64,000 nucleotides of DNA from an uncultured Bacteroidales bacterium (GTDB lineage Bacteria > Bacteroidota > Bacteroidia > Bacteroidales > G3-4614), in the NCBI GenBank assembly GCA_949297125.1, contig CASFRS010000019.1, positions 1-64,000 of the forward strand, read 5' to 3'. A program made the position numbers and the translations under genes. This document shows, piece after piece, positions 1 to 64,000 of the stretch. Position 1 is the stretch's first letter; each line of letters starts with the position of its first letter. The notes under the pieces are model-generated. The model worked only from the letters and a program-made list of their open reading frames with translations. It searched no databases and was not told the origin of the DNA.

Positions 1-732
1 CCGTTCGCCGCATGGTTCGTACAGAGCGACGACGGCTTTACGTCCATGTCGTTCAGCCACGTATCGGCATCGGCAGGCGCCGCCGACGGGCGGAACATTG
101 ACGGCCGCTTTGCGGTAGCCATAAACGGCGGAGAGGATGAAGCCCGCATAACGGTGGCCGGAGGCTCGTCCCAATCGTATGTAAGGAACGAGGACGCCAT
201 GTACTTCGCGCCCAACAGCCGTAAAGTATCGCAGCTCTACCTGATAGACGAAGACGGGGCCAAAATAGCCTCCAGCGTAGTGCCCGAGCCGTATTCGGAA
301 GTACGGTTGGCCTACGATGCCGTAACGGCCGGCGAGCAGACGCTGACGGTAACGAGCCTTATACCCGGAACGGCAGTAACGCTTGTAGACAACGAAACCG
401 GCAAGGCTATGCAGATGGGAGAAGGGAGCGAATACACCTTCACGAGCGCGGCCGGGCTTGACAGCGACCGCTTTGTACTGAAGACGGCCAAAGTAGACCT
501 TTCTGGCATAGAAACGGCCGGGGCAGAAGCATCCGGCATAAGCGCGGTAGCAGCCGGCGGGACTATAACCGTTTACGGAGCAGAAGCAGGGAGTGTGATA
601 AGCGTCTATACGGTAAACGGAGCAATGGTAAGCAGCACGGTAGCCGCGGATGCGGAGACCGTCCTTCCGGTATCGGTTAACGGAGTATTGCTTGTAAAGG
701 CAGGCGAAGAAGTAATCAAGGTAGTAAAATAA
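1..732 (+). CDS. C-terminal part of a type IX-secreted surface protein (5' end outside window)
   Basis: The reading frame is open from base 1, so the gene starts to the left of the window and only its last 243 codons are seen. The visible part is rich in Val, Thr, Gly and Ala and looks like tandem beta-sandwich segments. The last 70 or so residues resemble a type IX secretion (Por) sorting tail: a GGTITVYG strand, VISVYTVNG, VNGVLLVKAG and a final EEVIKVVK. In this family the tail directs outer membrane export and is then removed, often with surface attachment through lipopolysaccharide. The N-terminal functional domain is not visible, so no activity can be given. A tiny sorting-signal-like protein follows 75 bases downstream on the same strand. 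Confidence 0.75.
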   Translation, partial: PFAAWFVQSDDGFTSMSFSHVSASAGAADGRNIDGRFAVAINGGEDEARITVAGGSSQSYVRNEDAMYFAPNSRKVSQLYLIDEDGAKIASSVVPEPYSEVRLAYDAVTAGEQTLTVTSLIPGTAVTLVDNETGKAMQMGEGSEYTFTSAAGLDSDRFVLKTAKVDLSGIETAGAEASGISAVAAGGTITVYGAEAGSVISVYTVNGAMVSSTVAADAETVLPVSVNGVLLVKAGEEVIKVVK

Positions 733-807
733 AATAGAAACAGGAGAGGCACAGGAGGAGGGGAAACACCCCTTCTCCCGTAGCCTAAAAAACAAGGAGA
801 AAAAAAG

Positions 808-999
808 ATGAAAAAAGCGATGATAACAGCCGTACTGGCGTTGGTGGCAGTAGGAGCGATGGCGCAGAGCACATCGGCCTTTCCTCCCAATCCGAGCGAT
901 CCTGCCGCAGTACCCATAGCAGAGAGCCTTGCGGCATTGTTCGGTATAGGCGGTGCATACGCATTGCGCCTTATAAGGAAAAAGAAGAACAACGGCTGA
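808..999 (+). CDS. 63-residue secreted mini-protein resembling a PID-CTERM sorting signal
   Basis: It starts with a clear signal peptide (MKKAMITAVLALVAVGAMAQ). The short mature part is Pro/Ala/Ser-rich, then has a VPIAESLAALFGIGGAYAL stretch that looks like a single transmembrane helix, and ends in the basic run RKKKNNG. This order (Pro-Ile-x motif, hydrophobic helix, basic tail) matches the C-terminal sorting signals called PID-CTERM in Bacteroidetes; that match is from memory of the family. After signal peptide cleavage almost nothing remains except the sorting signal. The gene sits just downstream of a type IX-secreted protein and is probably co-transcribed with it. Its role is unknown. 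Confidence 0.7.
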   Translation: MKKAMITAVLALVAVGAMAQSTSAFPPNPSDPAAVPIAESLAALFGIGGAYALRLIRKKKNNG

Positions 1000-1066
1000 G
1001 CCCGGCAACGCAGCCGCAACACAGCAGCAGACATAGCCGCGGCCGTGCCGCGCGTTAGTAAACCGC

Positions 1067-1098
1067 CGAGGGCGACAGGAACCGACCTGCCGCCCTCG
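1067..1098 (+). terminator. GC-rich hairpin after the mini-protein gene
   Basis: A 13-position stem with one A-C mismatch (arms 1067-1079 and 1086-1098, 6-base loop) lies 68 bases after the stop codon. No T-run follows, so it may be an RNA 3'-end stabiliser or a weak terminator. It also lies between this gene and the convergent methyltransferase gene. Confidence 0.4.
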
Positions 1099-1196
1099 CG
1101 CTGTATCAATACCCCTCCTTACTGCATCGGTTGCCGCCTGTACACTCTTTCTCCGGTAATATTTGCGGCATGTATCTTGGCCGGTTCGGTTGCCCG

Positions 1197-1958
1197 CTAT
1201 TCCGTTGCGGCTGTGCTGCGGCGGAATTCCGAGCATACGGCAGCTGTTGCTGCGGCGACATTGAGCGACTCCACTGCGCCGCATATGCCTCTCCTGAACC
1301 GGGGCAGCGATATCCGCCGCGTTACTGTTGCCGCGGTTTTGTCCGATATGCCGTTCCCCTCGTTGCCCATTACTATTACCGCATCGTTTACAAGTGGCGT
1401 AGCGTATATGCTGTCGCCGTCGATGAATGTGCCGTAAACCTCTTTCCCCGTTTCCTTTATCATCTCGGGCAGGCATCCGTACACTACGGTAACCCTTGCT
1501 GCCGCACCCATTGTGGCCTGTACGCATTTGGGGTTGTATATGTCGGCGCATCCGGCCGAGCAGATGATGTTCTCTATCCCGAACCAGTCGGCCGTGCGTA
1601 CGATGCTCCCCATATTGCCGGGGTCCTGTATCCCGTCGAGGGCGAGAACCAGTTTCCCTTTCAGCAGGGCGGGGTCGTACCCGTGCCGCGGAATCTCGAA
1701 TACGGCTATCGCTTCCTGCGGCGACTGCATGAGCGATGCCCGCTTTATCTCTTCGTGCGATGCCGTTACGGTTTCATCGGCGCGGATGTTGCCGTGCCCC
1801 TCCAGCCAGCTTTCCGTTGCCGCCAGCAGGCGGCATTGCAGGTAGGGGGCCATGTCGCATATTATCCTGCCCCCTTCGGCAAGGAACAGGCCGGTTGCCC
1901 GCCTCTCCTTCTTGTTTTCCAGCGAGCGGATGAATTTTATTTTGGCTTTGCTCAGCAT
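1197..1958 (-). CDS. TrmH/SpoU-family RNA 2'-O-methyltransferase
   Basis: The 253-residue protein has the two-part layout of SpoU enzymes: an N-terminal substrate-binding segment (residues 1-95, with KIKFIRSLENKKER and FLAEG) and a C-terminal SPOUT knot. Knot motifs visible are the DGIQDPGNMGSIVRTADWFG segment, NEGNGIS, and ESLNVAAATAAV near the end. Family members use S-adenosylmethionine to methylate ribose 2'-hydroxyls in rRNA or tRNA; the nucleotide target cannot be told from sequence. It starts at an ATG 32 bases after the mazG stop and probably shares a transcript with mazG and the DsbD-like gene. Confidence 0.9.
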   Translation of the reverse strand: MLSKAKIKFIRSLENKKERRATGLFLAEGGRIICDMAPYLQCRLLAATESWLEGHGNIRADETVTASHEEIKRASLMQSPQEAIAVFEIPRHGYDPALLKGKLVLALDGIQDPGNMGSIVRTADWFGIENIICSAGCADIYNPKCVQATMGAAARVTVVYGCLPEMIKETGKEVYGTFIDGDSIYATPLVNDAVIVMGNEGNGISDKTAATVTRRISLPRFRRGICGAVESLNVAAATAAVCSEFRRSTAATE

Positions 1959-1990
1959 CTGTCAGGTTTGTTCGGTTGTACGGCGGCTGC

Positions 1991-2782
1991 TTACAGGCCT
2001 TTCTTTTTTGCTTCATCCCAAAGGGCATCCATTTCGTCGAGCGTACTCTCCCTGAAACTCTTCTGCTGCCTGTCGAGCTGGTTTTCGATGTAGTTGAACC
2101 GGCGGATAAATTTCAGGTTCGTGCGTTCGAGGGCGTTTTCGGGGTTGATTTTGTACAGGCGTCCTGCATTTATCAGCGAGAATATAAGGTCGCCGAATTC
2201 CCCTTCCATTTTATCCCTGTCGCCGTTCTCCGCTTCCGCTTCAAACTCGTTAAGTTCTTCGTGTACCTTTTTCCATACGTCCGTGCGCTTGTCCCAGTCG
2301 AACCCCACGTTGCGGGCCTTGTCCTGTATGCGGTAGGCCTTTACCAGTGCAGGCAATGCCCTGGGGACGCCGGCCAGTACGGTCTTGTTCCCGCCGCGCT
2401 CTTTCAGTTTCAACTCTTCCCAGCTCTTCTCCACGGTTGCCGCGCTGTCGGCCTGTGCCGTCCCGAATACGTGCGGATGCCGGTATATGAGTTTTTCGCA
2501 TATGGCATTGCAGACATCGGCAATGTCGAACGCCCCCTTTTCCGAACCTATTCTGGCATAGAACACTATGTGCAGCAGCAGGTCGCCCAGTTCCTTTTTT
2601 ATATCGGCATCGTTGTTTTCGGTTATCGCCTCGCACAGTTCGTAGGTCTCTTCTATGGTGTTGGCGCGCAGGCTTTCGTTTGTCTGTTTCCTGTCCCACG
2701 GGCATTTCTCGCGAAGCGTATCCATTATGTCGAGAAGCCGTCCGAATGCTTTCAGTTGTTCGTCTCTACTCTGTTCCGTCAT
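1991..2782 (-). CDS. mazG: Nucleoside triphosphate pyrophosphohydrolase MazG
   Basis: At 263 residues it is the full-length, two-MazG-domain form. The N-terminal segment has LREKCPWDRKQT and the metal-binding EETYELCEAI helix (EExxE pattern), followed by ELGDLLLHIVFYARI. A second EFGDLIFSLIN segment lies near residue 210. MazG hydrolyses NTPs to NMP and pyrophosphate, cleaning non-canonical nucleotides and, in some bacteria, lowering ppGpp. The ATG at 2782 overlaps the end of the upstream DsbD-like gene by 17 bases, so the two are translationally close. Confidence 0.95.
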   Translation of the reverse strand: MTEQSRDEQLKAFGRLLDIMDTLREKCPWDRKQTNESLRANTIEETYELCEAITENNDADIKKELGDLLLHIVFYARIGSEKGAFDIADVCNAICEKLIYRHPHVFGTAQADSAATVEKSWEELKLKERGGNKTVLAGVPRALPALVKAYRIQDKARNVGFDWDKRTDVWKKVHEELNEFEAEAENGDRDKMEGEFGDLIFSLINAGRLYKINPENALERTNLKFIRRFNYIENQLDRQQKSFRESTLDEMDALWDEAKKKGL

Positions 2783-4712
2783 ATTGTTTCCTGTATCTGT
2801 TCAGTGCTTTTAGCAGAAACTCGAAGTATTCCGCCGCATTGTCGTTGTAGCCCATTGCCCCTGAAACAGGTTCGCCGTAGGGCGAAAGTATTATCTGGTA
2901 GGGGCTTGCGCTGCTCCCGAACCTTTCCTGTTGCAGCGCCGACCATAACTCGCCGTATGTGTTTACGCGCGTAACCTTCCCGTTTATGCTTACCGGCAGG
3001 CTTTGCGGCAGAACCTCCTTGCTGTCGGTCTTCAGTGCTATTATTGCAAATTCGTTGTTGAGTATTGTCTTTATGGGGGTGAAGTTCCACAGCATCGATT
3101 CCATTACGCGGCTTTCGGCATCGCCTACCGTGGAGAATGTCAGGAGCACGGGGCGTTTCTGCTCGTATGCGTACGACATTCCCCTGTTGTAGTCGTTGAA
3201 CAGGTTGTCCTTGTAGTCGTCGTACAGCGAAAATTCCTGGGTATGCGACGGCGGGATGATAAGGTTTATCATGCTTAGCGGCGCACCCCACAGCCCGGGT
3301 ATCATGTACAGGCAGAAACTGAACGACATTATGGCGGCAATAAGCCGTTTTACCGTTATTTTGGGCGCGGAATCCTTGTCGCGGAGAAACCCGAACGCGC
3401 CGAGCAGGTATACGCCGAGTGCGGCATATATGCTTATCCATATTGCTATGAATATGTCGCGCCCCATTATGTTGTAGCCGTACGACAGGTTTATGTCCGA
3501 AAGGAACGTCAGCGAGTAGGAGAGGATGAAAAATCCTGCTATGCGGTTGAGCGTCGTCAGGCGGGCCTTCGATTCGAGCGTTGCCGTATTCCAGTTGCTG
3601 ACAAGCCCTATTGCCGTGGTTGCGGTAAGGAATGCGGCTATGAACCCGAAGAAGAGGATGAGCGGGCCTGTTATGGGGTCGAACGCTACGCTCTCTTTAA
3701 GGGTCTGCCCTATAAAGCGTCCCGTACAGGAGAATGCGAGTATCAGCACTATCGCCCCGAGTATCAGCAGTTGCAGGAAAGAGGGGGTGTTATCGGGCAG
3801 CCGTATCCCCTTCACCCCGAAAAAATATGCCGCGAGCCCTATGAACAGCACGAACATGGCAATGTTGAAGTAGATGTTCCCGGTAATATCCGTGAAAAAT
3901 CCGTATCCGAAAAGCTGCGTTATAAGCAATCCGGCAAACGGGAAAAGTATTATAAGGGTGAGGTCGTACGACAGTATGTTCACAAGCAGCAGCCTGCGCG
4001 AACTCCTTACTTTGCGGAAACTGTATATCGTCATCAGTATTATCGGCCACAGGCTGGGAAAACAGAGGGCAAGCAGCCCGTTGCTGAACCCCCTGTTGAG
4101 AAGTTCTGTCCCGGTTACCGTTTTCGGCTGCTCGTCTTCGCCGATCTGCCGTATTATGTCTTTTGCCGAGTTCCAGCGTATTACCTCCTCGGGTTCCTGT
4201 ACGGTTGTGTTCCTTGAGTTTTCCGTTGCAGGGGTGTATGCCTTTTCGCCCGGTTTGGCCTCGCCCGGGAGGTTTATGTTGAACCTGTGCCGGGTAGGGG
4301 GCGTGCAGGTCCTGCCGTTGGAGGCCTGGTATATTATGTAGCCCGATATGTTTATGGGGTACGATACGGTCTTTACGGGCAGCGTAAGCACGGCCTTGCG
4401 GCTGTAGCTTTTCATAACCAGTTCAAACAGCGTGTCGTAACTCTCCCTGTACGGCGTGGTTTCATGCAGCGGGCCGTCTATCTTCGCCCCGGTGCATTTC
4501 TCTACCACAACCCTTGTGGGGCGAGGTCCGCCATCCGGGAGCTGCAACCCGTAGACTACCCACCCCTCCGCTATATCGGCCGTGAATACCAGTTCGGCCG
4601 TGTTGCCGCCCTGTTCCGCGAAACTTACGCTCCACGATACGGACTGGGCGCACGGCAACCATACGTTGAGCCATGCTGCAAGGGCTGTTATTATTGTCAG
4701 GTATTTGTTCAT
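2766..4712 (-). CDS. DsbD-like membrane protein with degenerate redox cysteines
   Basis: The 648-residue protein has the three-part order of thiol:disulfide interchange protein DsbD: a signal peptide and periplasmic beta domain (about 22-150), a multi-helix membrane domain (about 205-490) and a C-terminal thioredoxin-like domain (about 510-648). The membrane cysteines are kept, C217 in LALCFP and C329 in FSCTG. The thioredoxin CxxC is gone: the expected position reads VGDAESRVME, with Asp531 and Ser534. In the N-terminal domain the usual first cysteine is Ser131 (ASNGRTC) and only C136 remains. Start chosen at 4712 because the signal peptide follows and a TATCTTTG -7 box lies about 100 bases upstream. 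Electron transfer to the periplasm by the normal relay looks impossible. Confidence 0.8.
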   Translation of the reverse strand: MNKYLTIITALAAWLNVWLPCAQSVSWSVSFAEQGGNTAELVFTADIAEGWVVYGLQLPDGGPRPTRVVVEKCTGAKIDGPLHETTPYRESYDTLFELVMKSYSRKAVLTLPVKTVSYPINISGYIIYQASNGRTCTPPTRHRFNINLPGEAKPGEKAYTPATENSRNTTVQEPEEVIRWNSAKDIIRQIGEDEQPKTVTGTELLNRGFSNGLLALCFPSLWPIILMTIYSFRKVRSSRRLLLVNILSYDLTLIILFPFAGLLITQLFGYGFFTDITGNIYFNIAMFVLFIGLAAYFFGVKGIRLPDNTPSFLQLLILGAIVLILAFSCTGRFIGQTLKESVAFDPITGPLILFFGFIAAFLTATTAIGLVSNWNTATLESKARLTTLNRIAGFFILSYSLTFLSDINLSYGYNIMGRDIFIAIWISIYAALGVYLLGAFGFLRDKDSAPKITVKRLIAAIMSFSFCLYMIPGLWGAPLSMINLIIPPSHTQEFSLYDDYKDNLFNDYNRGMSYAYEQKRPVLLTFSTVGDAESRVMESMLWNFTPIKTILNNEFAIIALKTDSKEVLPQSLPVSINGKVTRVNTYGELWSALQQERFGSSASPYQIILSPYGEPVSGAMGYNDNAAEYFEFLLKALNRYRKQYDGTE

Positions 4713-5065
4713 GGTCCTTCTTCTCTTCCGCCCCTTGAACCTCCCCGTTTCAGGGTAAGGGCCCGCAGGGTCGGGATGGCCGGCAATACGTGCCGCATAT
4801 TTTCGCTGCTTTGCAGCAAAGATAGCATTTATATGCCAACACGCGTACATGCGGGCAGGTTAAAAAATGCAGCAGTCGCCGTTTGTGGCCGCAATGCGGC
4901 TTTTAAGGGAAAGAATACCGCTTTTTACGTATTGCGGTTTTGTCCCGGACGGCATCGGCGGGCGGAGTGTTATTATGTGTTTCATTTTTCACCGTTAAGG
5001 AAAATTGTTGTAACTTCGCCGCACGCGGCGGCGGGTTGCCGTTGCAGGTTTTTTTCGGTAGGGTT
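4713..5065. promoter_or_regulatory. Divergent promoter region between the dsbD-like and nrnA genes
   Basis: On the minus strand a -7 box TATCTTTG (4817-4824) points toward the dsbD-like gene. On the plus strand TTTC (4987-4990), a 20-base spacer and TAACTTCG (5011-5018) form a near-consensus Bacteroidetes promoter for the DHH gene. No gene is visible in the 353 bases. Confidence 0.5.
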
Positions 5066-6094
5066 ATGTCGGAGACTGTTATGGCTGCCGCCGAGGCGGA
5101 GCGTTTGAAAGAGATTCTGTCCGGTTGCCGTTGCGCGGTTGCCGTTGCGCATGTGGCTCCCGACGGCGATGCGGTAGGTTCTACGCTCGCTTTGCAGGGT
5201 GTGTTGTCGGGTATGGGTAAAGAGGCTTATGTAATGCTCCCCGATTCGATACCGGCCACCCTTGCCTTCCTTGAAGGGTCGGAACGGATTCTTGTCTATT
5301 CAGAGAACCGCGCGGAGTGCGATGCGCTGCTCGGCCGGGCCGACCTTGTAGCCTGTCTCGATTTCAATGAGAGCAAGCGCGTGGATATGATGCAGGAGGC
5401 CTTGCTGGCTTCGCCTGCGCGCAAGATAATGATTGACCATCACCTTTATCCGCAACCTTTCTGCGAGTTGACGGTTTCGCGTCCCGAGGTCTCGTCCACA
5501 TCCCTGCTTCTGTACGGGGTCCTGAACCGGATTGGGTGGCGCGACAGGATAGACAGGCGTGTGGCTTCGGCCATATATACGGGCATGATGACCGATACCG
5601 GGAATTTTTCCTATAATTCCAACGACCCGGCCATATATGCGGCAATATCCGACCTGTTGTCGGAGGGGATAGACAAGGACTATATATATACGAAGGCCTG
5701 CAATACTTTCTCGGCCGACAGGCTGAGGCTGTGCGCCTATGCCATATATGAAAAAATGGAACTGTTGCCCGGCGGGGCGGCCCTTATATCGCTTTCGCGC
5801 AGCGAACTCAACGCATACCGCTATGTAAAGGGCGATACGGAAGGGCTGGTAAACGAACCCCTTTCGATAGAGGGGGTCCGGGTGTCGGCTTTCCTGCGCG
5901 AGGAGAAGGGTATGGTAAAGGTGTCGCTGCGGTCAAAGGGCGATTTTGCCGTGAATGTAATCGCTTCGGAGCATTTCGGCGGCGGCGGGCACAGGAATGC
6001 CGCAGGGGGCGAGTTTTACGGTTCGCTGCAGGAGGCCTGCAACAGGTTCCGGGAGGTCATACCCGGATATCTCGATGCCGCTGCCTCACGGTAA
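5066..6094 (+). CDS. nrnA: DHH/DHHA1 phosphoesterase, NrnA-like (oligoribonuclease / pAp phosphatase)
   Basis: Motifs of the DHH superfamily are in order: AHVAPDGDAVGS near residue 30 (motif I), LDFNESKRVD (motif II), MIDHHLYP (the DHH motif) and MMTDTGNFSYNS (motif IV), then a C-terminal DHHA1 domain ending in GGGGHRNAAGG. NrnA-type enzymes degrade 2-5 nt RNAs and dephosphorylate 3'-phosphoadenosine 5'-phosphate. The 342-residue length fits. The start at 5066 is preferred because a promoter -7 box ends at 5018; the frame is open further upstream. An ATG at 5081 is an alternative. Confidence 0.9.
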   Translation: MSETVMAAAEAERLKEILSGCRCAVAVAHVAPDGDAVGSTLALQGVLSGMGKEAYVMLPDSIPATLAFLEGSERILVYSENRAECDALLGRADLVACLDFNESKRVDMMQEALLASPARKIMIDHHLYPQPFCELTVSRPEVSSTSLLLYGVLNRIGWRDRIDRRVASAIYTGMMTDTGNFSYNSNDPAIYAAISDLLSEGIDKDYIYTKACNTFSADRLRLCAYAIYEKMELLPGGAALISLSRSELNAYRYVKGDTEGLVNEPLSIEGVRVSAFLREEKGMVKVSLRSKGDFAVNVIASEHFGGGGHRNAAGGEFYGSLQEACNRFREVIPGYLDAAASR

Positions 6095-6169
6095 CCGGTT
6101 TCGCTTTGCGCATGTTGCGGCACTGTTTTGCCGTAGGGTTTCCGTAACGGGATACTATTTTGTTTGAAT

Positions 6170-6799
6170 ATGGACAGTAAGAGAGGTATATTATCTATTT
6201 GTATGGCGGTTGCCGTGTCGGCAATCGTGCTTTCGGGGTGCGGCAAGGCGCAGACTTATGCCGAGATGTTGAAGCAGGAGAGCGAGTCGATAGACAAGTT
6301 CTTGAGTTACGGCGGCCATTATACCGCTACCATGCCGTCCAATCCGGATGAAATAGCCGCTTCGGGCGACGAAAGGCGCGTCTCCAATACGGTGCCGTTC
6401 TACGAACTTGCCAACGGCGTTTACATGCAGCCGGTAAAAAAGGGGAACGGCACCAAAATAACTACAACGTCGCCAAACAACAAGGTGGCTTTCAGGTTTT
6501 TGCGCGTAAACCTCAATACCTGGGCCGCCTCCCCGCACGATATAGCCATGTTCAATGAAGGAGTGGGCAATTACTTCTACAGCGATATAAGCGACTACTA
6601 TTTCTTTTACGACCCCGTGTACACGGCCTCGTCGTCGCAGTACTATACTTACGGGATGGGGATAGAGTACCCGCTGGCGTACCTTACCGACGAGTCGTCG
6701 TGTTATCTGGTAGTACCGTCGCAAATGGGGTTTTCCGACGGGGTGTCGTCCGTAGTGCCCTATCTCTATTATGTTGAGTACTATATAATATCCAAATAA
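6170..6799 (+). CDS. DUF4827-like lipoprotein
   Basis: Residues 1-25 form a lipoprotein signal with the lipobox VLSGC. The mature protein begins GKAQTYAEMLKQESESIDKFL, typical of a Bacteroidales family annotated as DUF4827, followed by a beta-rich domain with NGVYMQPVKKGNG and an aromatic Tyr-rich C-terminus. The family may be peptidyl-prolyl-isomerase-like (FKBP fold), but no activity is established. The true start is the ATG at 6170; an in-frame TTG precedes it by two codons. It lies 75 bases after nrnA and 20 bases before the mutase gene, so the three are likely one operon. Confidence 0.7.
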   Translation: MDSKRGILSICMAVAVSAIVLSGCGKAQTYAEMLKQESESIDKFLSYGGHYTATMPSNPDEIAASGDERRVSNTVPFYELANGVYMQPVKKGNGTKITTTSPNNKVAFRFLRVNLNTWAASPHDIAMFNEGVGNYFYSDISDYYFFYDPVYTASSSQYYTYGMGIEYPLAYLTDESSCYLVVPSQMGFSDGVSSVVPYLYYVEYYIISK

Positions 6800-6819
6800 C
6801 CTGTAAACGAACAAGGAAT

Positions 6820-8202
6820 ATGACATTGATAAAATCTATCTCCGGTATCAGGGGAACGATAGGCGGCAGTGCCGGCGACGGCCTCTCGCCGCTGGATATC
6901 GTCAAGTTCGCATCGGCGTATGCAACGTTTGTCCGAAGGACGTCAAAATCGGACAGCAACAGGATTGTAGTGGGGAGGGATGCGCGCATATCGGGCAGCA
7001 TGGTCTATTCCTGCGTTGCCGGGGCGTTGACCGGCATGGGGTTCGACGTGGTGAACATAGGGCTTGCCACTACTCCCACAACCGAAATGGCCGTTGTCTG
7101 GGAAAAGGCGTGCGGCGGCATAATAATTACGGCAAGCCATAACCCCAAACAGTGGAACGCGCTTAAACTGCTGAATGAAAAAGGGGAATTCCTGAGTGCG
7201 GCCGACGGCAGGGAGGTGCTGGATATAGCGGCAAGGGAGGATTTCGAGTATGCCGGGGTAGACGGCTTAGGGCGCGAAATTGTATCGGACGATTATACCG
7301 GACGCCATATAAAGGCTGTCCTCGACCTTCCGCTGGTGGATGTAAAGGCTATAAGGGAGGCCGGCTTTACGGTTGCCGTTGATTGCGTGAACTCGGTGGG
7401 CGGGATTGCCGTCCCGCGTCTGCTGGACGCCTTGTGGGTAAAGCGCGTGGAGAAACTCTACTGTACGCCCGACGGGAACTTCCCGCATAACCCCGAACCG
7501 CTTCCGCAACACCTTACGGCAATATCCGACTTTATCAGGAAGGGCGGGGTGGACGTAGGTTTCGTGGTAGACCCCGATGTCGACCGCCTTGCCGTCGTGT
7601 GCGAGAACGGCGATATGTTCGGCGAAGAATATACGCTTGTGGCCTGCGCCGATTACGTGTTGCGGTACACTCCCGGAAGCACGGTGTCGAACTTGAGTTC
7701 GTCGCGGGCATTGGGCGACGTTACCCGTTCGTACGGCGAAAAGTATTATTCGGCTGCCGTGGGCGAAGTAAACGTGGTTGCCAGAATGAAAGAGGTGGAT
7801 GCCGTTATTGGCGGCGAAGGCAACGGCGGGGTAATATATCCTGCCCTGCATTACGGCCGCGACGCCCTTGTTGGTATCGCCCTCTTCCTTACATACCTGG
7901 CAAAGAGCCGGAAAAAGGTGTCGGAACTGAGAGACTCGTATCCGCAGTATTTCATGGCCAAAAAGCGAATGGAACTCGACCCCGCTATGGATACCGACAG
8001 GATATTCGCCGAGGTAAAGGCCCGTTATTCGGAGTATCCGGTATCCGATATAGACGGTATAAAGATTGATTTTCCCGACTGCTGGGTGCAGTTGCGCAAG
8101 TCCAATACCGAGCCTATCGTCCGTATCTATTCCGAGGCAAAAACGATGAAGGCGGCCGAAGCGATAGCCGACGAGGTGATAGGTATTATAAGGTCCGTAT
8201 GA
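6820..8202 (+). CDS. glmM: Phosphoglucosamine mutase / phosphohexomutase
   Basis: The 460-residue alpha-D-phosphohexomutase shows all four active-site segments: TASHNP with the phosphoserine Ser106, the Mg-binding DPDVDRL (251-257), the sugar-binding GGEGNGGVIYP loop near residue 334, and a C-terminal phosphate-binding RKSNTEPIVRIY. GlmM converts glucosamine-6-phosphate to glucosamine-1-phosphate for peptidoglycan and LPS precursors. The GEGNGG loop fits the GlmM/archaeal-type group better than phosphomannomutases, but substrate specificity is inferred. Confidence 0.85.
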   Translation: MTLIKSISGIRGTIGGSAGDGLSPLDIVKFASAYATFVRRTSKSDSNRIVVGRDARISGSMVYSCVAGALTGMGFDVVNIGLATTPTTEMAVVWEKACGGIIITASHNPKQWNALKLLNEKGEFLSAADGREVLDIAAREDFEYAGVDGLGREIVSDDYTGRHIKAVLDLPLVDVKAIREAGFTVAVDCVNSVGGIAVPRLLDALWVKRVEKLYCTPDGNFPHNPEPLPQHLTAISDFIRKGGVDVGFVVDPDVDRLAVVCENGDMFGEEYTLVACADYVLRYTPGSTVSNLSSSRALGDVTRSYGEKYYSAAVGEVNVVARMKEVDAVIGGEGNGGVIYPALHYGRDALVGIALFLTYLAKSRKKVSELRDSYPQYFMAKKRMELDPAMDTDRIFAEVKARYSEYPVSDIDGIKIDFPDCWVQLRKSNTEPIVRIYSEAKTMKAAEAIADEVIGIIRSV

Positions 8203-8372
8203 CGGCTGTAACGGGGTAACCCGTATTTATATATAAGTGTGTACAGGGGTGCAGTACGGAATCCGTTCCGTGTTGCGCCCTCCAGTTTTATCCCTCCGCC
8301 TCTACGGGCGGCTCGGTGCCCCGGTGTATTGCGGTACACCTTTCAGGGACATTCTTGTGCCGTTTCCCTCTG

Positions 8373-8708
8373 TCAGCCGTTGCTCTCTATTACTATCAGG
8401 ACCGAGCCTTCAAGGGTGTCGGTGCTGTATCTGGCGTATAGCTCTTCCTTTATGATTTTTTCCGCCCCCTTGTACGGGGGGAGCCCCGTTGCCGCCGCCG
8501 CGAGCTTTTCGGCTATCTCGGCCTTGTGCGGGGCTGCGCTGCCGTCAAGGATGACGGCCGTACCGTATATGTAGCTTATCCCTTCTGTTTCGCCCTGTAC
8601 GGGGGTTATCATTTCGGGGCGGCCTTGCCTGTCGGTAATCACGGCCCGGTTTATTTCCACTCTGCCGCCTATGCAGAGTGCTGGGTACATGTCTCCTCTT
8701 TTCGGCAT
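8373..8708 (-). CDS. Hypothetical protein, 111 residues
   Basis: I do not recognise a family. The protein begins MPKRGDMYPALCIGGRVEINRAVITD and contains a central helical segment (APHKAEIAEKLAAAATGLPPY) and a hydrophobic last strand (GSVLIVIES). There is no signal peptide or membrane helix, and the initiator could also be Met7. It begins 19 bases after the DUF4296 lipoprotein gene on the same strand, so it is the last gene of the lspA cluster. The amino acid composition and spacing look like a real gene. Confidence 0.6.
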   Translation of the reverse strand: MPKRGDMYPALCIGGRVEINRAVITDRQGRPEMITPVQGETEGISYIYGTAVILDGSAAPHKAEIAEKLAAAATGLPPYKGAEKIIKEELYARYSTDTLEGSVLIVIESNG

Positions 8709-8727
8709 CCGGCGCGTTTTTAAGGGT

Positions 8728-9489
8728 TTACATGTGTATGCGCGTAAGGGTTATGCTGTCGGCCTGTATCATGCTCCATTCGGGTTCCGGCGTTATCAGC
8801 ATGTTCCCCATTACCTTGCGCAGCGCGCCTGTCGTCGCAAGCGATACGGAATCCCACCCTGTCTTGCGGATCTCCTTTTCGGCAAACATTACCGAGTCGT
8901 TTACATCTTTTGCGGCGACTGTTATCCTTACCGGGTAGAGCGGCATCTTCCCGCCGGGCGCGGTGAGCCTGAACTTGAGTATGAAGCGGTCTCCGTCCCG
9001 GAAATTGTCGTCCGACGATATGGAGAATGTCGCTACGTTGCTCCCTGTGTTGCCGTCTAAGATTATGTACGGCTTGCCGTTCCAGATGTTTACGGTGTCG
9101 CCCGAACGGGTTATGGCGTTTACCTCTGTTTTCTCGCCGTGCATAAGGGCTATCGTCCTGTTGTCTTCTTCCTGCAGGCGCTCTATTACCTTTTTGTATA
9201 TCTCGATGTATTTCTCTATGTTCATGCCGTACCATACCAGCGAGGTGTCGAACTCTGCCCGCGTTACGCCGTGTCTGGCCAGTATGGCGTCTTTTACCGA
9301 ATCCTTGCGGTTGTTCTCGGAGTAATACTGGAAATCGCCTTCCATGAAAGCTTCGCTTTTATGGATGTCGATAAGCAGGTTCTCCATTTTGCCTTCATCT
9401 ATAACTTCGTCGGGCATCCTTTTCCCGCACGATGCTATGGCGGAGGCCAGCACCATGCCGATTACGGCTATGTGGAAAAATCTATGCAT
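8728..9489 (-). CDS. DUF4296 lipoprotein
   Basis: A signal peptide ends in the lipobox AIASC, giving an acylated Cys21. The next segment (VIDEGKMENLLIDIHKSEAFMEG) and the helix up to about residue 120 are typical of DUF4296, a short helical domain found only in Bacteroidetes. The remaining 130 residues are a beta-rich region with no family I recognise. The gene start overlaps the end of lspA by 8 bases. Placement beside the lipoprotein signal peptidase is common in the order and fits its being an lspA substrate. Confidence 0.8.
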   Translation of the reverse strand: MHRFFHIAVIGMVLASAIASCGKRMPDEVIDEGKMENLLIDIHKSEAFMEGDFQYYSENNRKDSVKDAILARHGVTRAEFDTSLVWYGMNIEKYIEIYKKVIERLQEEDNRTIALMHGEKTEVNAITRSGDTVNIWNGKPYIILDGNTGSNVATFSISSDDNFRDGDRFILKFRLTAPGGKMPLYPVRITVAAKDVNDSVMFAEKEIRKTGWDSVSLATTGALRKVMGNMLITPEPEWSMIQADSITLTRIHM

Positions 9490-10126
9490 TGTCGGGTGCG
9501 GTGGTCTTTAGGTCGTCCGACAGCGATTTGCGCTGGAACAACAGTATTATTAATACTCCTATGGTAATCGCCGCGTCGGCGATGTTGAATATGGGGCGGA
9601 AAAACAGGAACTCTTCTCCTCCTATTCCGGGCACCCATTGCGGCCACGTGAAACTGAACAGCGGGAAATAGAGCATGTCCACAACCCTCCCGTGCAGGAA
9701 TGTCTCATATCCTCCCCATTCGGGAAACATGGTGGCGGTGAAGGGAGGGAAGGGGTCGTCGAATATCAGTCCGTAAAACATGCAGTCTATTACGTTGCCC
9801 AGTGCGCCGGCAAATATCAGCGATACGCTTGCGATGTAGTTGCGGTTTGCGTTTGTACCGCGCTTCGACAGCCGCCATATGTAGTACCCTATGAAGATTA
9901 TGGCGGCTATGCGGAACAGCGACAGGAAGAGCTTGCTTATGACTTCCATGCCGAAGGCCATGCCGTTGTTTTCTACGAAAAGGATGTGGAACCAAGGCGT
10001 AACCTCTATGTCCTGGCCTATGAACATGTTGGTCTTGACTATGATTTTCACTGCCTGGTCTACTATAAGCACGCAGGCTATTATAATTGAACTGAGACGG
10101 ATGTTCCTTGCTGTTTCTTTATCCAT
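9482..10126 (-). CDS. lspA: Lipoprotein signal peptidase LspA
   Basis: LspA cleaves signal peptides of diacylated prolipoproteins in the inner membrane. Visible are the NNGMAFG segment (53-59), the first catalytic Asp in GNVID (Asp114) and the second in FNIAD (Asp184), with four hydrophobic helices. At 214 residues it is longer than the usual 160-170 because of an insertion between helices 3 and 4 (about 123-175), which is common in Bacteroidetes. It heads the small cluster lspA-DUF4296-orphan. Confidence 0.95.
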   Translation of the reverse strand: MDKETARNIRLSSIIIACVLIVDQAVKIIVKTNMFIGQDIEVTPWFHILFVENNGMAFGMEVISKLFLSLFRIAAIIFIGYYIWRLSKRGTNANRNYIASVSLIFAGALGNVIDCMFYGLIFDDPFPPFTATMFPEWGGYETFLHGRVVDMLYFPLFSFTWPQWVPGIGGEEFLFFRPIFNIADAAITIGVLIILLFQRKSLSDDLKTTAPDNA

Positions 10127-10336
10127 TTACGGGTTTTCTTGTAATGCGGGTGCGGAAACGGATGTGCCGCGGCGCGGGAATACGGACGGTAAACGTGCTG
10201 CCTTTTTAACTGCCTGCCCGCATACGGGCCGCACTTCATGCCGTTGCCTGCGGTTTTGCGGGAATTTCCCGTCTCCCGGTCCGTATTGCTGCCGTACGCG
10301 GGCGGGGTATTCCGCTGCCTGCATTTATATTCAAGA

Positions 10337-10371
10337 GAAGGCGTGCCAGTTTTTTGTTTTGACACGCCTTC
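10337..10371 (-). terminator. Hairpin between the DksA-like gene and lspA
   Basis: A 9 bp perfect stem (arms 10337-10345 and 10363-10371) lies 126 bases after the DksA-like stop codon. It has only a weak T-rich continuation on the minus strand. It may end most ileS-dksA transcripts before lspA. Confidence 0.5.
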
Positions 10372-10496
10372 CGTTTCTTATCGTTTTTCGCCGCAGTCTG
10401 CCGTCAGGAATCCGTAATTGCCGCACACGGGCATTTTTTCGTGCGCCGCCGTTTTACGGAACGGCTGCCGGTTCGGTGTTGCGGACGGTCTGCCTG

Positions 10497-10874
10497 TTAT
10501 TTCCTGCCGTTTTTGGCATCGACCGAAAGGGTCGCATGGGGAACGGCGCGCAGCCTCTCCTTGGGTATGAGCTTGCCGGTTTCGCGGCAGATGCCGTATG
10601 TCTTGTTCTCGATGCGTATCAAGGCTGCTTCCAGATGCTGTATGAATTTCATCTGACGTTGCGCCAGCTGCCCGGCTTCTTCTTTCGACAGTGTTGTCGC
10701 CCCTTCTTCCAGAACCTTGAAAGTGGGCGAGGTGTCTCTCGTGTCGTTGCCGTCTGCATTCATTACTGCCGCTTTCAGCGAATCGTAGTATTTGTACGCG
10801 TCTGCAAGTTTTTCCTTGATAAGTGCTTTGAACTCTTCCAATTCCTCGTCAGAGTATCTTGTCTTTTCGGCCAT
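10497..10874 (-). CDS. TraR/DksA-family protein lacking the zinc cysteines
   Basis: The protein (125 residues) has a coiled-coil N-terminal half and a C-terminal segment YGICRETGKLIPKERLRAVPHATL that matches the end of the DksA zinc-finger domain. In DksA a C4 site is expected; only one Cys is present here, so zinc is unlikely. DksA proteins bind the RNA polymerase secondary channel and help ppGpp control transcription. This cysteine-poor form next to ileS and lspA is common in Bacteroidetes, though its activity is not settled. The ATG at 10874 is preferred over the in-frame TTG two codons upstream. Confidence 0.8.
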   Translation of the reverse strand: MAEKTRYSDEELEEFKALIKEKLADAYKYYDSLKAAVMNADGNDTRDTSPTFKVLEEGATTLSKEEAGQLAQRQMKFIQHLEAALIRIENKTYGICRETGKLIPKERLRAVPHATLSVDAKNGRK

Positions 10875-11069
10875 ACTCAAATTCGTTTAAAGTTGTTCGT
10901 AAATTCAAACTGTAACGTTGCCGTTACGGTTAAGGTCTGCATGCTCCTTGCCGCTGCTGCCGGGATTTGCGCGTCCACCGCCTCTGCGGCGTTCCCGCAC
11001 GGGCCCGGCCGTCGGCGCGGAGGTTGTTACGGCAAATATAAGTCATACGCCGAACATATCCAAAAACAA

Positions 11070-14000
11070 TCACTCCTTTGTTATGGATATTTTCAGAATA
11101 AACCCGTCGAAATCAAGGTCTACGGCGCCGTCGCCGATTTTGTCCGTTACCGTAATCCCGGTGGCCAGTACCTGTTTGGCTATATATTCGCCGTATGCGG
11201 CTATGGCCCCGTCGGTTTCGGGGTTCTTTTCGGCAACTACCTTTATCTTGTCGGTTATGGTGTAACCGCTCGATTTGCGGATGTTCTGGATACGGTTTAC
11301 AAGCTCGCGGGCAATTCCTTCCTGCTTCAGCTCGGGGGTAACGGTTATGTCGAGAGCGACCGTTATGTTGCCTTCGTTGGCTACCAGCCAGCCGGGAATG
11401 TCTTCCGATATTATTTCGACGTCGGCTTTTGTGATTACGGCTTTGTTCCCGTCGATGTCGAATGCGAACTCGCCCGCCTTTTCCAGCTGCGCGATGTCGC
11501 CCTGGCTCATCGCCGCGATAGCGGAGGCGAGCTGTTTCATTACTTTGCCGTAGCGCGGGCCGAGTTTCTTGAAGTCGGGCTTTACCTTCTTGACGAGTAT
11601 CCCCTCGGCATCGTCCACGAATTTCATCCCCTTTACGTTCACTTCGTTGAGTACGAGCTTGCGGACGCTTTCAATATGGGCTTTCTGTTCGTCGTTTATT
11701 ACCGGTATCATTATGGCCGTGAGCGGCTGGCGCACTTTTATGTTCACCTTGCGCCTGAGGGCCAGGACCATGGAGGTAATATCCTGCGCTATCTTCATCC
11801 GTTCTTCCAGTTCCTTGTCGATAAGGGCTTCGTCGGAAACGGGGAAGTGGGCGAGGTGTACCGATTTTTCTCCTTCTCCGCCGGCCGATACGAGGTCGCG
11901 GTAGAGCATGTCGGAGTAGAACGGCGATATGGGCGCCATAAGCCCGGCTATTGTTTTAAGGCAGGTGTAGAGCGTCTGGTATGCCGAAATCTTGTCTTTG
12001 TCCATGCTGCCGCCCCAGAAACGTTTGCGGTTGAGGCGCACGTACCAGTTGCTGAGGTTGTCGTTCACGAAGTCGGTTATGGCGCGTCCGGCCCTTGTGG
12101 GCTCGTAGTCGGCATACTGCCTGTCCACGTCTTTTACAAGCGAGTTGAGCAGCGATATTATCCACCTGTCTATTTCGGGACGCTCGCTTACCGGAACTTC
12201 GGCCATGTGGGGGTCGAACCCGTCGACGTTCGCATACAGGGCGAAGAACGAGTACGTGTTGTAGAGCGTGCCGAAGAACTTGCGGCGTACCTCTTCGACC
12301 CCGTCTTCATCGAACTTGAGGTTGTCCCACGGCGACGAGTTGGTTATCATGTACCAGCGCAGCGGGTCGGAACCGTATTTCTCTATCGCCCCGAACGGGT
12401 TTACCGCGTTGCCGAGCCGTTTCGACATCTTGTTGCCGTTCTTGTCGAGTACGAGCCCGTTCGATACTACGGCCTTGTAGGCTATGCTGTCGAATACCAT
12501 GGTGGCTATTGCGTGCAGCGTAAAGAACCAGCCGCGTGTCTGGTCTACGCCTTCGGCAATGAAGTCTGCCGGGAATATCCGTTTCCTGTCGAACTCTTCC
12601 TTGTTCTCGAACGGGTAGTGTATCTGCGCGTACGGCATGGCTCCCGAATCGAACCATACGTCGATGAGGTCGCTTTCGCGTTTCATCGGTTTGCCGCTTT
12701 CCGATACGAGGACTATTTCATCCACGTAGGGACGGTGCAGGTCTATCTTGTCGTAGTTCTCCTTTTCGTATTTCCCGGGGATGAATCCGGCTTTCTTGTA
12801 CGGGTTCTCCGCCATGAATCCGGCGGCTACCGATTTTTCCATTTCGGCGTACAGCTCTTCTACCGACCCTATGCACTTTTCTTCGCCCTCTTCGCTCCGC
12901 CATATAGGCAGCGGAGTTCCCCAGAAACGGCTGCGCGAAAGGTTCCAGTCGTTGAGGTTTTCGAGCCATTTGCCGAAACGTCCGCTTCCTGTCGACTCGG
13001 GTTTCCAGTTTATCGTGCGGTTGAGCTCGCTCATCCTCTCCTTGCACGCCGTGGAGCGGATAAACCAGCTGTCCAGCGGATAGTAGAGTACGGGCTTGTC
13101 CGTTCTCCAGCAGTGCGGGTAGTTATGTACGTGTTTCTCTATCTTGAATGCCTTGTCGGAGGCTTTCATCATCATGCACAACGATATGTCGAGCGTCTCG
13201 TCCTTGTCCGTGAGGGCGGGGGAGTAGGCGTTCTTTACGAACCGGCCTTCGTACTCCCTGTAAAGTTCGGTGTTTACGTTGTTCCTTACATATTCGTCGT
13301 CCAGTTCGTCGAGCAGGTAGAACTTGCCGGTCAGGTCCACCATGGGACGAAGTTCCCCTTTCTTGTTCACCATTTGCAGGGGGGGGACACCGGCGGCCTT
13401 TGCAACAAGTGCATCGTCCGCACCGAATGTGGGGGCTATGTGTACGATACCCGTTCCGTCTTCGGTGGTTACGTAGTCGCCCGGAATAACCCTGAACGCC
13501 CCTTCGCCGGGGTTTACCCACGGGATAAGCTGTTCATATTCCATGCCCACGAGGTCTTTTCCCTTGTACTCGGCAATTATGCTGTACGGGATTATCTTGT
13601 CGCCGTGTTTGTACCCGTCGAGCGGCGCATTTTCCCCTTTGGGGTTGAAGTGTGCCGCTACAAGCTGTTTTGCGAGTACTGCGGTTATGGGCTTGCCGCT
13701 GTATCCGTTATAGGTGCGGACGGCCACGTAGTCTATAGAGTTCCCTACGCAGAGGGCGGTGTTGGACGGAAGTGTCCACGGGGTTGTGGTCCATGCAAGG
13801 AAATACGGAGTACCCCATCCGCACATCTCCTTTTTGGGGTTCTTTATCTTGAACTGGGCCACTACGGTGGTGTCCTTTACGTCGCGGTAGCATCCGGGCT
13901 GGTTCAGTTCGTGCGAACTCAACCCTGTCCCTGCCGCCGGAGAATACGGCTGTATTGTGTACCCCTTGTACAGGAGTCCCTTCCCGTAGAGTTGTTTCAA

Positions 14001-14492
14001 AAGCCACCACAGGGTTTCTATATAGCGGTTGTCGTATGTGATGTACGGGTCGTTCATGTCTACCCAGTACCCCATCTTGTGGGTAAGGTCTTCCCACTCC
14101 CTGGTGTATTTCATCACTTCTGTGCGGCATTCCGAGTTGTATTTCGCTACCGATATCTTCTTGCCGATGTCCTCTTTCGTTATCCCCAGTTTCTTTTCAA
14201 CGCCGAGTTCCACGGGCAGCCCGTGTGTGTCCCAACCGGCCTTGCGCTTTACCTGAAACCCTTTCATCGTCTTGTAACGGCAGAAAATGTCCTTTATGGT
14301 CCTTGCCATTACATGGTGTATGCCGGGCATGCCGTTTGCCGAGGGGGGGCCTTCGTAAAAGACGAACGAGGGTGCGCCTTCGCGCTCTTCGTAACTTTTG
14401 CGGAACAGTTCCTCCCTGTCCCATTTGTTCAGCACCTCTTTGTTTATTTCCGATAAATCGAACTTGCTATATTCGGCGAATTTTTTCTGCAT
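11070..14492 (-). CDS. ileS: Isoleucyl-tRNA synthetase
   Basis: This 1140-residue class I synthetase charges tRNA-Ile. The HIGH-type motif is in GIHHVMART, the CP1 editing domain follows (TTTPWTLPSNTAL), and the KMSKR loop is in NKMSKRLGNAVNP. The C-terminal anticodon-binding region has no cysteine-rich zinc ribbon, matching the eukaryote-like IleS type seen in many Bacteroidetes. A promoter (CAAA 14545-14548 and CGAAGTTA 14517-14524 on the plus strand, 20 bases apart) lies just upstream. The DksA-like gene follows 195 bases downstream. Confidence 0.97.
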   Translation of the reverse strand: MQKKFAEYSKFDLSEINKEVLNKWDREELFRKSYEEREGAPSFVFYEGPPSANGMPGIHHVMARTIKDIFCRYKTMKGFQVKRKAGWDTHGLPVELGVEKKLGITKEDIGKKISVAKYNSECRTEVMKYTREWEDLTHKMGYWVDMNDPYITYDNRYIETLWWLLKQLYGKGLLYKGYTIQPYSPAAGTGLSSHELNQPGCYRDVKDTTVVAQFKIKNPKKEMCGWGTPYFLAWTTTPWTLPSNTALCVGNSIDYVAVRTYNGYSGKPITAVLAKQLVAAHFNPKGENAPLDGYKHGDKIIPYSIIAEYKGKDLVGMEYEQLIPWVNPGEGAFRVIPGDYVTTEDGTGIVHIAPTFGADDALVAKAAGVPPLQMVNKKGELRPMVDLTGKFYLLDELDDEYVRNNVNTELYREYEGRFVKNAYSPALTDKDETLDISLCMMMKASDKAFKIEKHVHNYPHCWRTDKPVLYYPLDSWFIRSTACKERMSELNRTINWKPESTGSGRFGKWLENLNDWNLSRSRFWGTPLPIWRSEEGEEKCIGSVEELYAEMEKSVAAGFMAENPYKKAGFIPGKYEKENYDKIDLHRPYVDEIVLVSESGKPMKRESDLIDVWFDSGAMPYAQIHYPFENKEEFDRKRIFPADFIAEGVDQTRGWFFTLHAIATMVFDSIAYKAVVSNGLVLDKNGNKMSKRLGNAVNPFGAIEKYGSDPLRWYMITNSSPWDNLKFDEDGVEEVRRKFFGTLYNTYSFFALYANVDGFDPHMAEVPVSERPEIDRWIISLLNSLVKDVDRQYADYEPTRAGRAITDFVNDNLSNWYVRLNRKRFWGGSMDKDKISAYQTLYTCLKTIAGLMAPISPFYSDMLYRDLVSAGGEGEKSVHLAHFPVSDEALIDKELEERMKIAQDITSMVLALRRKVNIKVRQPLTAIMIPVINDEQKAHIESVRKLVLNEVNVKGMKFVDDAEGILVKKVKPDFKKLGPRYGKVMKQLASAIAAMSQGDIAQLEKAGEFAFDIDGNKAVITKADVEIISEDIPGWLVANEGNITVALDITVTPELKQEGIARELVNRIQNIRKSSGYTITDKIKVVAEKNPETDGAIAAYGEYIAKQVLATGITVTDKIGDGAVDLDFDGFILKISITKE

Positions 14493-14516
14493 AGTAGTGT
14501 TTCTAAAAATCGTGCG

Positions 14517-14548
14517 CGAAGTTACCTAAAATAGTGCTTAAATGCAAA
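14517..14548 (-). promoter_or_regulatory. Promoter of ileS
   Basis: Read on the minus strand: TTTG (14548-14545), a 20-base spacer, then TAACTTCG (14524-14517). This is one base from the Bacteroidetes -33/-7 consensus. Transcription should start about 15-20 bases before the ATG at 14492, leaving a very short leader and no room for a tRNA-sensing leader. Confidence 0.6.
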
Positions 14549-14594
14549 TATCGCGCATGGTTTGCTCAGTGGCGGCGGAATGCTTCCGGCTCAG

Positions 14595-14662
14595 CCTTTG
14601 TCCGTTCCGCCGGAAAGGACAAAGGCGGTACGCGGAACATCAAGCCGCGTACCGCCTTTTTT
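14595..14662 (+). terminator. Overlapping pair of hairpins ending in a T-run
   Basis: Hairpin 1 has 9 bp arms 14595-14603 and 14617-14625. Hairpin 2 has 15 bp arms 14621-14635 and 14645-14659 and is followed by a T-run. They share 14621-14625, so they exclude each other, as in attenuators. On the plus strand hairpin 2 is a strong intrinsic terminator, but no gene lies upstream on that strand. It is upstream of the ileS promoter, so it does not act on ileS. Confidence 0.55.
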
Positions 14663-15589
14663 GCATCGGCTTTCGCACTCCCGCCTTCTGCTGTCGGGGC
14701 GGGGTGCGGTGAACCTCCGATTGGAAAATGCTCTTCGGGCATCTTCATATAGCATGTTTTTTCATAGTTGTCGGGAGCCTGACGTTTTATGCCGCACTTC
14801 CGCCTTGTATGCCATTGCGGGGCGGGTGCGGAAAATTCCGCCGGCTTCCGGTGCCGTATTCCCAGTTGCGCCCGTTCCACCCATGCCATGCTCGCCTTAT
14901 GCGGCCATGTCTCCTTGCAAATAAAGAAAGCGTGGTGTTTGAAGTTATTTTACTGTAACAGGTCTTAGGAAACCTTAGAGCATAAAATAAGCGACAACCA
15001 CCACGCCTGTATCTGCCTTGCTGACAGGACGGGGCAAACGGTTTCTTTATTCCCTACTCTTAACTGAATTTCCTAAGTTCGTTACAAGAGAATAAACATA
15101 CACGCTTTCCGTGTTTTGTTTAATATGTTCTTTGTAAAAGCCGCAAGCCTTTATGCGTTTGCGGAGACATGCCTCCAGCCTGTAAATGCCGCCGGCCCTT
15201 ACCGTATCTTACGTTCTGCAAAAATAGCAAAAGGCAACGACCGGGGCAAACGGAAACAAAAGTTTTCGGTATGCCATGCCTGTCGGCCTCCTGTTTTCTG
15301 CATTAGCCAAAGGTAACAAAAAGAGATAACAAAGACAAGCGGAAACATGAGTTTTTCGTCTTTGGGCTTTGCCGGGCCTCTTTCCTTTTCTATGGCTGTA
15401 GAGATACTTAAAAAACAAATTCGGACAAATTTGCCCTGTATGGTTGTCGCCTATTTGATTATATCTTCCGCCACCGAACCCCTACCGTTTGGGGCGTTAG
15501 CCAAAGGTAGTGATAAAAACTTTCTCCTGCAAGCCGCCATTGGTGCGGATTGTGTACATCTGTTATGTAAACCGCTCTTTTTGTTTGAA
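14663..15589. repeat. Gene-free region with diverged inverted and direct repeats
   Basis: No convincing gene is present. Two diverged inverted copies of a 70-base unit lie at 14920-14980 and 15042-15109; shared blocks are GAAAGCGTG, GTAAC, CTTAGGAAA and TTAGAG. The left copy also closes on itself (14930-14937 with 14999-15006). A second family is in direct order at about 15214-15290 and 15294-15380, with a remnant at 15497-15520. Its shared blocks, read on the minus strand, are GAGGCC, CGAAAACT, TGTTTCCG and CCTTTGGCTA. Copies of the second family contain promoter-like TAnnTTTG boxes on the minus strand, so small RNAs are possible. Confidence 0.6.
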
Positions 15590-15635
15590 TTTAAAATAAA
15601 AACAAGCGGTTATCTTATTGATGATAACCGCTTGT
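15590..15635 (-). terminator. Terminator of cstA
   Basis: A perfect 13 bp stem (15602-15614 with 15623-15635, 8-base loop) is followed on the minus strand by a T-rich run (TTTTTATTTT). It lies 78 bases after the cstA stop codon. Confidence 0.85.
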
Positions 15636-15712
15636 TTTCGTGCGTTTTTGGAAGAATACTCCTTGTTTTAACGGCAGACCGTGCCTGCCCTCTTGCATTC
15701 CCGCGTCTTGTT

Positions 15713-17173
15713 TCAGGCTGGTATGCGTCCGTCTGTTTTGTTGAAGCGTTTTATGGCATACCCTCCGGCAAGCAGGCTCAGAACCGCGCTTGTTACGGCA
15801 GCCCAGTCATAAGGCATGCCTGCGCCTATTTCGGAATAGAGGATGAACAGCAGGACAATGAACGTCATGAATACGGCAGGTATCAAGGTCATCAGCCAGT
15901 AGTACCCCTTTTTCCGCCCGAGGAACATTGTGAGCGCCCACAGCGTGATTACCGCCAGTACCTGGTTGCTCCATGCAAAGTATCGCCATATTATTTCAAA
16001 TCCGTTTTTGTCGTTGATGCTGTAAAGCAATATCGGTATGGAGACCGCAAACATGGGTATTGTTATGACAAGTCTCTTCTTTATGTCTTTTTGCGGCATT
16101 TTCAGAAAATCGGCGATTATCAGACGGGCCGAGCGGAATGCCGTATCGCCCGTGGTTATTGGTGCGGCTATAACTCCGAGAATGGCGAGGAACCCGCCTG
16201 CAACGCCAAGCCACCCGTACGATATCTTGTTTACTATCACCGAGGCGTCGCCGTTGATTCCGGGGTCGGTAACGTCGAAGAAAGCCTGTCCCCCGGGCGA
16301 GAAGAAGTACGATGCTGCAGCGGCCCATATCAGGGCAACCACGCCTTCGGTAATCATTGCCCCGTAGAATATCCTGCGCCCCTGCATTTCGTTGCTCATG
16401 CACCTTGCCATAAGCGGCGACTGCGTGGCATGGAACCCCGATATTGCGCCGCAGGCGATACTTACGAACATCATCGGGAATATCGGGTTGTTTTCCGGGT
16501 CGGGGTACGTGTTTTTCAATCCGTCCGTTATTTCCGGTATATCGGGGTTGTGGACTATCAGCATTACAAGGATGCCCGCTGCCATGAAGAGGAGCGCGAA
16601 CCCGAATATCGGATAGATCTTCCCTATTATCTTGTCTATAGGGAAGAGCGTCGCAACGAGGTAATATGCAAGTATTACATACAGCCAGAACGTCCCGTCG
16701 AGATATTCGGGCGTCAGGTATGCCAGCAGTTCGGCAGGGCCCGACACGAAGACCACCCCTACGAGAATCAGCAGCAGTACGGTGAAAATACGGGTTGCCG
16801 TCTGGGCCTTGCCGCCCAGGTACCTCCCTATGGTAGAGGGGAGGCTCTCCCCGTTGTTGCGCAGCGAAAGCATCCCCGACAGGTAGTCGTGCATCGCTCC
16901 TGCGAATATGCACCCGAACACTATCCACAGGAATGAGGCCGGACCGAACTTGGCTCCCATTATGGCCCCGAAAATAGGTCCGAGCCCTGCTATGTTCAAA
17001 AACTGTATCATGAATATCTTCCACCCCGGCATGGCTATGTAGTCCACACCGTCGGGGTGTTCTATTGCCGGCGTCTTCCTTCCGGCCGATGCGCCGAACA
17101 CCTTCTCCACGAATTTTCCGTAAGTAAAGTATCCGACGACAAGAAGTACAAGGGAAATGTAAAATGAAATCAT
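15713..17173 (-). CDS. cstA: CstA-family carbon starvation protein (peptide/pyruvate transporter)
   Basis: The 486-residue protein consists almost entirely of hydrophobic helices. The N-terminal half carries CstA signatures: HPDGVDYIAMPGWKIFMIQF, NIAGLGPIFGAIMGAKFGP and GAMHDYLSGMLSLRNNG. It is shorter than E. coli CstA (about 700 residues), as is usual in Bacteroidetes. Family members take up peptides or pyruvate; the substrate here is unknown. It is monocistronic, with its own terminator. Confidence 0.88.
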   Translation of the reverse strand: MISFYISLVLLVVGYFTYGKFVEKVFGASAGRKTPAIEHPDGVDYIAMPGWKIFMIQFLNIAGLGPIFGAIMGAKFGPASFLWIVFGCIFAGAMHDYLSGMLSLRNNGESLPSTIGRYLGGKAQTATRIFTVLLLILVGVVFVSGPAELLAYLTPEYLDGTFWLYVILAYYLVATLFPIDKIIGKIYPIFGFALLFMAAGILVMLIVHNPDIPEITDGLKNTYPDPENNPIFPMMFVSIACGAISGFHATQSPLMARCMSNEMQGRRIFYGAMITEGVVALIWAAAASYFFSPGGQAFFDVTDPGINGDASVIVNKISYGWLGVAGGFLAILGVIAAPITTGDTAFRSARLIIADFLKMPQKDIKKRLVITIPMFAVSIPILLYSINDKNGFEIIWRYFAWSNQVLAVITLWALTMFLGRKKGYYWLMTLIPAVFMTFIVLLFILYSEIGAGMPYDWAAVTSAVLSLLAGGYAIKRFNKTDGRIPA

Positions 17174-17330
17174 CTGTCTGTTGTTTGTTTCCGCCGCGAA
17201 ATTACAAATAAATGCAATTGGCTATACTCCATGCAGACAGGAAAATTGCATGAAAAGTTGCAGGGCGTGCGGTGCGGGAAAACATGTTGCCGGATGTTGC
17301 GGGTTGTCGGTGGCGGCACCGCGGGCATTT

Positions 17331-18887
17331 TTACCGCTGCATGCTTGCGGCAAGCGATTCGGCACACCGTTCGCCGTCTATGGCCGCCGATACTATCCCG
17401 CCGGCATACCCTGCGCCTTCGCCGCACGGGTACAGCCCCGAGAGCCTGACATGTTGCAGCTTGTCCGAATCGCGGAGTATGCGTACCGGCGAGGATGTGC
17501 GCGTTTCCACGCCTATCACTACGGCTTCATTCGTCAGGAAACCGTGTGCCGAGCGGCCGAATACGCCGAATGCGGCACGCAGCCTCCCGGCTATGCTGTC
17601 GGGCATCCAGAAGTGCAGCGGGCTGGATATTACCCCGGGCGTATAAGATGTTTCGGGAAGTGCCGGCGAGAGGCGGCCGTTTACGAAATCGGCCATGCGT
17701 TGGGCCGGGGCGGTCTGCCCGCGTCCGTTTGAATAACATGCCCTTTCGAGTTCTTCCTGAAAGGCGACTCCCCGTAAAACCCCGTGCGAGGCATATTTGT
17801 CGAGGTCTTCCGGCCGTATCTCGGTAACCATGCCCGAATTGCCCCAGCGCGAGCCTCTGTTCGACGGCGACATCCCGTTTACCACAATCTGTTGCGGGCC
17901 GCTTGCGGCAGGGACTACGAACCCTCCCGGACACATGCAGAACGAATATACGCCGCGTCCCTTTATCTGGGTTACGAACGAATACTCCGCTGCCGGCAGA
18001 AATTCGCCGCGTCCGTTGCGGTTATGGTACTGGATGCAGTCGAGGAGGTGTTGGGGGTGTTCGAGCCGTACCCCTACTGCAAACCCTTTCTGCCCGAGTT
18101 CTATACCCTCTTCCTGCAGGTAGCGGTATACGTCGCGGGCAGAGTGGCCGGTGGCGAGTATTACCTTCCCGCTGTATTCGCTTCCGTCGGAGCAGGCGAC
18201 GCCCGTAACCTCGTTCCCCCTGACAAGCAGGCGGGTCATCCGTTTGCCGAACAGGACCTCTCCTCCGGAGGCTATTATCTGCCGGCGCATGTTCTCGATT
18301 ACTTTGGGGAGTTTGTCTGTCCCGATATGCGGGTGCGCATCGGAAAGTATGGCTTCCGGGGCCCCGAACTGGCAGAGTATTTCCAGTATCCGTTCAACCG
18401 AGCCCCGCTTTTTGCTTCGCGTATAGAGCTTGCCGTCGGAGAAAGCTCCTGCACCGCCTTCGCCGAACGAATAGTTCGACTCGGGGTTTACTTCGTGCTC
18501 GCGGCTTATTTTCGCAATATCGACGCGGCGTGCATGGACATCCTTGCCCCGCTCCAGGACTATCGGGCAGATTCCCGATTCTATCAGGCGGAGAGCGGCG
18601 AAAAGGCCGGCCGGCCCTGCCCCGACCACAATGCACCTTTTCCCGTCCGACACATCGCCGTACCGGCGCACGGTATAGGGCCTGTCGTCCGGAAATTCGT
18701 TGATGAATATCCTGAGCTTCAGGTTTATGAATATATCGCGCTTGCGTGCGTCTATCGACCGCTTCAGAACCCTGACGGCGCATATGTCGCCGTAATCGGC
18801 TGCCAGCAGGGACGATACGTACCTTTTTATGTTCTCTTCACTTGCGGCCGTTTCAGGTATTACCCTGATATCGCACTCTTTAATCAT
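17331..18887 (-). CDS. FAD-dependent oxidoreductase of the COG2509 type
   Basis: The 518-residue protein begins with an 80-residue domain (KECDIRVIPE, SIDARKRDIFINLKLRIFINE), then a dinucleotide-binding GAGPAGLFAALRLIESG motif (about 91-107). Further FAD-family segments are HPHIGTDKLPKVIENMR, VILATGHSARDVY and GEGAGYAGGIVSAAIDGERCAE at the C-terminus. This matches uncharacterised FAD dehydrogenases near the glutamate-synthase/GidA fold. No substrate is known. It begins 20 bases after the radA stop and is probably in the same transcript. Confidence 0.85.
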   Translation of the reverse strand: MIKECDIRVIPETAASEENIKRYVSSLLAADYGDICAVRVLKRSIDARKRDIFINLKLRIFINEFPDDRPYTVRRYGDVSDGKRCIVVGAGPAGLFAALRLIESGICPIVLERGKDVHARRVDIAKISREHEVNPESNYSFGEGGAGAFSDGKLYTRSKKRGSVERILEILCQFGAPEAILSDAHPHIGTDKLPKVIENMRRQIIASGGEVLFGKRMTRLLVRGNEVTGVACSDGSEYSGKVILATGHSARDVYRYLQEEGIELGQKGFAVGVRLEHPQHLLDCIQYHNRNGRGEFLPAAEYSFVTQIKGRGVYSFCMCPGGFVVPAASGPQQIVVNGMSPSNRGSRWGNSGMVTEIRPEDLDKYASHGVLRGVAFQEELERACYSNGRGQTAPAQRMADFVNGRLSPALPETSYTPGVISSPLHFWMPDSIAGRLRAAFGVFGRSAHGFLTNEAVVIGVETRTSSPVRILRDSDKLQHVRLSGLYPCGEGAGYAGGIVSAAIDGERCAESLAASMQR

Positions 18888-18906
18888 GCTCCTTTACAAT
18901 ACGTTG

Positions 18907-20274
18907 TTATCCGAAAATCTGCCTGAACGCTTCTTCTACTCTCTTTACGGGTATTACCTTTATTGCGAACTTGCGCAACTCTTCGTCCTTTATGTTGTTT
19001 GCCGGAATTATTATGCTTTTGAAACCGAGCTTGGCCGCTTCCGATATGCGCTGCTCTATGCGGTTTACCGGACGGATTTCGCCTGAAAGGCCTATCTCGC
19101 CTGTCATGCATACGCCGGCTTCAATGGCGATGTCGGTATTGGACGAGAGTATTGCGCTTATTACCGCAAGGTCCATTGCCGGGTCATTGGCCTTTATCCC
19201 ACCGGCTATGTTCAGGAAAACATCCTTTTGTGCCAGCTTGAACCCTACGCGCTTTTCAAGTACGGCAAGCAGCATGTTCATGCGCCTTGAGTCGAACCCC
19301 GTGGCCGAGCGTTGCGGCGTTCCGTAAACCGCGCTGCTTACAAGCGACTGCGTTTCGATAAGAAATGCCCTCATCCCCTCTACGGCAACAGCAACAGCCA
19401 TGCCGCTCATCCCGTCGTGCGAATTGGACAGAAGCAGTTCCGAGGGGTTTTCAACCTCCCTCAGTCCGTTTTGCCGCATTTCGTAGATACCGAGTTCCGA
19501 TGTGCTTCCGAACCGGTTCTTGATTGAGCGCAGCACCCTGTACATGTAGTGGCGGTCTCCTTCAAACTGCAAAACCGCATCTACAATATGTTCAAGGACC
19601 TTGGGCCCTGCAATGCTCCCCTCCTTGTTTATATGCCCTATCAGAATCACCGGTATGCCGTTTTCCTTGGCAACCCTGAGTATGGCTGCCGCGCATTCCC
19701 TAACCTGCGATACGCTGCCGGCCGACGATTCGAGCATGTCGCTCGAAAGGGTCTGTATCGAGTCTATCACCACCATTTGCGGCGATACGTTCTTTATATG
19801 TGTGCAGACGCTCTCGAGAGAGGTGTCGCAGACGATATAGCAGTCGCTGTTTTCTATCCCGAGCCTCGACGCGCGCATCTTCAACTGGCTCATGCTCTCC
19901 TCGCCCGAAACGTACAGGACCTTTACCCCCTTTAACCGCAGGGCCGTCTGCAGCAGCAGCGTGGATTTGCCTATTCCGGGTTCGCCCCCTACAAGTACCA
20001 TCGACCCTTTTACCAGACCGCCGCCGAGAACCCTGTTGAGTTCGTTGTCCCCGAGGTCGATTCTTGTTTCGCAACCCTCTTCTATCTCCGAAATCCGTAC
20101 CGGTCTCTGACGCGTTCCCGACGACAGCGATGCTGCGTGCTGCTGTTGCGGCTTTGCGGCTACAATCTCTTCCACGTAACTGTTCCATTCTCCGCAAACA
20201 GGACACTTGCCGAGCCATTTGGGAGAATCGGCCCCGCATGAAGAGCAAATATATACGGTTTTGCTTTTTGCCAT
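18907..20274 (-). CDS. radA: DNA repair protein RadA
   Basis: RadA (Sms) is a RecA-like, DnaB-like helicase that drives branch migration in recombination. The N-terminal zinc finger has C10, C13, C24 and C27. Walker A is GEPGIGKST (97-105), followed by the RadA-specific KNRFG motif in RSIKNRFGSTSELG. A Lon-like C-terminal domain contains GEIGLSGEIRPV. The length of 455 is typical. A promoter (CAA 20365-20367, CGAAGTTA 20338-20345 on the plus strand, 19 bases apart) lies upstream. Confidence 0.95.
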   Translation of the reverse strand: MAKSKTVYICSSCGADSPKWLGKCPVCGEWNSYVEEIVAAKPQQQHAASLSSGTRQRPVRISEIEEGCETRIDLGDNELNRVLGGGLVKGSMVLVGGEPGIGKSTLLLQTALRLKGVKVLYVSGEESMSQLKMRASRLGIENSDCYIVCDTSLESVCTHIKNVSPQMVVIDSIQTLSSDMLESSAGSVSQVRECAAAILRVAKENGIPVILIGHINKEGSIAGPKVLEHIVDAVLQFEGDRHYMYRVLRSIKNRFGSTSELGIYEMRQNGLREVENPSELLLSNSHDGMSGMAVAVAVEGMRAFLIETQSLVSSAVYGTPQRSATGFDSRRMNMLLAVLEKRVGFKLAQKDVFLNIAGGIKANDPAMDLAVISAILSSNTDIAIEAGVCMTGEIGLSGEIRPVNRIEQRISEAAKLGFKSIIIPANNIKDEELRKFAIKVIPVKRVEEAFRQIFG

Positions 20275-20460
20275 CTATTTCAAGTCTGTATTAAGGGTGC
20301 AGGTCCGCAAGTTGCAGCGGACGAATTTTTCTCCTTGCGAAGTTAGCATATTTGATTAAGACGGCAATGCCCGCCACCGCCATTTTTTACTGCATGTACA
20401 GAAGCGGCGGTACGGCGTGGAAATGCAGAAAAAGGGAAAATGCCATGGCGGAAACAGCGG

Positions 20461-20498
20461 CAGAGCCTTGAAAACACGGCAAGATTTTCAAGGCTCTG
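20461..20498 (-). terminator. Hairpin after the 157-residue secreted protein gene
   Basis: A perfect 14 bp stem (20461-20474 with 20485-20498, 10-base loop) lies about 70 bases beyond the stop codon of the minus-strand gene at 20566. It has no T-run. The remaining bases between 20275 and 20565 hold only the radA promoter. Confidence 0.55.
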
Positions 20499-20565
20499 CT
20501 GCAAGGCTTGTGTGTTGCCCCTTTATACCGGGCGTTTTATGCGGGACCTGTTCTGGTCAAACGTG

Positions 20566-21039
20566 TCAGTAATTGTCCGGGTGCTTTGAATGGCAACTTA
20601 TTATCATGCGTTTTCCGTGCCCTTTCATTTTGCACGGTTTTACGTCCATTCCCGCGCGGCTCTGTTTTTTCCAGTTGCCGTATGCGGCAAGTTGCGACGG
20701 CGAAAGGGTTTGGGTGAACTTCTTTTCGCGTTTTGCCAGTTTTTTCGTCTGTTTCTCTTTTGCCGCCTGTTTTCCGGCATGGCGGCTTCTGGTATCCTTG
20801 GCTATGCACAAGTTTGCCTTGTAGAGCCTTTCGGCCTGTTTACCGTTGAGGTTCAGGGCTTCCTGCATTTTCATCGTTTTCATGCCGGCCCAGTCTCTTG
20901 CCGACATGGCCTTGCCGCGTTCTGTAACCAGTACCCTGTATACGGGTATGGTTGCGTTATGTACTGTTCCGTGATGTTGTGCAACGGCACTGCCGAAGCA
21001 GATGATGAATACGTTCAATAACACTCTTTTCTTTTTCAT
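20566..21039 (-). CDS. Small secreted basic protein, Spy/LTXXQ-like helical region
   Basis: An N-terminal signal peptide (MKKKRVLLNVFIICFGSAVAQ) precedes a 136-residue basic helical protein. The segment MKMQEALNLNGKQAERLYKA, a charged Lys-rich helix and LSPSQLAAYGNWKKQ resemble the helices of periplasmic LTXXQ/Spy-like proteins common in Bacteroidetes, which sense or protect against envelope stress. The similarity is weak and the C-terminal tail is rich in Cys, His and Lys (CKMKGHGKRMIISCHSKH). It stands alone. Confidence 0.6.
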   Translation of the reverse strand: MKKKRVLLNVFIICFGSAVAQHHGTVHNATIPVYRVLVTERGKAMSARDWAGMKTMKMQEALNLNGKQAERLYKANLCIAKDTRSRHAGKQAAKEKQTKKLAKREKKFTQTLSPSQLAAYGNWKKQSRAGMDVKPCKMKGHGKRMIISCHSKHPDNY

Positions 21040-21367
21040 GGCAGATAGCAGTTAATTGATAGGGTTTTGCAGGTAAAGACAAACAGCCTCTCCGCAGAGG
21101 GGCGGTTTTATTTATAATTACAAAAAAACGCCGTTTTTGTTTTTGCGGCATGTAATCTTTTTTATGCTTCCGCCCAAGGGGGCGTCCGGCTTTTGGCCCG
21201 GACGGAGAGCATTAACAAGGCTGGTATTCTTGATTTTCCGCGCTTTATGAAAACCGGTTAACGACAATAAGGTACAATGCACCCGAAAAATGCCGAAATA
21301 TCGGTATTGAAAGGACCTGGAAAAGAGAGTTCCTTTGTTCCGGACAAACAGAAACATATTAATTGCA
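21040..21367. other. Gene-free spacer before the flavodoxin gene
   Basis: The 328 bases between the divergent secreted-protein and flavodoxin genes hold no convincing gene. I see no exact TAnnTTTG box for either gene here. Confidence 0.4.
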
Positions 21368-21871
21368 ATGAAAAAGATTGGAATATTTTACGGCTCCACC
21401 ACCGGAGTAACCGAAAACGTTGCGGATATTATTGCCCGTAAACTGGAAATACCGCAGGCAGATGTACACGATGTGGCAAACATAAGCGCCGAACAGGTAG
21501 CCCCGTACACATTGCTGATACTCGGCTCCTCCACATGGGGGGCTGGGGAGTTGCAGGACGACTGGTACAATGCCGTAGAGGTTTTGAAAAAATGCGACCT
21601 GTCATCTAAGGAAATAGCCCTGTTCGGGTGCGGCGATTCCGAATCGTACTGCGATACGTTCTGCGATGCGATTGGGATTCTGCGTAACGAACTGAAAGGG
21701 TGCGGGGCCGAGTTCAAGGGAGACAGGGTAGATGTTTCGGGATACACCTTCTCATCGTCGCTTGCCGTAACGGAAGAGGGGTATTTTGCCGGGTTGCCGC
21801 TCGACGAGGTAAATGAACCGGACAAGACGGAGGCCCGGATAGAAAACTGGCTTAAAGAGATAATTTCATAA
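21368..21871 (+). CDS. fldA: Flavodoxin, long-chain type
   Basis: The 167-residue protein has the FMN phosphate-binding loop FYGSTTGVTENVA at residues 6-18, the LGSSTWGAGELQDDW loop near residue 55 with the flavin-stacking Trp, and LFGCGDSESYCDTFCDAIG, including the insertion typical of long-chain flavodoxins. It carries electrons in place of ferredoxin, for example under iron limitation. The ATG at 21368 is the natural start; the frame is open 11 codons further upstream. A DUF2023 gene follows 12 bases later. Confidence 0.93.
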   Translation: MKKIGIFYGSTTGVTENVADIIARKLEIPQADVHDVANISAEQVAPYTLLILGSSTWGAGELQDDWYNAVEVLKKCDLSSKEIALFGCGDSESYCDTFCDAIGILRNELKGCGAEFKGDRVDVSGYTFSSSLAVTEEGYFAGLPLDEVNEPDKTEARIENWLKEIIS

Positions 21872-21883
21872 AAAATCCGGAAC

Positions 21884-22270
21884 ATGACAACTACCTGTAA
21901 GTGCGCAGCCGAAATAAAAGTATTCCTTAACCATTTGTACGAATACCGGAAAGGAGTCCGCAACATGGTGCTCTATACCATGCCGGTGCAGTATCTCGAT
22001 TTTGTGGAGCAGCGTCTGCAAAAGCAAAGCATAGACTATTGCATACAGCCTATAAATTCCGACAGGATAAACCTGTTTTTCGGGCGGCCCGAATGTATAG
22101 CGGCAATACGCCATATGACAAGGCGTCCGTTGAACGAACTTACCCCTGAAGAGGATTTTATACTCGGGGCAATGCTCGGCTATGACATTTGCGGGCAGTG
22201 TCGGCGTTATTGCGAGCGTCGCAGGACGGCAGCCGGCCGACAGGCATTTCCCGAACGTTGTGTTGTTTAA
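21884..22270 (+). CDS. DUF2023 protein, partner of flavodoxin
   Basis: The 128-residue protein has LYEYRKGVRNMVLYTM and FFGRPECIAAIRHM, then a C-terminal cysteine cluster GYDICGQCRRYCERR. This fits DUF2023, a small Bacteroidetes family usually encoded next to flavodoxin. The C-x2-C-x3-C cluster could bind metal or an iron-sulfur centre. No function is established. It is co-transcribed with fldA, and a strong terminator follows. Confidence 0.8.
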   Translation: MTTTCKCAAEIKVFLNHLYEYRKGVRNMVLYTMPVQYLDFVEQRLQKQSIDYCIQPINSDRINLFFGRPECIAAIRHMTRRPLNELTPEEDFILGAMLGYDICGQCRRYCERRRTAAGRQAFPERCVV

Positions 22271-22479
22271 TATATACTTTTGTTTTTTTGCTGTAAAAAC
22301 AGCGTGGACAAGCCGCTTCCGGCACAACATGGCTTTTGTCTCCCGTCCGCCTTTTCTGTGCATTGTCTTGTAATGCGGAAAAAAGGGGCTGGTTGGCTGA
22401 CGGATATAAAATCATGCAACTGCCGGTAAATAATGCAGGCCGTTTTATGCAGTATGCGGCTGTTGCGGGCTTGTCCTGA
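22271..22479. other. Non-coding tail of the flavodoxin operon
   Basis: No gene is seen in these 209 bases between the DUF2023 stop codon and the terminator. Confidence 0.4.
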
Positions 22480-22522
22480 AGCGGGAGCGTTTCCTTGCCG
22501 GAAGCGTTCCCGCTCTTTTATT
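22480..22522 (+). terminator. Terminator of the flavodoxin-DUF2023 operon
   Basis: A 15 bp stem with two G-T pairs (22480-22494 with 22500-22514) and a 5-base loop is followed by CTTTTATT. Confidence 0.85.
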
Positions 22523-22594
22523 GACAGGTAACCTCGGCGATAAAAAGCCACAATAAGTTCCACCCTCCTGTTTTTTGACTTTCGCGAACTTCAT

Positions 22595-22749
22595 TATATT
22601 TGCAGGAGAATAGGGATGATACTTGTAGGGTATGGCATGAATATCCGATATGTGCGCTTTCCGGCACTGCCGGCCGAACAATATCGTTCCGCAGGCATTA
22701 AACCAAATACGGATATGATTGTCAAAAAGTTAACGAATGGAGTGAAAAT
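22595..22749 (+). promoter_or_regulatory. Promoter and long leader of the 22750 gene
   Basis: A TATATTTG -7 box lies at 22595-22602 with TTTG at 22574-22577, 17 bases upstream, which is a little short. Transcription from here leaves a leader of about 140 bases in which I see no clear structure. Confidence 0.45.
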
Positions 22750-23838
22750 ATGAAAAGGACAGCAAGTATTATATGTGCGCTGCTTGTCGCCTTTACGGCG
22801 CTTTCGCAGAGGTATGTGCCCGAAGACGACATATACTATTCCCCCGACGACAAGGACGAGATAGTAGAGCAGGTACGCAAGGAGAGGGAAGAAAAGAACC
22901 GTGCCACGGGCATGACCGAATCCTCCGCAACAAAAACGGCGGCATCGGCAACTCCGGTAGCCGTATCGGGCAGCAACAATTTCGACGTGGATGCCTATAA
23001 CCGCCGGTATCCAGCTTCTTCATACGATACTGCCGGATATGCCGGAGGGGACACGATAGCCTCGTATGCCACGGAGTTCGGCAACGGCACGGAGATTGTC
23101 CGCGCAGGCGACGACATAGGCGATATAAACTATACCGAACTGATGAAACGGTTCCACAATACGGAGACGGGTACATATATCCTCGACCCGGAATACAACA
23201 CCCTCTATCTTGTGGACGATTACGGCGGCTATCCAACCGCTTCGCCGTCATCGACGAACATATATATAACCGGCTCTTCGTGGTACGATCCGTTCTACTA
23301 CCCGTGGGGGTGGCCGTACGGGTACAACATGTGGGGTTGGGACCCGTACTGGTATCCGGCATGGAGTTGGAATGCATCGTGGTACTGGAACCGTCCATAT
23401 TATCCGTATTACCCGTATTATCCTCCGCGCCCGCCGCATCACAGGCCGCCAGGACCGCAGCCCGAACCGTCGCGACCGGCATACAGGCCGTCAGGCAATT
23501 ACGGAGGCCGGTATACACCCGGCGGGTCGGTCGGGACAGGAGGCCGTACCGACGGAGCCACGAGGTACGAGTATACGCGGCCTTCGGGCGGCAGTTCAAC
23601 CGGTATCTATTCGGGAAGCCGTACTTCTACGGGCGTGCGTACGTATGGCGGACGTTCTTCGTCGGGCAGCTACAACCGCAACAGTTCCATATCGGGGGGC
23701 TCGTACGTAAGGCCGAGCATAACGCCGCAGAACAACGTATACCGTCAGTCTTCGCCGTCGTCGGGCGGCGGGATGCGCAGCGGCGCACCGGCAGGGATGC
23801 GCTCCGGCGGCAACATAGGAGGCCGCGGCAGCCGGTAA
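22750..23838 (+). CDS. Secreted low-complexity protein with Tyr/Trp/Pro-rich and Gly/Ser/Arg-rich parts
   Basis: A signal peptide (MKRTASIICALLVAFTALSQ) precedes an acidic, charged segment (to about 60) and a small domain with DINYTELMKRFHN and TYILDPEYNTLYLVDDYGG. Next is an aromatic run of Trp, Tyr and Pro residues (about 185-240), then a Gly/Ser/Arg/Tyr-rich tail of about 120 residues. No enzymatic motif is present. Such proteins recur upstream of outer membrane proteins in Bacteroidales and may be surface-exposed or adhesive; that is inference. A TodX-like outer membrane protein gene follows 108 bases downstream. Confidence 0.75.
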   Translation: MKRTASIICALLVAFTALSQRYVPEDDIYYSPDDKDEIVEQVRKEREEKNRATGMTESSATKTAASATPVAVSGSNNFDVDAYNRRYPASSYDTAGYAGGDTIASYATEFGNGTEIVRAGDDIGDINYTELMKRFHNTETGTYILDPEYNTLYLVDDYGGYPTASPSSTNIYITGSSWYDPFYYPWGWPYGYNMWGWDPYWYPAWSWNASWYWNRPYYPYYPYYPPRPPHHRPPGPQPEPSRPAYRPSGNYGGRYTPGGSVGTGGRTDGATRYEYTRPSGGSSTGIYSGSRTSTGVRTYGGRSSSGSYNRNSSISGGSYVRPSITPQNNVYRQSSPSSGGGMRSGAPAGMRSGGNIGGRGSR

Positions 23839-23946
23839 TTCCTGCGGAGCGGAACGTGCAGTCCGGTAGTGGCAGAAGAGTATAAATACGAGGAACGGCC
23901 GAGGAAGGTATCCCGGCCGTCCGGTAAAAAAACCGATTTCTTAAAA

Positions 23947-25542
23947 ATGAAAAGGAGAGCAATAGCGGCGGCATGTATAATGCTTGCGGTTTCGGCAACG
24001 GCGCAAAATGCGCTCGATGCATATAACGTATCGTTCAACCAGATAAAAGGCTCGTCGCGCTATGTGGCGATGGGCGGTGCGTTCTGCGCGCTTGGCGGGG
24101 ATATTTCCACTTTGTCGCAGAATCCTGCCGGTATAGGCATATACCGCAGTTCGGAGTTTTCCCTCACAATGGGCGGGCAATGGAACCATAACGCCTCGAA
24201 AGGGGCCGAGACGGCGACCAACAGCGTATTTACGTTCGACAATACCGGTATCGTGGGGACATTCTTTACAGGCAGGCATAAAGGCCTTATAAGCTATAAT
24301 GTAGGCCTGACGTATAACCGGCACGTATCGTATAACCGGACTTTCAGGGGAGCGAACAACCGTCTCGGCTCGTCTTTTACAAATTACCTCGAATGCGTAA
24401 CTAACGGAATCCCGTCGACCGACCTGGTGGTAACGAAAGAGTTCGATGCCTATTACCAGACTTCTTCGCCGTGGCTCTCGATATTGGGATACCAGTCATA
24501 CCTGATTTCCCCTATGTCCGACGGTTCTTCTGCGTATTACGGACTCTTCGACCCGTCGAAAAGCATAGGCAGTTCCATAAATACGATTTACGAAGACGGC
24601 CGCAACGATGAATATACAATCAACTTCGGAGGGAATATAAGCGACAGAATCTATTTCGGGGTGGCATTGGGTATACGCGATTTGAGCATTACCCGCAACG
24701 TCCTCTATCAGGAATCGCTGCTCGGGACAACGGGCTATTATGACGACGGAAACGTGGCGGGCAAGATAAGCGGATCGGACTTCGACTATTCAACCTATTA
24801 CAGCATGCGCGGTACCGGGGTGAACGGAAAGTTCGGGCTGATAGCCCGTGCCGCCGACTTCCTCCGTCTGGGATTTGCCGTACATACCCCGGTGTATTAT
24901 AATATTACCCAGACAATGGACGCTTCGGTGTACTACCGCCATACTCTTACAAACGGAGTAAGCGCAAGTTCTTCGCAGATAGTGCCGCAGATAGTCTCCA
25001 ACAGGGTGAAGATACAGACTCCGTGGAGTTTTCAGGCCGGTGCCGCGTACATAATAGGCAAGAAAGGCATTCTCAGTGCAGAGTATCAGTATGTGGCATA
25101 TAACCGCATGAAGATGAAGGAGAACAACGGAGATCCGTTCCCCGTCGAGAACGAGTTTTACAAAACCCGGTTCCGTGCCGGAAACAATATAAAGGTGGGG
25201 CTTGAATACCGTGTAACCAATGCGTTCAGCTTAAGGGCCGGATATGCAATACAACTTTCGCCGGTCAAGGCCGACTTGAGGAACGTAAACGGTGAAGTTC
25301 CCGTATCCGGGTTGCAGACGGCATACATGCTGCCCGGAAACGCATCGTATTACAGTTGCGGCATAGGGTACAGGTTCTCCGCGTTCAATATAGACATGGC
25401 CTACCAGCATTTTTACCAGAAGTCCGACTTGTTCGGGTATTCCCCGCTTTTCTATGCAGACGGGACTACATTGATACCCGGTTCGTCCGAAATCAAGAGC
25501 AAGCAGAATGCCATAACCGTAACGCTCGGCGTGAGGTTCTGA
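23947..25542 (+). CDS. Outer membrane protein, OmpP1/FadL/TodX-like beta barrel
   Basis: The 531-residue protein has a signal peptide (MKRRAIAAACIMLAVSATAQ) and the hallmark N-terminal segment of the Bacteroidetes OmpP1/hemin-receptor family: SRYVAMGGAFCALGGDISTLSQNPAG. Alternating amphipathic strands follow, ending in AITVTLGVRF with a C-terminal Phe as in barrels inserted by BamA. FadL-like proteins move hydrophobic compounds across the outer membrane; the substrate is unknown. The start at 23947 is set by the signal peptide. Confidence 0.88.
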   Translation: MKRRAIAAACIMLAVSATAQNALDAYNVSFNQIKGSSRYVAMGGAFCALGGDISTLSQNPAGIGIYRSSEFSLTMGGQWNHNASKGAETATNSVFTFDNTGIVGTFFTGRHKGLISYNVGLTYNRHVSYNRTFRGANNRLGSSFTNYLECVTNGIPSTDLVVTKEFDAYYQTSSPWLSILGYQSYLISPMSDGSSAYYGLFDPSKSIGSSINTIYEDGRNDEYTINFGGNISDRIYFGVALGIRDLSITRNVLYQESLLGTTGYYDDGNVAGKISGSDFDYSTYYSMRGTGVNGKFGLIARAADFLRLGFAVHTPVYYNITQTMDASVYYRHTLTNGVSASSSQIVPQIVSNRVKIQTPWSFQAGAAYIIGKKGILSAEYQYVAYNRMKMKENNGDPFPVENEFYKTRFRAGNNIKVGLEYRVTNAFSLRAGYAIQLSPVKADLRNVNGEVPVSGLQTAYMLPGNASYYSCGIGYRFSAFNIDMAYQHFYQKSDLFGYSPLFYADGTTLIPGSSEIKSKQNAITVTLGVRF

Positions 25543-25620
25543 CACGGTTGCGGGAAAGGCTGTATTCGCTGTATTCCATTTCGCATTACCCCGAGTAATG
25601 GGGCAGTTTGCAGGTAAAAC

Positions 25621-25663
25621 AAAGAGGCTTCTGCACTGCCTACAGAAGCCTCTTTGTTTTCTT
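25621..25663. terminator. Two-way terminator between the outer membrane protein and helicase genes
   Basis: A perfect 13 bp stem (25621-25633 with 25643-25655) is flanked by GTTTTCTT on the plus strand and GTTTTACC on the minus strand. It lies between two convergent genes. Confidence 0.85.
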
Positions 25664-25702
25664 AACGCGTCTTGTAATACCGTTGTAGGGTTCGGGCGTT
25701 GT

Positions 25703-26998
25703 TCATCCCTGGGCAGCCGGTTCGGAAGCGTTGCCCCCCTTCCCGCGTTTTTTGTTCCTGTTCCTGCCGTTTCTTTCCCCCCTGTTTTTATTCCTGCTGT
25801 TTCCCGGGCGTTTTTTTGAAAACCTTTTTTTCTTCTCTTCTGCATGAGGTTTGTATTCGGGAGCTTCGCCCAGATTCTCCGGGACTGGGAGTTTCTCGAT
25901 CTCCATGTCGAGGAACTTTTCTATGCGGTAAAATTTGCCCTGTTCCTTTTCCGAAACAAATGTAATTGCTTCCCCTTCGGCATTCGCCCTTGCCGTCCGG
26001 CCTATCCTGTGGATGTAATCCTCCGGGTCGTGCGGAATGTCGAAATTTATTACAAGGCCTATATCGGTAATATCTATGCCCCGTGCTACAATATCCGTCG
26101 CCACGAGAATATCTATCTTGCCGTTCTTGAAATCGAGCATTACGCTGTCGCGTTCGGCCTGTTCCAGATCGGAGTGCATGGGCCGGACGTTGTATTTCAT
26201 CCTTTTCAGCTTGTAGGCCAGGTCCTTGACCCTCTGCTTTGAAGATGAAAAGATTATGGTCTTGGATGTTACGGGTGTAGAAAAGATATGTTCTATCAGC
26301 CCCATTTTCTGCGGCTCGTAGCAGATGTAGGCCATCTGGCGTATCGACTCGTTAGGCTTGGATATGGCCACGTTTATCTCCTGCGGGTTGTTCAGGATGC
26401 TTTTTGCAAGTTGCCTTATTTTTGCAGGCATTGTGGCGGAAAAAAGCAGGGTCTGCCGTTTTTGCGGCAGTGCACCGGCAATTTTCATTATATCGTCGTA
26501 GAATCCCATGTCCAGCATCCTGTCGGCTTCGTCCAGAATGAAATATTTTACTCCGGCCAGCGAAATGTTGCTGTTCTGCAAGTGCGAGATCATTCTGCCC
26601 GGCGTGGCTATTACAATATCTGCCCCCTTGATGAAGGCTCTCTTCTGCTGAACCCATTGGGCTCCGTCGCCGCCGCCCGATACCGACAGGGTCGATATGG
26701 GGAGAAAGTACGAAAACCCTTCAAGTTGCATGTCAATCTGCCCGGCAAGTTCCCTTGTCGGGGCAATGATAACGGCCCTTACAACGTCGGCGGCCCCCTT
26801 GTCCCTTACAAGCAGGTTCAGCAGCGGCAGTATGTATGCTGCAGTCTTTCCCGTTCCTGTCTGGGCGCAGGCAATAATATCGCGTCCGTTCAATACGGCC
26901 GGTATGGTAAGTTCCTGAATGGGGGTGGCTTCCCTGAAATTCATGGCATCCAGCCCGTCGAGGACCTCCGGTTCCAAATCCAATTCGTCAAATCTCAT
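25703..26998 (-). CDS. DEAD-box ATP-dependent RNA helicase
   Basis: All core motifs are present: Q motif (FREATPIQELTIP), Walker A AQTGTGKT near residue 45, PTRELAGQ, DEAD in LDEADRMLDMGF, SAT in FSATMP, then VATDIVARGIDI and HRIGRTARAN in the second RecA domain. The C-terminal 60 residues are a basic Lys/Arg/Asn-rich tail of the RhlE/CsdA kind that binds RNA. These enzymes remodel structured RNA in ribosome assembly and decay. A minus-strand -7 box TACCTTTG lies at 27036-27043. Confidence 0.93.
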   Translation of the reverse strand: MRFDELDLEPEVLDGLDAMNFREATPIQELTIPAVLNGRDIIACAQTGTGKTAAYILPLLNLLVRDKGAADVVRAVIIAPTRELAGQIDMQLEGFSYFLPISTLSVSGGGDGAQWVQQKRAFIKGADIVIATPGRMISHLQNSNISLAGVKYFILDEADRMLDMGFYDDIMKIAGALPQKRQTLLFSATMPAKIRQLAKSILNNPQEINVAISKPNESIRQMAYICYEPQKMGLIEHIFSTPVTSKTIIFSSSKQRVKDLAYKLKRMKYNVRPMHSDLEQAERDSVMLDFKNGKIDILVATDIVARGIDITDIGLVINFDIPHDPEDYIHRIGRTARANAEGEAITFVSEKEQGKFYRIEKFLDMEIEKLPVPENLGEAPEYKPHAEEKKKRFSKKRPGNSRNKNRGERNGRNRNKKRGKGGNASEPAAQG

Positions 26999-27219
26999 AA
27001 TCCGATAAAAGCGCCTTTTCTCTGTTTTACGGCTGCAAAGGTACTAAATTTAGGCTAAGAATAAAGATTGCAGGGCGAGAATATGCCGTATTGCCAACCC
27101 TGCCTGCATGGGGAAACTGTACGGATACATGCCGTAAAAGGGGTTTCTCCTCCGCCAGTTGCAGTCGATGCCTGCGTTGTTCACGTCTGCGCACGAGGTC
27201 CGGAATGGATAAAAATAAG

Positions 27220-27251
27220 TTGCAATATAAAGGTATAAAATATTAACTTTG
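27220..27251 (+). promoter_or_regulatory. Promoter of metF
   Basis: TTG (27220-27222), a 21-base spacer and TAACTTTG (27244-27251) match the Bacteroidetes housekeeping promoter. The -7 box is 31 bases before the metF ATG. Confidence 0.7.
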
Positions 27252-27282
27252 TAAAGCGATATAAAAGCGACACGTATTGCGT

Positions 27283-28233
27283 ATGAAAGTAATAGAGCAT
27301 ATAAAAAACAGCAAAAGCACGGCATTTTCGTTCGAGGTTCTGCCGCCGCTGAAAGGGAACAGCATTGCATCGGTGTATGCAACGATAGACAAACTGCGCG
27401 AATTCGACCCCAAATACATAAACATAACGACCCACAGGAGCGAGTATGTATACAAGGATACCGACGACGGGCTGTTCAAACGGGTAATTACCCGCAACCG
27501 CCCCGGAACGGTAGCGATTGCCGCAGCCATACAGAACAGGTACGGGATAACTGCGGTGCCGCATATAATATGCAGCGGGTTCTCGAAATACGAGATAGAA
27601 TATTCCCTCATAGACCTGAACTTCCTGGGAATATACGACCTGCTTATATTGCGCGGCGACAAGGCAAAGCACGAGCAGTATTTCACGCCGCTGCCCGACG
27701 GGTATTCGCATGCGATAGAACTGCAGCAGCAGGTGAACATGTTCAACCGCGGGTATTTCCTCGACGGGAGCAAGACCTCCATTGCAACCCCGTTTTCGTA
27801 CGGGGTGGCAGGTTATCCCGAGAAGCACGATGAAGCCCCCAATATGGAGCAGGACCTGATGCGTCTTAAGGCAAAAGTCGATGCCGGGGCAGATTATGTG
27901 GTAACGCAGATGTTCTTCGACAATGCAAAATTTTTCGCTTTCGTCGACAAGTGCCGTGAGGCAGGTATAACAGTCCCCATAATACCCGGTATAAAACCGA
28001 TAAACCTGGTAAACCAGCTTACGGTGCTGCCTAAAGTGTTCCATGTCGATTTGCCCGAGGCGTTGGCCGCGGAGTTGGGTAAGTGCAAGGATAACAAGGA
28101 AGCGGTAGAAGTAGGGGTAGAGTGGGGCATCATGCAGGCTCGCGAACTGAAGGCGAAAGGCGTCCCGAGCATACATTTCTATTCCATGATGGCCGCAGAG
28201 AGCGTATATCGCATAGCAAAGGCTGTATATTGA
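27283..28233 (+). CDS. metF: Methylenetetrahydrofolate reductase
   Basis: The 316-residue FAD enzyme reduces 5,10-methylene-THF to 5-methyl-THF for methionine synthesis. Signatures are FSFEVLPPLKG (with the catalytic Glu of the family), DLLILRGDKA near residue 128, ADYVVTQMFFDNAKF and PIIPGIKPI. The ATG at 27283 is preferred; an in-frame TTG lies two codons earlier. holB follows 7 bases after the stop, so the two are co-transcribed. Confidence 0.95.
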   Translation: MKVIEHIKNSKSTAFSFEVLPPLKGNSIASVYATIDKLREFDPKYINITTHRSEYVYKDTDDGLFKRVITRNRPGTVAIAAAIQNRYGITAVPHIICSGFSKYEIEYSLIDLNFLGIYDLLILRGDKAKHEQYFTPLPDGYSHAIELQQQVNMFNRGYFLDGSKTSIATPFSYGVAGYPEKHDEAPNMEQDLMRLKAKVDAGADYVVTQMFFDNAKFFAFVDKCREAGITVPIIPGIKPINLVNQLTVLPKVFHVDLPEALAAELGKCKDNKEAVEVGVEWGIMQARELKAKGVPSIHFYSMMAAESVYRIAKAVY

Positions 28234-28240
28234 CAGGCAG

Positions 28241-29374
28241 ATGTTTTTCAGGGATATAATAGGGCATGAAGAGATAAAGCGGCGTCTTATCCGTACCGTA
28301 AGGGAAGGTACTGTACCCCAGGCATACCTCTTTTGCGGGGCGTCGGGCGTAGGCAAACTGGGGATGGCCCTGGCGTATGCCAGATACCTCAACTGTACAT
28401 CGCGCGGCGAAGACGATGCTTGCGGGGTATGCCCCTCGTGCAGGCAGATGACGACGATGATGCACCCCGACGTGCATTATTCTTTCCCCGTGTATAAATC
28501 GGATAAACGGCGCAGCGGGTGTTCCGACGACTACATAGCCGAATGGCGCGATGCCCTTTCCCGTACACCGTACCTGTCGCGGGAAAAATGGTCGGAGGCG
28601 ATAAACAGCGGCAATTCGCAGCTATACATATACGCCGACGAAGCAGGGTCCATAATCAGGAAACTGAGTTACAAGAGTTTCGAGTCGGAATACAAGATAC
28701 TTATAATGTGGTCGCCCGAGTCGATGCGTACCGAATGTGCCAACAGCCTGTTGAAACTGATTGAAGAACCGTACGACAAGACCCTCTTCATATTGGTTTC
28801 CGACTCCCCCGAGAAACTGTTGCCCACCATAGTTTCACGAACCCGTATACTGCGTTTCAGAACCGTTCCGGACGATTTGGTCTCTTCCCGCCTGCAAGCC
28901 GATTTTTCGCTCGACAGCGAGAACGCCGATGAAGTGGCGCGTATTTCCAACGGCAGCTATCGCAAGGCAGTGGAGATAATTCAGCAGACCGAAGAGAACG
29001 ACAGGTTTTTCAATCTGTTCGTTGCCATGATGCGCAATGCGTATGCCCGGCGGATAAAGGAGATGAAAGCCTGGAGCGAGGAGACGGGCTCGCTCGGGCG
29101 AGAAGCCGAAAAACGTTTCCTGCAGTACTCCCAGCGGATGTTGCGGGAGAACTACATATACAATACCAGGGTATCGGCGCTTACCTATATGACGAAACGC
29201 GAAAAAGAGTTTTCCGTCCGTTTCTCGCCTTTTATAAACGAGAAGAACGTGATAGAGATAATGGAAGCATTGAGCAATGCAGAGCGCGACATAATACAGA
29301 ACGCCAACGGAAAGATTGTATTTTTCGACCTTTCCATAAAAATGATACTCCTGATAAAGAGAGCCGCTTCCTGA
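28241..29374 (+). CDS. holB: DNA polymerase III delta' subunit (clamp loader)
   Basis: This AAA+ protein of 377 residues has a P-loop region FCGASGVGKLGMA near residue 31 and the DnaX/HolB zinc-module cysteines (NCTSRGEDDACGVCPSC). ANSLLKLIEEPYDKTLFILVS matches the sensor-1 region. Delta' is part of the clamp loader that places beta clamps on primed DNA. Its zinc module is like that of DnaX, but the C-terminal gamma domains are absent, so delta' is the best call. Confidence 0.88.
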   Translation: MFFRDIIGHEEIKRRLIRTVREGTVPQAYLFCGASGVGKLGMALAYARYLNCTSRGEDDACGVCPSCRQMTTMMHPDVHYSFPVYKSDKRRSGCSDDYIAEWRDALSRTPYLSREKWSEAINSGNSQLYIYADEAGSIIRKLSYKSFESEYKILIMWSPESMRTECANSLLKLIEEPYDKTLFILVSDSPEKLLPTIVSRTRILRFRTVPDDLVSSRLQADFSLDSENADEVARISNGSYRKAVEIIQQTEENDRFFNLFVAMMRNAYARRIKEMKAWSEETGSLGREAEKRFLQYSQRMLRENYIYNTRVSALTYMTKREKEFSVRFSPFINEKNVIEIMEALSNAERDIIQNANGKIVFFDLSIKMILLIKRAAS

Positions 29375-29398
29375 AAATTCGCGGATACGCAAAAAATG

Positions 29399-29456
29399 CC
29401 GGCGGATTGAGAGAAACAGCAGGCTCAGCCTTTAGCTCTCAATCCGCCGGTATTTT
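29399..29456. terminator. Two-way terminator between holB and metY
   Basis: A perfect 15 bp stem (29399-29413 with 29436-29450, 22-base loop) is followed by TATTTTG on the plus strand. It sits between the two convergent stop codons. Confidence 0.85.
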
Positions 29457-29477
29457 GTAATCCGTCGCGCCCGTCCG

Positions 29478-30764
29478 TTATACGGCAGCCAGCGCCTGTT
29501 CTATATCGGCGAGAATATCGTCTATATGTTCCGTGCCGATACTGAGGCGTATTGTAGAGGGGTGTATTCCCTGTTCGTTCAGTTCGGCTTCCGACAACTG
29601 GCTGTGGGTGGTGCTTGCCGGATGAATGGCAAGGCTCTTCATATCCGCCACGTTTGCCAGCAGGGAAAAGAGCTTCAGCCCGTCTATGAACCTCATCGCT
29701 TCTTCCGCTCCACCCTTTATGTCGAATGTGAATATGGAACCTCCGCCGTTGGGGAAGTATCTTTTGTACAGTTCGTTGTCGCTACGGTACGGCATGGAAG
29801 GGTGATTGACCTGCGCAACCTTCGGGTGTACCGACAGGTATTCCACCACTTTCATCGTATTGAAAACATGACGCTCTACGCGCAGGGACAAGGTTTCGCA
29901 CCCTTGCAGCAATACAAAGGCGTTTACCGGCGAGATGGCCGCACCCGTATCGCGCAGCAGCGTGGCCCTTATCCTTGTTACATAGGCGGCATCGCCGGCA
30001 ATATCGGCAAAAACCGTACCGTGGTAGCCGGCATCAGGTTTGTTGATTTGCGGGAACTTGTAGTTGCCTTTCCATTTGAACTTCCCGCTGTCCACTATTA
30101 TCCCCCCGAGGGCGGTTCCGTGTCCGCCTATGAACTTGGTGGCCGAGTGGACCACTATGTCTGCGCCCAGCGATATGGGCCTTAGCAGGAACGGGGTGGC
30201 GAAAGTGTTGTCTACGATAAGCGGTATGGAATGCCTGTGCGCTATTGTGGCCGTCTTGCCTATATCTATAATGTTGCAGTTGGGATTTCCCATGCTCTCG
30301 ATAAATACGAGCTTTGTATTCTCCCGTATTGCCGCCTCGAAGTTCTCAGTATCATCGGGATCTACGAAAGTTGTCTCTATGCCGTATTGGACAAGAGTGT
30401 TGGCAAGCAGGTTATAGCTCCCGCCGTAGAGGGTTTTTGCCGCTACTATGTGGTCGCCGGCGCGGGTAATGTTGGTTATGGCGTAAAATATTGCCGCAGC
30501 TCCGCTTGCAACGGCCAATGCCTCTATGCCTCCTTCAAGGGCGGCGACCCTCTTTTCCAGTACCGTCTGCGTGGGGTTGGAAAGCCGGCTGTACAAATAC
30601 CCCGGTTCATTGAGGGCGAAGCGGGCGGCAGCCTCGTTGCTGTTGCCGAATACGAATGACGATGTCAGATATACCGGTACGGCCCTTGCCCCGGTGTCCG
30701 TATCGGGCGCTTCCTGGCCGGCGTGAAGTTGCAGTGTCTCGAAATGCATATTTTTCTTTTCCAT
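29478..30764 (-). CDS. metY: O-acetylhomoserine sulfhydrylase (MetY type)
   Basis: A 428-residue PLP enzyme of the Cys/Met metabolism family. Visible are FETLQLHAGQEAPDTDTGARAVPVY, YSRLSNPTQTVLEKRVAALEGG, VDNTFATPFL and the PLP lysine in VHSATKFIGGHG. MetY makes homocysteine from O-acetylhomoserine and sulfide. It is convergent with metF-holB; MetF supplies the methyl group for the next step, so the neighbourhood is partly a methionine locus. The start at 30764 gives MEKKNMHFETLQ; Met6 is an alternative. Confidence 0.92.
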   Translation of the reverse strand: MEKKNMHFETLQLHAGQEAPDTDTGARAVPVYLTSSFVFGNSNEAAARFALNEPGYLYSRLSNPTQTVLEKRVAALEGGIEALAVASGAAAIFYAITNITRAGDHIVAAKTLYGGSYNLLANTLVQYGIETTFVDPDDTENFEAAIRENTKLVFIESMGNPNCNIIDIGKTATIAHRHSIPLIVDNTFATPFLLRPISLGADIVVHSATKFIGGHGTALGGIIVDSGKFKWKGNYKFPQINKPDAGYHGTVFADIAGDAAYVTRIRATLLRDTGAAISPVNAFVLLQGCETLSLRVERHVFNTMKVVEYLSVHPKVAQVNHPSMPYRSDNELYKRYFPNGGGSIFTFDIKGGAEEAMRFIDGLKLFSLLANVADMKSLAIHPASTTHSQLSEAELNEQGIHPSTIRLSIGTEHIDDILADIEQALAAV

Positions 30765-30813
30765 GACAAATAAAATTCTACTCTGATAAGGCGTGTAACA
30801 TAAAAATTCCGTA

Positions 30814-30845
30814 CAAAACTAATACTTATATGGCATATCATGCAA
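30814..30845 (-). promoter_or_regulatory. Promoter of metY
   Basis: On the minus strand TTG (30845-30843), 21 bases and TAGTTTTG (30821-30814) match the Bacteroidetes consensus. The leader of about 45 bases leaves no space for a SAM riboswitch. Confidence 0.6.
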
Positions 30846-30926
30846 CACGGCAGCAGCGGTTACGCTGTAAATTATTGCATGCCGTACCTCCCTGTCAAGG
30901 TGAAAATATCTGCGGGCGATGATGCG

Positions 30927-30954
30927 TTTGCATGAAAAAAATTCATTAACTTTG
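30927..30954 (+). promoter_or_regulatory. Promoter of ssrA
   Basis: TTTG (30927-30930) and TAACTTTG (30947-30954) lie 16 bases apart; the -7 box is perfect but the spacer is short. The mature tmRNA would begin about 65 bases downstream after processing. Confidence 0.5.
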
Positions 30955-31022
30955 CAATCTGCAAGATGAAAACAATCCGCAGGGGCGGGCTGTTTAACGG
31001 AAAAACATACTTGCCGTATCTC

Positions 31023-31418
31023 GGGGCTGTTTGGATTTGACAGCGGGCAGAAGCGGTATGTAAGCATGCAGAGCGTCATAAGTTTGCTCTATAATCACAG
31101 CTTATAAAAAATTAATTGGCGAAGAAAACTACGCTCTCGCTGCATAAGTTGAAGTTCAGTAGACTTGCTTAATTCCGATACCAGGTATTGGAACGAGACA
31201 TCGCCGGGAAGCTGTTGTCCCGAAGCGTTCCCACAAGGCGGTGCAGATAAATCGGGAATAGTCCGGCGCATGCTCCGCGTGTCGGGCGAAATCAAGGAGC
31301 TAAGGTGTACGATTGGATGCTTCTGTCCGGCGTGCGCCCTACAACCAAGCAGAAGATAAGCATGTAGAAAGCATATTGGTTCCTCGTATGGACGAGGGTT
31401 CAACTCCCTCCAGCTCCA
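31023..31418 (+). ncRNA. ssrA: tmRNA (SsrA)
   Basis: The 5' end GGGGCTGTTTGGATTTGACAG and the 3' end pair as a tRNA-like acceptor (GGGGCTG 31023-31029 with CAGCTCC 31411-31417). The T-arm GAGGGTTCAACTCCCTC lies at 31394-31410. The proteolysis tag is read from GGC at 31118 to the TAA at 31145-31147 and spells GEENYALAA after the resume codon, close to tags of other Bacteroidales. tmRNA rescues stalled ribosomes with SmpB. CCA is not encoded (the next bases are CGA). Confidence 0.95.
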
Positions 31419-31455
31419 CGAACAACCTAGATTGTTAAGGTTTTACAAAGGTGAA

Positions 31456-31498
31456 CACCCAAAAAGGACTTAAAAACGGGTTTCTTTTTGGGTGCTTT
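31456..31498 (+). terminator. Terminator of ssrA
   Basis: An 11 bp stem (31456-31466 with 31484-31494) precedes CTTTC, 38 bases after the tmRNA 3' end. Confidence 0.7.
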
Positions 31499-31514
31499 CA
31501 TTTAGAAATAATAT

Positions 31515-31655
31515 TACCTTTGTAGTAGCATAGCAAAAACCGGGTGCCGATGGTCGCAACGTGGTAGCGGGGCGGGCCGAAAGGTCGGTATATTGTAGGT
31601 TCAACTCCTGCCGGTATTCGGTTTAGGGGCTACCTTTTGGATAGCCCTTATTTTA
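31515..31655 (+). ncRNA. tRNA-like small RNA with its own promoter and terminator
   Basis: A TACCTTTG -7 box (31515-31522) is followed by a sequence whose ends 31540-31549 and 31612-31621 form ten consecutive pairs (three G-T). Just inside the 3' strand is a T-arm-like hairpin, stem 31595-31599 with 31607-31611 and 7-base loop TTCAACT. Eleven bases of this arm (GGTTCAACTCC) are identical to the T-arm of the adjacent tmRNA. A GGCC-GAAA-GGTC tetraloop hairpin sits in the middle. A normal anticodon arm is missing and a stem of 10+5 bp is too long for a tRNA. A hairpin at about 31624-31648 followed by TATTTTATT ends the unit. It may be a degenerate tRNA, a mobile-element RNA or a new small RNA. 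Confidence 0.5.
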
Positions 31656-31985
31656 TTAACCGGTAATCGTGCGTGTTCATATCCGATTCATCAACTACGC
31701 CCCACGATTTGGCGACGTTGGCCGTTACACCTTTGTACTTATAGTTCGGGTGTACTACAACTTTTATAACCTTCCCTTTTTCGTAAGGGTGGGTATAGAC
31801 GTAAACCAATTCCTTAGAATTTAGGTCTTCGTAAATATGGGTCGGCGCGTTTATGGCGGTTTCTATTTCCCCGTATCGAGTAATTGCTACGGTGCCCCTT
31901 TGCTTTCTTTGGGGTGGCCTATGTACTTTAATACTGTCCGGTTACGGATATTTTCCCCTTCCCGATACATGGCATGCGGGATAGC
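31648..31985 (-). pseudogene. Frameshifted remnant of an unrecognised gene, possibly phage-derived
   Basis: Two pieces of plausible protein lie in different minus-strand frames. The downstream piece ends at the stop codon 31648-31650 and contains IREIETAINAPTHIYEDL, LVYVYTHPYEKGKVIKVVV and TANVAKSWGVVDESDMN. The upstream piece, near the thioesterase stop codon, reads AMYREGENIRNRTVLKYIGH before a stop. Together they look like one coding region broken by a frameshift near 31890, with no good start. The charged, Tyr-rich C-terminal piece reminds me of small nuclease-like domains at the ends of phage proteins, but this is a weak impression. Confidence 0.5.
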
Positions 31986-31987
31986 CG

Positions 31988-32395
31988 TTATTTCCCCGGC
32001 TGCGAGGGGCTTGCCTGTTTGCGGTACAGGATGCCGTCGACAATAGCTATTACTTTTCCGCCGTCGCCGGTTACCGTTGCGCTGTAATGTGCGATATTCC
32101 TTTTCAGCAGCCGTTCGCGTGCCTCGGCCCTGATTGTATCCCCTTCCATTGCCGATTCCAGGAAGCGTATGTCCGACTGTATCGAGAACGACAGTATGCC
32201 ATGAGCATTTGCCGCTGCCGCCATGGCAAGGTCGGCAAGCGTGAATATTGCCCCTCCCTGAGCTACTCCCCCGGCGTTCAGGTGGCGTGCCTCTATTTTC
32301 ATCGATGTTACAGCGTACCCCGGTTCTACCTGTTCTATCGCAATCCCTGCATCCGAAGCAAACCGGTCCTTTTTAAAAAACTCTTTCCAGTCCAT
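31988..32395 (-). CDS. PaaI-family hotdog-fold thioesterase
   Basis: The 135-residue protein has the hotdog signature HLNAGGVAQGGAIFTLADLAMAAAANAHG: an Asn-Ala-x-Gly turn, then Gly-Gly-x-x-x-x-Leu-Ala-Asp with the catalytic Asp on the long helix. SIQSDIRFLESAMEGDTIRAEA follows. PaaI-type enzymes hydrolyse acyl-CoA thioesters, often phenylacetyl- or hydroxyphenylacetyl-CoA; the substrate is unknown here. The neighbouring genes give no pathway context. Confidence 0.88.
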   Translation of the reverse strand: MDWKEFFKKDRFASDAGIAIEQVEPGYAVTSMKIEARHLNAGGVAQGGAIFTLADLAMAAAANAHGILSFSIQSDIRFLESAMEGDTIRAEARERLLKRNIAHYSATVTGDGGKVIAIVDGILYRKQASPSQPGK

Positions 32396-32511
32396 ATCTT
32401 TTGTATAGTATAAATAACAGTACTGTTGTCAAAATGCCGGATACATGCACTCTCTGCCTGTCGGCATCGTACGGCGTTGTCCGGATTCGGCAAATCATGG
32501 CGCGGACAGCA

Positions 32512-34332
32512 TCAGCCGTCGCTCCTTCTCTTGTCGATGATTATTACCGTATTGTTCAACCCAAGCACGTTGTTGGTTTCAATGCTTTCCGACAGTCTCC
32601 TTACAAGCCAGCCGCCGTCCGTGTCGCTTGCAATGCTTATATACGATATGTCTTCGGCAATATCTTTACCGCCTTTGCCAGCAAGGTTTATTGCCGGATT
32701 TACGGCGCACTTGCTGTTGTCCCTCAGGGCGATTGAGATTTTTTCATCCGTATCGCTTACCCTTATGTCTACGGCCGCCCTGTCATCCCTGTCTCCCGTA
32801 TTCTTCGCTATGGCTGCGATATACTCTTCAACGGCAACGGCCGCCTTGTTGGCGTATAGTTCATCGGATGTGCGTTTCAGGATACTGTCATATATCTTTT
32901 CCGATGCCGTTATGGCCCCCTTTATCGAAACTTCAACCGACAGGTCGGCCACTTTTGCGGGTTCGGAATACGGAATCTGCAATATCCCGTACCTGCCGTT
33001 GCGGTTTTTTCGCCAGTCTTTTGCATATGCGTATAAAAACAGCACCCCTACGGTTATCAGTTCCGCGGCGAGAAAGGCGAGCCATATTCCCATGAATCCC
33101 AGCATATACCCGAGCAGGTAGGCCAGCGGTATTACAAGTGCCACTTCCAGTGCCTGTATGCCCGATGCAAGTTTTATTTTTCCTACCGACATGTAGAAAT
33201 ATGCTGTCAGGACAATGAACGATGTTCCCAGAAGGCTCAGGGCGAAAAGGCGCACGGCATTCCTGCCCAGCGTTATCAGTTGCGGCGAATCTATGCCGAA
33301 GATGAAAAGCACTATATCGGGAAACAGTATTATGAACATCACCAGAGCCGAACATACAGCCATGAGAATTTTCATCGAGTATTTGAAAATTCCCCTTATT
33401 CTGGCGTAATCCTGTTCTCCGTACAATACCCCTACGATAGGCGACAGGGTCATGGCCGAACCCATGGTGAATATAGATATGAAACTCCAGCACATAAGGC
33501 ATACGGTGAATATGGCGATGCCGCTGCTGTTGTCTGTCAAGTGTTCGGCCAGTATGTTTATTGCAAATATCTTGAGCGAAACAAGGAGGCTTATGAGCGC
33601 GGCGGGCCATCCGGTTCGGGATATGCGCCACAGTGTCCTGCCTGTTTTTTTCATGCCGTCAGACAGTATGGCGCCGAGATGCTTCGTGTGTCTTGCAATG
33701 TCGGGAAACACCAGCAGAACTCCCGATAAATACCCTATTATCATGGCTATGCCGGAAGCCTCCACACCCATGCCCATGAATTTTATCATTACGAAGTCGG
33801 CTGCAAGAACTACACTGTTGCTCAGTATTATCACCCAAGACGAGAGCCCGGCTTTGCCGTCTATGCGTACGAGGTAGGTAATCCCTATCGAGATGACATA
33901 GAATACCGTGCACCATAGCATACGGCCGTAGTATTCTTTTGCAAGGGGCGTTACCGATGCGCTGTTGGTTACGAAAAATACAAGATTGTCGAAAAATACT
34001 ATTTGCAGGAGCAGTCCGGCCGTAGCAAACAGAACCAGGGCAATGAGGGCGACAGCGTATATGGCGTCGGCTTTTTTCTTGTCTCCGCACCCCATGGCAA
34101 TAGCCATTTCCGACGATGCGCCTGTTCCGATAAGTATTGCAATTATCGAGTATGTCTGGAATATGGGCAATATCGTGTTTATTGCCGCCATCTGTTCAGT
34201 GCCGAGCAAGTGCCCCACCAGAATGCTGTTCAGTACGTAAGCTATCGTGATGCTCATGCACATCAGCACTGTAGGGGCAAGGAACTCCCCGTACTTCCTC
34301 CTTATTATTGATATTTGCTTGACAGATACCAT
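32512..34332 (-). CDS. MATE transporter fused to a GHKL/HATPase_c-like domain
   Basis: Residues 1 to about 445 form a 12-helix MATE efflux transporter (drug or cation antiport), with GEFLAPTVLMCMSITIAY, GHLLGTEQMAAIN and GTGASSEMAIAMG at the start. A further 160 residues follow. They resemble a histidine-kinase/anti-sigma-type ATPase: ELYANKAAVAVEEYIAAIAKN at the N-box position (about 490-511), IALRDNS at the G1-box position (about 535-540) and GGWLVRRLSESIETN at the G2 position. The normal Asp-x-Gly is Asp-Asn-Ser, so ATP binding may be altered. The ATG at 34332 is preferred over a TTG 32 codons upstream. I infer cytosolic control of the transporter. Confidence 0.8.
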   Translation of the reverse strand: MVSVKQISIIRRKYGEFLAPTVLMCMSITIAYVLNSILVGHLLGTEQMAAINTILPIFQTYSIIAILIGTGASSEMAIAMGCGDKKKADAIYAVALIALVLFATAGLLLQIVFFDNLVFFVTNSASVTPLAKEYYGRMLWCTVFYVISIGITYLVRIDGKAGLSSWVIILSNSVVLAADFVMIKFMGMGVEASGIAMIIGYLSGVLLVFPDIARHTKHLGAILSDGMKKTGRTLWRISRTGWPAALISLLVSLKIFAINILAEHLTDNSSGIAIFTVCLMCWSFISIFTMGSAMTLSPIVGVLYGEQDYARIRGIFKYSMKILMAVCSALVMFIILFPDIVLFIFGIDSPQLITLGRNAVRLFALSLLGTSFIVLTAYFYMSVGKIKLASGIQALEVALVIPLAYLLGYMLGFMGIWLAFLAAELITVGVLFLYAYAKDWRKNRNGRYGILQIPYSEPAKVADLSVEVSIKGAITASEKIYDSILKRTSDELYANKAAVAVEEYIAAIAKNTGDRDDRAAVDIRVSDTDEKISIALRDNSKCAVNPAINLAGKGGKDIAEDISYISIASDTDGGWLVRRLSESIETNNVLGLNNTVIIIDKRRSDG

Positions 34333-34489
34333 GTGCAGGAATACCGTTGCGTCGGGATTCTGGAAACCCGCGTACAGGACCGTTTGCGGTTGTGCGGCAT
34401 TGCAATATATTGCCGGTGCTATCGCCAACCGTCAGCGAAGTTATTAAAAAATGTCGTTATATCGACAAGGTAGAACCCTGTATATACGA

Positions 34490-34571
34490 AAAAACGGATT
34501 GCAGGTATTTGCAAGCCGCGGCATGGAGTGCTCCACAATGTTCCGTACGCCTTGAAAATACCTGCAATCCG
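34490..34571 (-). terminator. Terminator of the fucosidase gene
   Basis: A 16 bp stem (34495-34510 with 34556-34571), with additional inner pairing and a long loop, is followed on the minus strand by TTTTTTCG. It lies about 20 bases after the fucosidase stop codon. Confidence 0.75.
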
Positions 34572-34592
34572 CGTTCGGTTGCGGTAAGGCTG

Positions 34593-36449
34593 TCAGTCTG
34601 TTTTTATAATGCGGAATTGCCGCACTTTTATCCAGGAATCCTGTTGGGCCGATGTAACTGTCAGTTCGTAATTCCCGGCATCCAGATAGAGTTTTCCCAT
34701 ATCCTGCCATTCATATGTGGCATGTCCGCCGGGGGTAACGCTGTTGTTGCCGGTCAGGGTGAAGGTTTTTGCACTGCCTGAAACCTTGTTGAACTGGAAC
34801 GTAACCGTACCGTTGAAAAATGCAGCCAGTTCCGAACTGATCTCATATTCCCCGTCATTGGGAACCGTAAGCCTGAATTTTATAGCCCTTCCGCTGTACC
34901 AGCAAAGGGCGGGTTTCTCTTCCCATTCATTTATCAGGTAGGAGCCTGTGGTTTTTGCGGCCAGGGCGTCCAGATAAAGCGTCCCGTTTATAAAGCGAGC
35001 CCCTTCATCCAGTACCGGTTCGGCCAAAAACGAAATCTTCAACGTGCTGCACATTTTATGCGGTGCAGTCTGCGGCAGTCCGGTTATCCTCAAACCTATT
35101 CCGGATATGCTTTCAACCGCAGGCTTGATATTCGGGGCCGAAGGAAAAGAAACTTCAACCTCGTTCTCCTGATTCATAATGCCCGGAATCCACAGTTCTC
35201 CGTTTTTGTCCCAGTAGAATATATGATAGTACATATTTTGTCTGCCATTTAATTTGCGGAAAGTGGTAGGACCGTACGGCAGGTTGTAGCTGAACGGGCT
35301 TTTCACGGTCCCGTGTGCCGATTCGTCATTGTATTTCATCCACCCGGCCAGATCTTCCAGAACCTCAACTGTCTCGGCCGGAATGCTTCCGTCTCCCTTG
35401 GGCCCGACATTAAGCAGCAGATTGCACCCGAGTTTCTGGGCTTTCAGCAATGTGTACAATACATAGGGCGATTCTTTCCAGTCCAAATCGAACTTGCTGT
35501 ATCCCCATGTCCCGTTTAAGGTCATGCAGAGTTCGGAGTTCTCTTTTACAAGTTCTTCGTTTATCGTCTGTTCGGGAGTTTCAAAGTCGCCTCCGTACCC
35601 TATCCCCGGGGCCAGCCTGTCGTTCTGTATTATATTGTATCCCTGTGAGCGGATTATTTCGTCGCAACGACGTGCAAACTCCGCATTGTTGTTGTTCGGG
35701 CCGTCCCACCAGAAAATATCGGGCTTATAATTCTCCAGCAGTTCCGTAATCATGGGATATGTGTAGTTCTTCATATACGCTTCCTGCTGTTCAAGGGTAT
35801 AGCTGCCCCCTTCAACCATTTCGGCAACAGGCTCGGGCGCTCCTTCGAGCATCCAGTCGCGGAACTGCGAAAAATAAATCCCGAATCTCAGTCCTGCGGC
35901 GCGTGCCGCATTTGCAACCGGCATTATAAGGTCGTTGTTCCACCTGCTTCCGGCTGGCGATTTTGTGATGTTCCAGTCGGATGCGCTGCTGTTCCATAGG
36001 CAGAAACTGTCGTGATGCTTGCTTGTAAGGACAACATACCGCATACCTGCATTTTTTGCAAGAGATACTATATATTGCGGGTCGAAGTTGTTTGCCATGA
36101 ATTCCGTAGCAAACTCCTTGTATGTCTCTTTAGGAATCAGGGCCTCTTTCATAATCCACTCCGCACCGGCACCCGCACCTTTTTTTGTGGCATCGGGGGT
36201 ATTGGTTTGCGAGAGAGTTTCAAAATGTTCATAATTCCCGTATATGTCGTTCCCTATATATTCACCCCCAAGTACGGAATATATGCCGTAGTGTATGAAT
36301 AAGCCGAAGCGCGCCTCTTGCCACCAGTCGCTGTCGCTTTGTGTCGTGTTGTTACCTTCGGGGGAAGAAGGATTGGTAGAAAGTTCGTCATCCTTGCATG
36401 AGTACAGACACAGGAATGACAGCAAAATAAGATAAAGTTTTGATTTCAT
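34593..36449 (-). CDS. Alpha-L-fucosidase, glycoside hydrolase family 29, lipoprotein
   Basis: A lipobox (LCLYSC, Cys18) anchors the 618-residue protein to a membrane. The GH29 barrel spans about 40-400: RFGLFIHYGIYSVLGGEY, YVVLTSKHHDSFCLW, LRFGIYFSQFRDW, then DIFWWDGP with the nucleophile Asp, and LLLNVGPKGDGSIP. A C-terminal beta-sandwich (about 490-618) with VPNDGEYEISSELAAFF and LDAGNYELTV looks like a carbohydrate-binding module. It releases fucose from host or plant glycans. No SusC/SusD pair is nearby, so it is not a full utilisation locus. The upstream leader is unusual. Confidence 0.92.
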   Translation of the reverse strand: MKSKLYLILLSFLCLYSCKDDELSTNPSSPEGNNTTQSDSDWWQEARFGLFIHYGIYSVLGGEYIGNDIYGNYEHFETLSQTNTPDATKKGAGAGAEWIMKEALIPKETYKEFATEFMANNFDPQYIVSLAKNAGMRYVVLTSKHHDSFCLWNSSASDWNITKSPAGSRWNNDLIMPVANAARAAGLRFGIYFSQFRDWMLEGAPEPVAEMVEGGSYTLEQQEAYMKNYTYPMITELLENYKPDIFWWDGPNNNNAEFARRCDEIIRSQGYNIIQNDRLAPGIGYGGDFETPEQTINEELVKENSELCMTLNGTWGYSKFDLDWKESPYVLYTLLKAQKLGCNLLLNVGPKGDGSIPAETVEVLEDLAGWMKYNDESAHGTVKSPFSYNLPYGPTTFRKLNGRQNMYYHIFYWDKNGELWIPGIMNQENEVEVSFPSAPNIKPAVESISGIGLRITGLPQTAPHKMCSTLKISFLAEPVLDEGARFINGTLYLDALAAKTTGSYLINEWEEKPALCWYSGRAIKFRLTVPNDGEYEISSELAAFFNGTVTFQFNKVSGSAKTFTLTGNNSVTPGGHATYEWQDMGKLYLDAGNYELTVTSAQQDSWIKVRQFRIIKTD

Positions 36450-36690
36450 GTTGGCGATTTTAACGATCCTTATATGCGGCTAATAAGGATATAAAAAAAA
36501 CGGTGGCCGCATTCTGTGCACACTCGTTAGGTATCGCCAAACACCTGTATATACACACAGAATACAGCTCACCGTAAGCGAGCTGATCCTGTGCCTTGTA
36601 TATACCCTTGATAATTTGGCGATTTCAACGAGTGTAAGGCACACTCCCATTATTATGTCCTGTCTCCGAGAGACTCTGCAAATATACGCA
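36450..36690 (-). promoter_or_regulatory. Structured leader of the fucosidase gene with three related 16-17 base segments
   Basis: A minus-strand -7 box TATATTTG lies at 36686-36679. The leader of about 220 bases contains segment A (36631-36616), its complement B (36540-36524) and C (36466-36451), which has the same sense as A and ends one base before the start codon. B can pair with A (a long hairpin extended by GUAUAUAC pairs) or with C, so pairing is mutually exclusive. A 56-codon open frame (36650-36480, starting MGVCLTLVEIAKL) runs through A and B and stops 30 bases before the gene. A T8 run follows B. The layout suggests translational or transcriptional switching; an alternative is an inserted inverted-repeat element. 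Confidence 0.5.
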
Positions 36691-37000
36691 AAATCAGTAA
36701 ACAAACGTGTAAATAAGGTGCGTTTTTTGGAAGGAGAGTATTTTGCGTTTGCAGCAGGTGTTCAATGTAGAGGTTCGTACGGTTTCAAATACGCCCGGAA
36801 TTCGGGCGATACTCCTGCGGGTTGATATATTCACGATTGCGGATAGTATATCCGGAATATGGCGGTTTCGGCTGAAATTGCAAGGCCGTATGGGAAATGT
36901 AACGAATAAGTTTGACTGAACCGGGAAAGAAGGTCTTGCGTCCGCCCGTGCCGTTGTTCCCGGCCAGTGCGCAGGCGCGGCTTGCGTATAGTTGCAGAAC
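36691..37000. other. Gene-free spacer between the fucosidase promoter and yebC
   Basis: No gene is visible in these 310 bases. Confidence 0.4.
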
Positions 37001-37032
37001 GGCCACAGACGGGGATTCGCCCGTTTGTGGCC
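37001..37032 (-). terminator. Hairpin after yebC
   Basis: A stem of 13 positions with one G-T pair (37001-37013 with 37020-37032) lies about 40 bases beyond the yebC stop. There is no T-run. Confidence 0.45.
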
Positions 37033-37073
37033 GCAGGTATTATAATAGCTTTGTTTTGAGGGGTGTGTGCGTA

Positions 37074-37802
37074 TTATTCCGCGTCCTCCTCCTCTTTCAT
37101 GTTGTGGAATACGTTCTGGACATCTTCGTCGTCTTCAAAACGCTCTATCAGTTTCTCGATATGTTCGCGCTGTTCGGGTGTTACCTCTTTTGTGTCGTTG
37201 GGAATACGCTCAAATTCCGCGCTCATTATTTCAAAACCGTTTTCCTCAAGGTATTTCTGTATGTTGTTGAACTCCTCGAAAGGTCCGTATATTATAACTT
37301 CTCCTTCATCGGCATCCATTTCATCTACACCGAAGTCGATAAGTTCCAGTTCCAGATCGTCCAGGGAAACTCCTTCTTTCTCTTTTATCTTGAAGACGCA
37401 CTTGTGCTCAAAAAGAAAATCGAGCGACCCTGTTGTCCCTAACGAGCCTCCGGCCTTGTTGAAATAGCTGCGCACGTTGGCAACCGTACGGGTAGTGTTG
37501 TCCGTTGCCGTTTCCACTACTATGGCTATGCCGTAAGGCGCATACCCTTCATATACAACTTCCTTGTAGTTCGCTTCATCTTTCGACGTTGCCTTCTTTA
37601 TTGCGCGTTCTACGTTTTCCTTGGGCATGTTGGCCGCTTTGGCGTTCTGTATAAGTACGCGCAGACGGGAGTTTGCGTCGGGATCGGGGCCTCCGGCCTT
37701 TACGGCAATGGTTATCTCTTTACCTATTTTGGTAAATGTCCTCGACATGTTCCCCCAGCGTTTCAGCTTGCGCGCCTTGCGGTATTCAAATGCTCTTCCC
37801 AT
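37074..37802 (-). CDS. yebC: YebC/PmpR-family protein
   Basis: The 242-residue protein has the family start MGRAFEYRKARKLKRWGNMSRTFTKIGKEI, then AVKAGGPDPDANSRLRVLIQNAKAANMPKENVERAIKKA, and an acidic C-terminus. YebC proteins were first called transcriptional regulators; recent work on the family points to a role in relieving ribosome stalling at prolines. It starts 24 bases after the pheT stop codon and is probably co-transcribed with pheT. Confidence 0.93.
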   Translation of the reverse strand: MGRAFEYRKARKLKRWGNMSRTFTKIGKEITIAVKAGGPDPDANSRLRVLIQNAKAANMPKENVERAIKKATSKDEANYKEVVYEGYAPYGIAIVVETATDNTTRTVANVRSYFNKAGGSLGTTGSLDFLFEHKCVFKIKEKEGVSLDDLELELIDFGVDEMDADEGEVIIYGPFEEFNNIQKYLEENGFEIMSAEFERIPNDTKEVTPEQREHIEKLIERFEDDEDVQNVFHNMKEEEDAE

Positions 37803-37826
37803 AATCCTATGCTATAAATTTTTCGT

Positions 37827-40295
37827 TTATCTTAATTTTGCCCCCAGCTTGTTCTGGAGATTTTCTGTTATCTTGTTCATTATGGCGTCTATCTGCTTGT
37901 CGTTGAGTGTTTTCTCGCTGTCTTGCAGGATGAACGATACTGCGTATGACTTTTTGCCCTTTTCCAGGTTCTTCCCTTCGTATACGTCGAACAGGGAGAC
38001 CGATTTTAAAAGTTTCCGCTCGCTCTGTTTGGCAATGGCTTCTATTTCGGAGAATTTCACATTGCAGTCTACCAGCAGGGCCAGGTCTCTTTTTACGGGA
38101 GGGAATTTCGACAGGTCGGCAAAGCTTGTCTTGTTTTTGCCGGCCTCTCTCGATACCTGCGTAAAGTTGAATTCAGCGAAATAGACTTCGTTCTCTATAT
38201 CGAACATCCTGAGGATATTCCGGCTTACGATTCCCATTTTCCCGAGCAGTTTCCCGGAGTGTGTCCTGTAAACGAGTGCTGCCGGGAAGACATCGTCCGA
38301 TACCTGCTCCTCGGTATATTTCCCTTTGGGCATTCCCATTCTCGCAAGCATGTTTTCCACATGCCCTTTCAACGTATAGACGCTCGTGTAGCTTTCGGGG
38401 TGCGCCCAGCTTCCCGAGAACTCTTTGCCCGTTACCCACATGCCAAGCCTGTACTCTTCTTTGAAAGATGCCAGCAGGCCGCCTTTTTCCGTGTCAGCAT
38501 CGGGATTGAACGCGTAGCAGTTCCCGAACTCGTAAAACTTCAAATCTGCCAGTTTGCGGTTTATGTTTCTCGATATGCTTTCAAGGCCTCCGAACAGCAG
38601 GGTCTGCCGCAGTACGCCGAGGTCCGAACTGAGCGGGTTCATTACCGTAACGCACCGGGTTGCCGGCCATGAGGCAAGTTGCGCGTAATATGAGGTTTTG
38701 GTAAGCGAGTTGTTCATTATTTCATTGAACCCGCAGCCGGTAAGCTGTTCGGCTATCGTGTTGTAGCGTTCATGGGTTTCATCGGCGAACGACTTGTTGG
38801 ACAGGTTTGAATGTACGCTGTCCGTAACTTCCACGTTGTTGTATCCGTATATGCGGAGAATATCCTCTATGACATCCGCATCGCGGCGTACATCTATGCG
38901 GTAAGTCGGGACGAGCAGCTGCATTACGCCGTCCTTTTCATCGGCGATTTCTATTTCGAGCGATGCAAGTATGCTCCTCACCGTCTCTTCGGGAATCTCT
39001 TTGCCTATAAGCGAATTGATTCTGTCGAAACCGAGCGTAACCGGATAGCGTTCGGCAGGCGACGGGTATATGTCCGTAATATCTCCGGTAATTTCGCCGC
39101 CGGCAAGTTCCTTTACAAGCAGTGCGGCCCTTTTCAGCACATATACCGCGTTGTTCGGGTCTATGCCTCTCTCGAAACGGAACGAAGCATCGGTATTGAG
39201 CCCGTGCCGGCGCGCGGTTTTGCGTATCCACGTGGGGTTGAAGCAGGCCGATTCGAGAAATACGTCCTTCGTCTTTTCGGTAACTCCCGATTTCAACCCT
39301 CCGAAAACACCGGCTATGCACATTCCCTCGCTATCGTCGCATATCATAAGGTCCTTTTCCGAGAGAGTCCTTTCCACTCCGTCCAAAGTAATGAACTTGC
39401 TTCCCTCGGGCAAGGTCTTTACATTGACTGTCTCCCCGCCTATGTGCGCAATATCGAAACAGTGCAGCGGCTGTCCTGTTTCGTGCAGGATATAGTTGGT
39501 TATGTCAACCACGTTGTTTATGGGGCGCAACCCTATTGCCGTAAGGCGCTGCTTCATCCAGTCCGGGCTCTCCTTTACGGTAACGTTGCGTATGGTCAGA
39601 CCGCAGTACCGGGGTGCGCCTTCGGTACATTCCACGTTAACCTTTACGCTTTTGCCGTCGGGAACATCGCTTTTGAAGCCCTCCACGCCAGGCCTTCTCA
39701 GGACGGCATCGTAACCGTTCTGTTTCAGATACGCCGCAAGATCCCTTGCCACTCCGTAGTGCGAAGCCGCATCTATTCTGTTAGGCGTAATATCCACCTC
39801 AATTACGTAGTCGCTTTTCAGGTTGTAGTATTCGGCGGCCGGCGTGCCGGGGGCAGGTGTGTCTTCGAGCACTATTATCCCGTCGTGGCTCGTGCCTATC
39901 CCTATTTCGTCTTCGGCGCAAATCATCCCGAACGATTCTTCGCCGCGTATTTTCGATTTCTTTATCGTAAAGCTTTCATCGCCCGAATAAAGCACCGTGC
40001 CTACCGTGGCTACTATCACATACTGTCCGGCAGCTACATTAGGCGCGCCGCAGACAATCTGCACGGGTTCGCCCGTCCCCAAATCAACGGTGGTGATATG
40101 CAGGTGGTCGGAATTGGGGTGGTCCTTGCAGGTGAGCACCTTGCCGGTAACAACCCCTTTAAGTCCGCCTTTTATCGACTGGACCTCTTCCACGCCTCCG
40201 GTTTCAAGGCCTATGGAAGTGAGGGCGTCGGCCGTTTGCCACGGCGTAAGCGGTATGTCTATAAAATCTTTGAGCCAGTTGTAAGATATGTTCAT
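37827..40295 (-). CDS. pheT: Phenylalanyl-tRNA synthetase beta subunit
   Basis: The 822-residue protein carries the PheT domains in order: N-terminal WLKDFIDIPLTP, an EMAP/tRNA-binding domain with HPNSDHLHITTVDLG, the B3/B4 editing domain, B5 (GFDRINSLIGKEI), the catalytic-like core (NPLSSDLGVLRQTLLFGGLESISRN) and the FDX anticodon-binding domain (FPPVKRDLALLVD) at the C-terminus. It pairs with PheS, which is not in the window. The ATG at 40295 is used; a TTG four codons upstream is not. A promoter (CAAA 40439-40442, CAAAGGTA 40413-40420 on the plus strand, 18 bases apart) lies upstream. Confidence 0.97.
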   Translation of the reverse strand: MNISYNWLKDFIDIPLTPWQTADALTSIGLETGGVEEVQSIKGGLKGVVTGKVLTCKDHPNSDHLHITTVDLGTGEPVQIVCGAPNVAAGQYVIVATVGTVLYSGDESFTIKKSKIRGEESFGMICAEDEIGIGTSHDGIIVLEDTPAPGTPAAEYYNLKSDYVIEVDITPNRIDAASHYGVARDLAAYLKQNGYDAVLRRPGVEGFKSDVPDGKSVKVNVECTEGAPRYCGLTIRNVTVKESPDWMKQRLTAIGLRPINNVVDITNYILHETGQPLHCFDIAHIGGETVNVKTLPEGSKFITLDGVERTLSEKDLMICDDSEGMCIAGVFGGLKSGVTEKTKDVFLESACFNPTWIRKTARRHGLNTDASFRFERGIDPNNAVYVLKRAALLVKELAGGEITGDITDIYPSPAERYPVTLGFDRINSLIGKEIPEETVRSILASLEIEIADEKDGVMQLLVPTYRIDVRRDADVIEDILRIYGYNNVEVTDSVHSNLSNKSFADETHERYNTIAEQLTGCGFNEIMNNSLTKTSYYAQLASWPATRCVTVMNPLSSDLGVLRQTLLFGGLESISRNINRKLADLKFYEFGNCYAFNPDADTEKGGLLASFKEEYRLGMWVTGKEFSGSWAHPESYTSVYTLKGHVENMLARMGMPKGKYTEEQVSDDVFPAALVYRTHSGKLLGKMGIVSRNILRMFDIENEVYFAEFNFTQVSREAGKNKTSFADLSKFPPVKRDLALLVDCNVKFSEIEAIAKQSERKLLKSVSLFDVYEGKNLEKGKKSYAVSFILQDSEKTLNDKQIDAIMNKITENLQNKLGAKLR

Positions 40296-40486
40296 AGTTG
40301 CAGTCAATTTATGCCCGGAAAATATGGCGGCATGCAGGCGGAGATACGGGAATGGACCGGCTTCCGCCCGTCATCTGTCCGTTTTGCCGGGGCCGTTTTT
40401 GAAAAGCACCGGCAAAGGTAATAAGATTATTTTTGTTACAAAAGGGAAAACCTGCAAAACTGCACGGAGATTTAGCAGGCCTGCCG

Positions 40487-41392
40487 CTATTGCGTTATCT
40501 TGCTGAATCTGGCCGGTATGGGCGATTCAAAAGCCATTTCGCGGCGTGTTACGGGGTGTACGAACTGCAACCGGTAGGCATGCAGCGCAAGACGTCCGGC
40601 AGGATTGTCGTGCGAACCGTACCTCCTGTCCCCGGCTATGGGGTGTCCGCTCTCGGCGAGGTGTACGCGTATCTGGTTCTTGCGTCCCGTTTCAAGCTGC
40701 AGCGACAGCAGCGAGTATTTCCCGTTGGTTTTCAGGGTCTCGTATCTTGTGCAGGCATAGCGTCCCTTCTGCGGGTCATTTGTGGAATAGACCTGGTGGG
40801 CGCTGTTCTCGGCAAGGTATGACGTTATTTCTCCTGCTTCCGGTTCCATGCCGCCGGCTATTACCGCCGCGTAACGGCGGTCTGTAACGAGTTCGTTCCA
40901 CGAACGTTGCAGCATGGACTGTATCTTTTCCGACTTTGCATACATTAGCAGCCCCGAGGTGTCCCTGTCGAGACGGTGCACGACGAAGAGTTTCGCGGCG
41001 GGGTCGTTTTCCTTCAGGTAATCGCTCAGTATCCTGAATGCCGTCTTGTCCCTTATCTTGTCGGTCGCTACCGAAAGGAGTCCGTACCCTTTGTCCACTA
41101 CCAGCAGGTATTCGTCTTCAAACACAATCTTCAACCGCGGGTGCGTCAGCCGCCCGAACCCCTTTTCGAGGTTTATCAGTATTTCGTCGCCCCGGTTTAC
41201 GGGGGTGTCGTATGCCGTTACCGGAATGCCGTTGACGGTTACCTGCCTGTGCGACAGCCATGACTTTACGGTTGTCCTGCTGCAATCGGGATATTGCGCT
41301 ACCAGGTATTTCCGCAGAGTGTCTTCGGTTTGTGCAACCGATACCCGGGTCTTTTGTCTCTTGTTTGCGGAAGGCTTGTGTTTTATTCGCAT
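40487..41392 (-). CDS. RluA-family pseudouridine synthase
   Basis: An N-terminal S4-like RNA-binding domain (about 20-75, with TVKSWLSHRQVTVNG) precedes the catalytic domain. The active-site motif is HRLDRDTSGLLMYAK with the nucleophile Asp, followed by LETGRKNQIRVHLAESGHPIAGDRRYG and LHAYRLQFVHPVT. It isomerises uridine to pseudouridine in rRNA or tRNA; RluA, RluC and RluD types cannot be separated safely from the sequence alone. A minus-strand -7 box TACATTTG lies at 41456-41449. Confidence 0.92.
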   Translation of the reverse strand: MRIKHKPSANKRQKTRVSVAQTEDTLRKYLVAQYPDCSRTTVKSWLSHRQVTVNGIPVTAYDTPVNRGDEILINLEKGFGRLTHPRLKIVFEDEYLLVVDKGYGLLSVATDKIRDKTAFRILSDYLKENDPAAKLFVVHRLDRDTSGLLMYAKSEKIQSMLQRSWNELVTDRRYAAVIAGGMEPEAGEITSYLAENSAHQVYSTNDPQKGRYACTRYETLKTNGKYSLLSLQLETGRKNQIRVHLAESGHPIAGDRRYGSHDNPAGRLALHAYRLQFVHPVTRREMAFESPIPARFSKITQ

Positions 41393-41532
41393 AATGGATT
41401 CTGCATCTGTTTACGTTACGGCAGGGACAAACAGTCTGTTTCCCGGTGCAAATGTACAAACATGCGGCGAAAAGACGCGTGTTCAGCAAAATAAATATTT
41501 GCTTTGCGGCGCGGGTAAAAATCAATTTGCAG

Positions 41533-41563
41533 TTGCCGCATATGTAAAATAATATTATCTTTG
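41533..41563 (+). promoter_or_regulatory. Promoter of psd-pssA
   Basis: TTG (41533-41535), 20 bases and TATCTTTG (41556-41563) match the Bacteroidetes consensus. Confidence 0.65.
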
Positions 41564-41694
41564 CTGTTTGAACGGCGGGGGGAGGCTGTGTCCGGTATGG
41601 CTGAACCGGAAACTTCTGTTTTTCAAGTTGCTTCCGCTCCTGCCCGTATAGTCTTTTTATCCTTAATTTGCAAAATAATAAGAGATTCCTTAAA

Positions 41695-42372
41695 ATGAAG
41701 ATGAAGATTCATCAGGAAGGACGCGAAATACTGCTTGTGGTTTTTGCCGTATTGGCGGTTGTGAATATACTTTCGTATTACTTTATAGAGCCCCGGTGGG
41801 TCTTTTCGCTGATATTGGCCGCATCGGTAATATTTTATCTTGTAATAGCCAACTTTTTCCGTTCGCCCCGCAGGGTATACCGGGGTAACTTCGACAAGAA
41901 CGTAAGCGTAATAGCCCCCGCCGACGGCAAGGTGGTTGCATTGGAGGAAGTTATGGAAAACGAGTTCTTTCACGAAAAGAGATTGCAGCTTTCCATTTTC
42001 ATGAACCTGTTCAATGTACATGCGAACTGGTTTCCGGTAGAAGGGGAAGTCGTGCATGTGAGCCATCAGGACGGCCGTTTCCAGTCGGCGTTCCTCCCGA
42101 AATCGAGTACCGAGAACGAACGCTCCACCGTGGTAATAAAGACGCCAGGAGGAGAAAACGTGCTGATGCGGCAGATTGCAGGGGCCATGGCGCGCAGGAT
42201 TGTAACCTATGCCGAGCCCGGCGACAGTTGCAGCATAAACGAGCATATGGGCTTTATAAAGTTCGGTTCGAGGGTGGACCTCTTCCTGCCGATAGGGACC
42301 AGGGTCTACGTGAAACTCGGCGACAGGACGACGGGCGGCATGACGCATGTGGCCGATTTGCCCGTTGAATGA
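41695..42372 (+). CDS. psd: Phosphatidylserine decarboxylase, short form
   Basis: The 225-residue protein has two N-terminal hydrophobic helices, NFFRSPRRVYRG, VIAPADGKVVALEEV and IFMNLFNVHANWFPVEG. The self-processing site is FGSRVDLFLP near the C-terminus, where the Gly-Ser bond is cut to make the pyruvoyl group. It decarboxylates phosphatidylserine to phosphatidylethanolamine at the inner membrane. It is directly followed by pssA, which makes its substrate. The ATG at 41695 is preferred. Confidence 0.93.
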   Translation: MKMKIHQEGREILLVVFAVLAVVNILSYYFIEPRWVFSLILAASVIFYLVIANFFRSPRRVYRGNFDKNVSVIAPADGKVVALEEVMENEFFHEKRLQLSIFMNLFNVHANWFPVEGEVVHVSHQDGRFQSAFLPKSSTENERSTVVIKTPGGENVLMRQIAGAMARRIVTYAEPGDSCSINEHMGFIKFGSRVDLFLPIGTRVYVKLGDRTTGGMTHVADLPVE

Positions 42373-42401
42373 ATTCATCAGACCATTAAAAGCAGAAGCA
42401 T

Positions 42402-43115
42402 ATGAAAAAACATATTCCGAATTTCATAACCTGCCTGAATCTGTTGTGCGGGTGTCTGGCATGTATTACCGCTTTTGAAGGGATAATGGGCGGGGAGCAC
42501 AAGGTTTTCATAGCGGCACTGTTCATATGCGCTGCGGCGGTGTTCGATTTTCTGGACGGTTTCGCTGCCCGCATGCTGAAGGCCTACTCTCCCATGGGAA
42601 AAGAACTCGACTCGTTGTCCGACCTTGTCAGTTTCGGGCTGGCCCCCGGATTGATATCGTATATCTTTGCCAGCGACCTTGTCCTTACATACAATACGCT
42701 TCCCGCCGGGCGGTATGTCCCGTACCTTGCCCTGCTGATTCCGGTCTTTTCCGCATTGCGGCTGGCCAAGTTCAACATAGACGACAGGCAGACCACATCA
42801 TTCATAGGGTTGCCGGTTCCTGCAAATGCGCTGTTTTGGGTAGGCGTATACTTTTTCGGCATATCGTACGGGCTTGACTATCCATATATATGGATGGTTC
42901 TGGTAATCCTGTTCTCTTACCTTATGGTGTCGGAAATACCCATGTTCTCGCTGAAATTCTCCAATTATTCGTTAAAGGACAATTTCCTGCGTTACCTTAT
43001 AATTCTGGCGGCCGTAGTTTCCGTATCGATATTCGGGCTGGGAGGCTTCGCCCCTGTAATTGTATTGTACATCCTTCTCTCCCTGTTGCAAAATTCTCTC
43101 CATCTGAAGAAATAG
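42402..43115 (+). CDS. pssA: CDP-diacylglycerol-serine O-phosphatidyltransferase
   Basis: The CDP-alcohol phosphatidyltransferase motif is visible as DFLDGFAARMLKAYS then MGKELDSLSD (about residues 47-72), with the spacing of conserved Asp residues that bind metal and CDP-DAG. About six hydrophobic helices follow. The enzyme makes phosphatidylserine, used by Psd encoded 29 bases upstream. Confidence 0.94.
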   Translation: MKKHIPNFITCLNLLCGCLACITAFEGIMGGEHKVFIAALFICAAAVFDFLDGFAARMLKAYSPMGKELDSLSDLVSFGLAPGLISYIFASDLVLTYNTLPAGRYVPYLALLIPVFSALRLAKFNIDDRQTTSFIGLPVPANALFWVGVYFFGISYGLDYPYIWMVLVILFSYLMVSEIPMFSLKFSNYSLKDNFLRYLIILAAVVSVSIFGLGGFAPVIVLYILLSLLQNSLHLKK

Positions 43116-43170
43116 GCACGCATTTTGCATAATTACAGAACAGGTACAGTAATACTATCGTCGGTAAACT

Positions 43171-43437
43171 ATGGCTATCATATATCTGTTGCTTATATTC
43201 ATACTCTTTGTAGTAATAGGGGTATTGTCTATGGCAAGTTCCATAATACGCGGCATGTTCGGCATGGGCAGTTCGGTATTCGGTAAAAAAAGCCGGAACA
43301 GGAAGAGCGGAAATGACGCGTCCGCCAGTGAAACGGTAAGGCCCGCTACGGCATACGAAAGGCGGGGTAAGGTTTTCGGACCTCACGAAGGGGAGTATGT
43401 CGAATTTGAAGAGGTAAAGGAGAACAAGACCGAGTGA
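43171..43437 (+). CDS. DUF4834 small membrane protein
   Basis: The 88-residue protein has one N-terminal transmembrane helix (MAIIYLLLIFILFVVIGVLS) and a short charged tail ending EGEYVEFEEVKENKTE. This is the usual form of DUF4834, a Bacteroidetes family commonly found after pssA. Function is unknown; its position suggests a link to phospholipid synthesis. It lies 55 bases after pssA. Confidence 0.8.
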   Translation: MAIIYLLLIFILFVVIGVLSMASSIIRGMFGMGSSVFGKKSRNRKSGNDASASETVRPATAYERRGKVFGPHEGEYVEFEEVKENKTE

Positions 43438-43576
43438 AAGGCCTCCGTACTGCGCCAATATCCGTTTTTAAGGCATACTTGTTTTCTGCAACTTCCCGAT
43501 ATGCTTCCGGATTTCCCTGCTTTGTCCGCAGAGACTTCTGTCCCGGCATCGGAAAGGAGTTTTAATACGGCCATTG

Positions 43577-43607
43577 TTGCATTATACGAATTTATTTTAT
43601 ACCTTTG
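43577..43607 (+). promoter_or_regulatory. Promoter of the his operon
   Basis: TTG (43577-43579), a 20-base spacer and TACCTTTG (43600-43607) form a near-perfect Bacteroidetes promoter. Transcription should start near 43614, about 50 bases before the leader peptide. Confidence 0.75.
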
Positions 43608-43664
43608 CACGCGGAAAGCCGCAGAAAGTGTGCGGTGAACGGGATAAAGAGAAGAGTTTTGGAC

Positions 43665-43724
43665 ATGACATCGAAAGTACATAACAACGGACATCATCAT
43701 CTTAGCTCACGAATCATGAGGTAA
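43665..43724 (+). CDS. hisL: Histidine operon leader peptide
   Basis: A 19-codon open frame starts at the ATG 43665 and reads MTSKVHNNGHHHLSSRIMR. It has four histidine codons, three in a row at 43692-43700, just before the first arm of the attenuator. Its stop codon lies inside the second arm. Such a peptide is not a functional protein; ribosome position on it reports the level of charged tRNA-His. Confidence 0.85.
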   Translation: MTSKVHNNGHHHLSSRIMR

Positions 43725-43795
43725 GCGTTGTGGCGTACATACGATAACAATATATGAAGAGGCTTACCTTGACAGAACAGGCGAGCCTCTTTTTT
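43701..43795 (+). promoter_or_regulatory. Ribosome-dependent attenuator of the his operon
   Basis: Segment 1 (43701-43709) pairs with segment 2 (43717-43725) except for one G-G mismatch. Segment 2, as AGGTAAGC (43719-43726), pairs perfectly with segment 3 (43762-43769). Segment 3 is also part of the terminator hairpin (43758-43764 with 43784-43790 plus inner CCT/AGG pairs), followed by six T. A ribosome stalled on the His codons would cover segment 1, leaving 2 to pair with 3 and preventing termination. A ribosome reaching the stop codon would cover 2 and allow the terminator. The logic is that of enterobacterial his attenuation. Confidence 0.85.
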
Positions 43796-43837
43796 ATAAA
43801 CCTGCAGAAAATTTATAAACGGAAAAATAAGAATATT

Positions 43838-44689
43838 ATGCTAAGAATTGCTATTCAGTCAAAAGGACGTCTGTATGAAGAAACCATGAATCTGCTCGGT
43901 GAACTCGGGATAAAGCTCTCGTCGGCGAAGCGTACGTTGTTGATACCGGCAAGGAACTTTCCGGTGGAGGTCCTGTTTTTGCGGGATGACGACATTCCCG
44001 AGTCCGTAGCGTCCGGTATTGCCGATGTGGGCATTGTGGGGTTAAACGAATATATGGAGAAGGACAAGGACGCTGAAATAGTAAAACGTCTGGAGTTCAG
44101 CAAATGCCGCCTTTCGCTGGCTATACCCAAAGATGCCGAATATGAAAGCCTCAAATGGTTTGAAGGGAAAAAGATAGCGACATCGTATCCTAAGATATTG
44201 AGCGATTTTCTCGGTAAGAACGGCATAAAATCGGATATACACGTAATAACAGGTTCCGTGGAGATAGCACCCGGCATAGGCCTTTCCGATGCCATATTCG
44301 ACATTGTAAGTTCGGGCAGTACGCTTGTAAGCAACCAGTTGAAGGAGGTAGAGGTGGTCGTGGAGTCGCAGGCGGTAATGATAGCCAACAGGAATTTGAC
44401 GGAAGAGAAAAAGGAAATTCTCGAAGAACTCCTTTTCCGCGTAGATGCCGTGCTGGCTGCCGACGGCAAGAAGTACATACTGATGAACGTCCCCAACGCG
44501 TCGCTCGACACGGTGCTTGAAATACTGCCAGGCATAAAGAGCCCGACAGTAATGCCCCTGGCGCAGGAAGGGTGGAGTTCGGTACATGCCGTGTTGCCAG
44601 AGAAACGCTTTTGGGAGATAATAAACCGGTTGCGTTCGGCCGGTGCAGAAGGGATTCTGGTATTGAATATCGAAAAAATGGTACTTTAA
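43838..44689 (+). CDS. hisG: ATP phosphoribosyltransferase, long form
   Basis: HisG joins ATP and PRPP in the first step of histidine synthesis. The 283-residue protein starts MLRIAIQSKGRLYEETMNLL; IADVGIVGLNEY, KKIATSYPKIL and the PRPP loop DAIFDIVSSGSTLVSNQL follow. The C-terminal 75 residues (ILMNVPNASLDTVLEILPGIKSPTVMPL) are the regulatory histidine-binding domain of the long form, so end-product inhibition is expected. An ATG at 43754 lies inside the terminator and is not the start. Confidence 0.95.
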   Translation: MLRIAIQSKGRLYEETMNLLGELGIKLSSAKRTLLIPARNFPVEVLFLRDDDIPESVASGIADVGIVGLNEYMEKDKDAEIVKRLEFSKCRLSLAIPKDAEYESLKWFEGKKIATSYPKILSDFLGKNGIKSDIHVITGSVEIAPGIGLSDAIFDIVSSGSTLVSNQLKEVEVVVESQAVMIANRNLTEEKKEILEELLFRVDAVLAADGKKYILMNVPNASLDTVLEILPGIKSPTVMPLAQEGWSSVHAVLPEKRFWEIINRLRSAGAEGILVLNIEKMVL

Positions 44690-44690
44690 A

Positions 44691-45971
44691 ATGGAAACTG
44701 TAATAAATCCGTCAAGGGACAGGTGGAGTGCATTGACGGAGCGTTCGGGAATAGATACGGCAAAGATTCGGGGGAAGGTGTCTGACATTTTGTCCGACAT
44801 AGCCTCCCGCGGCGATGCCGCCGTATACGATTACGTAGAGAAGTTCCAGGGGGTGCGTCTGGCATCGCTGGCTGTTACGGAAGAAGAGTTCGCCGAAGCG
44901 GAAAAGAGTTTGGACGCCTCTCTTAAGGAGGCCATAAAAGCGGCCGGCGAGAATATAGCGAAGTTCCACGCCTCGCAGAAGGCTCCCGTCAAGAAGGTCG
45001 AGACAGCCCCCGGCGTGGTATGCTGGCAAAAGAGCGTTCCGATAGAGAAAGTAGGGCTGTATGTGCCCGGAGGTACGGCCCCCCTCTTTTCTACTGTGCT
45101 GATGCTGGCCATACCGGCAAGGATAGCGGGGTGCTCAAAAATAGTAATCTGTTCGCCGTGCAATGCTGAAGGGCAGGTAAACCCGGCTACCCTGTATGCC
45201 GCCCGAATTGCAGGTGTAACCGATTTTTACAAACTCGGCGGTGTTCAGGCGATAGGGGCAATGGCGTACGGAACGGAGAGCGTACCCCGTGTATACAAAA
45301 TATTCGGGCCGGGCAACCAGTATGTAATGGAGGCTAAACAGCAGGTTTCCATATCGGGTGTGGCGATAGACATGCCTGCAGGCCCGTCCGAGGTTGAGGT
45401 ATTGGCCGACAGTTCGGCCGATCCGGAGTTCGTGGCATCCGATTTCCTGTCGCAATCAGAACACGGGGCGGACAGCCAGTCGGTCCTTGTTACAACCGAT
45501 GCCGCGCTTGCCGAAAAGGTGAAGGCTGCGATAGAGGAACAGTTAAAGCAGTTGCCGCGGCGTGAAATAGTGGAGAAGGCCTTGCGCAACAGCAGGGTGG
45601 TTGTATTCGACAATATTGACGATGCAATCGACTTTACGAACGAATATGCCCCCGAGCACCTTATAATATCGTGCAGGGATTACGCCGCTGTCGGCGAACG
45701 CATAATAAATGCGGGGTCGGTATTTTTAGGGCCGTATTCACCCGAAAGTGCGGGCGACTATGCCTCCGGAACGAACCACACGCTTCCCACCAGCGGTTAC
45801 GCCAAAGGGTATAACGGGGTGAATCTCGACAGTTTTATACGCAAAATAACTTTTCAGGAAATATCGCGCAGCGGGCTCGGCCGGATTGGGGAGACCATTG
45901 AAATAATGGCAGCCAACGAGTTCCTGGATGCGCACAAGAACGCTGTTTCCATACGGTTGAAAAACAAATAG
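44691..45971 (+). CDS. hisD: Histidinol dehydrogenase
   Basis: The 426-residue zinc enzyme oxidises L-histidinol to histidine with two NAD. Family segments are EKVGLYVPGGTAPLFSTVLMLAIPA, KIFGPGNQYVMEAKQQV, DMPAGPSEVEVLADSSADP, SQSEHGADSQSVLVT (with catalytic/zinc residues) and GDYASGTNHTLPTSGYAK. One base separates it from hisG. Confidence 0.97.
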   Translation: METVINPSRDRWSALTERSGIDTAKIRGKVSDILSDIASRGDAAVYDYVEKFQGVRLASLAVTEEEFAEAEKSLDASLKEAIKAAGENIAKFHASQKAPVKKVETAPGVVCWQKSVPIEKVGLYVPGGTAPLFSTVLMLAIPARIAGCSKIVICSPCNAEGQVNPATLYAARIAGVTDFYKLGGVQAIGAMAYGTESVPRVYKIFGPGNQYVMEAKQQVSISGVAIDMPAGPSEVEVLADSSADPEFVASDFLSQSEHGADSQSVLVTTDAALAEKVKAAIEEQLKQLPRREIVEKALRNSRVVVFDNIDDAIDFTNEYAPEHLIISCRDYAAVGERIINAGSVFLGPYSPESAGDYASGTNHTLPTSGYAKGYNGVNLDSFIRKITFQEISRSGLGRIGETIEIMAANEFLDAHKNAVSIRLKNK

Positions 45972-45975
45972 GGCA

Positions 45976-47016
45976 ATGAAACGACTGGAAGAACTCGTAA
46001 GAGACAACATATACAGGCTGACGCCGTATTCGTCGGCAAGAAGCGAATTCAAGGGCGATGCCTCTGTCTTTGTGGATGCCAACGAGAATCCGTACGATAC
46101 GTTGTATAACCGTTACCCCGACCCGTTGCAGACCGAGTTGAAACAGAAGCTCTCGGCGTTGAAGGGCGTACCGGCCGGGAATATATTTCTCGGTGTAGGC
46201 AGCGACGAGGCGATAGACCTGCTTTACAGGATTTTCTGCGAACCCCGTCGCGACAACGTCGTGGCGATAGATCCTACTTACGGCATGTACGGCGTGTGCG
46301 CCGACATCAACGAGGTGGAGTACAGGACAGTCCGCCTCGACGACAAGTTCGACATAGATATCGACGCCTTGTTTGCAGCCGTCGATGACGCAACCAAGAT
46401 AATCTGGCTCTGTTCGCCCAACAACCCTACCGGGAATTCTCTTTCTGTCGGCAGGGTAAAGGAAGTGATCAGCCGGTTTGGAGGAATCGTCGTACTGGAC
46501 GAGGCTTATATCGACTTCTCGGCAACCCTGTCGTTGTTGGGCGAGCTGCACAACTGGCCCAATCTGGTAATACTGCAGACGTTTTCCAAGGCATGGGGAA
46601 GTGCGGGGGTACGCCTCGGCATGGCATTTGCCGACAAGGCCATAATAGATATTTTCAACAAGGTAAAATATCCGTACAACATAAATGTCCTTACGCAGCG
46701 GTATGCGGTAAAGCTCCTGGACAAGGCCCCGTTGGTGAAACGCAGGGTGGAGGGGATAATACGTAACCGCAGCGTCCTTGAAAAACTGTTGCGCAAATGC
46801 TCCTGCATAAAGAAGATATACCCGAGCGATGCCAACTTCCTCCTTGTCTCGACAACCGGGGCGAAGGAGATATACGACTACCTGGTGGACACCGGTATAA
46901 TAGTCCGTAACCGGCACGGGATAACGCTCTGCGACGAGTGTTTGAGAATAACCGTGGGAACGCGCGACGAGATAAGGCGGGTAGCTGCCGCGCTTGCCGC
47001 ATACGATAAGAAATAG
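45976..47016 (+). CDS. hisC: Histidinol-phosphate aminotransferase
   Basis: The 346-residue class II aminotransferase has [17 protein letters not shown] at the start, [20 protein letters not shown], and the PLP lysine in [16 protein letters not shown]. It converts imidazole acetol phosphate to histidinol phosphate with glutamate. It starts 4 bases after hisD. Confidence 0.96.
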
Positions 47017-47020
47017 AACC

Positions 47021-48148
47021 ATGAAAAAGGTATTGTTTATAGACAGAGACGGGACGCTGGTGGTGGAACCGCCGGTGGACAAGCAGCTCGATTCGCTGGA
47101 AAAGCTCGAGTTCGTCCCGGGCGTATTCCGCAATCTGGGTATAATAAGAGAAAAGACCGGTTTTGAATTCGTGATAGTGTCGAATCAGGACGGACTTGGA
47201 ACAGCATCGTTTCCGACCGAGACGTTCCTTCCGCCGCAGAACAAGATGCTGCAGGCATTCCGCAACGAAGGGATAGAATTCGATGCCATACACATCGACC
47301 CGTCGATGCCCGAAGAGAACAAACCCACCCGCAAACCGGGGACAGCCATGCTTGCCGGTTATATGGACGGCGATTACGATATGGCGTCATCGTATGTTAT
47401 CGGCGACCGGCTTACCGATGTAATGCTTGCCCGTAACCTCGGTTGCAAGGCCATACTCCTTTCTCCCGACGGAACGGGCGAAAAAGAAGTTGAGAAGGCC
47501 GGGCTGGAGGAGAGTTGCGCAATGGTAGCAGCAACGTGGGGCGATATAGCAGGGTATCTTCTGGCAGGGGAACGGACGGCCGAGGTGCATCGCAAAACGG
47601 CCGAAACGGATATATATGTCCGGCTGAATCTCGACGGCAAGGGCGTATGCGACATTGCTACAGGGCTTCCCTTTTTCGACCATATGCTCGACCAGCTCGG
47701 ACGCCATTCCGGCATGGATGTAACGGTACGGGCCAAAGGCGACTTGCAGGTAGACGAGCACCATACGATAGAAGATACCGGCATAACCATAGGGGAAGCG
47801 CTGCGCAAGGCTCTCAGCGACAAGCGCGGAATAGAGAGGTACGGTTTCACCCTGCCCATGGACGATTCGCTGTGCAGCGTGGCGCTCGATTTCGGCGGAC
47901 GGGCATGGCTTGTATGGGACGCCGATTTCAAACGCGAAAAAATAGGGGATATGCCTACCGAAATGTTCATGCACTTTTTCAAGTCGCTTTCCGATGCCGC
48001 TGCCATGAACCTGAACGTAAAGGCGGAAGGCGTAAACGAGCACCATAAGATTGAAGGAATATTCAAGGCCTTTGCGCGGGCAATAAGAATGGCTGTAAAA
48101 CGCGACCCGCTGAGCGACAATATCCCTACCACGAAAGGGGTGATATAG
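47021..48148 (+). CDS. hisB: Bifunctional histidinol-phosphatase / imidazoleglycerol-phosphate dehydratase
   Basis: Residues 1-165 are a HAD phosphatase ([13 protein letters not shown] with the nucleophile Asp, [16 protein letters not shown] and [10 protein letters not shown]). Residues 185-375 are the dehydratase, with its metal-binding motifs [27 protein letters not shown] and VNEHHKIEG. The fusion gives steps 6 and 8 of the pathway in one protein. The ATG at 47021, 4 bases after hisC, is used. HisH, HisA, HisF and HisIE genes are not in the window. Confidence 0.97.
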
Positions 48149-48197
48149 TCCGGGCCTGCACTATAGGCGGATATCCCGCCGCGGTACAGCTGACGTA

Positions 48198-48247
48198 AAA
48201 GCGAGCCTTACAAGGAACAAAAAGCCTTGTAAGGTTCGCTTTTCTAT
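48198..48247 (+). terminator. Terminator of the his operon
   Basis: An 18-position stem with one G-T pair (48198-48215 with 48225-48242) and a 9-base loop is followed by TTCT. Confidence 0.85.
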
Positions 48248-48279
48248 ATACGGGCGTTATGTGCCCCGTCATGCAATAA

Positions 48280-48489
48280 TGTAACATATCCGTAACAATA
48301 CGGCTGCTCCCGGCCAGAAGTGAAAAGTACAGATGTTCATGCGGCTTTGTCCGTGCCGGCAACTGCAACCTTCCTGTATTCAGCAGGATATGCCTTGGTT
48401 TTGACCTCGAGTCCATTCAGGCGGAAATAAATCGTAACAATATCGTAACAAATTTGTTTGAGTTTCGTAACAGGACGAATCTACTTTTG
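48280..48489 (+). promoter_or_regulatory. Pho-box-like repeats and promoter of the porin-pst operon
   Basis: The 7-base element CGTAACA occurs at 48433-48439, 48444-48450 and 48466-48472, in steps of 11, 22 and 33 bases from the first. A related pair, TGTAACA (48280-48286) and CGTAACA (48291-48297), is also 11 bases apart. This 7+4 spacing is that of PhoB binding sites in other phyla, though the sequence differs from the E. coli CTGTCAT. The proximal set overlaps the -33 box TTTG (48457-48460); a TACTTTTG -7 box lies at 48482-48489. Confidence 0.7.
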
Positions 48490-48510
48490 CCGATGCAAAA
48501 CAAAAGGTAT

Positions 48511-49773
48511 ATGGTTAAGAAATCGGCATTTCTGATATTGGTAATGGTTATTGCCGCAAATCGCCACAAGGCGTATGCCGGAGAAAAAGATTCTGTTGCC
48601 GTTTCCACCGAAAAAAGGATAGAGCGGATTGAAAGGAAATTGAAAAAGCTTGGCGATTTTTCCATATCGGGTTACATCCTCCTGCAATGGCAGCTGGCCG
48701 AAAGCCCCGATACCAAAGGATTTGCCGCGGGCGGAGCATTCAACGGCGCAGGCAACCGCTTTACAATACGGGAAGGACGTATAAAGCTGACATATACAAA
48801 AGGTATAGCCCAGGCGGTTTTTCAACCCGATATAACGGAGCGCGGGGTGTCGGTCAAAGACGCATATATGCGCCTTACCATGAAAAACAATCTCGTATCC
48901 GGACAAGGCGGAATATTCGACCGCCCGTTCGGCTATGAAATAAGCCATTCCGCAGTACGGCGCGAATCGCCCGAAAGAAGCCGCCTTTTCCTGTCGCTTT
49001 TCCCCGGGGAAAGGGACGTGGGTGCGGCAATACACCTTAACGGATTGAAGAAACTGCAAGGATTGTCCCTCAGTGCGGGAGTATTTAACGGAAACGGCGT
49101 GGGGCGCGAAACCGACAGATATAAGGATTTTATAGGCCGGTTGTCATGGCTCGGCAATGTAAAAGGCATGGAGTTGGGCGGTGCATTCTCATATTACGAA
49201 GGGTCTGTCCCCAATCCGACAGACAACAACTACACATACGTTCCCGGTGAAGGGTTCGCCCGCCGCAGCGACGTGAAGGTCGGTTCGCGTGCCATACGCC
49301 GCTATTTCGGCTTCTCCGCAAAGTACCGGCAGGAGTGGGTAGGCGGCCAGACAAACATCAGGGCCGAATATATTTTCGGGAAGCAACCCGGAAACTTCGA
49401 GACCAATGCTTCTCCGTCGGGTTCGTCAGTGGCAGTTGAAGGGTTGCCGCTCTACCTGCGCGACTTTCACGGGATGTATGTAATCCTGGTGCACGATATA
49501 GCCAAAACGCGCCATACCATAGTCGGGAAGTTCGATTTCTATGATCCCAACCGCCGCATATCCGCGCGGGAGATAGGGGCATTGCAGAATACCGGCGCAG
49601 CCGACGTAAGATATATAACGTACGGAGTAGGATACATATTCCGCTGGAACAAGCATCTGCGCCTTATGGCGTACTACGATTTCGTGAACAGCGAAAACTG
49701 TCCCAATCTGGCCGGATATGAAACACGGCGTCCCGAGAATGTGTTCACGGCACGTGTACAGGTAAATTTTTAA
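48511..49773 (+). CDS. Phosphate-selective porin, OprO/OprP-like
   Basis: A signal peptide (MVKKSAFLILVMVIAANRHKAYA) is followed by a short coiled coil (EKRIERIERKLKKLG) as in OprP-type porins that trimerise, then a beta barrel ending in VFTARVQVNF with a C-terminal Phe. Its place before pstS and behind Pho-like repeats fits outer membrane phosphate entry. The start at 48511 is chosen because the -7 box ends at 48489, leaving the earlier in-frame ATG (48493) at or before the likely transcription start. Confidence 0.85.
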   Translation: MVKKSAFLILVMVIAANRHKAYAGEKDSVAVSTEKRIERIERKLKKLGDFSISGYILLQWQLAESPDTKGFAAGGAFNGAGNRFTIREGRIKLTYTKGIAQAVFQPDITERGVSVKDAYMRLTMKNNLVSGQGGIFDRPFGYEISHSAVRRESPERSRLFLSLFPGERDVGAAIHLNGLKKLQGLSLSAGVFNGNGVGRETDRYKDFIGRLSWLGNVKGMELGGAFSYYEGSVPNPTDNNYTYVPGEGFARRSDVKVGSRAIRRYFGFSAKYRQEWVGGQTNIRAEYIFGKQPGNFETNASPSGSSVAVEGLPLYLRDFHGMYVILVHDIAKTRHTIVGKFDFYDPNRRISAREIGALQNTGAADVRYITYGVGYIFRWNKHLRLMAYYDFVNSENCPNLAGYETRRPENVFTARVQVNF

Positions 49774-49808
49774 CGGAATGACAGTAACCTCATAAATAGA
49801 GAAAGAGT

Positions 49809-50618
49809 ATGAAAAAGAGTGTATTTATATTGTTGTCGCTGGCAATATCGCTGAGTGCGGTATCGCAAAAGCTGAAAGGTTCGGACACGTTGTTGCCCCT
49901 TATTCAGAAAGAGGCCGAAAGCTATATGAAAAAAGGATACGGTTCGGTGAGCGTAACCGGCGGAGGTTCGGGAGTAGGGATAGCAGCCCTTTCCGAAGGG
50001 AGCACCGACATAGCGATGTCAAGCCGTAAAATCAAGTTCGATGAAAAACTGAAGTTGCAGGGATTGAAAAAGACTCCCGTTGAGAAGGTCATAGCCTATG
50101 ACGCCCTTGCTGTAATTGTAAACCCGTCGAACAGAGTCTCCAACCTTACCCGCGAGCAGCTTGAAGGTATATTTACCGGAAAGATAACCAACTGGAAACA
50201 GGTGGGCGGGGCCGATATGAAGATTGTAGTGTATTGCCGCGAAACGAGTTCGGGTACGTACGAGTTCTTCAAAGAGTCGGTCCTTAAAAACAAGAACTAT
50301 ATGGCAGCCGCGCTTTCCATGCCGGCAACCGGGGCGATAATACAGTCTGTAAGCCAGACTCCGGGTGCGATAGGATACGTGGGGCACGCATATGTAAACA
50401 GCAAGGTAAAGACGGTAAACGTAAGTTATGACGGCGGGAAAAACTACGTGTCGCCGACATATCAGAACGCCAAAAGCAAAAAGTATCCCGTAGTGCGTCC
50501 GTTGCTCCTTTATTATACAAAGGACAAGGAGGCTTCGGTAAGCAGGTTCATAAACTACATAATGTCGGCCGAAGGGCAGAAGATAGTAAAAGGGATAGGG
50601 TATATCGACGTGCTTTGA
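49809..50618 (+). CDS. pstS: Phosphate-binding protein PstS
   Basis: A signal peptide (MKKSVFILLSLAISLSAVSQ) precedes a 249-residue periplasmic binding protein. KGSDTLLPLIQ, VTGGGSGVGIAAL, ADMKIVVYCRETSSGTYEFF and GAIGYVGHAYV are PstS signatures that contact phosphate. It delivers phosphate to PstC/PstA. It lacks a lipobox, so it is soluble. pstC follows after a single base. Confidence 0.93.
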   Translation: MKKSVFILLSLAISLSAVSQKLKGSDTLLPLIQKEAESYMKKGYGSVSVTGGGSGVGIAALSEGSTDIAMSSRKIKFDEKLKLQGLKKTPVEKVIAYDALAVIVNPSNRVSNLTREQLEGIFTGKITNWKQVGGADMKIVVYCRETSSGTYEFFKESVLKNKNYMAAALSMPATGAIIQSVSQTPGAIGYVGHAYVNSKVKTVNVSYDGGKNYVSPTYQNAKSKKYPVVRPLLLYYTKDKEASVSRFINYIMSAEGQKIVKGIGYIDVL

Positions 50619-50619
50619 T

Positions 50620-51816
50620 ATGAAACGTTTTTTTGAAACGATAGTCGAGAAGATTCTTATGGCAAGCGGGGCGATAACTTCGCTTACCATACTTCTGATA
50701 ATAGTCTTTCTCTTTTCGCAAGGGGCGGGGCTGTTCAACACCCCGGTGGTGGAAGACGGATACAAACTGGCCGTCAACAGGGATAATCCCGTAACTACAC
50801 TTACTCCCGAAGAGATAAAGGAGATATTTGACGGCGAAATTGTAAACTGGGCCCAGGTAGGTGGCGACGATGAAGATATTGTAGTTTTCCGGCTGGGCGA
50901 CGTAACGTCGTATGTGAGCGAAGAGGAGCTTGGTGCAGACTATTCTCTGTTACCTCAATGCCTGTCGCGCATAATAAGCGAGAACAAGTCTATAATAGCA
51001 TTCCTGCCCGATACCTATATCCCGGACGATTTCGCCGGACGGATAATAGACGCCGGAAACATAACCCCGCACGACTTTTTTGCGGGCGACCAGTGGTTTC
51101 CCACATCGCAGCCTGCCCCGCTGTTCGGAATAGTCCCGCTGCTGCTCGGAACTTTGCTGGTATCGGTTGCCGCAATACTTTTTGCACTGCCGTTGGGGCT
51201 GGCCGTAGCGATATATATGGCGGAACTGGCATCGAACAAGGTCCGTAACATCCTTAAGCCCGTAATAGAACTGCTTGCAGGCATCCCCTCGGTCGTTTAC
51301 GGTTTCTTCGGGCTGGTAGTGATTGTCCCGATGATACACTCCGTCTTCGATTTGCCTGTCGGCGAGTCGGGGCTTGCCGGTGCGATAGTCCTGGCCATAA
51401 TGGCTCTGCCAACCATAATAACCGTTGCCGAAGATGCAATACGCAGTGTCCCGCTCACCACAAAAGAGGCGTCGCTCGCCCTCGGAGCTTCGCACCTGCA
51501 AACCATATTCCGTGTAATACTCCCGTATTCGGTAAGCGGAATAATGGCGGCCGTGGTGCTCGGAATAGGGCGTGCGATAGGGGAGACCATGGCCGTGCTG
51601 ATGGTAACCGGCAATTCGGCCGTAATACCTACCACGCTGCTCGAACCTGTCAGGACAATTCCTGCGACGATAGCGGCGGAACTCGGCGAAGCCCCTTCCG
51701 GCGGAGCGCACTACGAAGCATTGTTCATGCTGGGAGTAATCCTTTTCATAATAACACTGGCGATAAGCATTACCGTAGAGTTCATATCGGCACGTCGCCC
51801 CAAACAGCAGATGTAA
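50620..51816 (+). CDS. pstC: Phosphate ABC permease PstC with a PstS-like periplasmic insert
   Basis: The permease part (about 165-398) has the usual helices and the coupling EAA region (ASLALGASHLQTIFRVILP). Between helix 1 (about 14-32) and helix 2 (from about 168) is a 120-residue insert. Its residues 50-91 (LAVNRDNPVTTLTPEEIKEI, then DGEIVNWAQVGGDDEDIVVF) closely match residues 100-141 of the neighbouring PstS (LAVIVNPSNRVSNLTREQLE, then GIFTGKITNWKQVGG). Typical PstC proteins have about 300 residues; this one has 398. The insert may bind PstS or sense phosphate. Confidence 0.92.
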   Translation: MKRFFETIVEKILMASGAITSLTILLIIVFLFSQGAGLFNTPVVEDGYKLAVNRDNPVTTLTPEEIKEIFDGEIVNWAQVGGDDEDIVVFRLGDVTSYVSEEELGADYSLLPQCLSRIISENKSIIAFLPDTYIPDDFAGRIIDAGNITPHDFFAGDQWFPTSQPAPLFGIVPLLLGTLLVSVAAILFALPLGLAVAIYMAELASNKVRNILKPVIELLAGIPSVVYGFFGLVVIVPMIHSVFDLPVGESGLAGAIVLAIMALPTIITVAEDAIRSVPLTTKEASLALGASHLQTIFRVILPYSVSGIMAAVVLGIGRAIGETMAVLMVTGNSAVIPTTLLEPVRTIPATIAAELGEAPSGGAHYEALFMLGVILFIITLAISITVEFISARRPKQQM

Positions 51817-51817
51817 C

Positions 51818-52669
51818 ATGACACGAAAACAGAAAACCGAAGCAGTAGCATTCTGGAGTTTCAGGCTTATGGCCGCTGCCGTGGTAGGTATTCTTGCCTG
51901 GATTCTCGGTTTCCTCATAATAAAGGGAGCCGGGGTTATATCGTGGGATTTCTTTACCGAGATGCCCAGCGACGGGATGACCTCCGGGGGAATACTGCCG
52001 GCAATAGTAGGTACGCTCTGCCTTACGGCGGGGTCGATAATATTCGCCTTCCCGATAGGCGTCATGTCGGGCATTTACACCACTGAATACGCCCCCAACA
52101 ACTATGTCGTCAAGTTCATCCGGGTCATGACCAACAACCTTTCCGGAATACCTTCAATAATATTCGGGCTTTTCGGAATGACCCTTTTCGTCAATACTCT
52201 CGGATTCGGCGACAGTATCCTTGCCGGCTCGCTTACGCTCGGGCTGCTGGCCCTTCCTATCGTGATAAGGACAACCGAGGAGGCGTTGAAGGCTATCCCC
52301 GACATGTACCGTAACGGCAGCCGGGCATTGGGCGCGACCAAACTGCAGACCATACGCAAAGTAATACTCCCCATGGCCATGCCGAACATAGTTACGGGCC
52401 TTATACTCGCCGTAGGACGCGTATCGGGAGAGACTGCGCCTATACTTTTTACCGTGGCGGCGTATTTCCTCCCTTCGCTTCCGACTTCGATATTCGACCA
52501 GGTTATGGCCCTGCCGTACCACCTGTACGTACTTGCAACAAGCGGGACCGACCTCGAGGCTTCCCGCCCCATGGCGTACGGTACGGCTTTGGTACTTATA
52601 ATAATAGTATTGGTGATAAATGTATCGGCAACACTGCTCAGAGGATATTTCGGCAAAAAATTAAAATAA
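51818..52669 (+). CDS. pstA: Phosphate ABC permease PstA
   Basis: Six hydrophobic helices and the segments GVMSGIYTTEYAPNN, NLSGIPSIIFGLFG and ALGATKLQTIRKVILPMAMPNI (coupling loop) identify PstA. At 283 residues it has no insert. It forms the channel with PstC; PstB binds the coupling loops. One base separates it from pstC. Confidence 0.95.
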   Translation: MTRKQKTEAVAFWSFRLMAAAVVGILAWILGFLIIKGAGVISWDFFTEMPSDGMTSGGILPAIVGTLCLTAGSIIFAFPIGVMSGIYTTEYAPNNYVVKFIRVMTNNLSGIPSIIFGLFGMTLFVNTLGFGDSILAGSLTLGLLALPIVIRTTEEALKAIPDMYRNGSRALGATKLQTIRKVILPMAMPNIVTGLILAVGRVSGETAPILFTVAAYFLPSLPTSIFDQVMALPYHLYVLATSGTDLEASRPMAYGTALVLIIIVLVINVSATLLRGYFGKKLK

Positions 52670-52672
52670 GCT

Positions 52673-53425
52673 ATGAGTATAATAACAGCAAAAGATGTCA
52701 ATTTCTACTATGGCGATTTCCATGCCTTGAAAGGCGTTTCGATTGAAATAGAAAAAAATACGGTAACGGCATTCATAGGCCCTTCGGGATGCGGCAAATC
52801 CACATTCCTGCGCCTTATAAACCGTATGAACGACCTTATAGACGGGACACGTCTTACGGGAGAGATAACAGTTGAAGGTGAAAACATATACCGCAAGGGG
52901 ATAAACGTCGATCTGTTGCGGGCAAAAGTGGGTATGGTGTTCCAGAAACCCAACCCTTTTCCCAAATCCATATTCGAGAATGTCGCCTACGGGCTTCGCG
53001 TAGCCGGAGTAAAGGACAAGGTCTATATTGAGGAGACCGTCGAGAACTCCCTGCGCGGCGCAGCCTTGTGGGACGAAGTAAAGGACAAGCTGAAGAAATC
53101 GGCATTTGAACTTTCCGGTGGACAGCAGCAGAGGCTGTGCATAGCGCGGGCCCTTGCAGTAAAGCCCCGGATAATACTTATGGACGAACCGGCATCGGCT
53201 CTCGACCCGTTGTCTACCCTCAAGATAGAGGATCTGATATATTCCCTGAAAAACGACTATACGATAGTAATAGTTACGCACAACATGCAGCAGGCGGCGA
53301 GGGTTTCCGACAAAACGGCCTTTTTCTATCTGGGCGAACTGATTGAATACGATGATACCCGCAAGATGTTCACCAAACCGCAGAAAGAGTCTACGCAGAA
53401 CTACATAACGGGGCGTTTCGGATAA
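52673..53425 (+). CDS. pstB: Phosphate ABC transporter ATPase PstB
   Basis: Walker [10 protein letters not shown] (36-44), Q-loop [12 protein letters not shown], signature LSGGQQQRL (147-155), Walker [14 protein letters not shown] (168-179) and the switch His in [14 protein letters not shown] are all intact. The 250-residue length is standard. Confidence 0.97.
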
Positions 53426-53456
53426 ATTAGCGTTGAAGCATAAAAACAGAAAAGAA

Positions 53457-54122
53457 ATGAAACATACTGACAGTGAAGTAAAGAAACTGAAGAATTACCA
53501 CGTCGAGATGTGGAATCTGGTTCAGGAACAGATAGACAAATCGTTCGCAGCCCTCAGAAACGGCGATAAGGAAGTTGCCCGCGAGGTTATCTCGCGCGAG
53601 CGGATGGTAAATGCACAGGAGCTTGTGGTGGATCATCATTGCGAAGATTTCATAGCGATGTTTTCCCCCGTTGCCATCGACCTGCGTTTTGTCATATCGT
53701 TGATCAAGATAACGAACAACCTTGAACGTATCGGCGACTTCGCAAAAGGCATAGCCACGTTTGTAATAGAGCAGCAAAGCGGAGCGATTGATGCCGCTCT
53801 GGCGCAGGAACTGTCGCTCGACAAGATGATGGAAAATGCGCGCGACATGCTCACTCTTGCGCGCGAGGCCCTTATTGAGGAAGACACTTCGCTCTGCCGC
53901 AGGGTCCTTATGATGGACGATCTTATGGACGAGATAAACTGCAGGGCCCCGCAGATTTTAGGCGCGCACATACAGAAGCATCCCGAGACTGCAGAGGAGA
54001 TGATACGCCTTTACGCCCTTATCCGCAGGATAGAACGTATCGGCGACCGTACCGGCAATATAGCCGAAGAGATTGTCTTCTATGTCGATGCCAAGGAATT
54101 GCGGCATCAAAAAAAATTATAA
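53457..54122 (+). CDS. phoU: Phosphate signalling protein PhoU
   Basis: The 221-residue protein is made of two PhoU helical repeats. Visible motifs are IDLRFVISLIKITNNLERIGDFAKG and LYALIRRIERIGDRTGNIAEE, with acidic residues that bind metal clusters. PhoU links Pst activity to the PhoR kinase and restrains the Pho response when phosphate is plentiful. The ATG at 53457 is used. Confidence 0.95.
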   Translation: MKHTDSEVKKLKNYHVEMWNLVQEQIDKSFAALRNGDKEVAREVISRERMVNAQELVVDHHCEDFIAMFSPVAIDLRFVISLIKITNNLERIGDFAKGIATFVIEQQSGAIDAALAQELSLDKMMENARDMLTLAREALIEEDTSLCRRVLMMDDLMDEINCRAPQILGAHIQKHPETAEEMIRLYALIRRIERIGDRTGNIAEEIVFYVDAKELRHQKKL

Positions 54123-54155
54123 CTTTGTATAAGAACAGAGCAAAAGCTTTCCGCA

Positions 54156-54833
54156 ATGAAGCCGAAGATACTGATAGTGGACGACGAAGTAGATTTGTTG
54201 GATATACTTGCGTACAACCTCAGCAAGAACGGGTATGAAATAGATACGGCCAGGTCGGGCGAAGAGGCGCTCGATATAATATCGCATAATCCGGCGGCCT
54301 ATTCGCTGGTGCTGCTCGATGTCATGATGGGCGGTATGAACGGATTCCAGACAGCCGAGAAGTTGCGCGAGGGCGGCAACGATACCCCGGTAATATTCCT
54401 GACCGCACTTGATACGGAGTCGGACCTGCTGCACGGATTCTCCGTCGGGGCCGACGACTATATAGCCAAGCCCTTCTCCATAAAAGAAGTGATAGCGCGG
54501 GTAAAGGCCGTAATATCGCGTTCTCCGCACAAAAGCGGGACAATAAAGGTTGCCGGCATAACGATAGACAGGAATACCAAATCGGTTACCGTCTCGGACG
54601 CGCCAGTAAACCTGACCAAGACTGAATATCAGCTGTTGCTGGCAATGGCCCAGGACCCCGGGCGGGTATTCACGCGCGAGGAACTGATGGATAAGGTGTG
54701 GGGCGACGGGTGTTTCGTAGAAGCGAGGACGGTGGACGTCCACATAACCCGTTTAAGAAAGAAGCTCGGGACGGCAGGCGAGGCGATAGTCAACCGCAGC
54801 GGATACGGGTATTGCATAAGGGAAAAGGATTGA
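54156..54833 (+). CDS. phoB: Response regulator of the PhoB/OmpR type
   Basis: The receiver domain (1-118) has Asp9/Asp10, the phosphorylated Asp55 and Lys105. A winged-helix DNA-binding domain (130-225) follows, with NLTKTEYQLLLAMAQDPGRVF and VDVHITRLRKKLG. Next to pst and phoU it is very likely PhoB, acting on the repeats near 48433. The kinase gene follows 69 bases later. Confidence 0.93.
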   Translation: MKPKILIVDDEVDLLDILAYNLSKNGYEIDTARSGEEALDIISHNPAAYSLVLLDVMMGGMNGFQTAEKLREGGNDTPVIFLTALDTESDLLHGFSVGADDYIAKPFSIKEVIARVKAVISRSPHKSGTIKVAGITIDRNTKSVTVSDAPVNLTKTEYQLLLAMAQDPGRVFTREELMDKVWGDGCFVEARTVDVHITRLRKKLGTAGEAIVNRSGYGYCIREKD

Positions 54834-54902
54834 ACGGGGGGCAGACATCGTATGCTGCCCCTAATCCGGAAAGGACCGGAAAGGGTATAAAAAGAACGTA
54901 AT

Positions 54903-56156
54903 ATGAAAATAAATTATCGACACAGGCTGTTTTTCTATTTCTTTGCCGTAATCACCGTATATACGATAATGGTAATAGCATACCAGCAGATACGTGAGCG
55001 CGAGTACAAGAAGGAAAAACTGATGGAGAACCTCAATGTGTATTCGCAACTGATAGAGAGGCACGGCAACAGGGAGCTGTTTCCTCCTCTGTTGCGAATA
55101 ACCGTAATAGACAAGGGCGGGCGCGTGTTGTACGACAACGATGCCGATACGACGAAAGGGGTGCTTCCCAACCATTTCGACCGTCCCGAAATAGCGCAGG
55201 CGGCCGAAACCGGGAAAGGGTGGAGCATCCGCCACTCCGAAACGCTCGGCAAGTCCCTCCTTTACTATGCGCGTGCAACCCCCGACGGGTATATACGGGT
55301 AGCCCTTCCATACGGATATGAAGCAAAAGAGATGCTTCAGCCCGACAAGACGTTCCTTGCCTATGTACTTGTGCTGTTCGTAATATCGTTGATATTGCTA
55401 TGGCTCGTAGCGCGGCGGTTCGGGTACGATATGGAGCGCCTGAAAGCAAGGATAATTGCTCAGCAGACGGCAAAGGCGGCGTTGAAAAGCGAGATGACAA
55501 GCGCCATATCGCACGAGTTGCGAACCCCCGTAAGCGCAATCCGCGGATATACCGAAACGCTTCTCGATGCTGACATGCCCGAAGAAAAACGGAAACTTTT
55601 CATAGAGCGTACACACGCTTCCGCCGTGCGGCTGTCCGAACTTCTGCGCGACATATCCCTGCTTACCAAAATAGAGGAGTACGACGAAGCCTTCAACAAG
55701 GAGGACATAGACATAAACGGCATTGTGGCAAAAGTGTTGGAAGAGTTCGACCGGCAGATAACCGTCAACTCCATAAAAGTAGCCGTGAACATACCCGAAG
55801 GGGTAAAGGTGCCAGGGAATTATACGCTGCTGTATTCCATATTCCGCAACCTGACGGAGAACGCCGTAAAGTATGCAGGCAAATGGATAACCCTGCAATA
55901 CAACCTTGTGCGGAGTGATGACAAGTTCTACTACTTCGAGGTATGCGACAGCGGCCCCGGGGTCAAGGGAAAGGATTTGGACAGGATATTCGAGCGTTTC
56001 TATCGCGGCGAGAACAGCGGGCGTTCGCGCGAAGACGGAGGCTCGGGCCTGGGGCTTGCCATAGTGCGGCATGCCGTACTGAAACACGGCGGCACGATAA
56101 GCGCGTCCGACAATCCCGGCGGCGGTCTGCGAATAAGTTTTTCCCTGCATAAATAG
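54903..56156 (+). CDS. phoR: Sensor histidine kinase of the PhoR type
   Basis: Two transmembrane helices (about 10-28 and 152-170) flank a periplasmic domain of about 120 residues. The H-box AISHELRTP carries the phosphorylated His204, and the ATPase region has the N box (IFRNLTENAVKYAG), G1 (VCDSGPGVKGKD), F box (RIFERFYRGE) and G2 (GGSGLGLAIVRHAV). It has a larger sensor domain than E. coli PhoR and no PAS domain is obvious. Confidence 0.92.
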   Translation: MKINYRHRLFFYFFAVITVYTIMVIAYQQIREREYKKEKLMENLNVYSQLIERHGNRELFPPLLRITVIDKGGRVLYDNDADTTKGVLPNHFDRPEIAQAAETGKGWSIRHSETLGKSLLYYARATPDGYIRVALPYGYEAKEMLQPDKTFLAYVLVLFVISLILLWLVARRFGYDMERLKARIIAQQTAKAALKSEMTSAISHELRTPVSAIRGYTETLLDADMPEEKRKLFIERTHASAVRLSELLRDISLLTKIEEYDEAFNKEDIDINGIVAKVLEEFDRQITVNSIKVAVNIPEGVKVPGNYTLLYSIFRNLTENAVKYAGKWITLQYNLVRSDDKFYYFEVCDSGPGVKGKDLDRIFERFYRGENSGRSREDGGSGLGLAIVRHAVLKHGGTISASDNPGGGLRISFSLHK

Positions 56157-56514
56157 GCAGCGGCCGGGACTGCAGGAACAATACGAAAAAAGCGAGTATG
56201 GGATTTTCCTTTGCACGCTTTTTTCCGTTGCCGGGGCAAGGGGAGGTGAACATAAATCCTCCGGAACTTGCCCATATTCCCTCGTTTCGCTATTTTAGCG
56301 AAGGATTACTGCAAAAGGTTTTGTGTGCTTCCAGAAGCGGGGGCGATTCCCGTATCCGGAGACCTGTCCCGGTTTTTATATGAATGCATGGCGGCGGCGG
56401 AACGGAACACTCTCCGGAAGATTCCGGAACAAACACAACGGCATCTCACCGGTAATGCGCGAAGAAGCCGGCGATACGGAAGCAAAGGTAGGACAAAAAG
56501 ACTTACGGATACAG
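56157..56514. other. Gene-free spacer between phoR and aguA
   Basis: Only a 6 bp hairpin (56286-56291 with 56297-56302) stands out in these 358 bases. No promoter with both boxes is seen. Confidence 0.4.
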
Positions 56515-57546
56515 ATGAAAAGATATGTTTTGCCGCCCGAATGGGCCGGACAAAGCGGCATACAGCTTACATGGCCGCACGAAGGAACAGACTGGAACTA
56601 TATGCTCGGAGAAGTTACGGAGTGTTACGTTCGTATTGCGGCCGAAATATCGCGGCGCGAAAAGCTGCTTGTCGTAACTCCTTGCCCGGGGGAGGTGGAG
56701 GCATTGCTCGAAGGGAAAGCCGATAAGGGGCGTGTCCGTTATGTAAAAGCCGACACCGACGATACCTGGGCGCGCGACCACGGCGGCATAACCGTACGCG
56801 ATGCCGATACAGGCGGGTGGGTGATACTCGATTTCGGTTTCAACGGGTGGGGGAACAAGTTCCGCCATTCGCTCGACAATGCCGTAACCCGGCGTTGTTT
56901 TTCAGGGTCGGTTTTCGATGCAGGGTATGAGGACAACAACGATTTCATACTTGAAGGCGGTTCGATTGAGTGCGACGGCAACGGTACGCTTATGACCACT
57001 GCCGAATGCCTGTTGTCGCCCGAGCGTAACCCGTCGCTCACCCAAGGCGAAATAGAAGCGAGGCTGAAAAGGAGTTTCGGCATTTCAAACATTATCTGGC
57101 TGAATCACGGGATGCTGGCAGGCGACGATACCGACGGGCATATCGATACCCTTGCCCGTTTTGCTCCCGACAATACGATACTCTACGTAAAATGCCCCGA
57201 TACTGCCGATGCTCATTATCCCGAACTTTCCCGAATGGAGCAGGAAATAAAAAACGCCCGGAACGTGCACGGGGAACCGTACCGCACAATACCCCTTCCA
57301 ATGGCCGATGCCGTGTATGCAGACGGGGAAAGGCTGCCGGCCACGTACGCAAATTTCCTGGTAATAAACGGTGCCGTCCTGTACCCGACCTACCGGCAGC
57401 CCGAAAACGACCGTATTGCGGCGGCAGCCTTGCAGGAAGCCTTTCCCGGGTATGAAACAGTGGGAATAGACTGCACCCCTCTTATAAAACAGCACGGTTC
57501 GCTGCATTGCATAACCATGCAGTATCCTGAAGGGGTACTGAAGTGA
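56515..57546 (+). CDS. aguA: Agmatine deiminase
   Basis: The 343-residue pentein-fold enzyme hydrolyses agmatine to N-carbamoylputrescine and ammonia. Family motifs are LTWPHEGTDWNYML, DDTWARDHGGI, EGGSIECDGNG, DDTDGHIDTLARF and HGSLHCITMQYP with the catalytic Cys near the end. Start chosen at 56515 (MKRYVLPPEWAGQ). The partner enzyme AguB is encoded about 2.6 kb away on the same strand. Confidence 0.95.
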   Translation: MKRYVLPPEWAGQSGIQLTWPHEGTDWNYMLGEVTECYVRIAAEISRREKLLVVTPCPGEVEALLEGKADKGRVRYVKADTDDTWARDHGGITVRDADTGGWVILDFGFNGWGNKFRHSLDNAVTRRCFSGSVFDAGYEDNNDFILEGGSIECDGNGTLMTTAECLLSPERNPSLTQGEIEARLKRSFGISNIIWLNHGMLAGDDTDGHIDTLARFAPDNTILYVKCPDTADAHYPELSRMEQEIKNARNVHGEPYRTIPLPMADAVYADGERLPATYANFLVINGAVLYPTYRQPENDRIAAAALQEAFPGYETVGIDCTPLIKQHGSLHCITMQYPEGVLK

Positions 57547-57695
57547 GACAGCGCACCCCCTGTTACCGGATGCCGGCAGTCAAGGCATTGGAGAATACAA
57601 GAAGGAATGAACCCGTCTCACCTTTGCAGTGCAGGTAAAATTGCGGAAGTGCAGGGGCAGGTCGGACCCTTATAATATGGCGCGGGAAAGCGGGG

Positions 57696-58175
57696 TCAAT
57701 CCGGATAATTGAGGTTCTTGCCGTCAATTACGTACAGGACCTCGTCCAGATAAGTTCCGGCTTCGCGTTTCGCCCCCTCAAGGCTGTGGCAAGAGAAGTT
57801 CCCGCAATCCTTCGGCTCGGTACCGGGCACTTTGCCGGTATAATCGCGTACGAACTCGAATGTCTTTTTCATCAGTTCCACAATGTCGCGGCTTTCATAA
57901 TCGCCGGACAGAATCAGGTAGTTGCCGGTACAGCAACCCATCGGGCCCCAGTAAATGACCTTCTCTTTCCATTCGGTATCGTTGCGCAGGTATGTGGCGG
58001 CAAGGTGTTCAATGGTATGCAGGGCATCCAGTTGCATCGGGTCCTGACGGTTCGGTTCTTTCATCCTTATGTCGAATGTGGTAACCGTTTCGTTCCCTAT
58101 ACGGTCTTTCCTCGATACGTATATGCCGCGCAGAAGCCTGTTGTGGTCTATTGTAAAACTCGGTATCTTTTCCAT
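57696..58175 (-). CDS. luxS: S-ribosylhomocysteine lyase (AI-2 synthase)
   Basis: The 159-residue enzyme has the metal ligands His53 and His57 in HTIEHL, Cys123 in DCGNF, the general base Glu56, and the catalytic Cys81 in MGCCTG, where a second Cys replaces the more common Arg or Gln. It splits S-ribosylhomocysteine into homocysteine and the AI-2 precursor DPD. It begins 6 bases after mtnN, its pathway neighbour. Confidence 0.96.
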   Translation of the reverse strand: MEKIPSFTIDHNRLLRGIYVSRKDRIGNETVTTFDIRMKEPNRQDPMQLDALHTIEHLAATYLRNDTEWKEKVIYWGPMGCCTGNYLILSGDYESRDIVELMKKTFEFVRDYTGKVPGTEPKDCGNFSCHSLEGAKREAGTYLDEVLYVIDGKNLNYPD

Positions 58176-58181
58176 AAACTC

Positions 58182-58883
58182 CTAAAGTCTCTCTATTATC
58201 GATTTTATTATGTTGAACGATATTTCAGGGGCTATCTCCCAGAAGTCGTTATAGAGCGCAATATTTTCATGGCTTTCACCTATTGCCATATCGCTTATTA
58301 TCTTCATGCAGGCGAACGGGGTCTTTTTCATATAGCATACATGCGCTATGGCCGTCGACTCCATATCGACGGCAACCGCTTCGGGAAACTCCGTTTTAAT
58401 CCTGTCGTATTCGGCTTTTTCGGCAATGAAACTGTCTCCGCTGCACAGTTTTCCCCTTAATATCCTGTATTGGGGCATCCCCCCGCATATTTTTACGAGC
58501 CTCTCCGTGAGTTCCACGTCGCACGGGAAGGCGGCAGGGAAACCGCTTATCTGGCCACGGGCACACCCTTCGCCGCACCATGCGTCGTGGTAAGCGGTGT
58601 CGGTCCCTATGACCACATCGAGAGGCTTTACACCTTTCCCCAACCCGCCGGCAACCCCCGTGTTAATTATGCAGTCCGGGTGAAAGTTGTCTATCAGTTC
58701 CATACACCCGACAGCCGAACAGACTTTCCCTATTCCCGATTTGGCGAGAATTATTTCGCTGTTGCCGACGGTGCCTGTCATGACTTTTCTCCCGTCCCCG
58801 GTCAGGACATCCTTGCGGTTCTTTATCAAACCTTCCATCTGTCTCAACTCCTTGTCCATTGCAACAATGATTCCTGTCTTCAT
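58182..58883 (-). CDS. mtnN: 5'-Methylthioadenosine/S-adenosylhomocysteine nucleosidase
   Basis: The 233-residue enzyme starts MKTGIIVAMDKELRQM with the family Glu, has GIGKVCSAVGCMELI, INTGVAGGLG, AVDMESTAIAHVCY (nucleoside-binding Met-Glu) and ISDMAIGES with the catalytic Asp. It removes adenine from S-adenosylhomocysteine, giving the LuxS substrate. mltG lies upstream, 7 bases away. Confidence 0.95.
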   Translation of the reverse strand: MKTGIIVAMDKELRQMEGLIKNRKDVLTGDGRKVMTGTVGNSEIILAKSGIGKVCSAVGCMELIDNFHPDCIINTGVAGGLGKGVKPLDVVIGTDTAYHDAWCGEGCARGQISGFPAAFPCDVELTERLVKICGGMPQYRILRGKLCSGDSFIAEKAEYDRIKTEFPEAVAVDMESTAIAHVCYMKKTPFACMKIISDMAIGESHENIALYNDFWEIAPEISFNIIKSIIERL

Positions 58884-58890
58884 GCGAGGG

Positions 58891-59934
58891 CTATTTTATG
58901 TTAAGTCGGTTCAGTGCGTTTCTGTATCTGGCGGCATTCCTGTTGTGCTCGCCCAAAGACGATGCAAAGTTGTGCCTTCCCGAGAAATCCTCCCTGGCGC
59001 ACATGTACAGATAGTTGTTCTCTTCGTAGTTCAGAACCGCATTAAGGGCGGTTTTGGAAGGAATCCGGATAGGCCCGGGCGGGAGCCCCGGGTATTTGTA
59101 TGTATTGTAGGGCGAATCGGTTTCAAGGTGCCGGTTCAGTATCCTTTGCAGGGAAAAGTCCCCGACGGCGAATTTTACCGTGGGGTCGGCCTGTAGCAGC
59201 ATGCCCCTCCTAAGCCGGTTTATGTACAATCCTGCAACACGGTTCATCTCGTCCGGGATTTTTGTCTCTTCCTCTACAATGGAAGCCAGTATCGAAACCT
59301 CGTACGGCGTAAGTCCGGCATTTTGGGCAAGCCCTTTCCGCTTGTCGTTCCAGAATGCATCGTATTCGCGCTTCATCCGCTCCATGAAGTTTTGCGGCGA
59401 CGAACTGCGGAAAACCTGATACGTATCGGGGAGGAACATGGAAATGATGCTTACCGTGTCGAATCCCAGCGACCTGCATACGGCCGTGTCGCCCAGCAGG
59501 CCGGCTATCGTGTCGGCCGGCATGTTCAGGTATTTTGCCGTGGCTTCGGCAAACTCCCGTTTGGTCCTGATATTGTTGAACGTGTAGTTTACCGTACTTT
59601 CATCGCCCATGGTCAGCAGACGGAAAAGTTGCAGCGGGGTGGTCTCCCCGTCAAGCAGGTAACAGCCCGGATACCTGTTGGGTCGCCGCTTGCGGAGCTT
59701 GAGCATTGTGTCTGTAATTCTTGCATTTTCAGAACCGTATGCCGAGGCAAGTTCGGCGTACAGGCTTTCGCGGGTAGTCCCTTCATTTATGTAAAGCAGG
59801 TGTTTCCCGCCCCCCATGGGGGTTGTTACGGACACGTATGCATATATGCCTGCCGATACGAGGGCGGCCGTCATAACCGCTGCCGCAATTACAAGGCCCG
59901 TAACCAGATTCTTTTTTCCGTTTGTCAGTTTCAT
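58891..59934 (-). CDS. mltG: Endolytic murein transglycosylase MltG
   Basis: One N-terminal transmembrane helix (NLVTGLVIAAAVMTAALVSA) anchors a 347-residue YceG-family protein. The catalytic Glu is in SIVEEETKIPDEMNRVAGLYINRL, followed by LQADPTVKFAVGD and YNTYKYPGLPPGPIRIPS. It cuts nascent glycan strands and sets their length. The ATG at 59934 gives the correct anchor; the longer upstream frame is not used. Confidence 0.94.
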   Translation of the reverse strand: MKLTNGKKNLVTGLVIAAAVMTAALVSAGIYAYVSVTTPMGGGKHLLYINEGTTRESLYAELASAYGSENARITDTMLKLRKRRPNRYPGCYLLDGETTPLQLFRLLTMGDESTVNYTFNNIRTKREFAEATAKYLNMPADTIAGLLGDTAVCRSLGFDTVSIISMFLPDTYQVFRSSSPQNFMERMKREYDAFWNDKRKGLAQNAGLTPYEVSILASIVEEETKIPDEMNRVAGLYINRLRRGMLLQADPTVKFAVGDFSLQRILNRHLETDSPYNTYKYPGLPPGPIRIPSKTALNAVLNYEENNYLYMCAREDFSGRHNFASSLGEHNRNAARYRNALNRLNIK

Positions 59935-60189
59935 GATATGGAAAAGCAAAAGTAAGACTAAATTGCCGAATAATAAAATCCGGACACGGCAAAGGCACGT
60001 AACATATCGGGCTGCGGCCGTATGTAAAGTTGTGCGGAAAATCCGGCCGCCCCCCCGGCCGTTTAATTTAATCACTCCGTTTACCTCCCTTTCCGGGTGT
60101 TTTGTGTTATATTTGCAAACCCGAAACAGAAAAGGGTTATATTCTTTCCTGCCGGTTTAGGAAAACCGTGCAGGCTGAAAGCATACGAT

Positions 60190-61077
60190 ATGGGGAAGAT
60201 ATTAAATGTAGGGCTGGTACAGCAGAGTTGCGTAGCGGACAAACTTGAAAACCGCCGTAAATTGCGCGAAAGGGTACTGGAGTGCGCAGGCAAGGGCGCA
60301 GAACTGATAGTATTGCAGGAACTGCACGATTCCCTCTACTTCTGTCAGACGGAGAATACGGCAATGTTCGACCTGGCCGAGCCGATACCGGGCGATGCCA
60401 CCGGTTTTTATTCGTCGCTTGCGGCCGAATGCAGGGTTGTGCTGGTTACGTCCCTGTTCGAGAAACGGGCGGCCGGCCTGTACCATAATACGGCAGTGGT
60501 GTTCGACAAGGACGGTTCCATGGCCGGAAAATACAGGAAGATGCACATCCCCGACGATCCGGCATATTACGAAAAGTTCTATTTCACGCCCGGAGACCTC
60601 GGGTTCGAGCCCGTAAGCACATCGCTCGGGCGTCTCGGGGTAATGGTCTGCTGGGACCAGTGGTATCCCGAAGCTGCCCGCATCATGGCCATGAAGGGGG
60701 CGGAACTGCTGATATACCCTACGGCCATAGGGTGGGAGAGCAGCGATACGCCCGAGGAAAAAGAACGTCAGTTGAATGCGTGGATGACCGTCCAGCGCGG
60801 CCATGCGGTAGCAAACGGGCTTCCGGTAATAGCGGCGAACAGAGTGGGGTACGAACCCGACCCTTCGGGACAGACCGGAGGCATAACCTTTTGGGGAAAC
60901 AGTTTCGTGGCGGGGCCGCAAGGTGAGTTGCTCTGGCGGGCTGAACAGGACAAAGAGACGGCAGCGGTAATCGGGGTAGACATGCAAAGGACCGAAAATG
61001 TCCGCCGTTGGTGGCCGTTTCTGCGCGACAGGCGAATCGAGGCGTATGGCGATATTGTAAAACGTTATATAGATTAG
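60190..61077 (+). CDS. aguB: N-carbamoylputrescine amidase
   Basis: The 295-residue nitrilase-fold enzyme has the catalytic triad Glu (VLQELHD), Lys (KYRKMHIPDDPAYYEKFYF) and Cys (MVCWDQWYPEAAR). TAIGWESSDTPEEKERQLNAW is typical of AguB. It converts N-carbamoylputrescine to putrescine, CO2 and ammonia, completing the AguA step. fprA follows after 12 bases, so the two may be co-transcribed. Confidence 0.95.
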   Translation: MGKILNVGLVQQSCVADKLENRRKLRERVLECAGKGAELIVLQELHDSLYFCQTENTAMFDLAEPIPGDATGFYSSLAAECRVVLVTSLFEKRAAGLYHNTAVVFDKDGSMAGKYRKMHIPDDPAYYEKFYFTPGDLGFEPVSTSLGRLGVMVCWDQWYPEAARIMAMKGAELLIYPTAIGWESSDTPEEKERQLNAWMTVQRGHAVANGLPVIAANRVGYEPDPSGQTGGITFWGNSFVAGPQGELLWRAEQDKETAAVIGVDMQRTENVRRWWPFLRDRRIEAYGDIVKRYID

Positions 61078-61089
61078 AATTTTATTGAT

Positions 61090-62283
61090 ATGGTAAACGA
61101 AATAGTAAACGGAGTATTTTACGTTGGTGTGGACGACCGTCAAACCCGTCTGTTTGAGAACCTGTGGCCCTTGCCTTCGGGCGTAAGTTATAATTCGTAT
61201 ATAATAAAAGACTGCAAGAATGTTCTGGTCGATACCGTCGAGCACGCCTATGGCGAAGAGTTCTTCGGAAAGGTCAGGGAGGTTCTCGGCGATTCGCCTG
61301 TCGATTACCTCGTCATAAACCATATGGAGCCCGACCATTCATCTTCCATAACAGAACTGAAACGCCGGTATCCCGATGTCAAGATAATAGGGAACGCAAA
61401 GACGCTGGCAATGCTCGACGGCTTTTATGCCATATCCGACAATGTGGTTGAAGTCAAGGACGGCGAATCGCTGTCGGTCGGGGAGAATACGCTGACGTTC
61501 CACCTGACCCCCATGGTGCACTGGCCGGAGACGCAGATGACGTATATACCCGAAAAGAAACTCCTCTTTTCGGGCGATGCTTTCGGTACGTTCGGGGCAT
61601 TGGGCGGAAAGGTCGTGGATGAAGACGTTGACATGTCGCAGTATTGGGACGAGATGTACCGGTACTATTCAAACATTGTGGGCAAATACGGCATGCCGGT
61701 AGAGAAGGCCATTGCAAAGGTAGGAGGGTTCCCTATTGAATATATCTGTTCAACGCACGGACCTGTATGGAAAAAGCATATACCCGAGGTGGTGGAAGTC
61801 TATTCCAGAATGAGCAGGTATGAAGGCGAATGCGGCGTAGTGGTCGTTTACGGAAGCATGTACGGGCATACCGCCGGTATGGCACGCACCATAGCCGGGG
61901 CATTGGCGGAGGCAGGAATAAAGAATGTAGTTCTCCACGATGTTTCCGACAGCGACATGTCGTTTATCCTGCGCGACATATTCAAATACCGCGGTCTGAT
62001 AATAGGTGCGCCCACATACAGCGGCGATATATTCCCCAAGGTTGAATCGCTGTTGGCGCAGATAACCCTCCGTGGGGTAAAGGACCGTGTCTTCGGCTGT
62101 TTCGGCTCTTTCTCATGGGCCGGAGTTGCCGTGAAAAGGCTTACGGCATTTGCCGAACACATGAAGTGGGGGGTAACGGGTACTCCGGTAGAGATGAAGC
62201 AGGGTGGTACAGGAGCGGATATCCCTTCGGCCTGCAAGGCCCTTGCCTTATCGGTAGCCGAAGCTTTGAACAGTAAGCAATAG
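61090..62283 (+). CDS. fprA: Flavodiiron protein (A-type flavoprotein)
   Basis: An N-terminal metallo-beta-lactamase domain binds two irons through HMEPDHSSS, a His in MVHWPETQM, Asp in SGDAFGTFG and His in CSTHGPVW. From about residue 252 a flavodoxin domain (VVVYGSMYGHTAGMA, GAPTYSGDIFPK, FGCFGSFSWAG) binds FMN. The 397-residue protein reduces oxygen to water or nitric oxide to N2O, protecting anaerobes. No rubredoxin gene is adjacent. Confidence 0.95.
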   Translation: MVNEIVNGVFYVGVDDRQTRLFENLWPLPSGVSYNSYIIKDCKNVLVDTVEHAYGEEFFGKVREVLGDSPVDYLVINHMEPDHSSSITELKRRYPDVKIIGNAKTLAMLDGFYAISDNVVEVKDGESLSVGENTLTFHLTPMVHWPETQMTYIPEKKLLFSGDAFGTFGALGGKVVDEDVDMSQYWDEMYRYYSNIVGKYGMPVEKAIAKVGGFPIEYICSTHGPVWKKHIPEVVEVYSRMSRYEGECGVVVVYGSMYGHTAGMARTIAGALAEAGIKNVVLHDVSDSDMSFILRDIFKYRGLIIGAPTYSGDIFPKVESLLAQITLRGVKDRVFGCFGSFSWAGVAVKRLTAFAEHMKWGVTGTPVEMKQGGTGADIPSACKALALSVAEALNSKQ

Positions 62284-62298
62284 TGCGATTTTCCATAT

Positions 62299-62350
62299 AA
62301 GGAACGGCCCCGCTTTTATCCGTTAAAGCCGGGCCGTTCCTTGTTTTTTC
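62299..62350 (+). terminator. Terminator after fprA
   Basis: A perfect 12 bp stem (62299-62310 with 62331-62342) with a 20-base loop is followed by GTTTTTTC. Confidence 0.85.
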
Positions 62351-62431
62351 CCATTATATACCGTCCCTGTCATGTGCAAAGAGCGGAACAGATTAGGCGA
62401 TGCAGGTTAGGTGTATTCCTATCCGTTACAG

Positions 62432-63574
62432 TCAGGGGCGTCTTATCCTTATTTTCAGTGCGCCGTCGAGAGGAGCGTCGCAAACCAGTATCAGGTAGCC
62501 TCCGCCGCCCGCCCCACTGAGTTTCCACCCTTTTACTCCGGGGGTGTTTTTGTATTTTTCTATCTGTTCCATGATGTCGGGCGACACCATATTGGGGATC
62601 ATCCTTATCTGGGCCTCAAAACTCTCCGTAACGCTTTTTCCGAATCCGTCTATGTCGGCATTTATTATGTAGTCCCAGCATTTGTCTGCAGCAAGGCTCA
62701 GCATTGAAGCGTTAGCCTGGTTTATGTCCGTATTTTCAAATACGTCATAATCTTCATGCCGCGGGTAGAGCTGTACGAGGCATATGTGCTTTTCTATCCA
62801 GGAGAGGGTGTTCTCGTCGCAGACGCTGCTTATTTTTTCAGGCCAGTAGTCCCCGTTGTAGTCGAGCCTGTTCAGGCCGGGCATAACGATGCCGATAGAG
62901 TCCTGCGAGCCGCTTACATATTTTACCCCTGGCGGGTTCTCGTAACAGAAAAGCGTCTTGGCGAGTTTCTCCTTGTCTCCGTCCGGAATATCGGTCTGCC
63001 ATAATTCTATGGCTTTTTTCCTTGAACTTGTGGACATGCCGCTGCGGTCGTTGAAGTCGTAGTCCGGCTCTATGGATATTGTCAGTACTGCACCTGCGGC
63101 GTATTTGCTTACGTACGGCTGGTCGAGCCACCCGCCTGCAAGGTCTATCCTGTACGGAATCTTGCACTCTTTCCTGAGGGCGGTCGTGGAGCGTGCGGGC
63201 AAATCGCCGTGGGGTATCCTTTCGCTAACCTTGTATTCTATGCCGAGCTCCTTGCAGAGTTTTGCCTTTGCAGGGGAGTCGCCGTCGCTGTTTACGAAAA
63301 ATATATCCGGCTTCAGTTCCCGCAGTTCGTTTTCAAAATCGAGAATCCCCGAACCGCTGTTTATCCATGCATCCTTGACGCTTTTCAGGGCCTTGACCAT
63401 GTACAGGCGTTCTTTTTCCGGGTTGACGGTCTTGCGGGCCTTGAGGTCGTATATCGTTTTGTCCGAGCCTATGCCCACATACAGGTCGCCGTATCTTGCC
63501 GCTTCCTCGAAAAATGCCACGTGTCCGCTGTGCAGCATGTCGTAGCATCCCGATACAAATACTTTTTTCTTCAT
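62432..63574 (-). CDS. Cytidylyltransferase-like domain fused to a GHMP kinase domain
   Basis: Residues 1-140 match the HIGH-motif nucleotidyltransferases (VSGCYDMLHSGHVAFFEEAA), close to the HldE/RfaE C-terminal and glycerol-phosphate cytidylyltransferase group. Residues 150-380 resemble a sugar GHMP kinase of the HddA kind: PYRIDLAGGWLDQPYV, SGMSTSSRKKAI at the usual Gly-x-Gly-Ser-Ser site, SGSQDSIGIVMPGLNRLDY and KLSGAGGGGYLILVC. The kinase part is about 80 residues shorter than usual. The next gene upstream is a mannose-1-phosphate guanylyltransferase, so activation of a capsule or LPS sugar is likely. Confidence 0.8.
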   Translation of the reverse strand: MKKKVFVSGCYDMLHSGHVAFFEEAARYGDLYVGIGSDKTIYDLKARKTVNPEKERLYMVKALKSVKDAWINSGSGILDFENELRELKPDIFFVNSDGDSPAKAKLCKELGIEYKVSERIPHGDLPARSTTALRKECKIPYRIDLAGGWLDQPYVSKYAAGAVLTISIEPDYDFNDRSGMSTSSRKKAIELWQTDIPDGDKEKLAKTLFCYENPPGVKYVSGSQDSIGIVMPGLNRLDYNGDYWPEKISSVCDENTLSWIEKHICLVQLYPRHEDYDVFENTDINQANASMLSLAADKCWDYIINADIDGFGKSVTESFEAQIRMIPNMVSPDIMEQIEKYKNTPGVKGWKLSGAGGGGYLILVCDAPLDGALKIRIRRP

Positions 63575-63685
63575 CTTGTATAATATATTCCCTTTATATC
63601 AACTCCATGGCAGCGTATCAAACCGCCGGCAGGACTTCTTCCCGCGATAATCCTGCGCCGTATATGCAGAGCCGCATCCGCACCT

Positions 63686-64000
63686 TCAACCCAGGGCCTC
63701 CTCCTTTTTCAGGTTCCCTTCCGCATCGTAATACGCAATTGTTCCGCCCCGGTCGATGATTATGGCATTCTCTTCGTTTTCTATCGTAACCGAATGCCCT
63801 TTGTGTATATACGCTATGCAGTTGCGGGAGTTTATGAAAACGGCATCCCCTACAAACGAGTTGCCTTTGTCGTCGTGCGGGATGTTTTCTTTGAGCGAGC
63901 TCCATGAACCGAGGTCCGACCAGCCGAAATCGGCAGGAATGACGTATATGTTGTCTGCCTTTTCCATTATGGCGTAGTCGACCGATATTTTCGGGGCGCA
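63686..64000 (-). CDS. C-terminal part of mannose-1-phosphate guanylyltransferase (5' end outside window)
   Basis: The frame is open to the right edge, where it reads APKISVDYAIMEKADNIYV, the segment before the conserved FGWSDLGSWSSL of GDP-mannose pyrophosphorylases. The C-terminal part is beta-helix-like (NSFVGDAVFINSRNCIAYIHKGH). The enzyme makes GDP-mannose from GTP and mannose-1-phosphate. It likely forms a sugar-activation cluster with the fused kinase gene 111 bases downstream. Confidence 0.88.
   Translation of the reverse strand, partial: CAPKISVDYAIMEKADNIYVIPADFGWSDLGSWSSLKENIPHDDKGNSFVGDAVFINSRNCIAYIHKGHSVTIENEENAIIIDRGGTIAYYDAEGNLKKEEALG

Follow-up and report, generated by a model that had tools for sequence, protein, structure and literature searches.

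The window, a 64,000-nucleotide stretch of DNA from an uncultured Bacteroidales bacterium, carries on its minus strand a gene for a GH29 alpha-L-fucosidase (the G001 orthologue matches Pfam Alpha_L_fucos at E = 2.9e-73) that is preceded by a leader made up almost entirely of mutually complementary segments (Table 1). Three of these, A, B, and C, were placed by an initial sequence-only reading, with which our coordinates agree to within 1 nt; the A-B helix is composed of ACACUCGUU/AACGAGUGU, AUCGCCAAA/UUUGGCGAU, and GUAUAUAC/GUAUAUAC. That reading also took the leader to be switch-like, with A-B and B-C pairings in competition, a view that the comparison with relatives supports. The leader is strongly structured, the minimum free energy (MFE) of its 246 nt being -85.1 kcal/mol, compared to -57.2 +/- 4.6 kcal/mol in 200 dinucleotide shuffles (z = -6.06), none of which was as good as the native sequence (0/200). 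A second local choice that it described is likewise present in the window, with ATGCGGC (inside x', 36518-36502) and GCCGCAT on one side and the arms ATCCTTAT/ATAAGGAT (36490-36466) on the other. Besides further copies of the leader in the same genome, several features had escaped notice, namely, the p2:m hairpin that encloses A, the terminator-like x:x' pairing followed by eight U, the mini-hairpin that carries B, and the -7 promoter box, given which transcription most likely begins upstream of all the segments.

Table 1. Segments of the leader and the gene behind it, in 5' to 3' order of the transcript
Feature	Coordinates	Strand	Remarks
-7 promoter box TATATTTG	36679..36686	-	Bacteroidetes TAnnTTTG type; probable start a few nt further on, 5' of p2
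p2 (GUGCCUU)	36636..36642	-	partner m, encloses a-A-n; swap test -17.8 own, -11.1 kcal/mol swapped
Segment a + A box (ACACUCGUU ga AAUCGCCAAA)	36615..36635	-	A segment CGTTGAAATCGCCAAA at 36630-36615; a:a' in swap test; box 99%, flank 96% paired, double changes at every pair
n (GUAUAUAC)	36598..36605	-	partner n'; helix 3, 95% paired
m (AAGGCAC)	36591..36597	-	partner p2; GGCACAG (36595-36589) alternatively pairs with m'
t (CAGCUCGC)	36578..36585	-	local partner of x at tip of long hairpin; helix 5 of alignment A5
x (GGUGAGCUGUAUUCUGUG, includes m')	36556..36573	-	pairs with t + m (long hairpin) or x' (terminator-like hairpin)
n' (GUAUAUAC)	36547..36554	-	partner n
B mini-hairpin AGGUGUU-UGGC-GAUACCU	36529..36546	-	holds B box UUUGGCGAU (TTTGGCGAT, 36541-36533), then ACC; stem pair covaries
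a' (AACGAGUGU; AACGAGTGT)	36520..36528	-	partner a; swap test and alignment
x' (CACAGAAUGCGGCCACC, 36518-36502) + U8 (36500-36493)	36493..36518	-	3' arm of terminator-like hairpin and U-run
D hairpin AUCCUUAU-(loop with GCCGCAU)-AUAAGGAU	36466..36490	-	loop (36480-36474) complementary to x'
C (CGTTAAAATCGCCAAC), copy of a-A	36450..36465	-	ends 1 nt before start codon; can pair with B + a'
GH29 alpha-L-fucosidase gene	34593..36449	-	ATG from 36449; N-terminal lipoprotein-like signal; from open reading frame list

Judged by comparative analysis, this leader is one copy of a large family of structured RNAs in which the order of the segments is promoter - p2 - a - A - n - m - t - x(m') - n' - B - a' - x' - U-run - gene. 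The conserved pairings define two folds per copy. Fold 1 is a single long nested hairpin (aA:Ba', n:n', m:m', and t:x). Fold 2 combines the 5' hairpin p2:m, which encloses a-A-n, with x:x' and its U-run, and presents B on a mini-hairpin of the form GGY-loop-RCC; in the window, it consists of GUGCCUU/AAGGCAC and GGUGAGCUGUAUUCUGUG/CACAGAAUGCGGCCACC-U8, with AGGUGUU-UGGC-GAUACCU on top. The two folds are mutually exclusive in that x pairs either with t and m or with x', and m pairs either with p2 or with m'.

Covariation indicates that these pairings are conserved, whereas the sequences that form them are not. In the alignment to model R1 (95 distinct members), 93.7% of the cells are paired, compared to 64.5% with shuffled partners and 35-42% with slid partners, and cells with double changes number 952 vs 272; in the alignment to model R2 (94 members with varied boxes), 93.1% are paired vs 59.8%, and double changes occur at all 36 of the 36 pairs, including 8/8 of the A:B box, although kinship among the sequences inflates all such counts and the swap and slide controls are a partial remedy. 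Examples of covarying A:B boxes are AATCGGCAA/TTGCCGAT (L231), AACCGCGAA/TTCGCGGT (L240), AACTAGCACC/GTGCTAGT (L039) and, in the genome of the window itself, AATCTGGAA/TTCCAGA (L055). A constant AUCGCCAA box, which had been entertained as a protein target, turned out to be an artefact of the pattern search, given that members found with the models have other, covarying boxes. The stem pair of the B mini-hairpin (Y/R) covaries as well, being U-A in 134 cases, C-G in 29, U-G in 5, and C-A in none.

Because both alignments were fitted to the structure, we added an alignment-free swap test, in which the duplex energy of a segment with its own partner is compared to that with the partners of other members (123 non-redundant members). 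The own partner was among the best 5% in 100% of the members for a:a' (-10.3 own vs -2.4 kcal/mol swapped), in 85% for n:n' (-11.1 vs -4.6), in 80% for the inner hairpin (-25.8 vs -15.2), in 67% for x:x' (-27.2 vs -16.9), and in 43% for p2:m (-17.8 vs -11.1), compared to 2-7% for three control segment pairs. Thus, the constraint extends beyond the obvious hairpin, and both folds are maintained. In folding predictions, full leaders have Fold 1 as their MFE structure in 96% of the members, with a median advantage of 15 kcal/mol over Fold 2. Transcripts that end after x contain p2:m in 97% of the MFEs; with a-A-n kept open, p2:m coexists with x:x' in 85% of cases, and the B mini-hairpin is formed in 96%. 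By these energies, Fold 1 may be essentially permanent in the absence of a trigger, so that Fold 2 would need kinetic control; given this stability, the switch would have to be either kinetic or driven by a factor.

The genomic context is that expected of a leader. In 122 cases, the gene that follows shares its strand, compared to 7 in which it is on the opposite one, and the distance from B is usually 40-125 nt. Ahead of the A box, at a distance of 60-109 nt, the 186 members have 104 instances of TAnnTTTG, compared to 16 in the whole of a 150-nt control stretch further up. On the downstream side, a scan of sequence windows detects at least 7 U of 8 after x' in 65% of the members, vs 8% in shuffled sequences and 5% in the next region, a strong U-run being absent from about a third of the members. 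The family thus combines a terminator-like hairpin and U-run upstream of a gene with a mutually exclusive alternative fold, two hallmarks of an attenuator that works through an intrinsic terminator. Hence, the leader probably decides whether the downstream gene is read, and in most members its main output seems to be the conserved terminator arm. A promoter and a terminator-like end about 170 nt apart could also delimit a stand-alone small RNA gene that ends at the x'-U-run, with the gene behind reached by read-through only and B or A acting on other mRNAs in trans. The display of the B box in the loop of the mini-hairpin and the resemblance of the C copies to target sites would fit such a gene, but the constant short distance to a gene on the same strand would not, nor would the presence of C in the same transcript, where it tracks the local flank; furthermore, the boxes vary even inside one genome, hence no shared trans target is evident. 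We therefore consider an independent small RNA distinctly improbable and favor action in cis.

What the leader controls is far less uniform than the leader itself. Among 130 downstream proteins scanned, 51 Pfam families are represented, the biggest group being that of leucine-rich-repeat models (11 proteins with LRR_8 and 10 with BspA-type LRR_5), and, by a crude rule, 86 of 166 downstream proteins have a signal-peptide-like start; genes for secreted proteins, lipoproteins, LRR and HTH proteins, and DNA modification are among those behind the leader. An association with defense genes was considered and rejected, with no dominant defense system found among the downstream genes and type III methylases in only 2 of the 130 proteins. 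In several loci (L082, L099, L125, L133, L161, L035, L036), small HTH proteins of the pattern IHIGxxI...W.A...C.R...Y.IF.R..ID are encoded directly behind the leader; recurring in several genomes, they are candidates for autoregulation or for a role as partner protein.

This diversity is hard to reconcile with a specific link to fucosidase or fucose. Only 2 of the 130 proteins are fucosidases, and a leader of this family was not found before a 42%-identical GH29 gene in a congener, so the link to fucosidase is incidental. Neither a fucose switch nor any other metabolite riboswitch fits downstream genes that are unrelated. The position of the leader and its terminator architecture are those of a riboswitch, but the downstream genes have no pathway in common, the congener GH29 gene lacks the leader, the members tested have zero Rfam matches, and there is no conserved unpaired aptamer core, nearly every position beyond short A-rich linkers belonging to a covarying helix; we deem this explanation very improbable. 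The same verdict applies to the mechanism originally proposed, whereby B would be released to block C through translation of a 56-codon frame that spans A and B, or through a ribosome stalling on A. The frame does exist in the window (start codon ATG at 36650, stop codon at 36480), but just 7 of the 185 members show one that opens with ATG and crosses both segments, and indels in this stretch break it in close relatives such as L028. Leader-peptide attenuation was accordingly rejected, the frame not being conserved, and there is hardly any chance that a ribosome on A sets the switch.

The family is widespread. The A-B-C plan, which the first reading suggested should be sought in relatives, was recovered by BLAST in congeners. 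GH29 is syntenic between two congeners (YebC upstream, MATE downstream); the GH29 leaders align from p2 to the ATG at ~78%, whereas the 430 nt upstream (36643-37073) yield no alignment. A covariance model built from five sequences matches 84 of 393 Bacteroidales genomes, and model R3, trained on diverse members and applied at E <= 1e-4, matches at least 114 of 295 (~39%) and 82 of 183 genera, the genome count being a lower bound obtained with up to 11 candidates scored per genome. A DNA pattern scan of GTDB contigs returned at least 119 exact stretches, of which 80 were kept with names, among them Prevotella, Alistipes, Bacteroides, Phocaeicola, Parabacteroides, Dysgonomonas, Flavobacterium segetis, and Chryseobacterium gregarium, so that the family is present in Flavobacteriia too, as well as metagenome-assembled genomes (MAGs) labelled Ignavibacteria, Lentisphaerae, and Kiritimatiellae. 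In a phylum-wide sample, the narrower model R2 matches 15 of 393 genomes at a strict cut-off, which implies that the distribution outside Bacteroidales is patchy, or else that R2 is too narrow. Several of the members from MAGs that carry the label Lentisphaerae, Kiritimatiellae, Ignavibacteria, or unclassified bacterium (L116, L122, L128, L137, L140, L146, L191) have the 5' arm ACGCAA-TTGCGTA in common and perhaps form a separate sub-type. The element was also detected on 27 IMG/VR contigs (L202-L228); some copies may travel with phages or prophages, and with the pattern on only 27 such contigs, a phage origin of the family was rejected.

Individual loci illustrate how these leaders are deployed. 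The genome of the window has four copies (C19, which is the window, C6, C15, and C1). The copy on C6 (L025, ~5161-5282, minus strand), identified by BLAST at 71% over 126 nt, precedes a gene for a small membrane protein and has its own TAACTTTG promoter, with no clear C copy found at the start codon; those on C15 (L294, 1939-2071, plus strand) and C1 (L295, 2391-2517, plus strand) have different A:B boxes (ACCGCCAA, TCTGGAA). In L120, promoter and leader are duplicated with high similarity 3 kb apart (1350-1800 and 4480-4800), with different secreted or unknown genes behind them, which suggests that the regulatory unit was duplicated or exchanged along with its cargo. In L119, two same-strand leaders lie 770 nt apart (2475-2599 and 3246-3374), and the second precedes an operon that includes a protein starting with MSKVYVFGIGGTGSRVL, possibly part of a defense or surface island.

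One property of the helices raises the question of whether they act as RNA only. G-U pairs are very few in a:a', A:B (about 0.3%), and n:n', and common in m:m' and t:x (alignment A5); such scarcity is unusual for RNA helices and could reflect a role at the DNA level or on both strands. It would suit a palindromic DNA element, that is, a recombination or mobile site of the attC-like or REP/MITE-like kind, the arms of which are complementary via a single-stranded DNA hairpin substrate or template-switch repair of a quasipalindrome, and the same can be said of the great diversity of the downstream genes, the several copies per genome, and the tandem repeat of promoter and leader before different genes in L120. 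Recurrence at many unrelated sites had indeed been named at the outset as the sign of a mobile element, and many sites there are, but what recurs is a diverged, covarying structure, almost without exception in leader position, rather than a sequence that has been copied. Near-identical copies, by which a simple MITE or REP would be recognized, were not found among the four in the genome of the window, the best two of which share 71% over 126 nt, with different boxes in the others. Moreover, the orientation before genes is consistent (122 vs 7), a promoter lies just upstream and a one-sided U-run downstream of x', a conserved asymmetry persists (RCC on the B side and the GGY/RCC stem), the GH29 leader is syntenic in the congener, and the locus-specific alternatives p2:m and x:x' would be needless in a simple palindrome. 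A purely DNA-level element is, we believe, unlikely, and we return to the RNA leader.

In a subclass of the family, the leader seems to have acquired a second output. A clear C copy is found at the start codon in 13 of ~180 members examined, and its flank fits the member's own a' flank better than those of others (-8.8 own vs -5.4 kcal/mol swapped; -7.4 within a flank type vs -3.9 between types). All three places show a changed variable flank in L029, which reads CCTTGT at A, ACAAGG at B, and CCTTGT at C. Since the C flank covaries with A and B, the masking of the translation start by B-C pairing, an original proposal for the window, gains support across the subclass. A strong U-run is present in 3 of the 13 members with C, compared to 115 of the 167 without C (Fisher p = 0.0015), which suggests that, in this subclass, masking of the start codon by B:C partly took over from termination; the window copy has both devices, the terminator-like arm with its U-run and C. 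Pairing x':x'' as a general rule of the subclass was discarded as too weakly locus-specific (-11.0 vs -9.1): the complementarity between x' and the D loop is not significantly locus-specific in relatives and holds at the level of the window only.

Taken together, these observations make it likely that the leader is a cis-acting RNA switch, an attenuator, belonging to a large Bacteroidota family with two exclusive folds, Fold 1 presumably being ON and Fold 2 OFF. In the scenario that we envisage, p2:m would be the first hairpin to form on the nascent RNA, and contact of the B loop with A would then nucleate Fold 1, which would strip x off x', prevent the terminator, and let RNA polymerase read on. 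Were A unavailable, x:x' would end transcription; Fold 2 could be triggered by occupation of A or B or, alternatively, by a fast or slow polymerase. In the subclass with C, B and a' set free by Fold 2 could base-pair with C and thereby mask the start codon as a second lock, whereas Fold 1 would use up B and leave C open, so that the presumed direction of control is the same for termination and for start-codon masking. The absence of a common downstream function favors a general signal over a metabolite of the controlled pathway, and the candidates include the pace of transcription, an RNA-binding protein, or an RNA that engages A or B. A far-reaching extension, to which we assign a low probability, is that the leader is a gene-independent module of Bacteroidota and neighboring phyla in which a short A/B loop-loop 'address' sets termination versus read-through. 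As this address can change only in matched pairs, copies may be insulated from those with other addresses and cross-regulated by terminated leader RNAs of the same address, so that accessory and surface genes would come under a network made of RNA only.

The finding is thus larger than the initial reading anticipated, a widespread two-state RNA leader family in place of a switch for one gene. Bacteroidota are dominant gut bacteria in which post-transcriptional control is little understood, and a leader family present in ~39% of the sampled Bacteroidales genomes without an Rfam model would represent a major regulatory layer missed by annotation. Its anatomy gives testable predictions, and one subclass appears to swap termination for start-codon masking. 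The family is apparently undescribed and unnamed: we found no description of it in the openly accessible article texts searched. At the gathering score, 16 family loci have zero Rfam matches (riboswitches, T-box, Flavo-1, Bacteroidales-1/6S, etc.); in the window region at E <= 5, there are only implausible weak matches far below gathering scores, five loci at E <= 0.5 yield only eukaryotic miRNA/snoRNA noise outside the element, and the only bacterial match at the element in the weak-threshold scans is an implausible sub-threshold Mycoplasma sRNA.

Among known systems, the closest in logic are transcription attenuators (trp-type, T-box, and riboswitch expression platforms), with which the family shares a hairpin of the nascent RNA, a competing anti-terminator, and an intrinsic-terminator-like hairpin with a U-run before a same-strand gene. 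Unlike these, it has no leader peptide, tRNA specifier, or recognizable aptamer, its sequence is nearly free to change as long as pairing is kept, and it precedes unrelated genes. In the IncI/ColIb repZ pseudoknot and the pT181 attenuators, a short box displayed in a loop pairs with its complement at another place in the leader to control a start codon or a terminator, and box types differ among members. The leaders described here differ from these in being chromosomal, in their topology, and in having neither a rep gene nor a known antisense RNA, with no replication family found among the downstream Pfam families listed. Integron attC sites, which are recognized by the core sites GTTRRRY/RYYYAAC and an integrase, do not feature a promoter, a U-run, or the alternative pairings of the leader family. 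Flavo-1 and other Rfam motifs of Bacteroidetes are structured RNAs of the same phylum, some of them in 5' regions (PMC9723704), but no Rfam model matches family members at the gathering score. Among the candidate structured RNAs of Fremin and Bhatt 2021 (PMC8040213), HMP2_4205, a 132-bp palindromic element of Bacteroidetes, resembles the family in size, host phylum, palindromy, and predicted terminator; its available description is of a single palindromic motif near TPR genes, without a two-state design or a family-wide account. The leader family may overlap the palindromic candidates of that study, and HMP2_4205 could be one of its sub-clusters.
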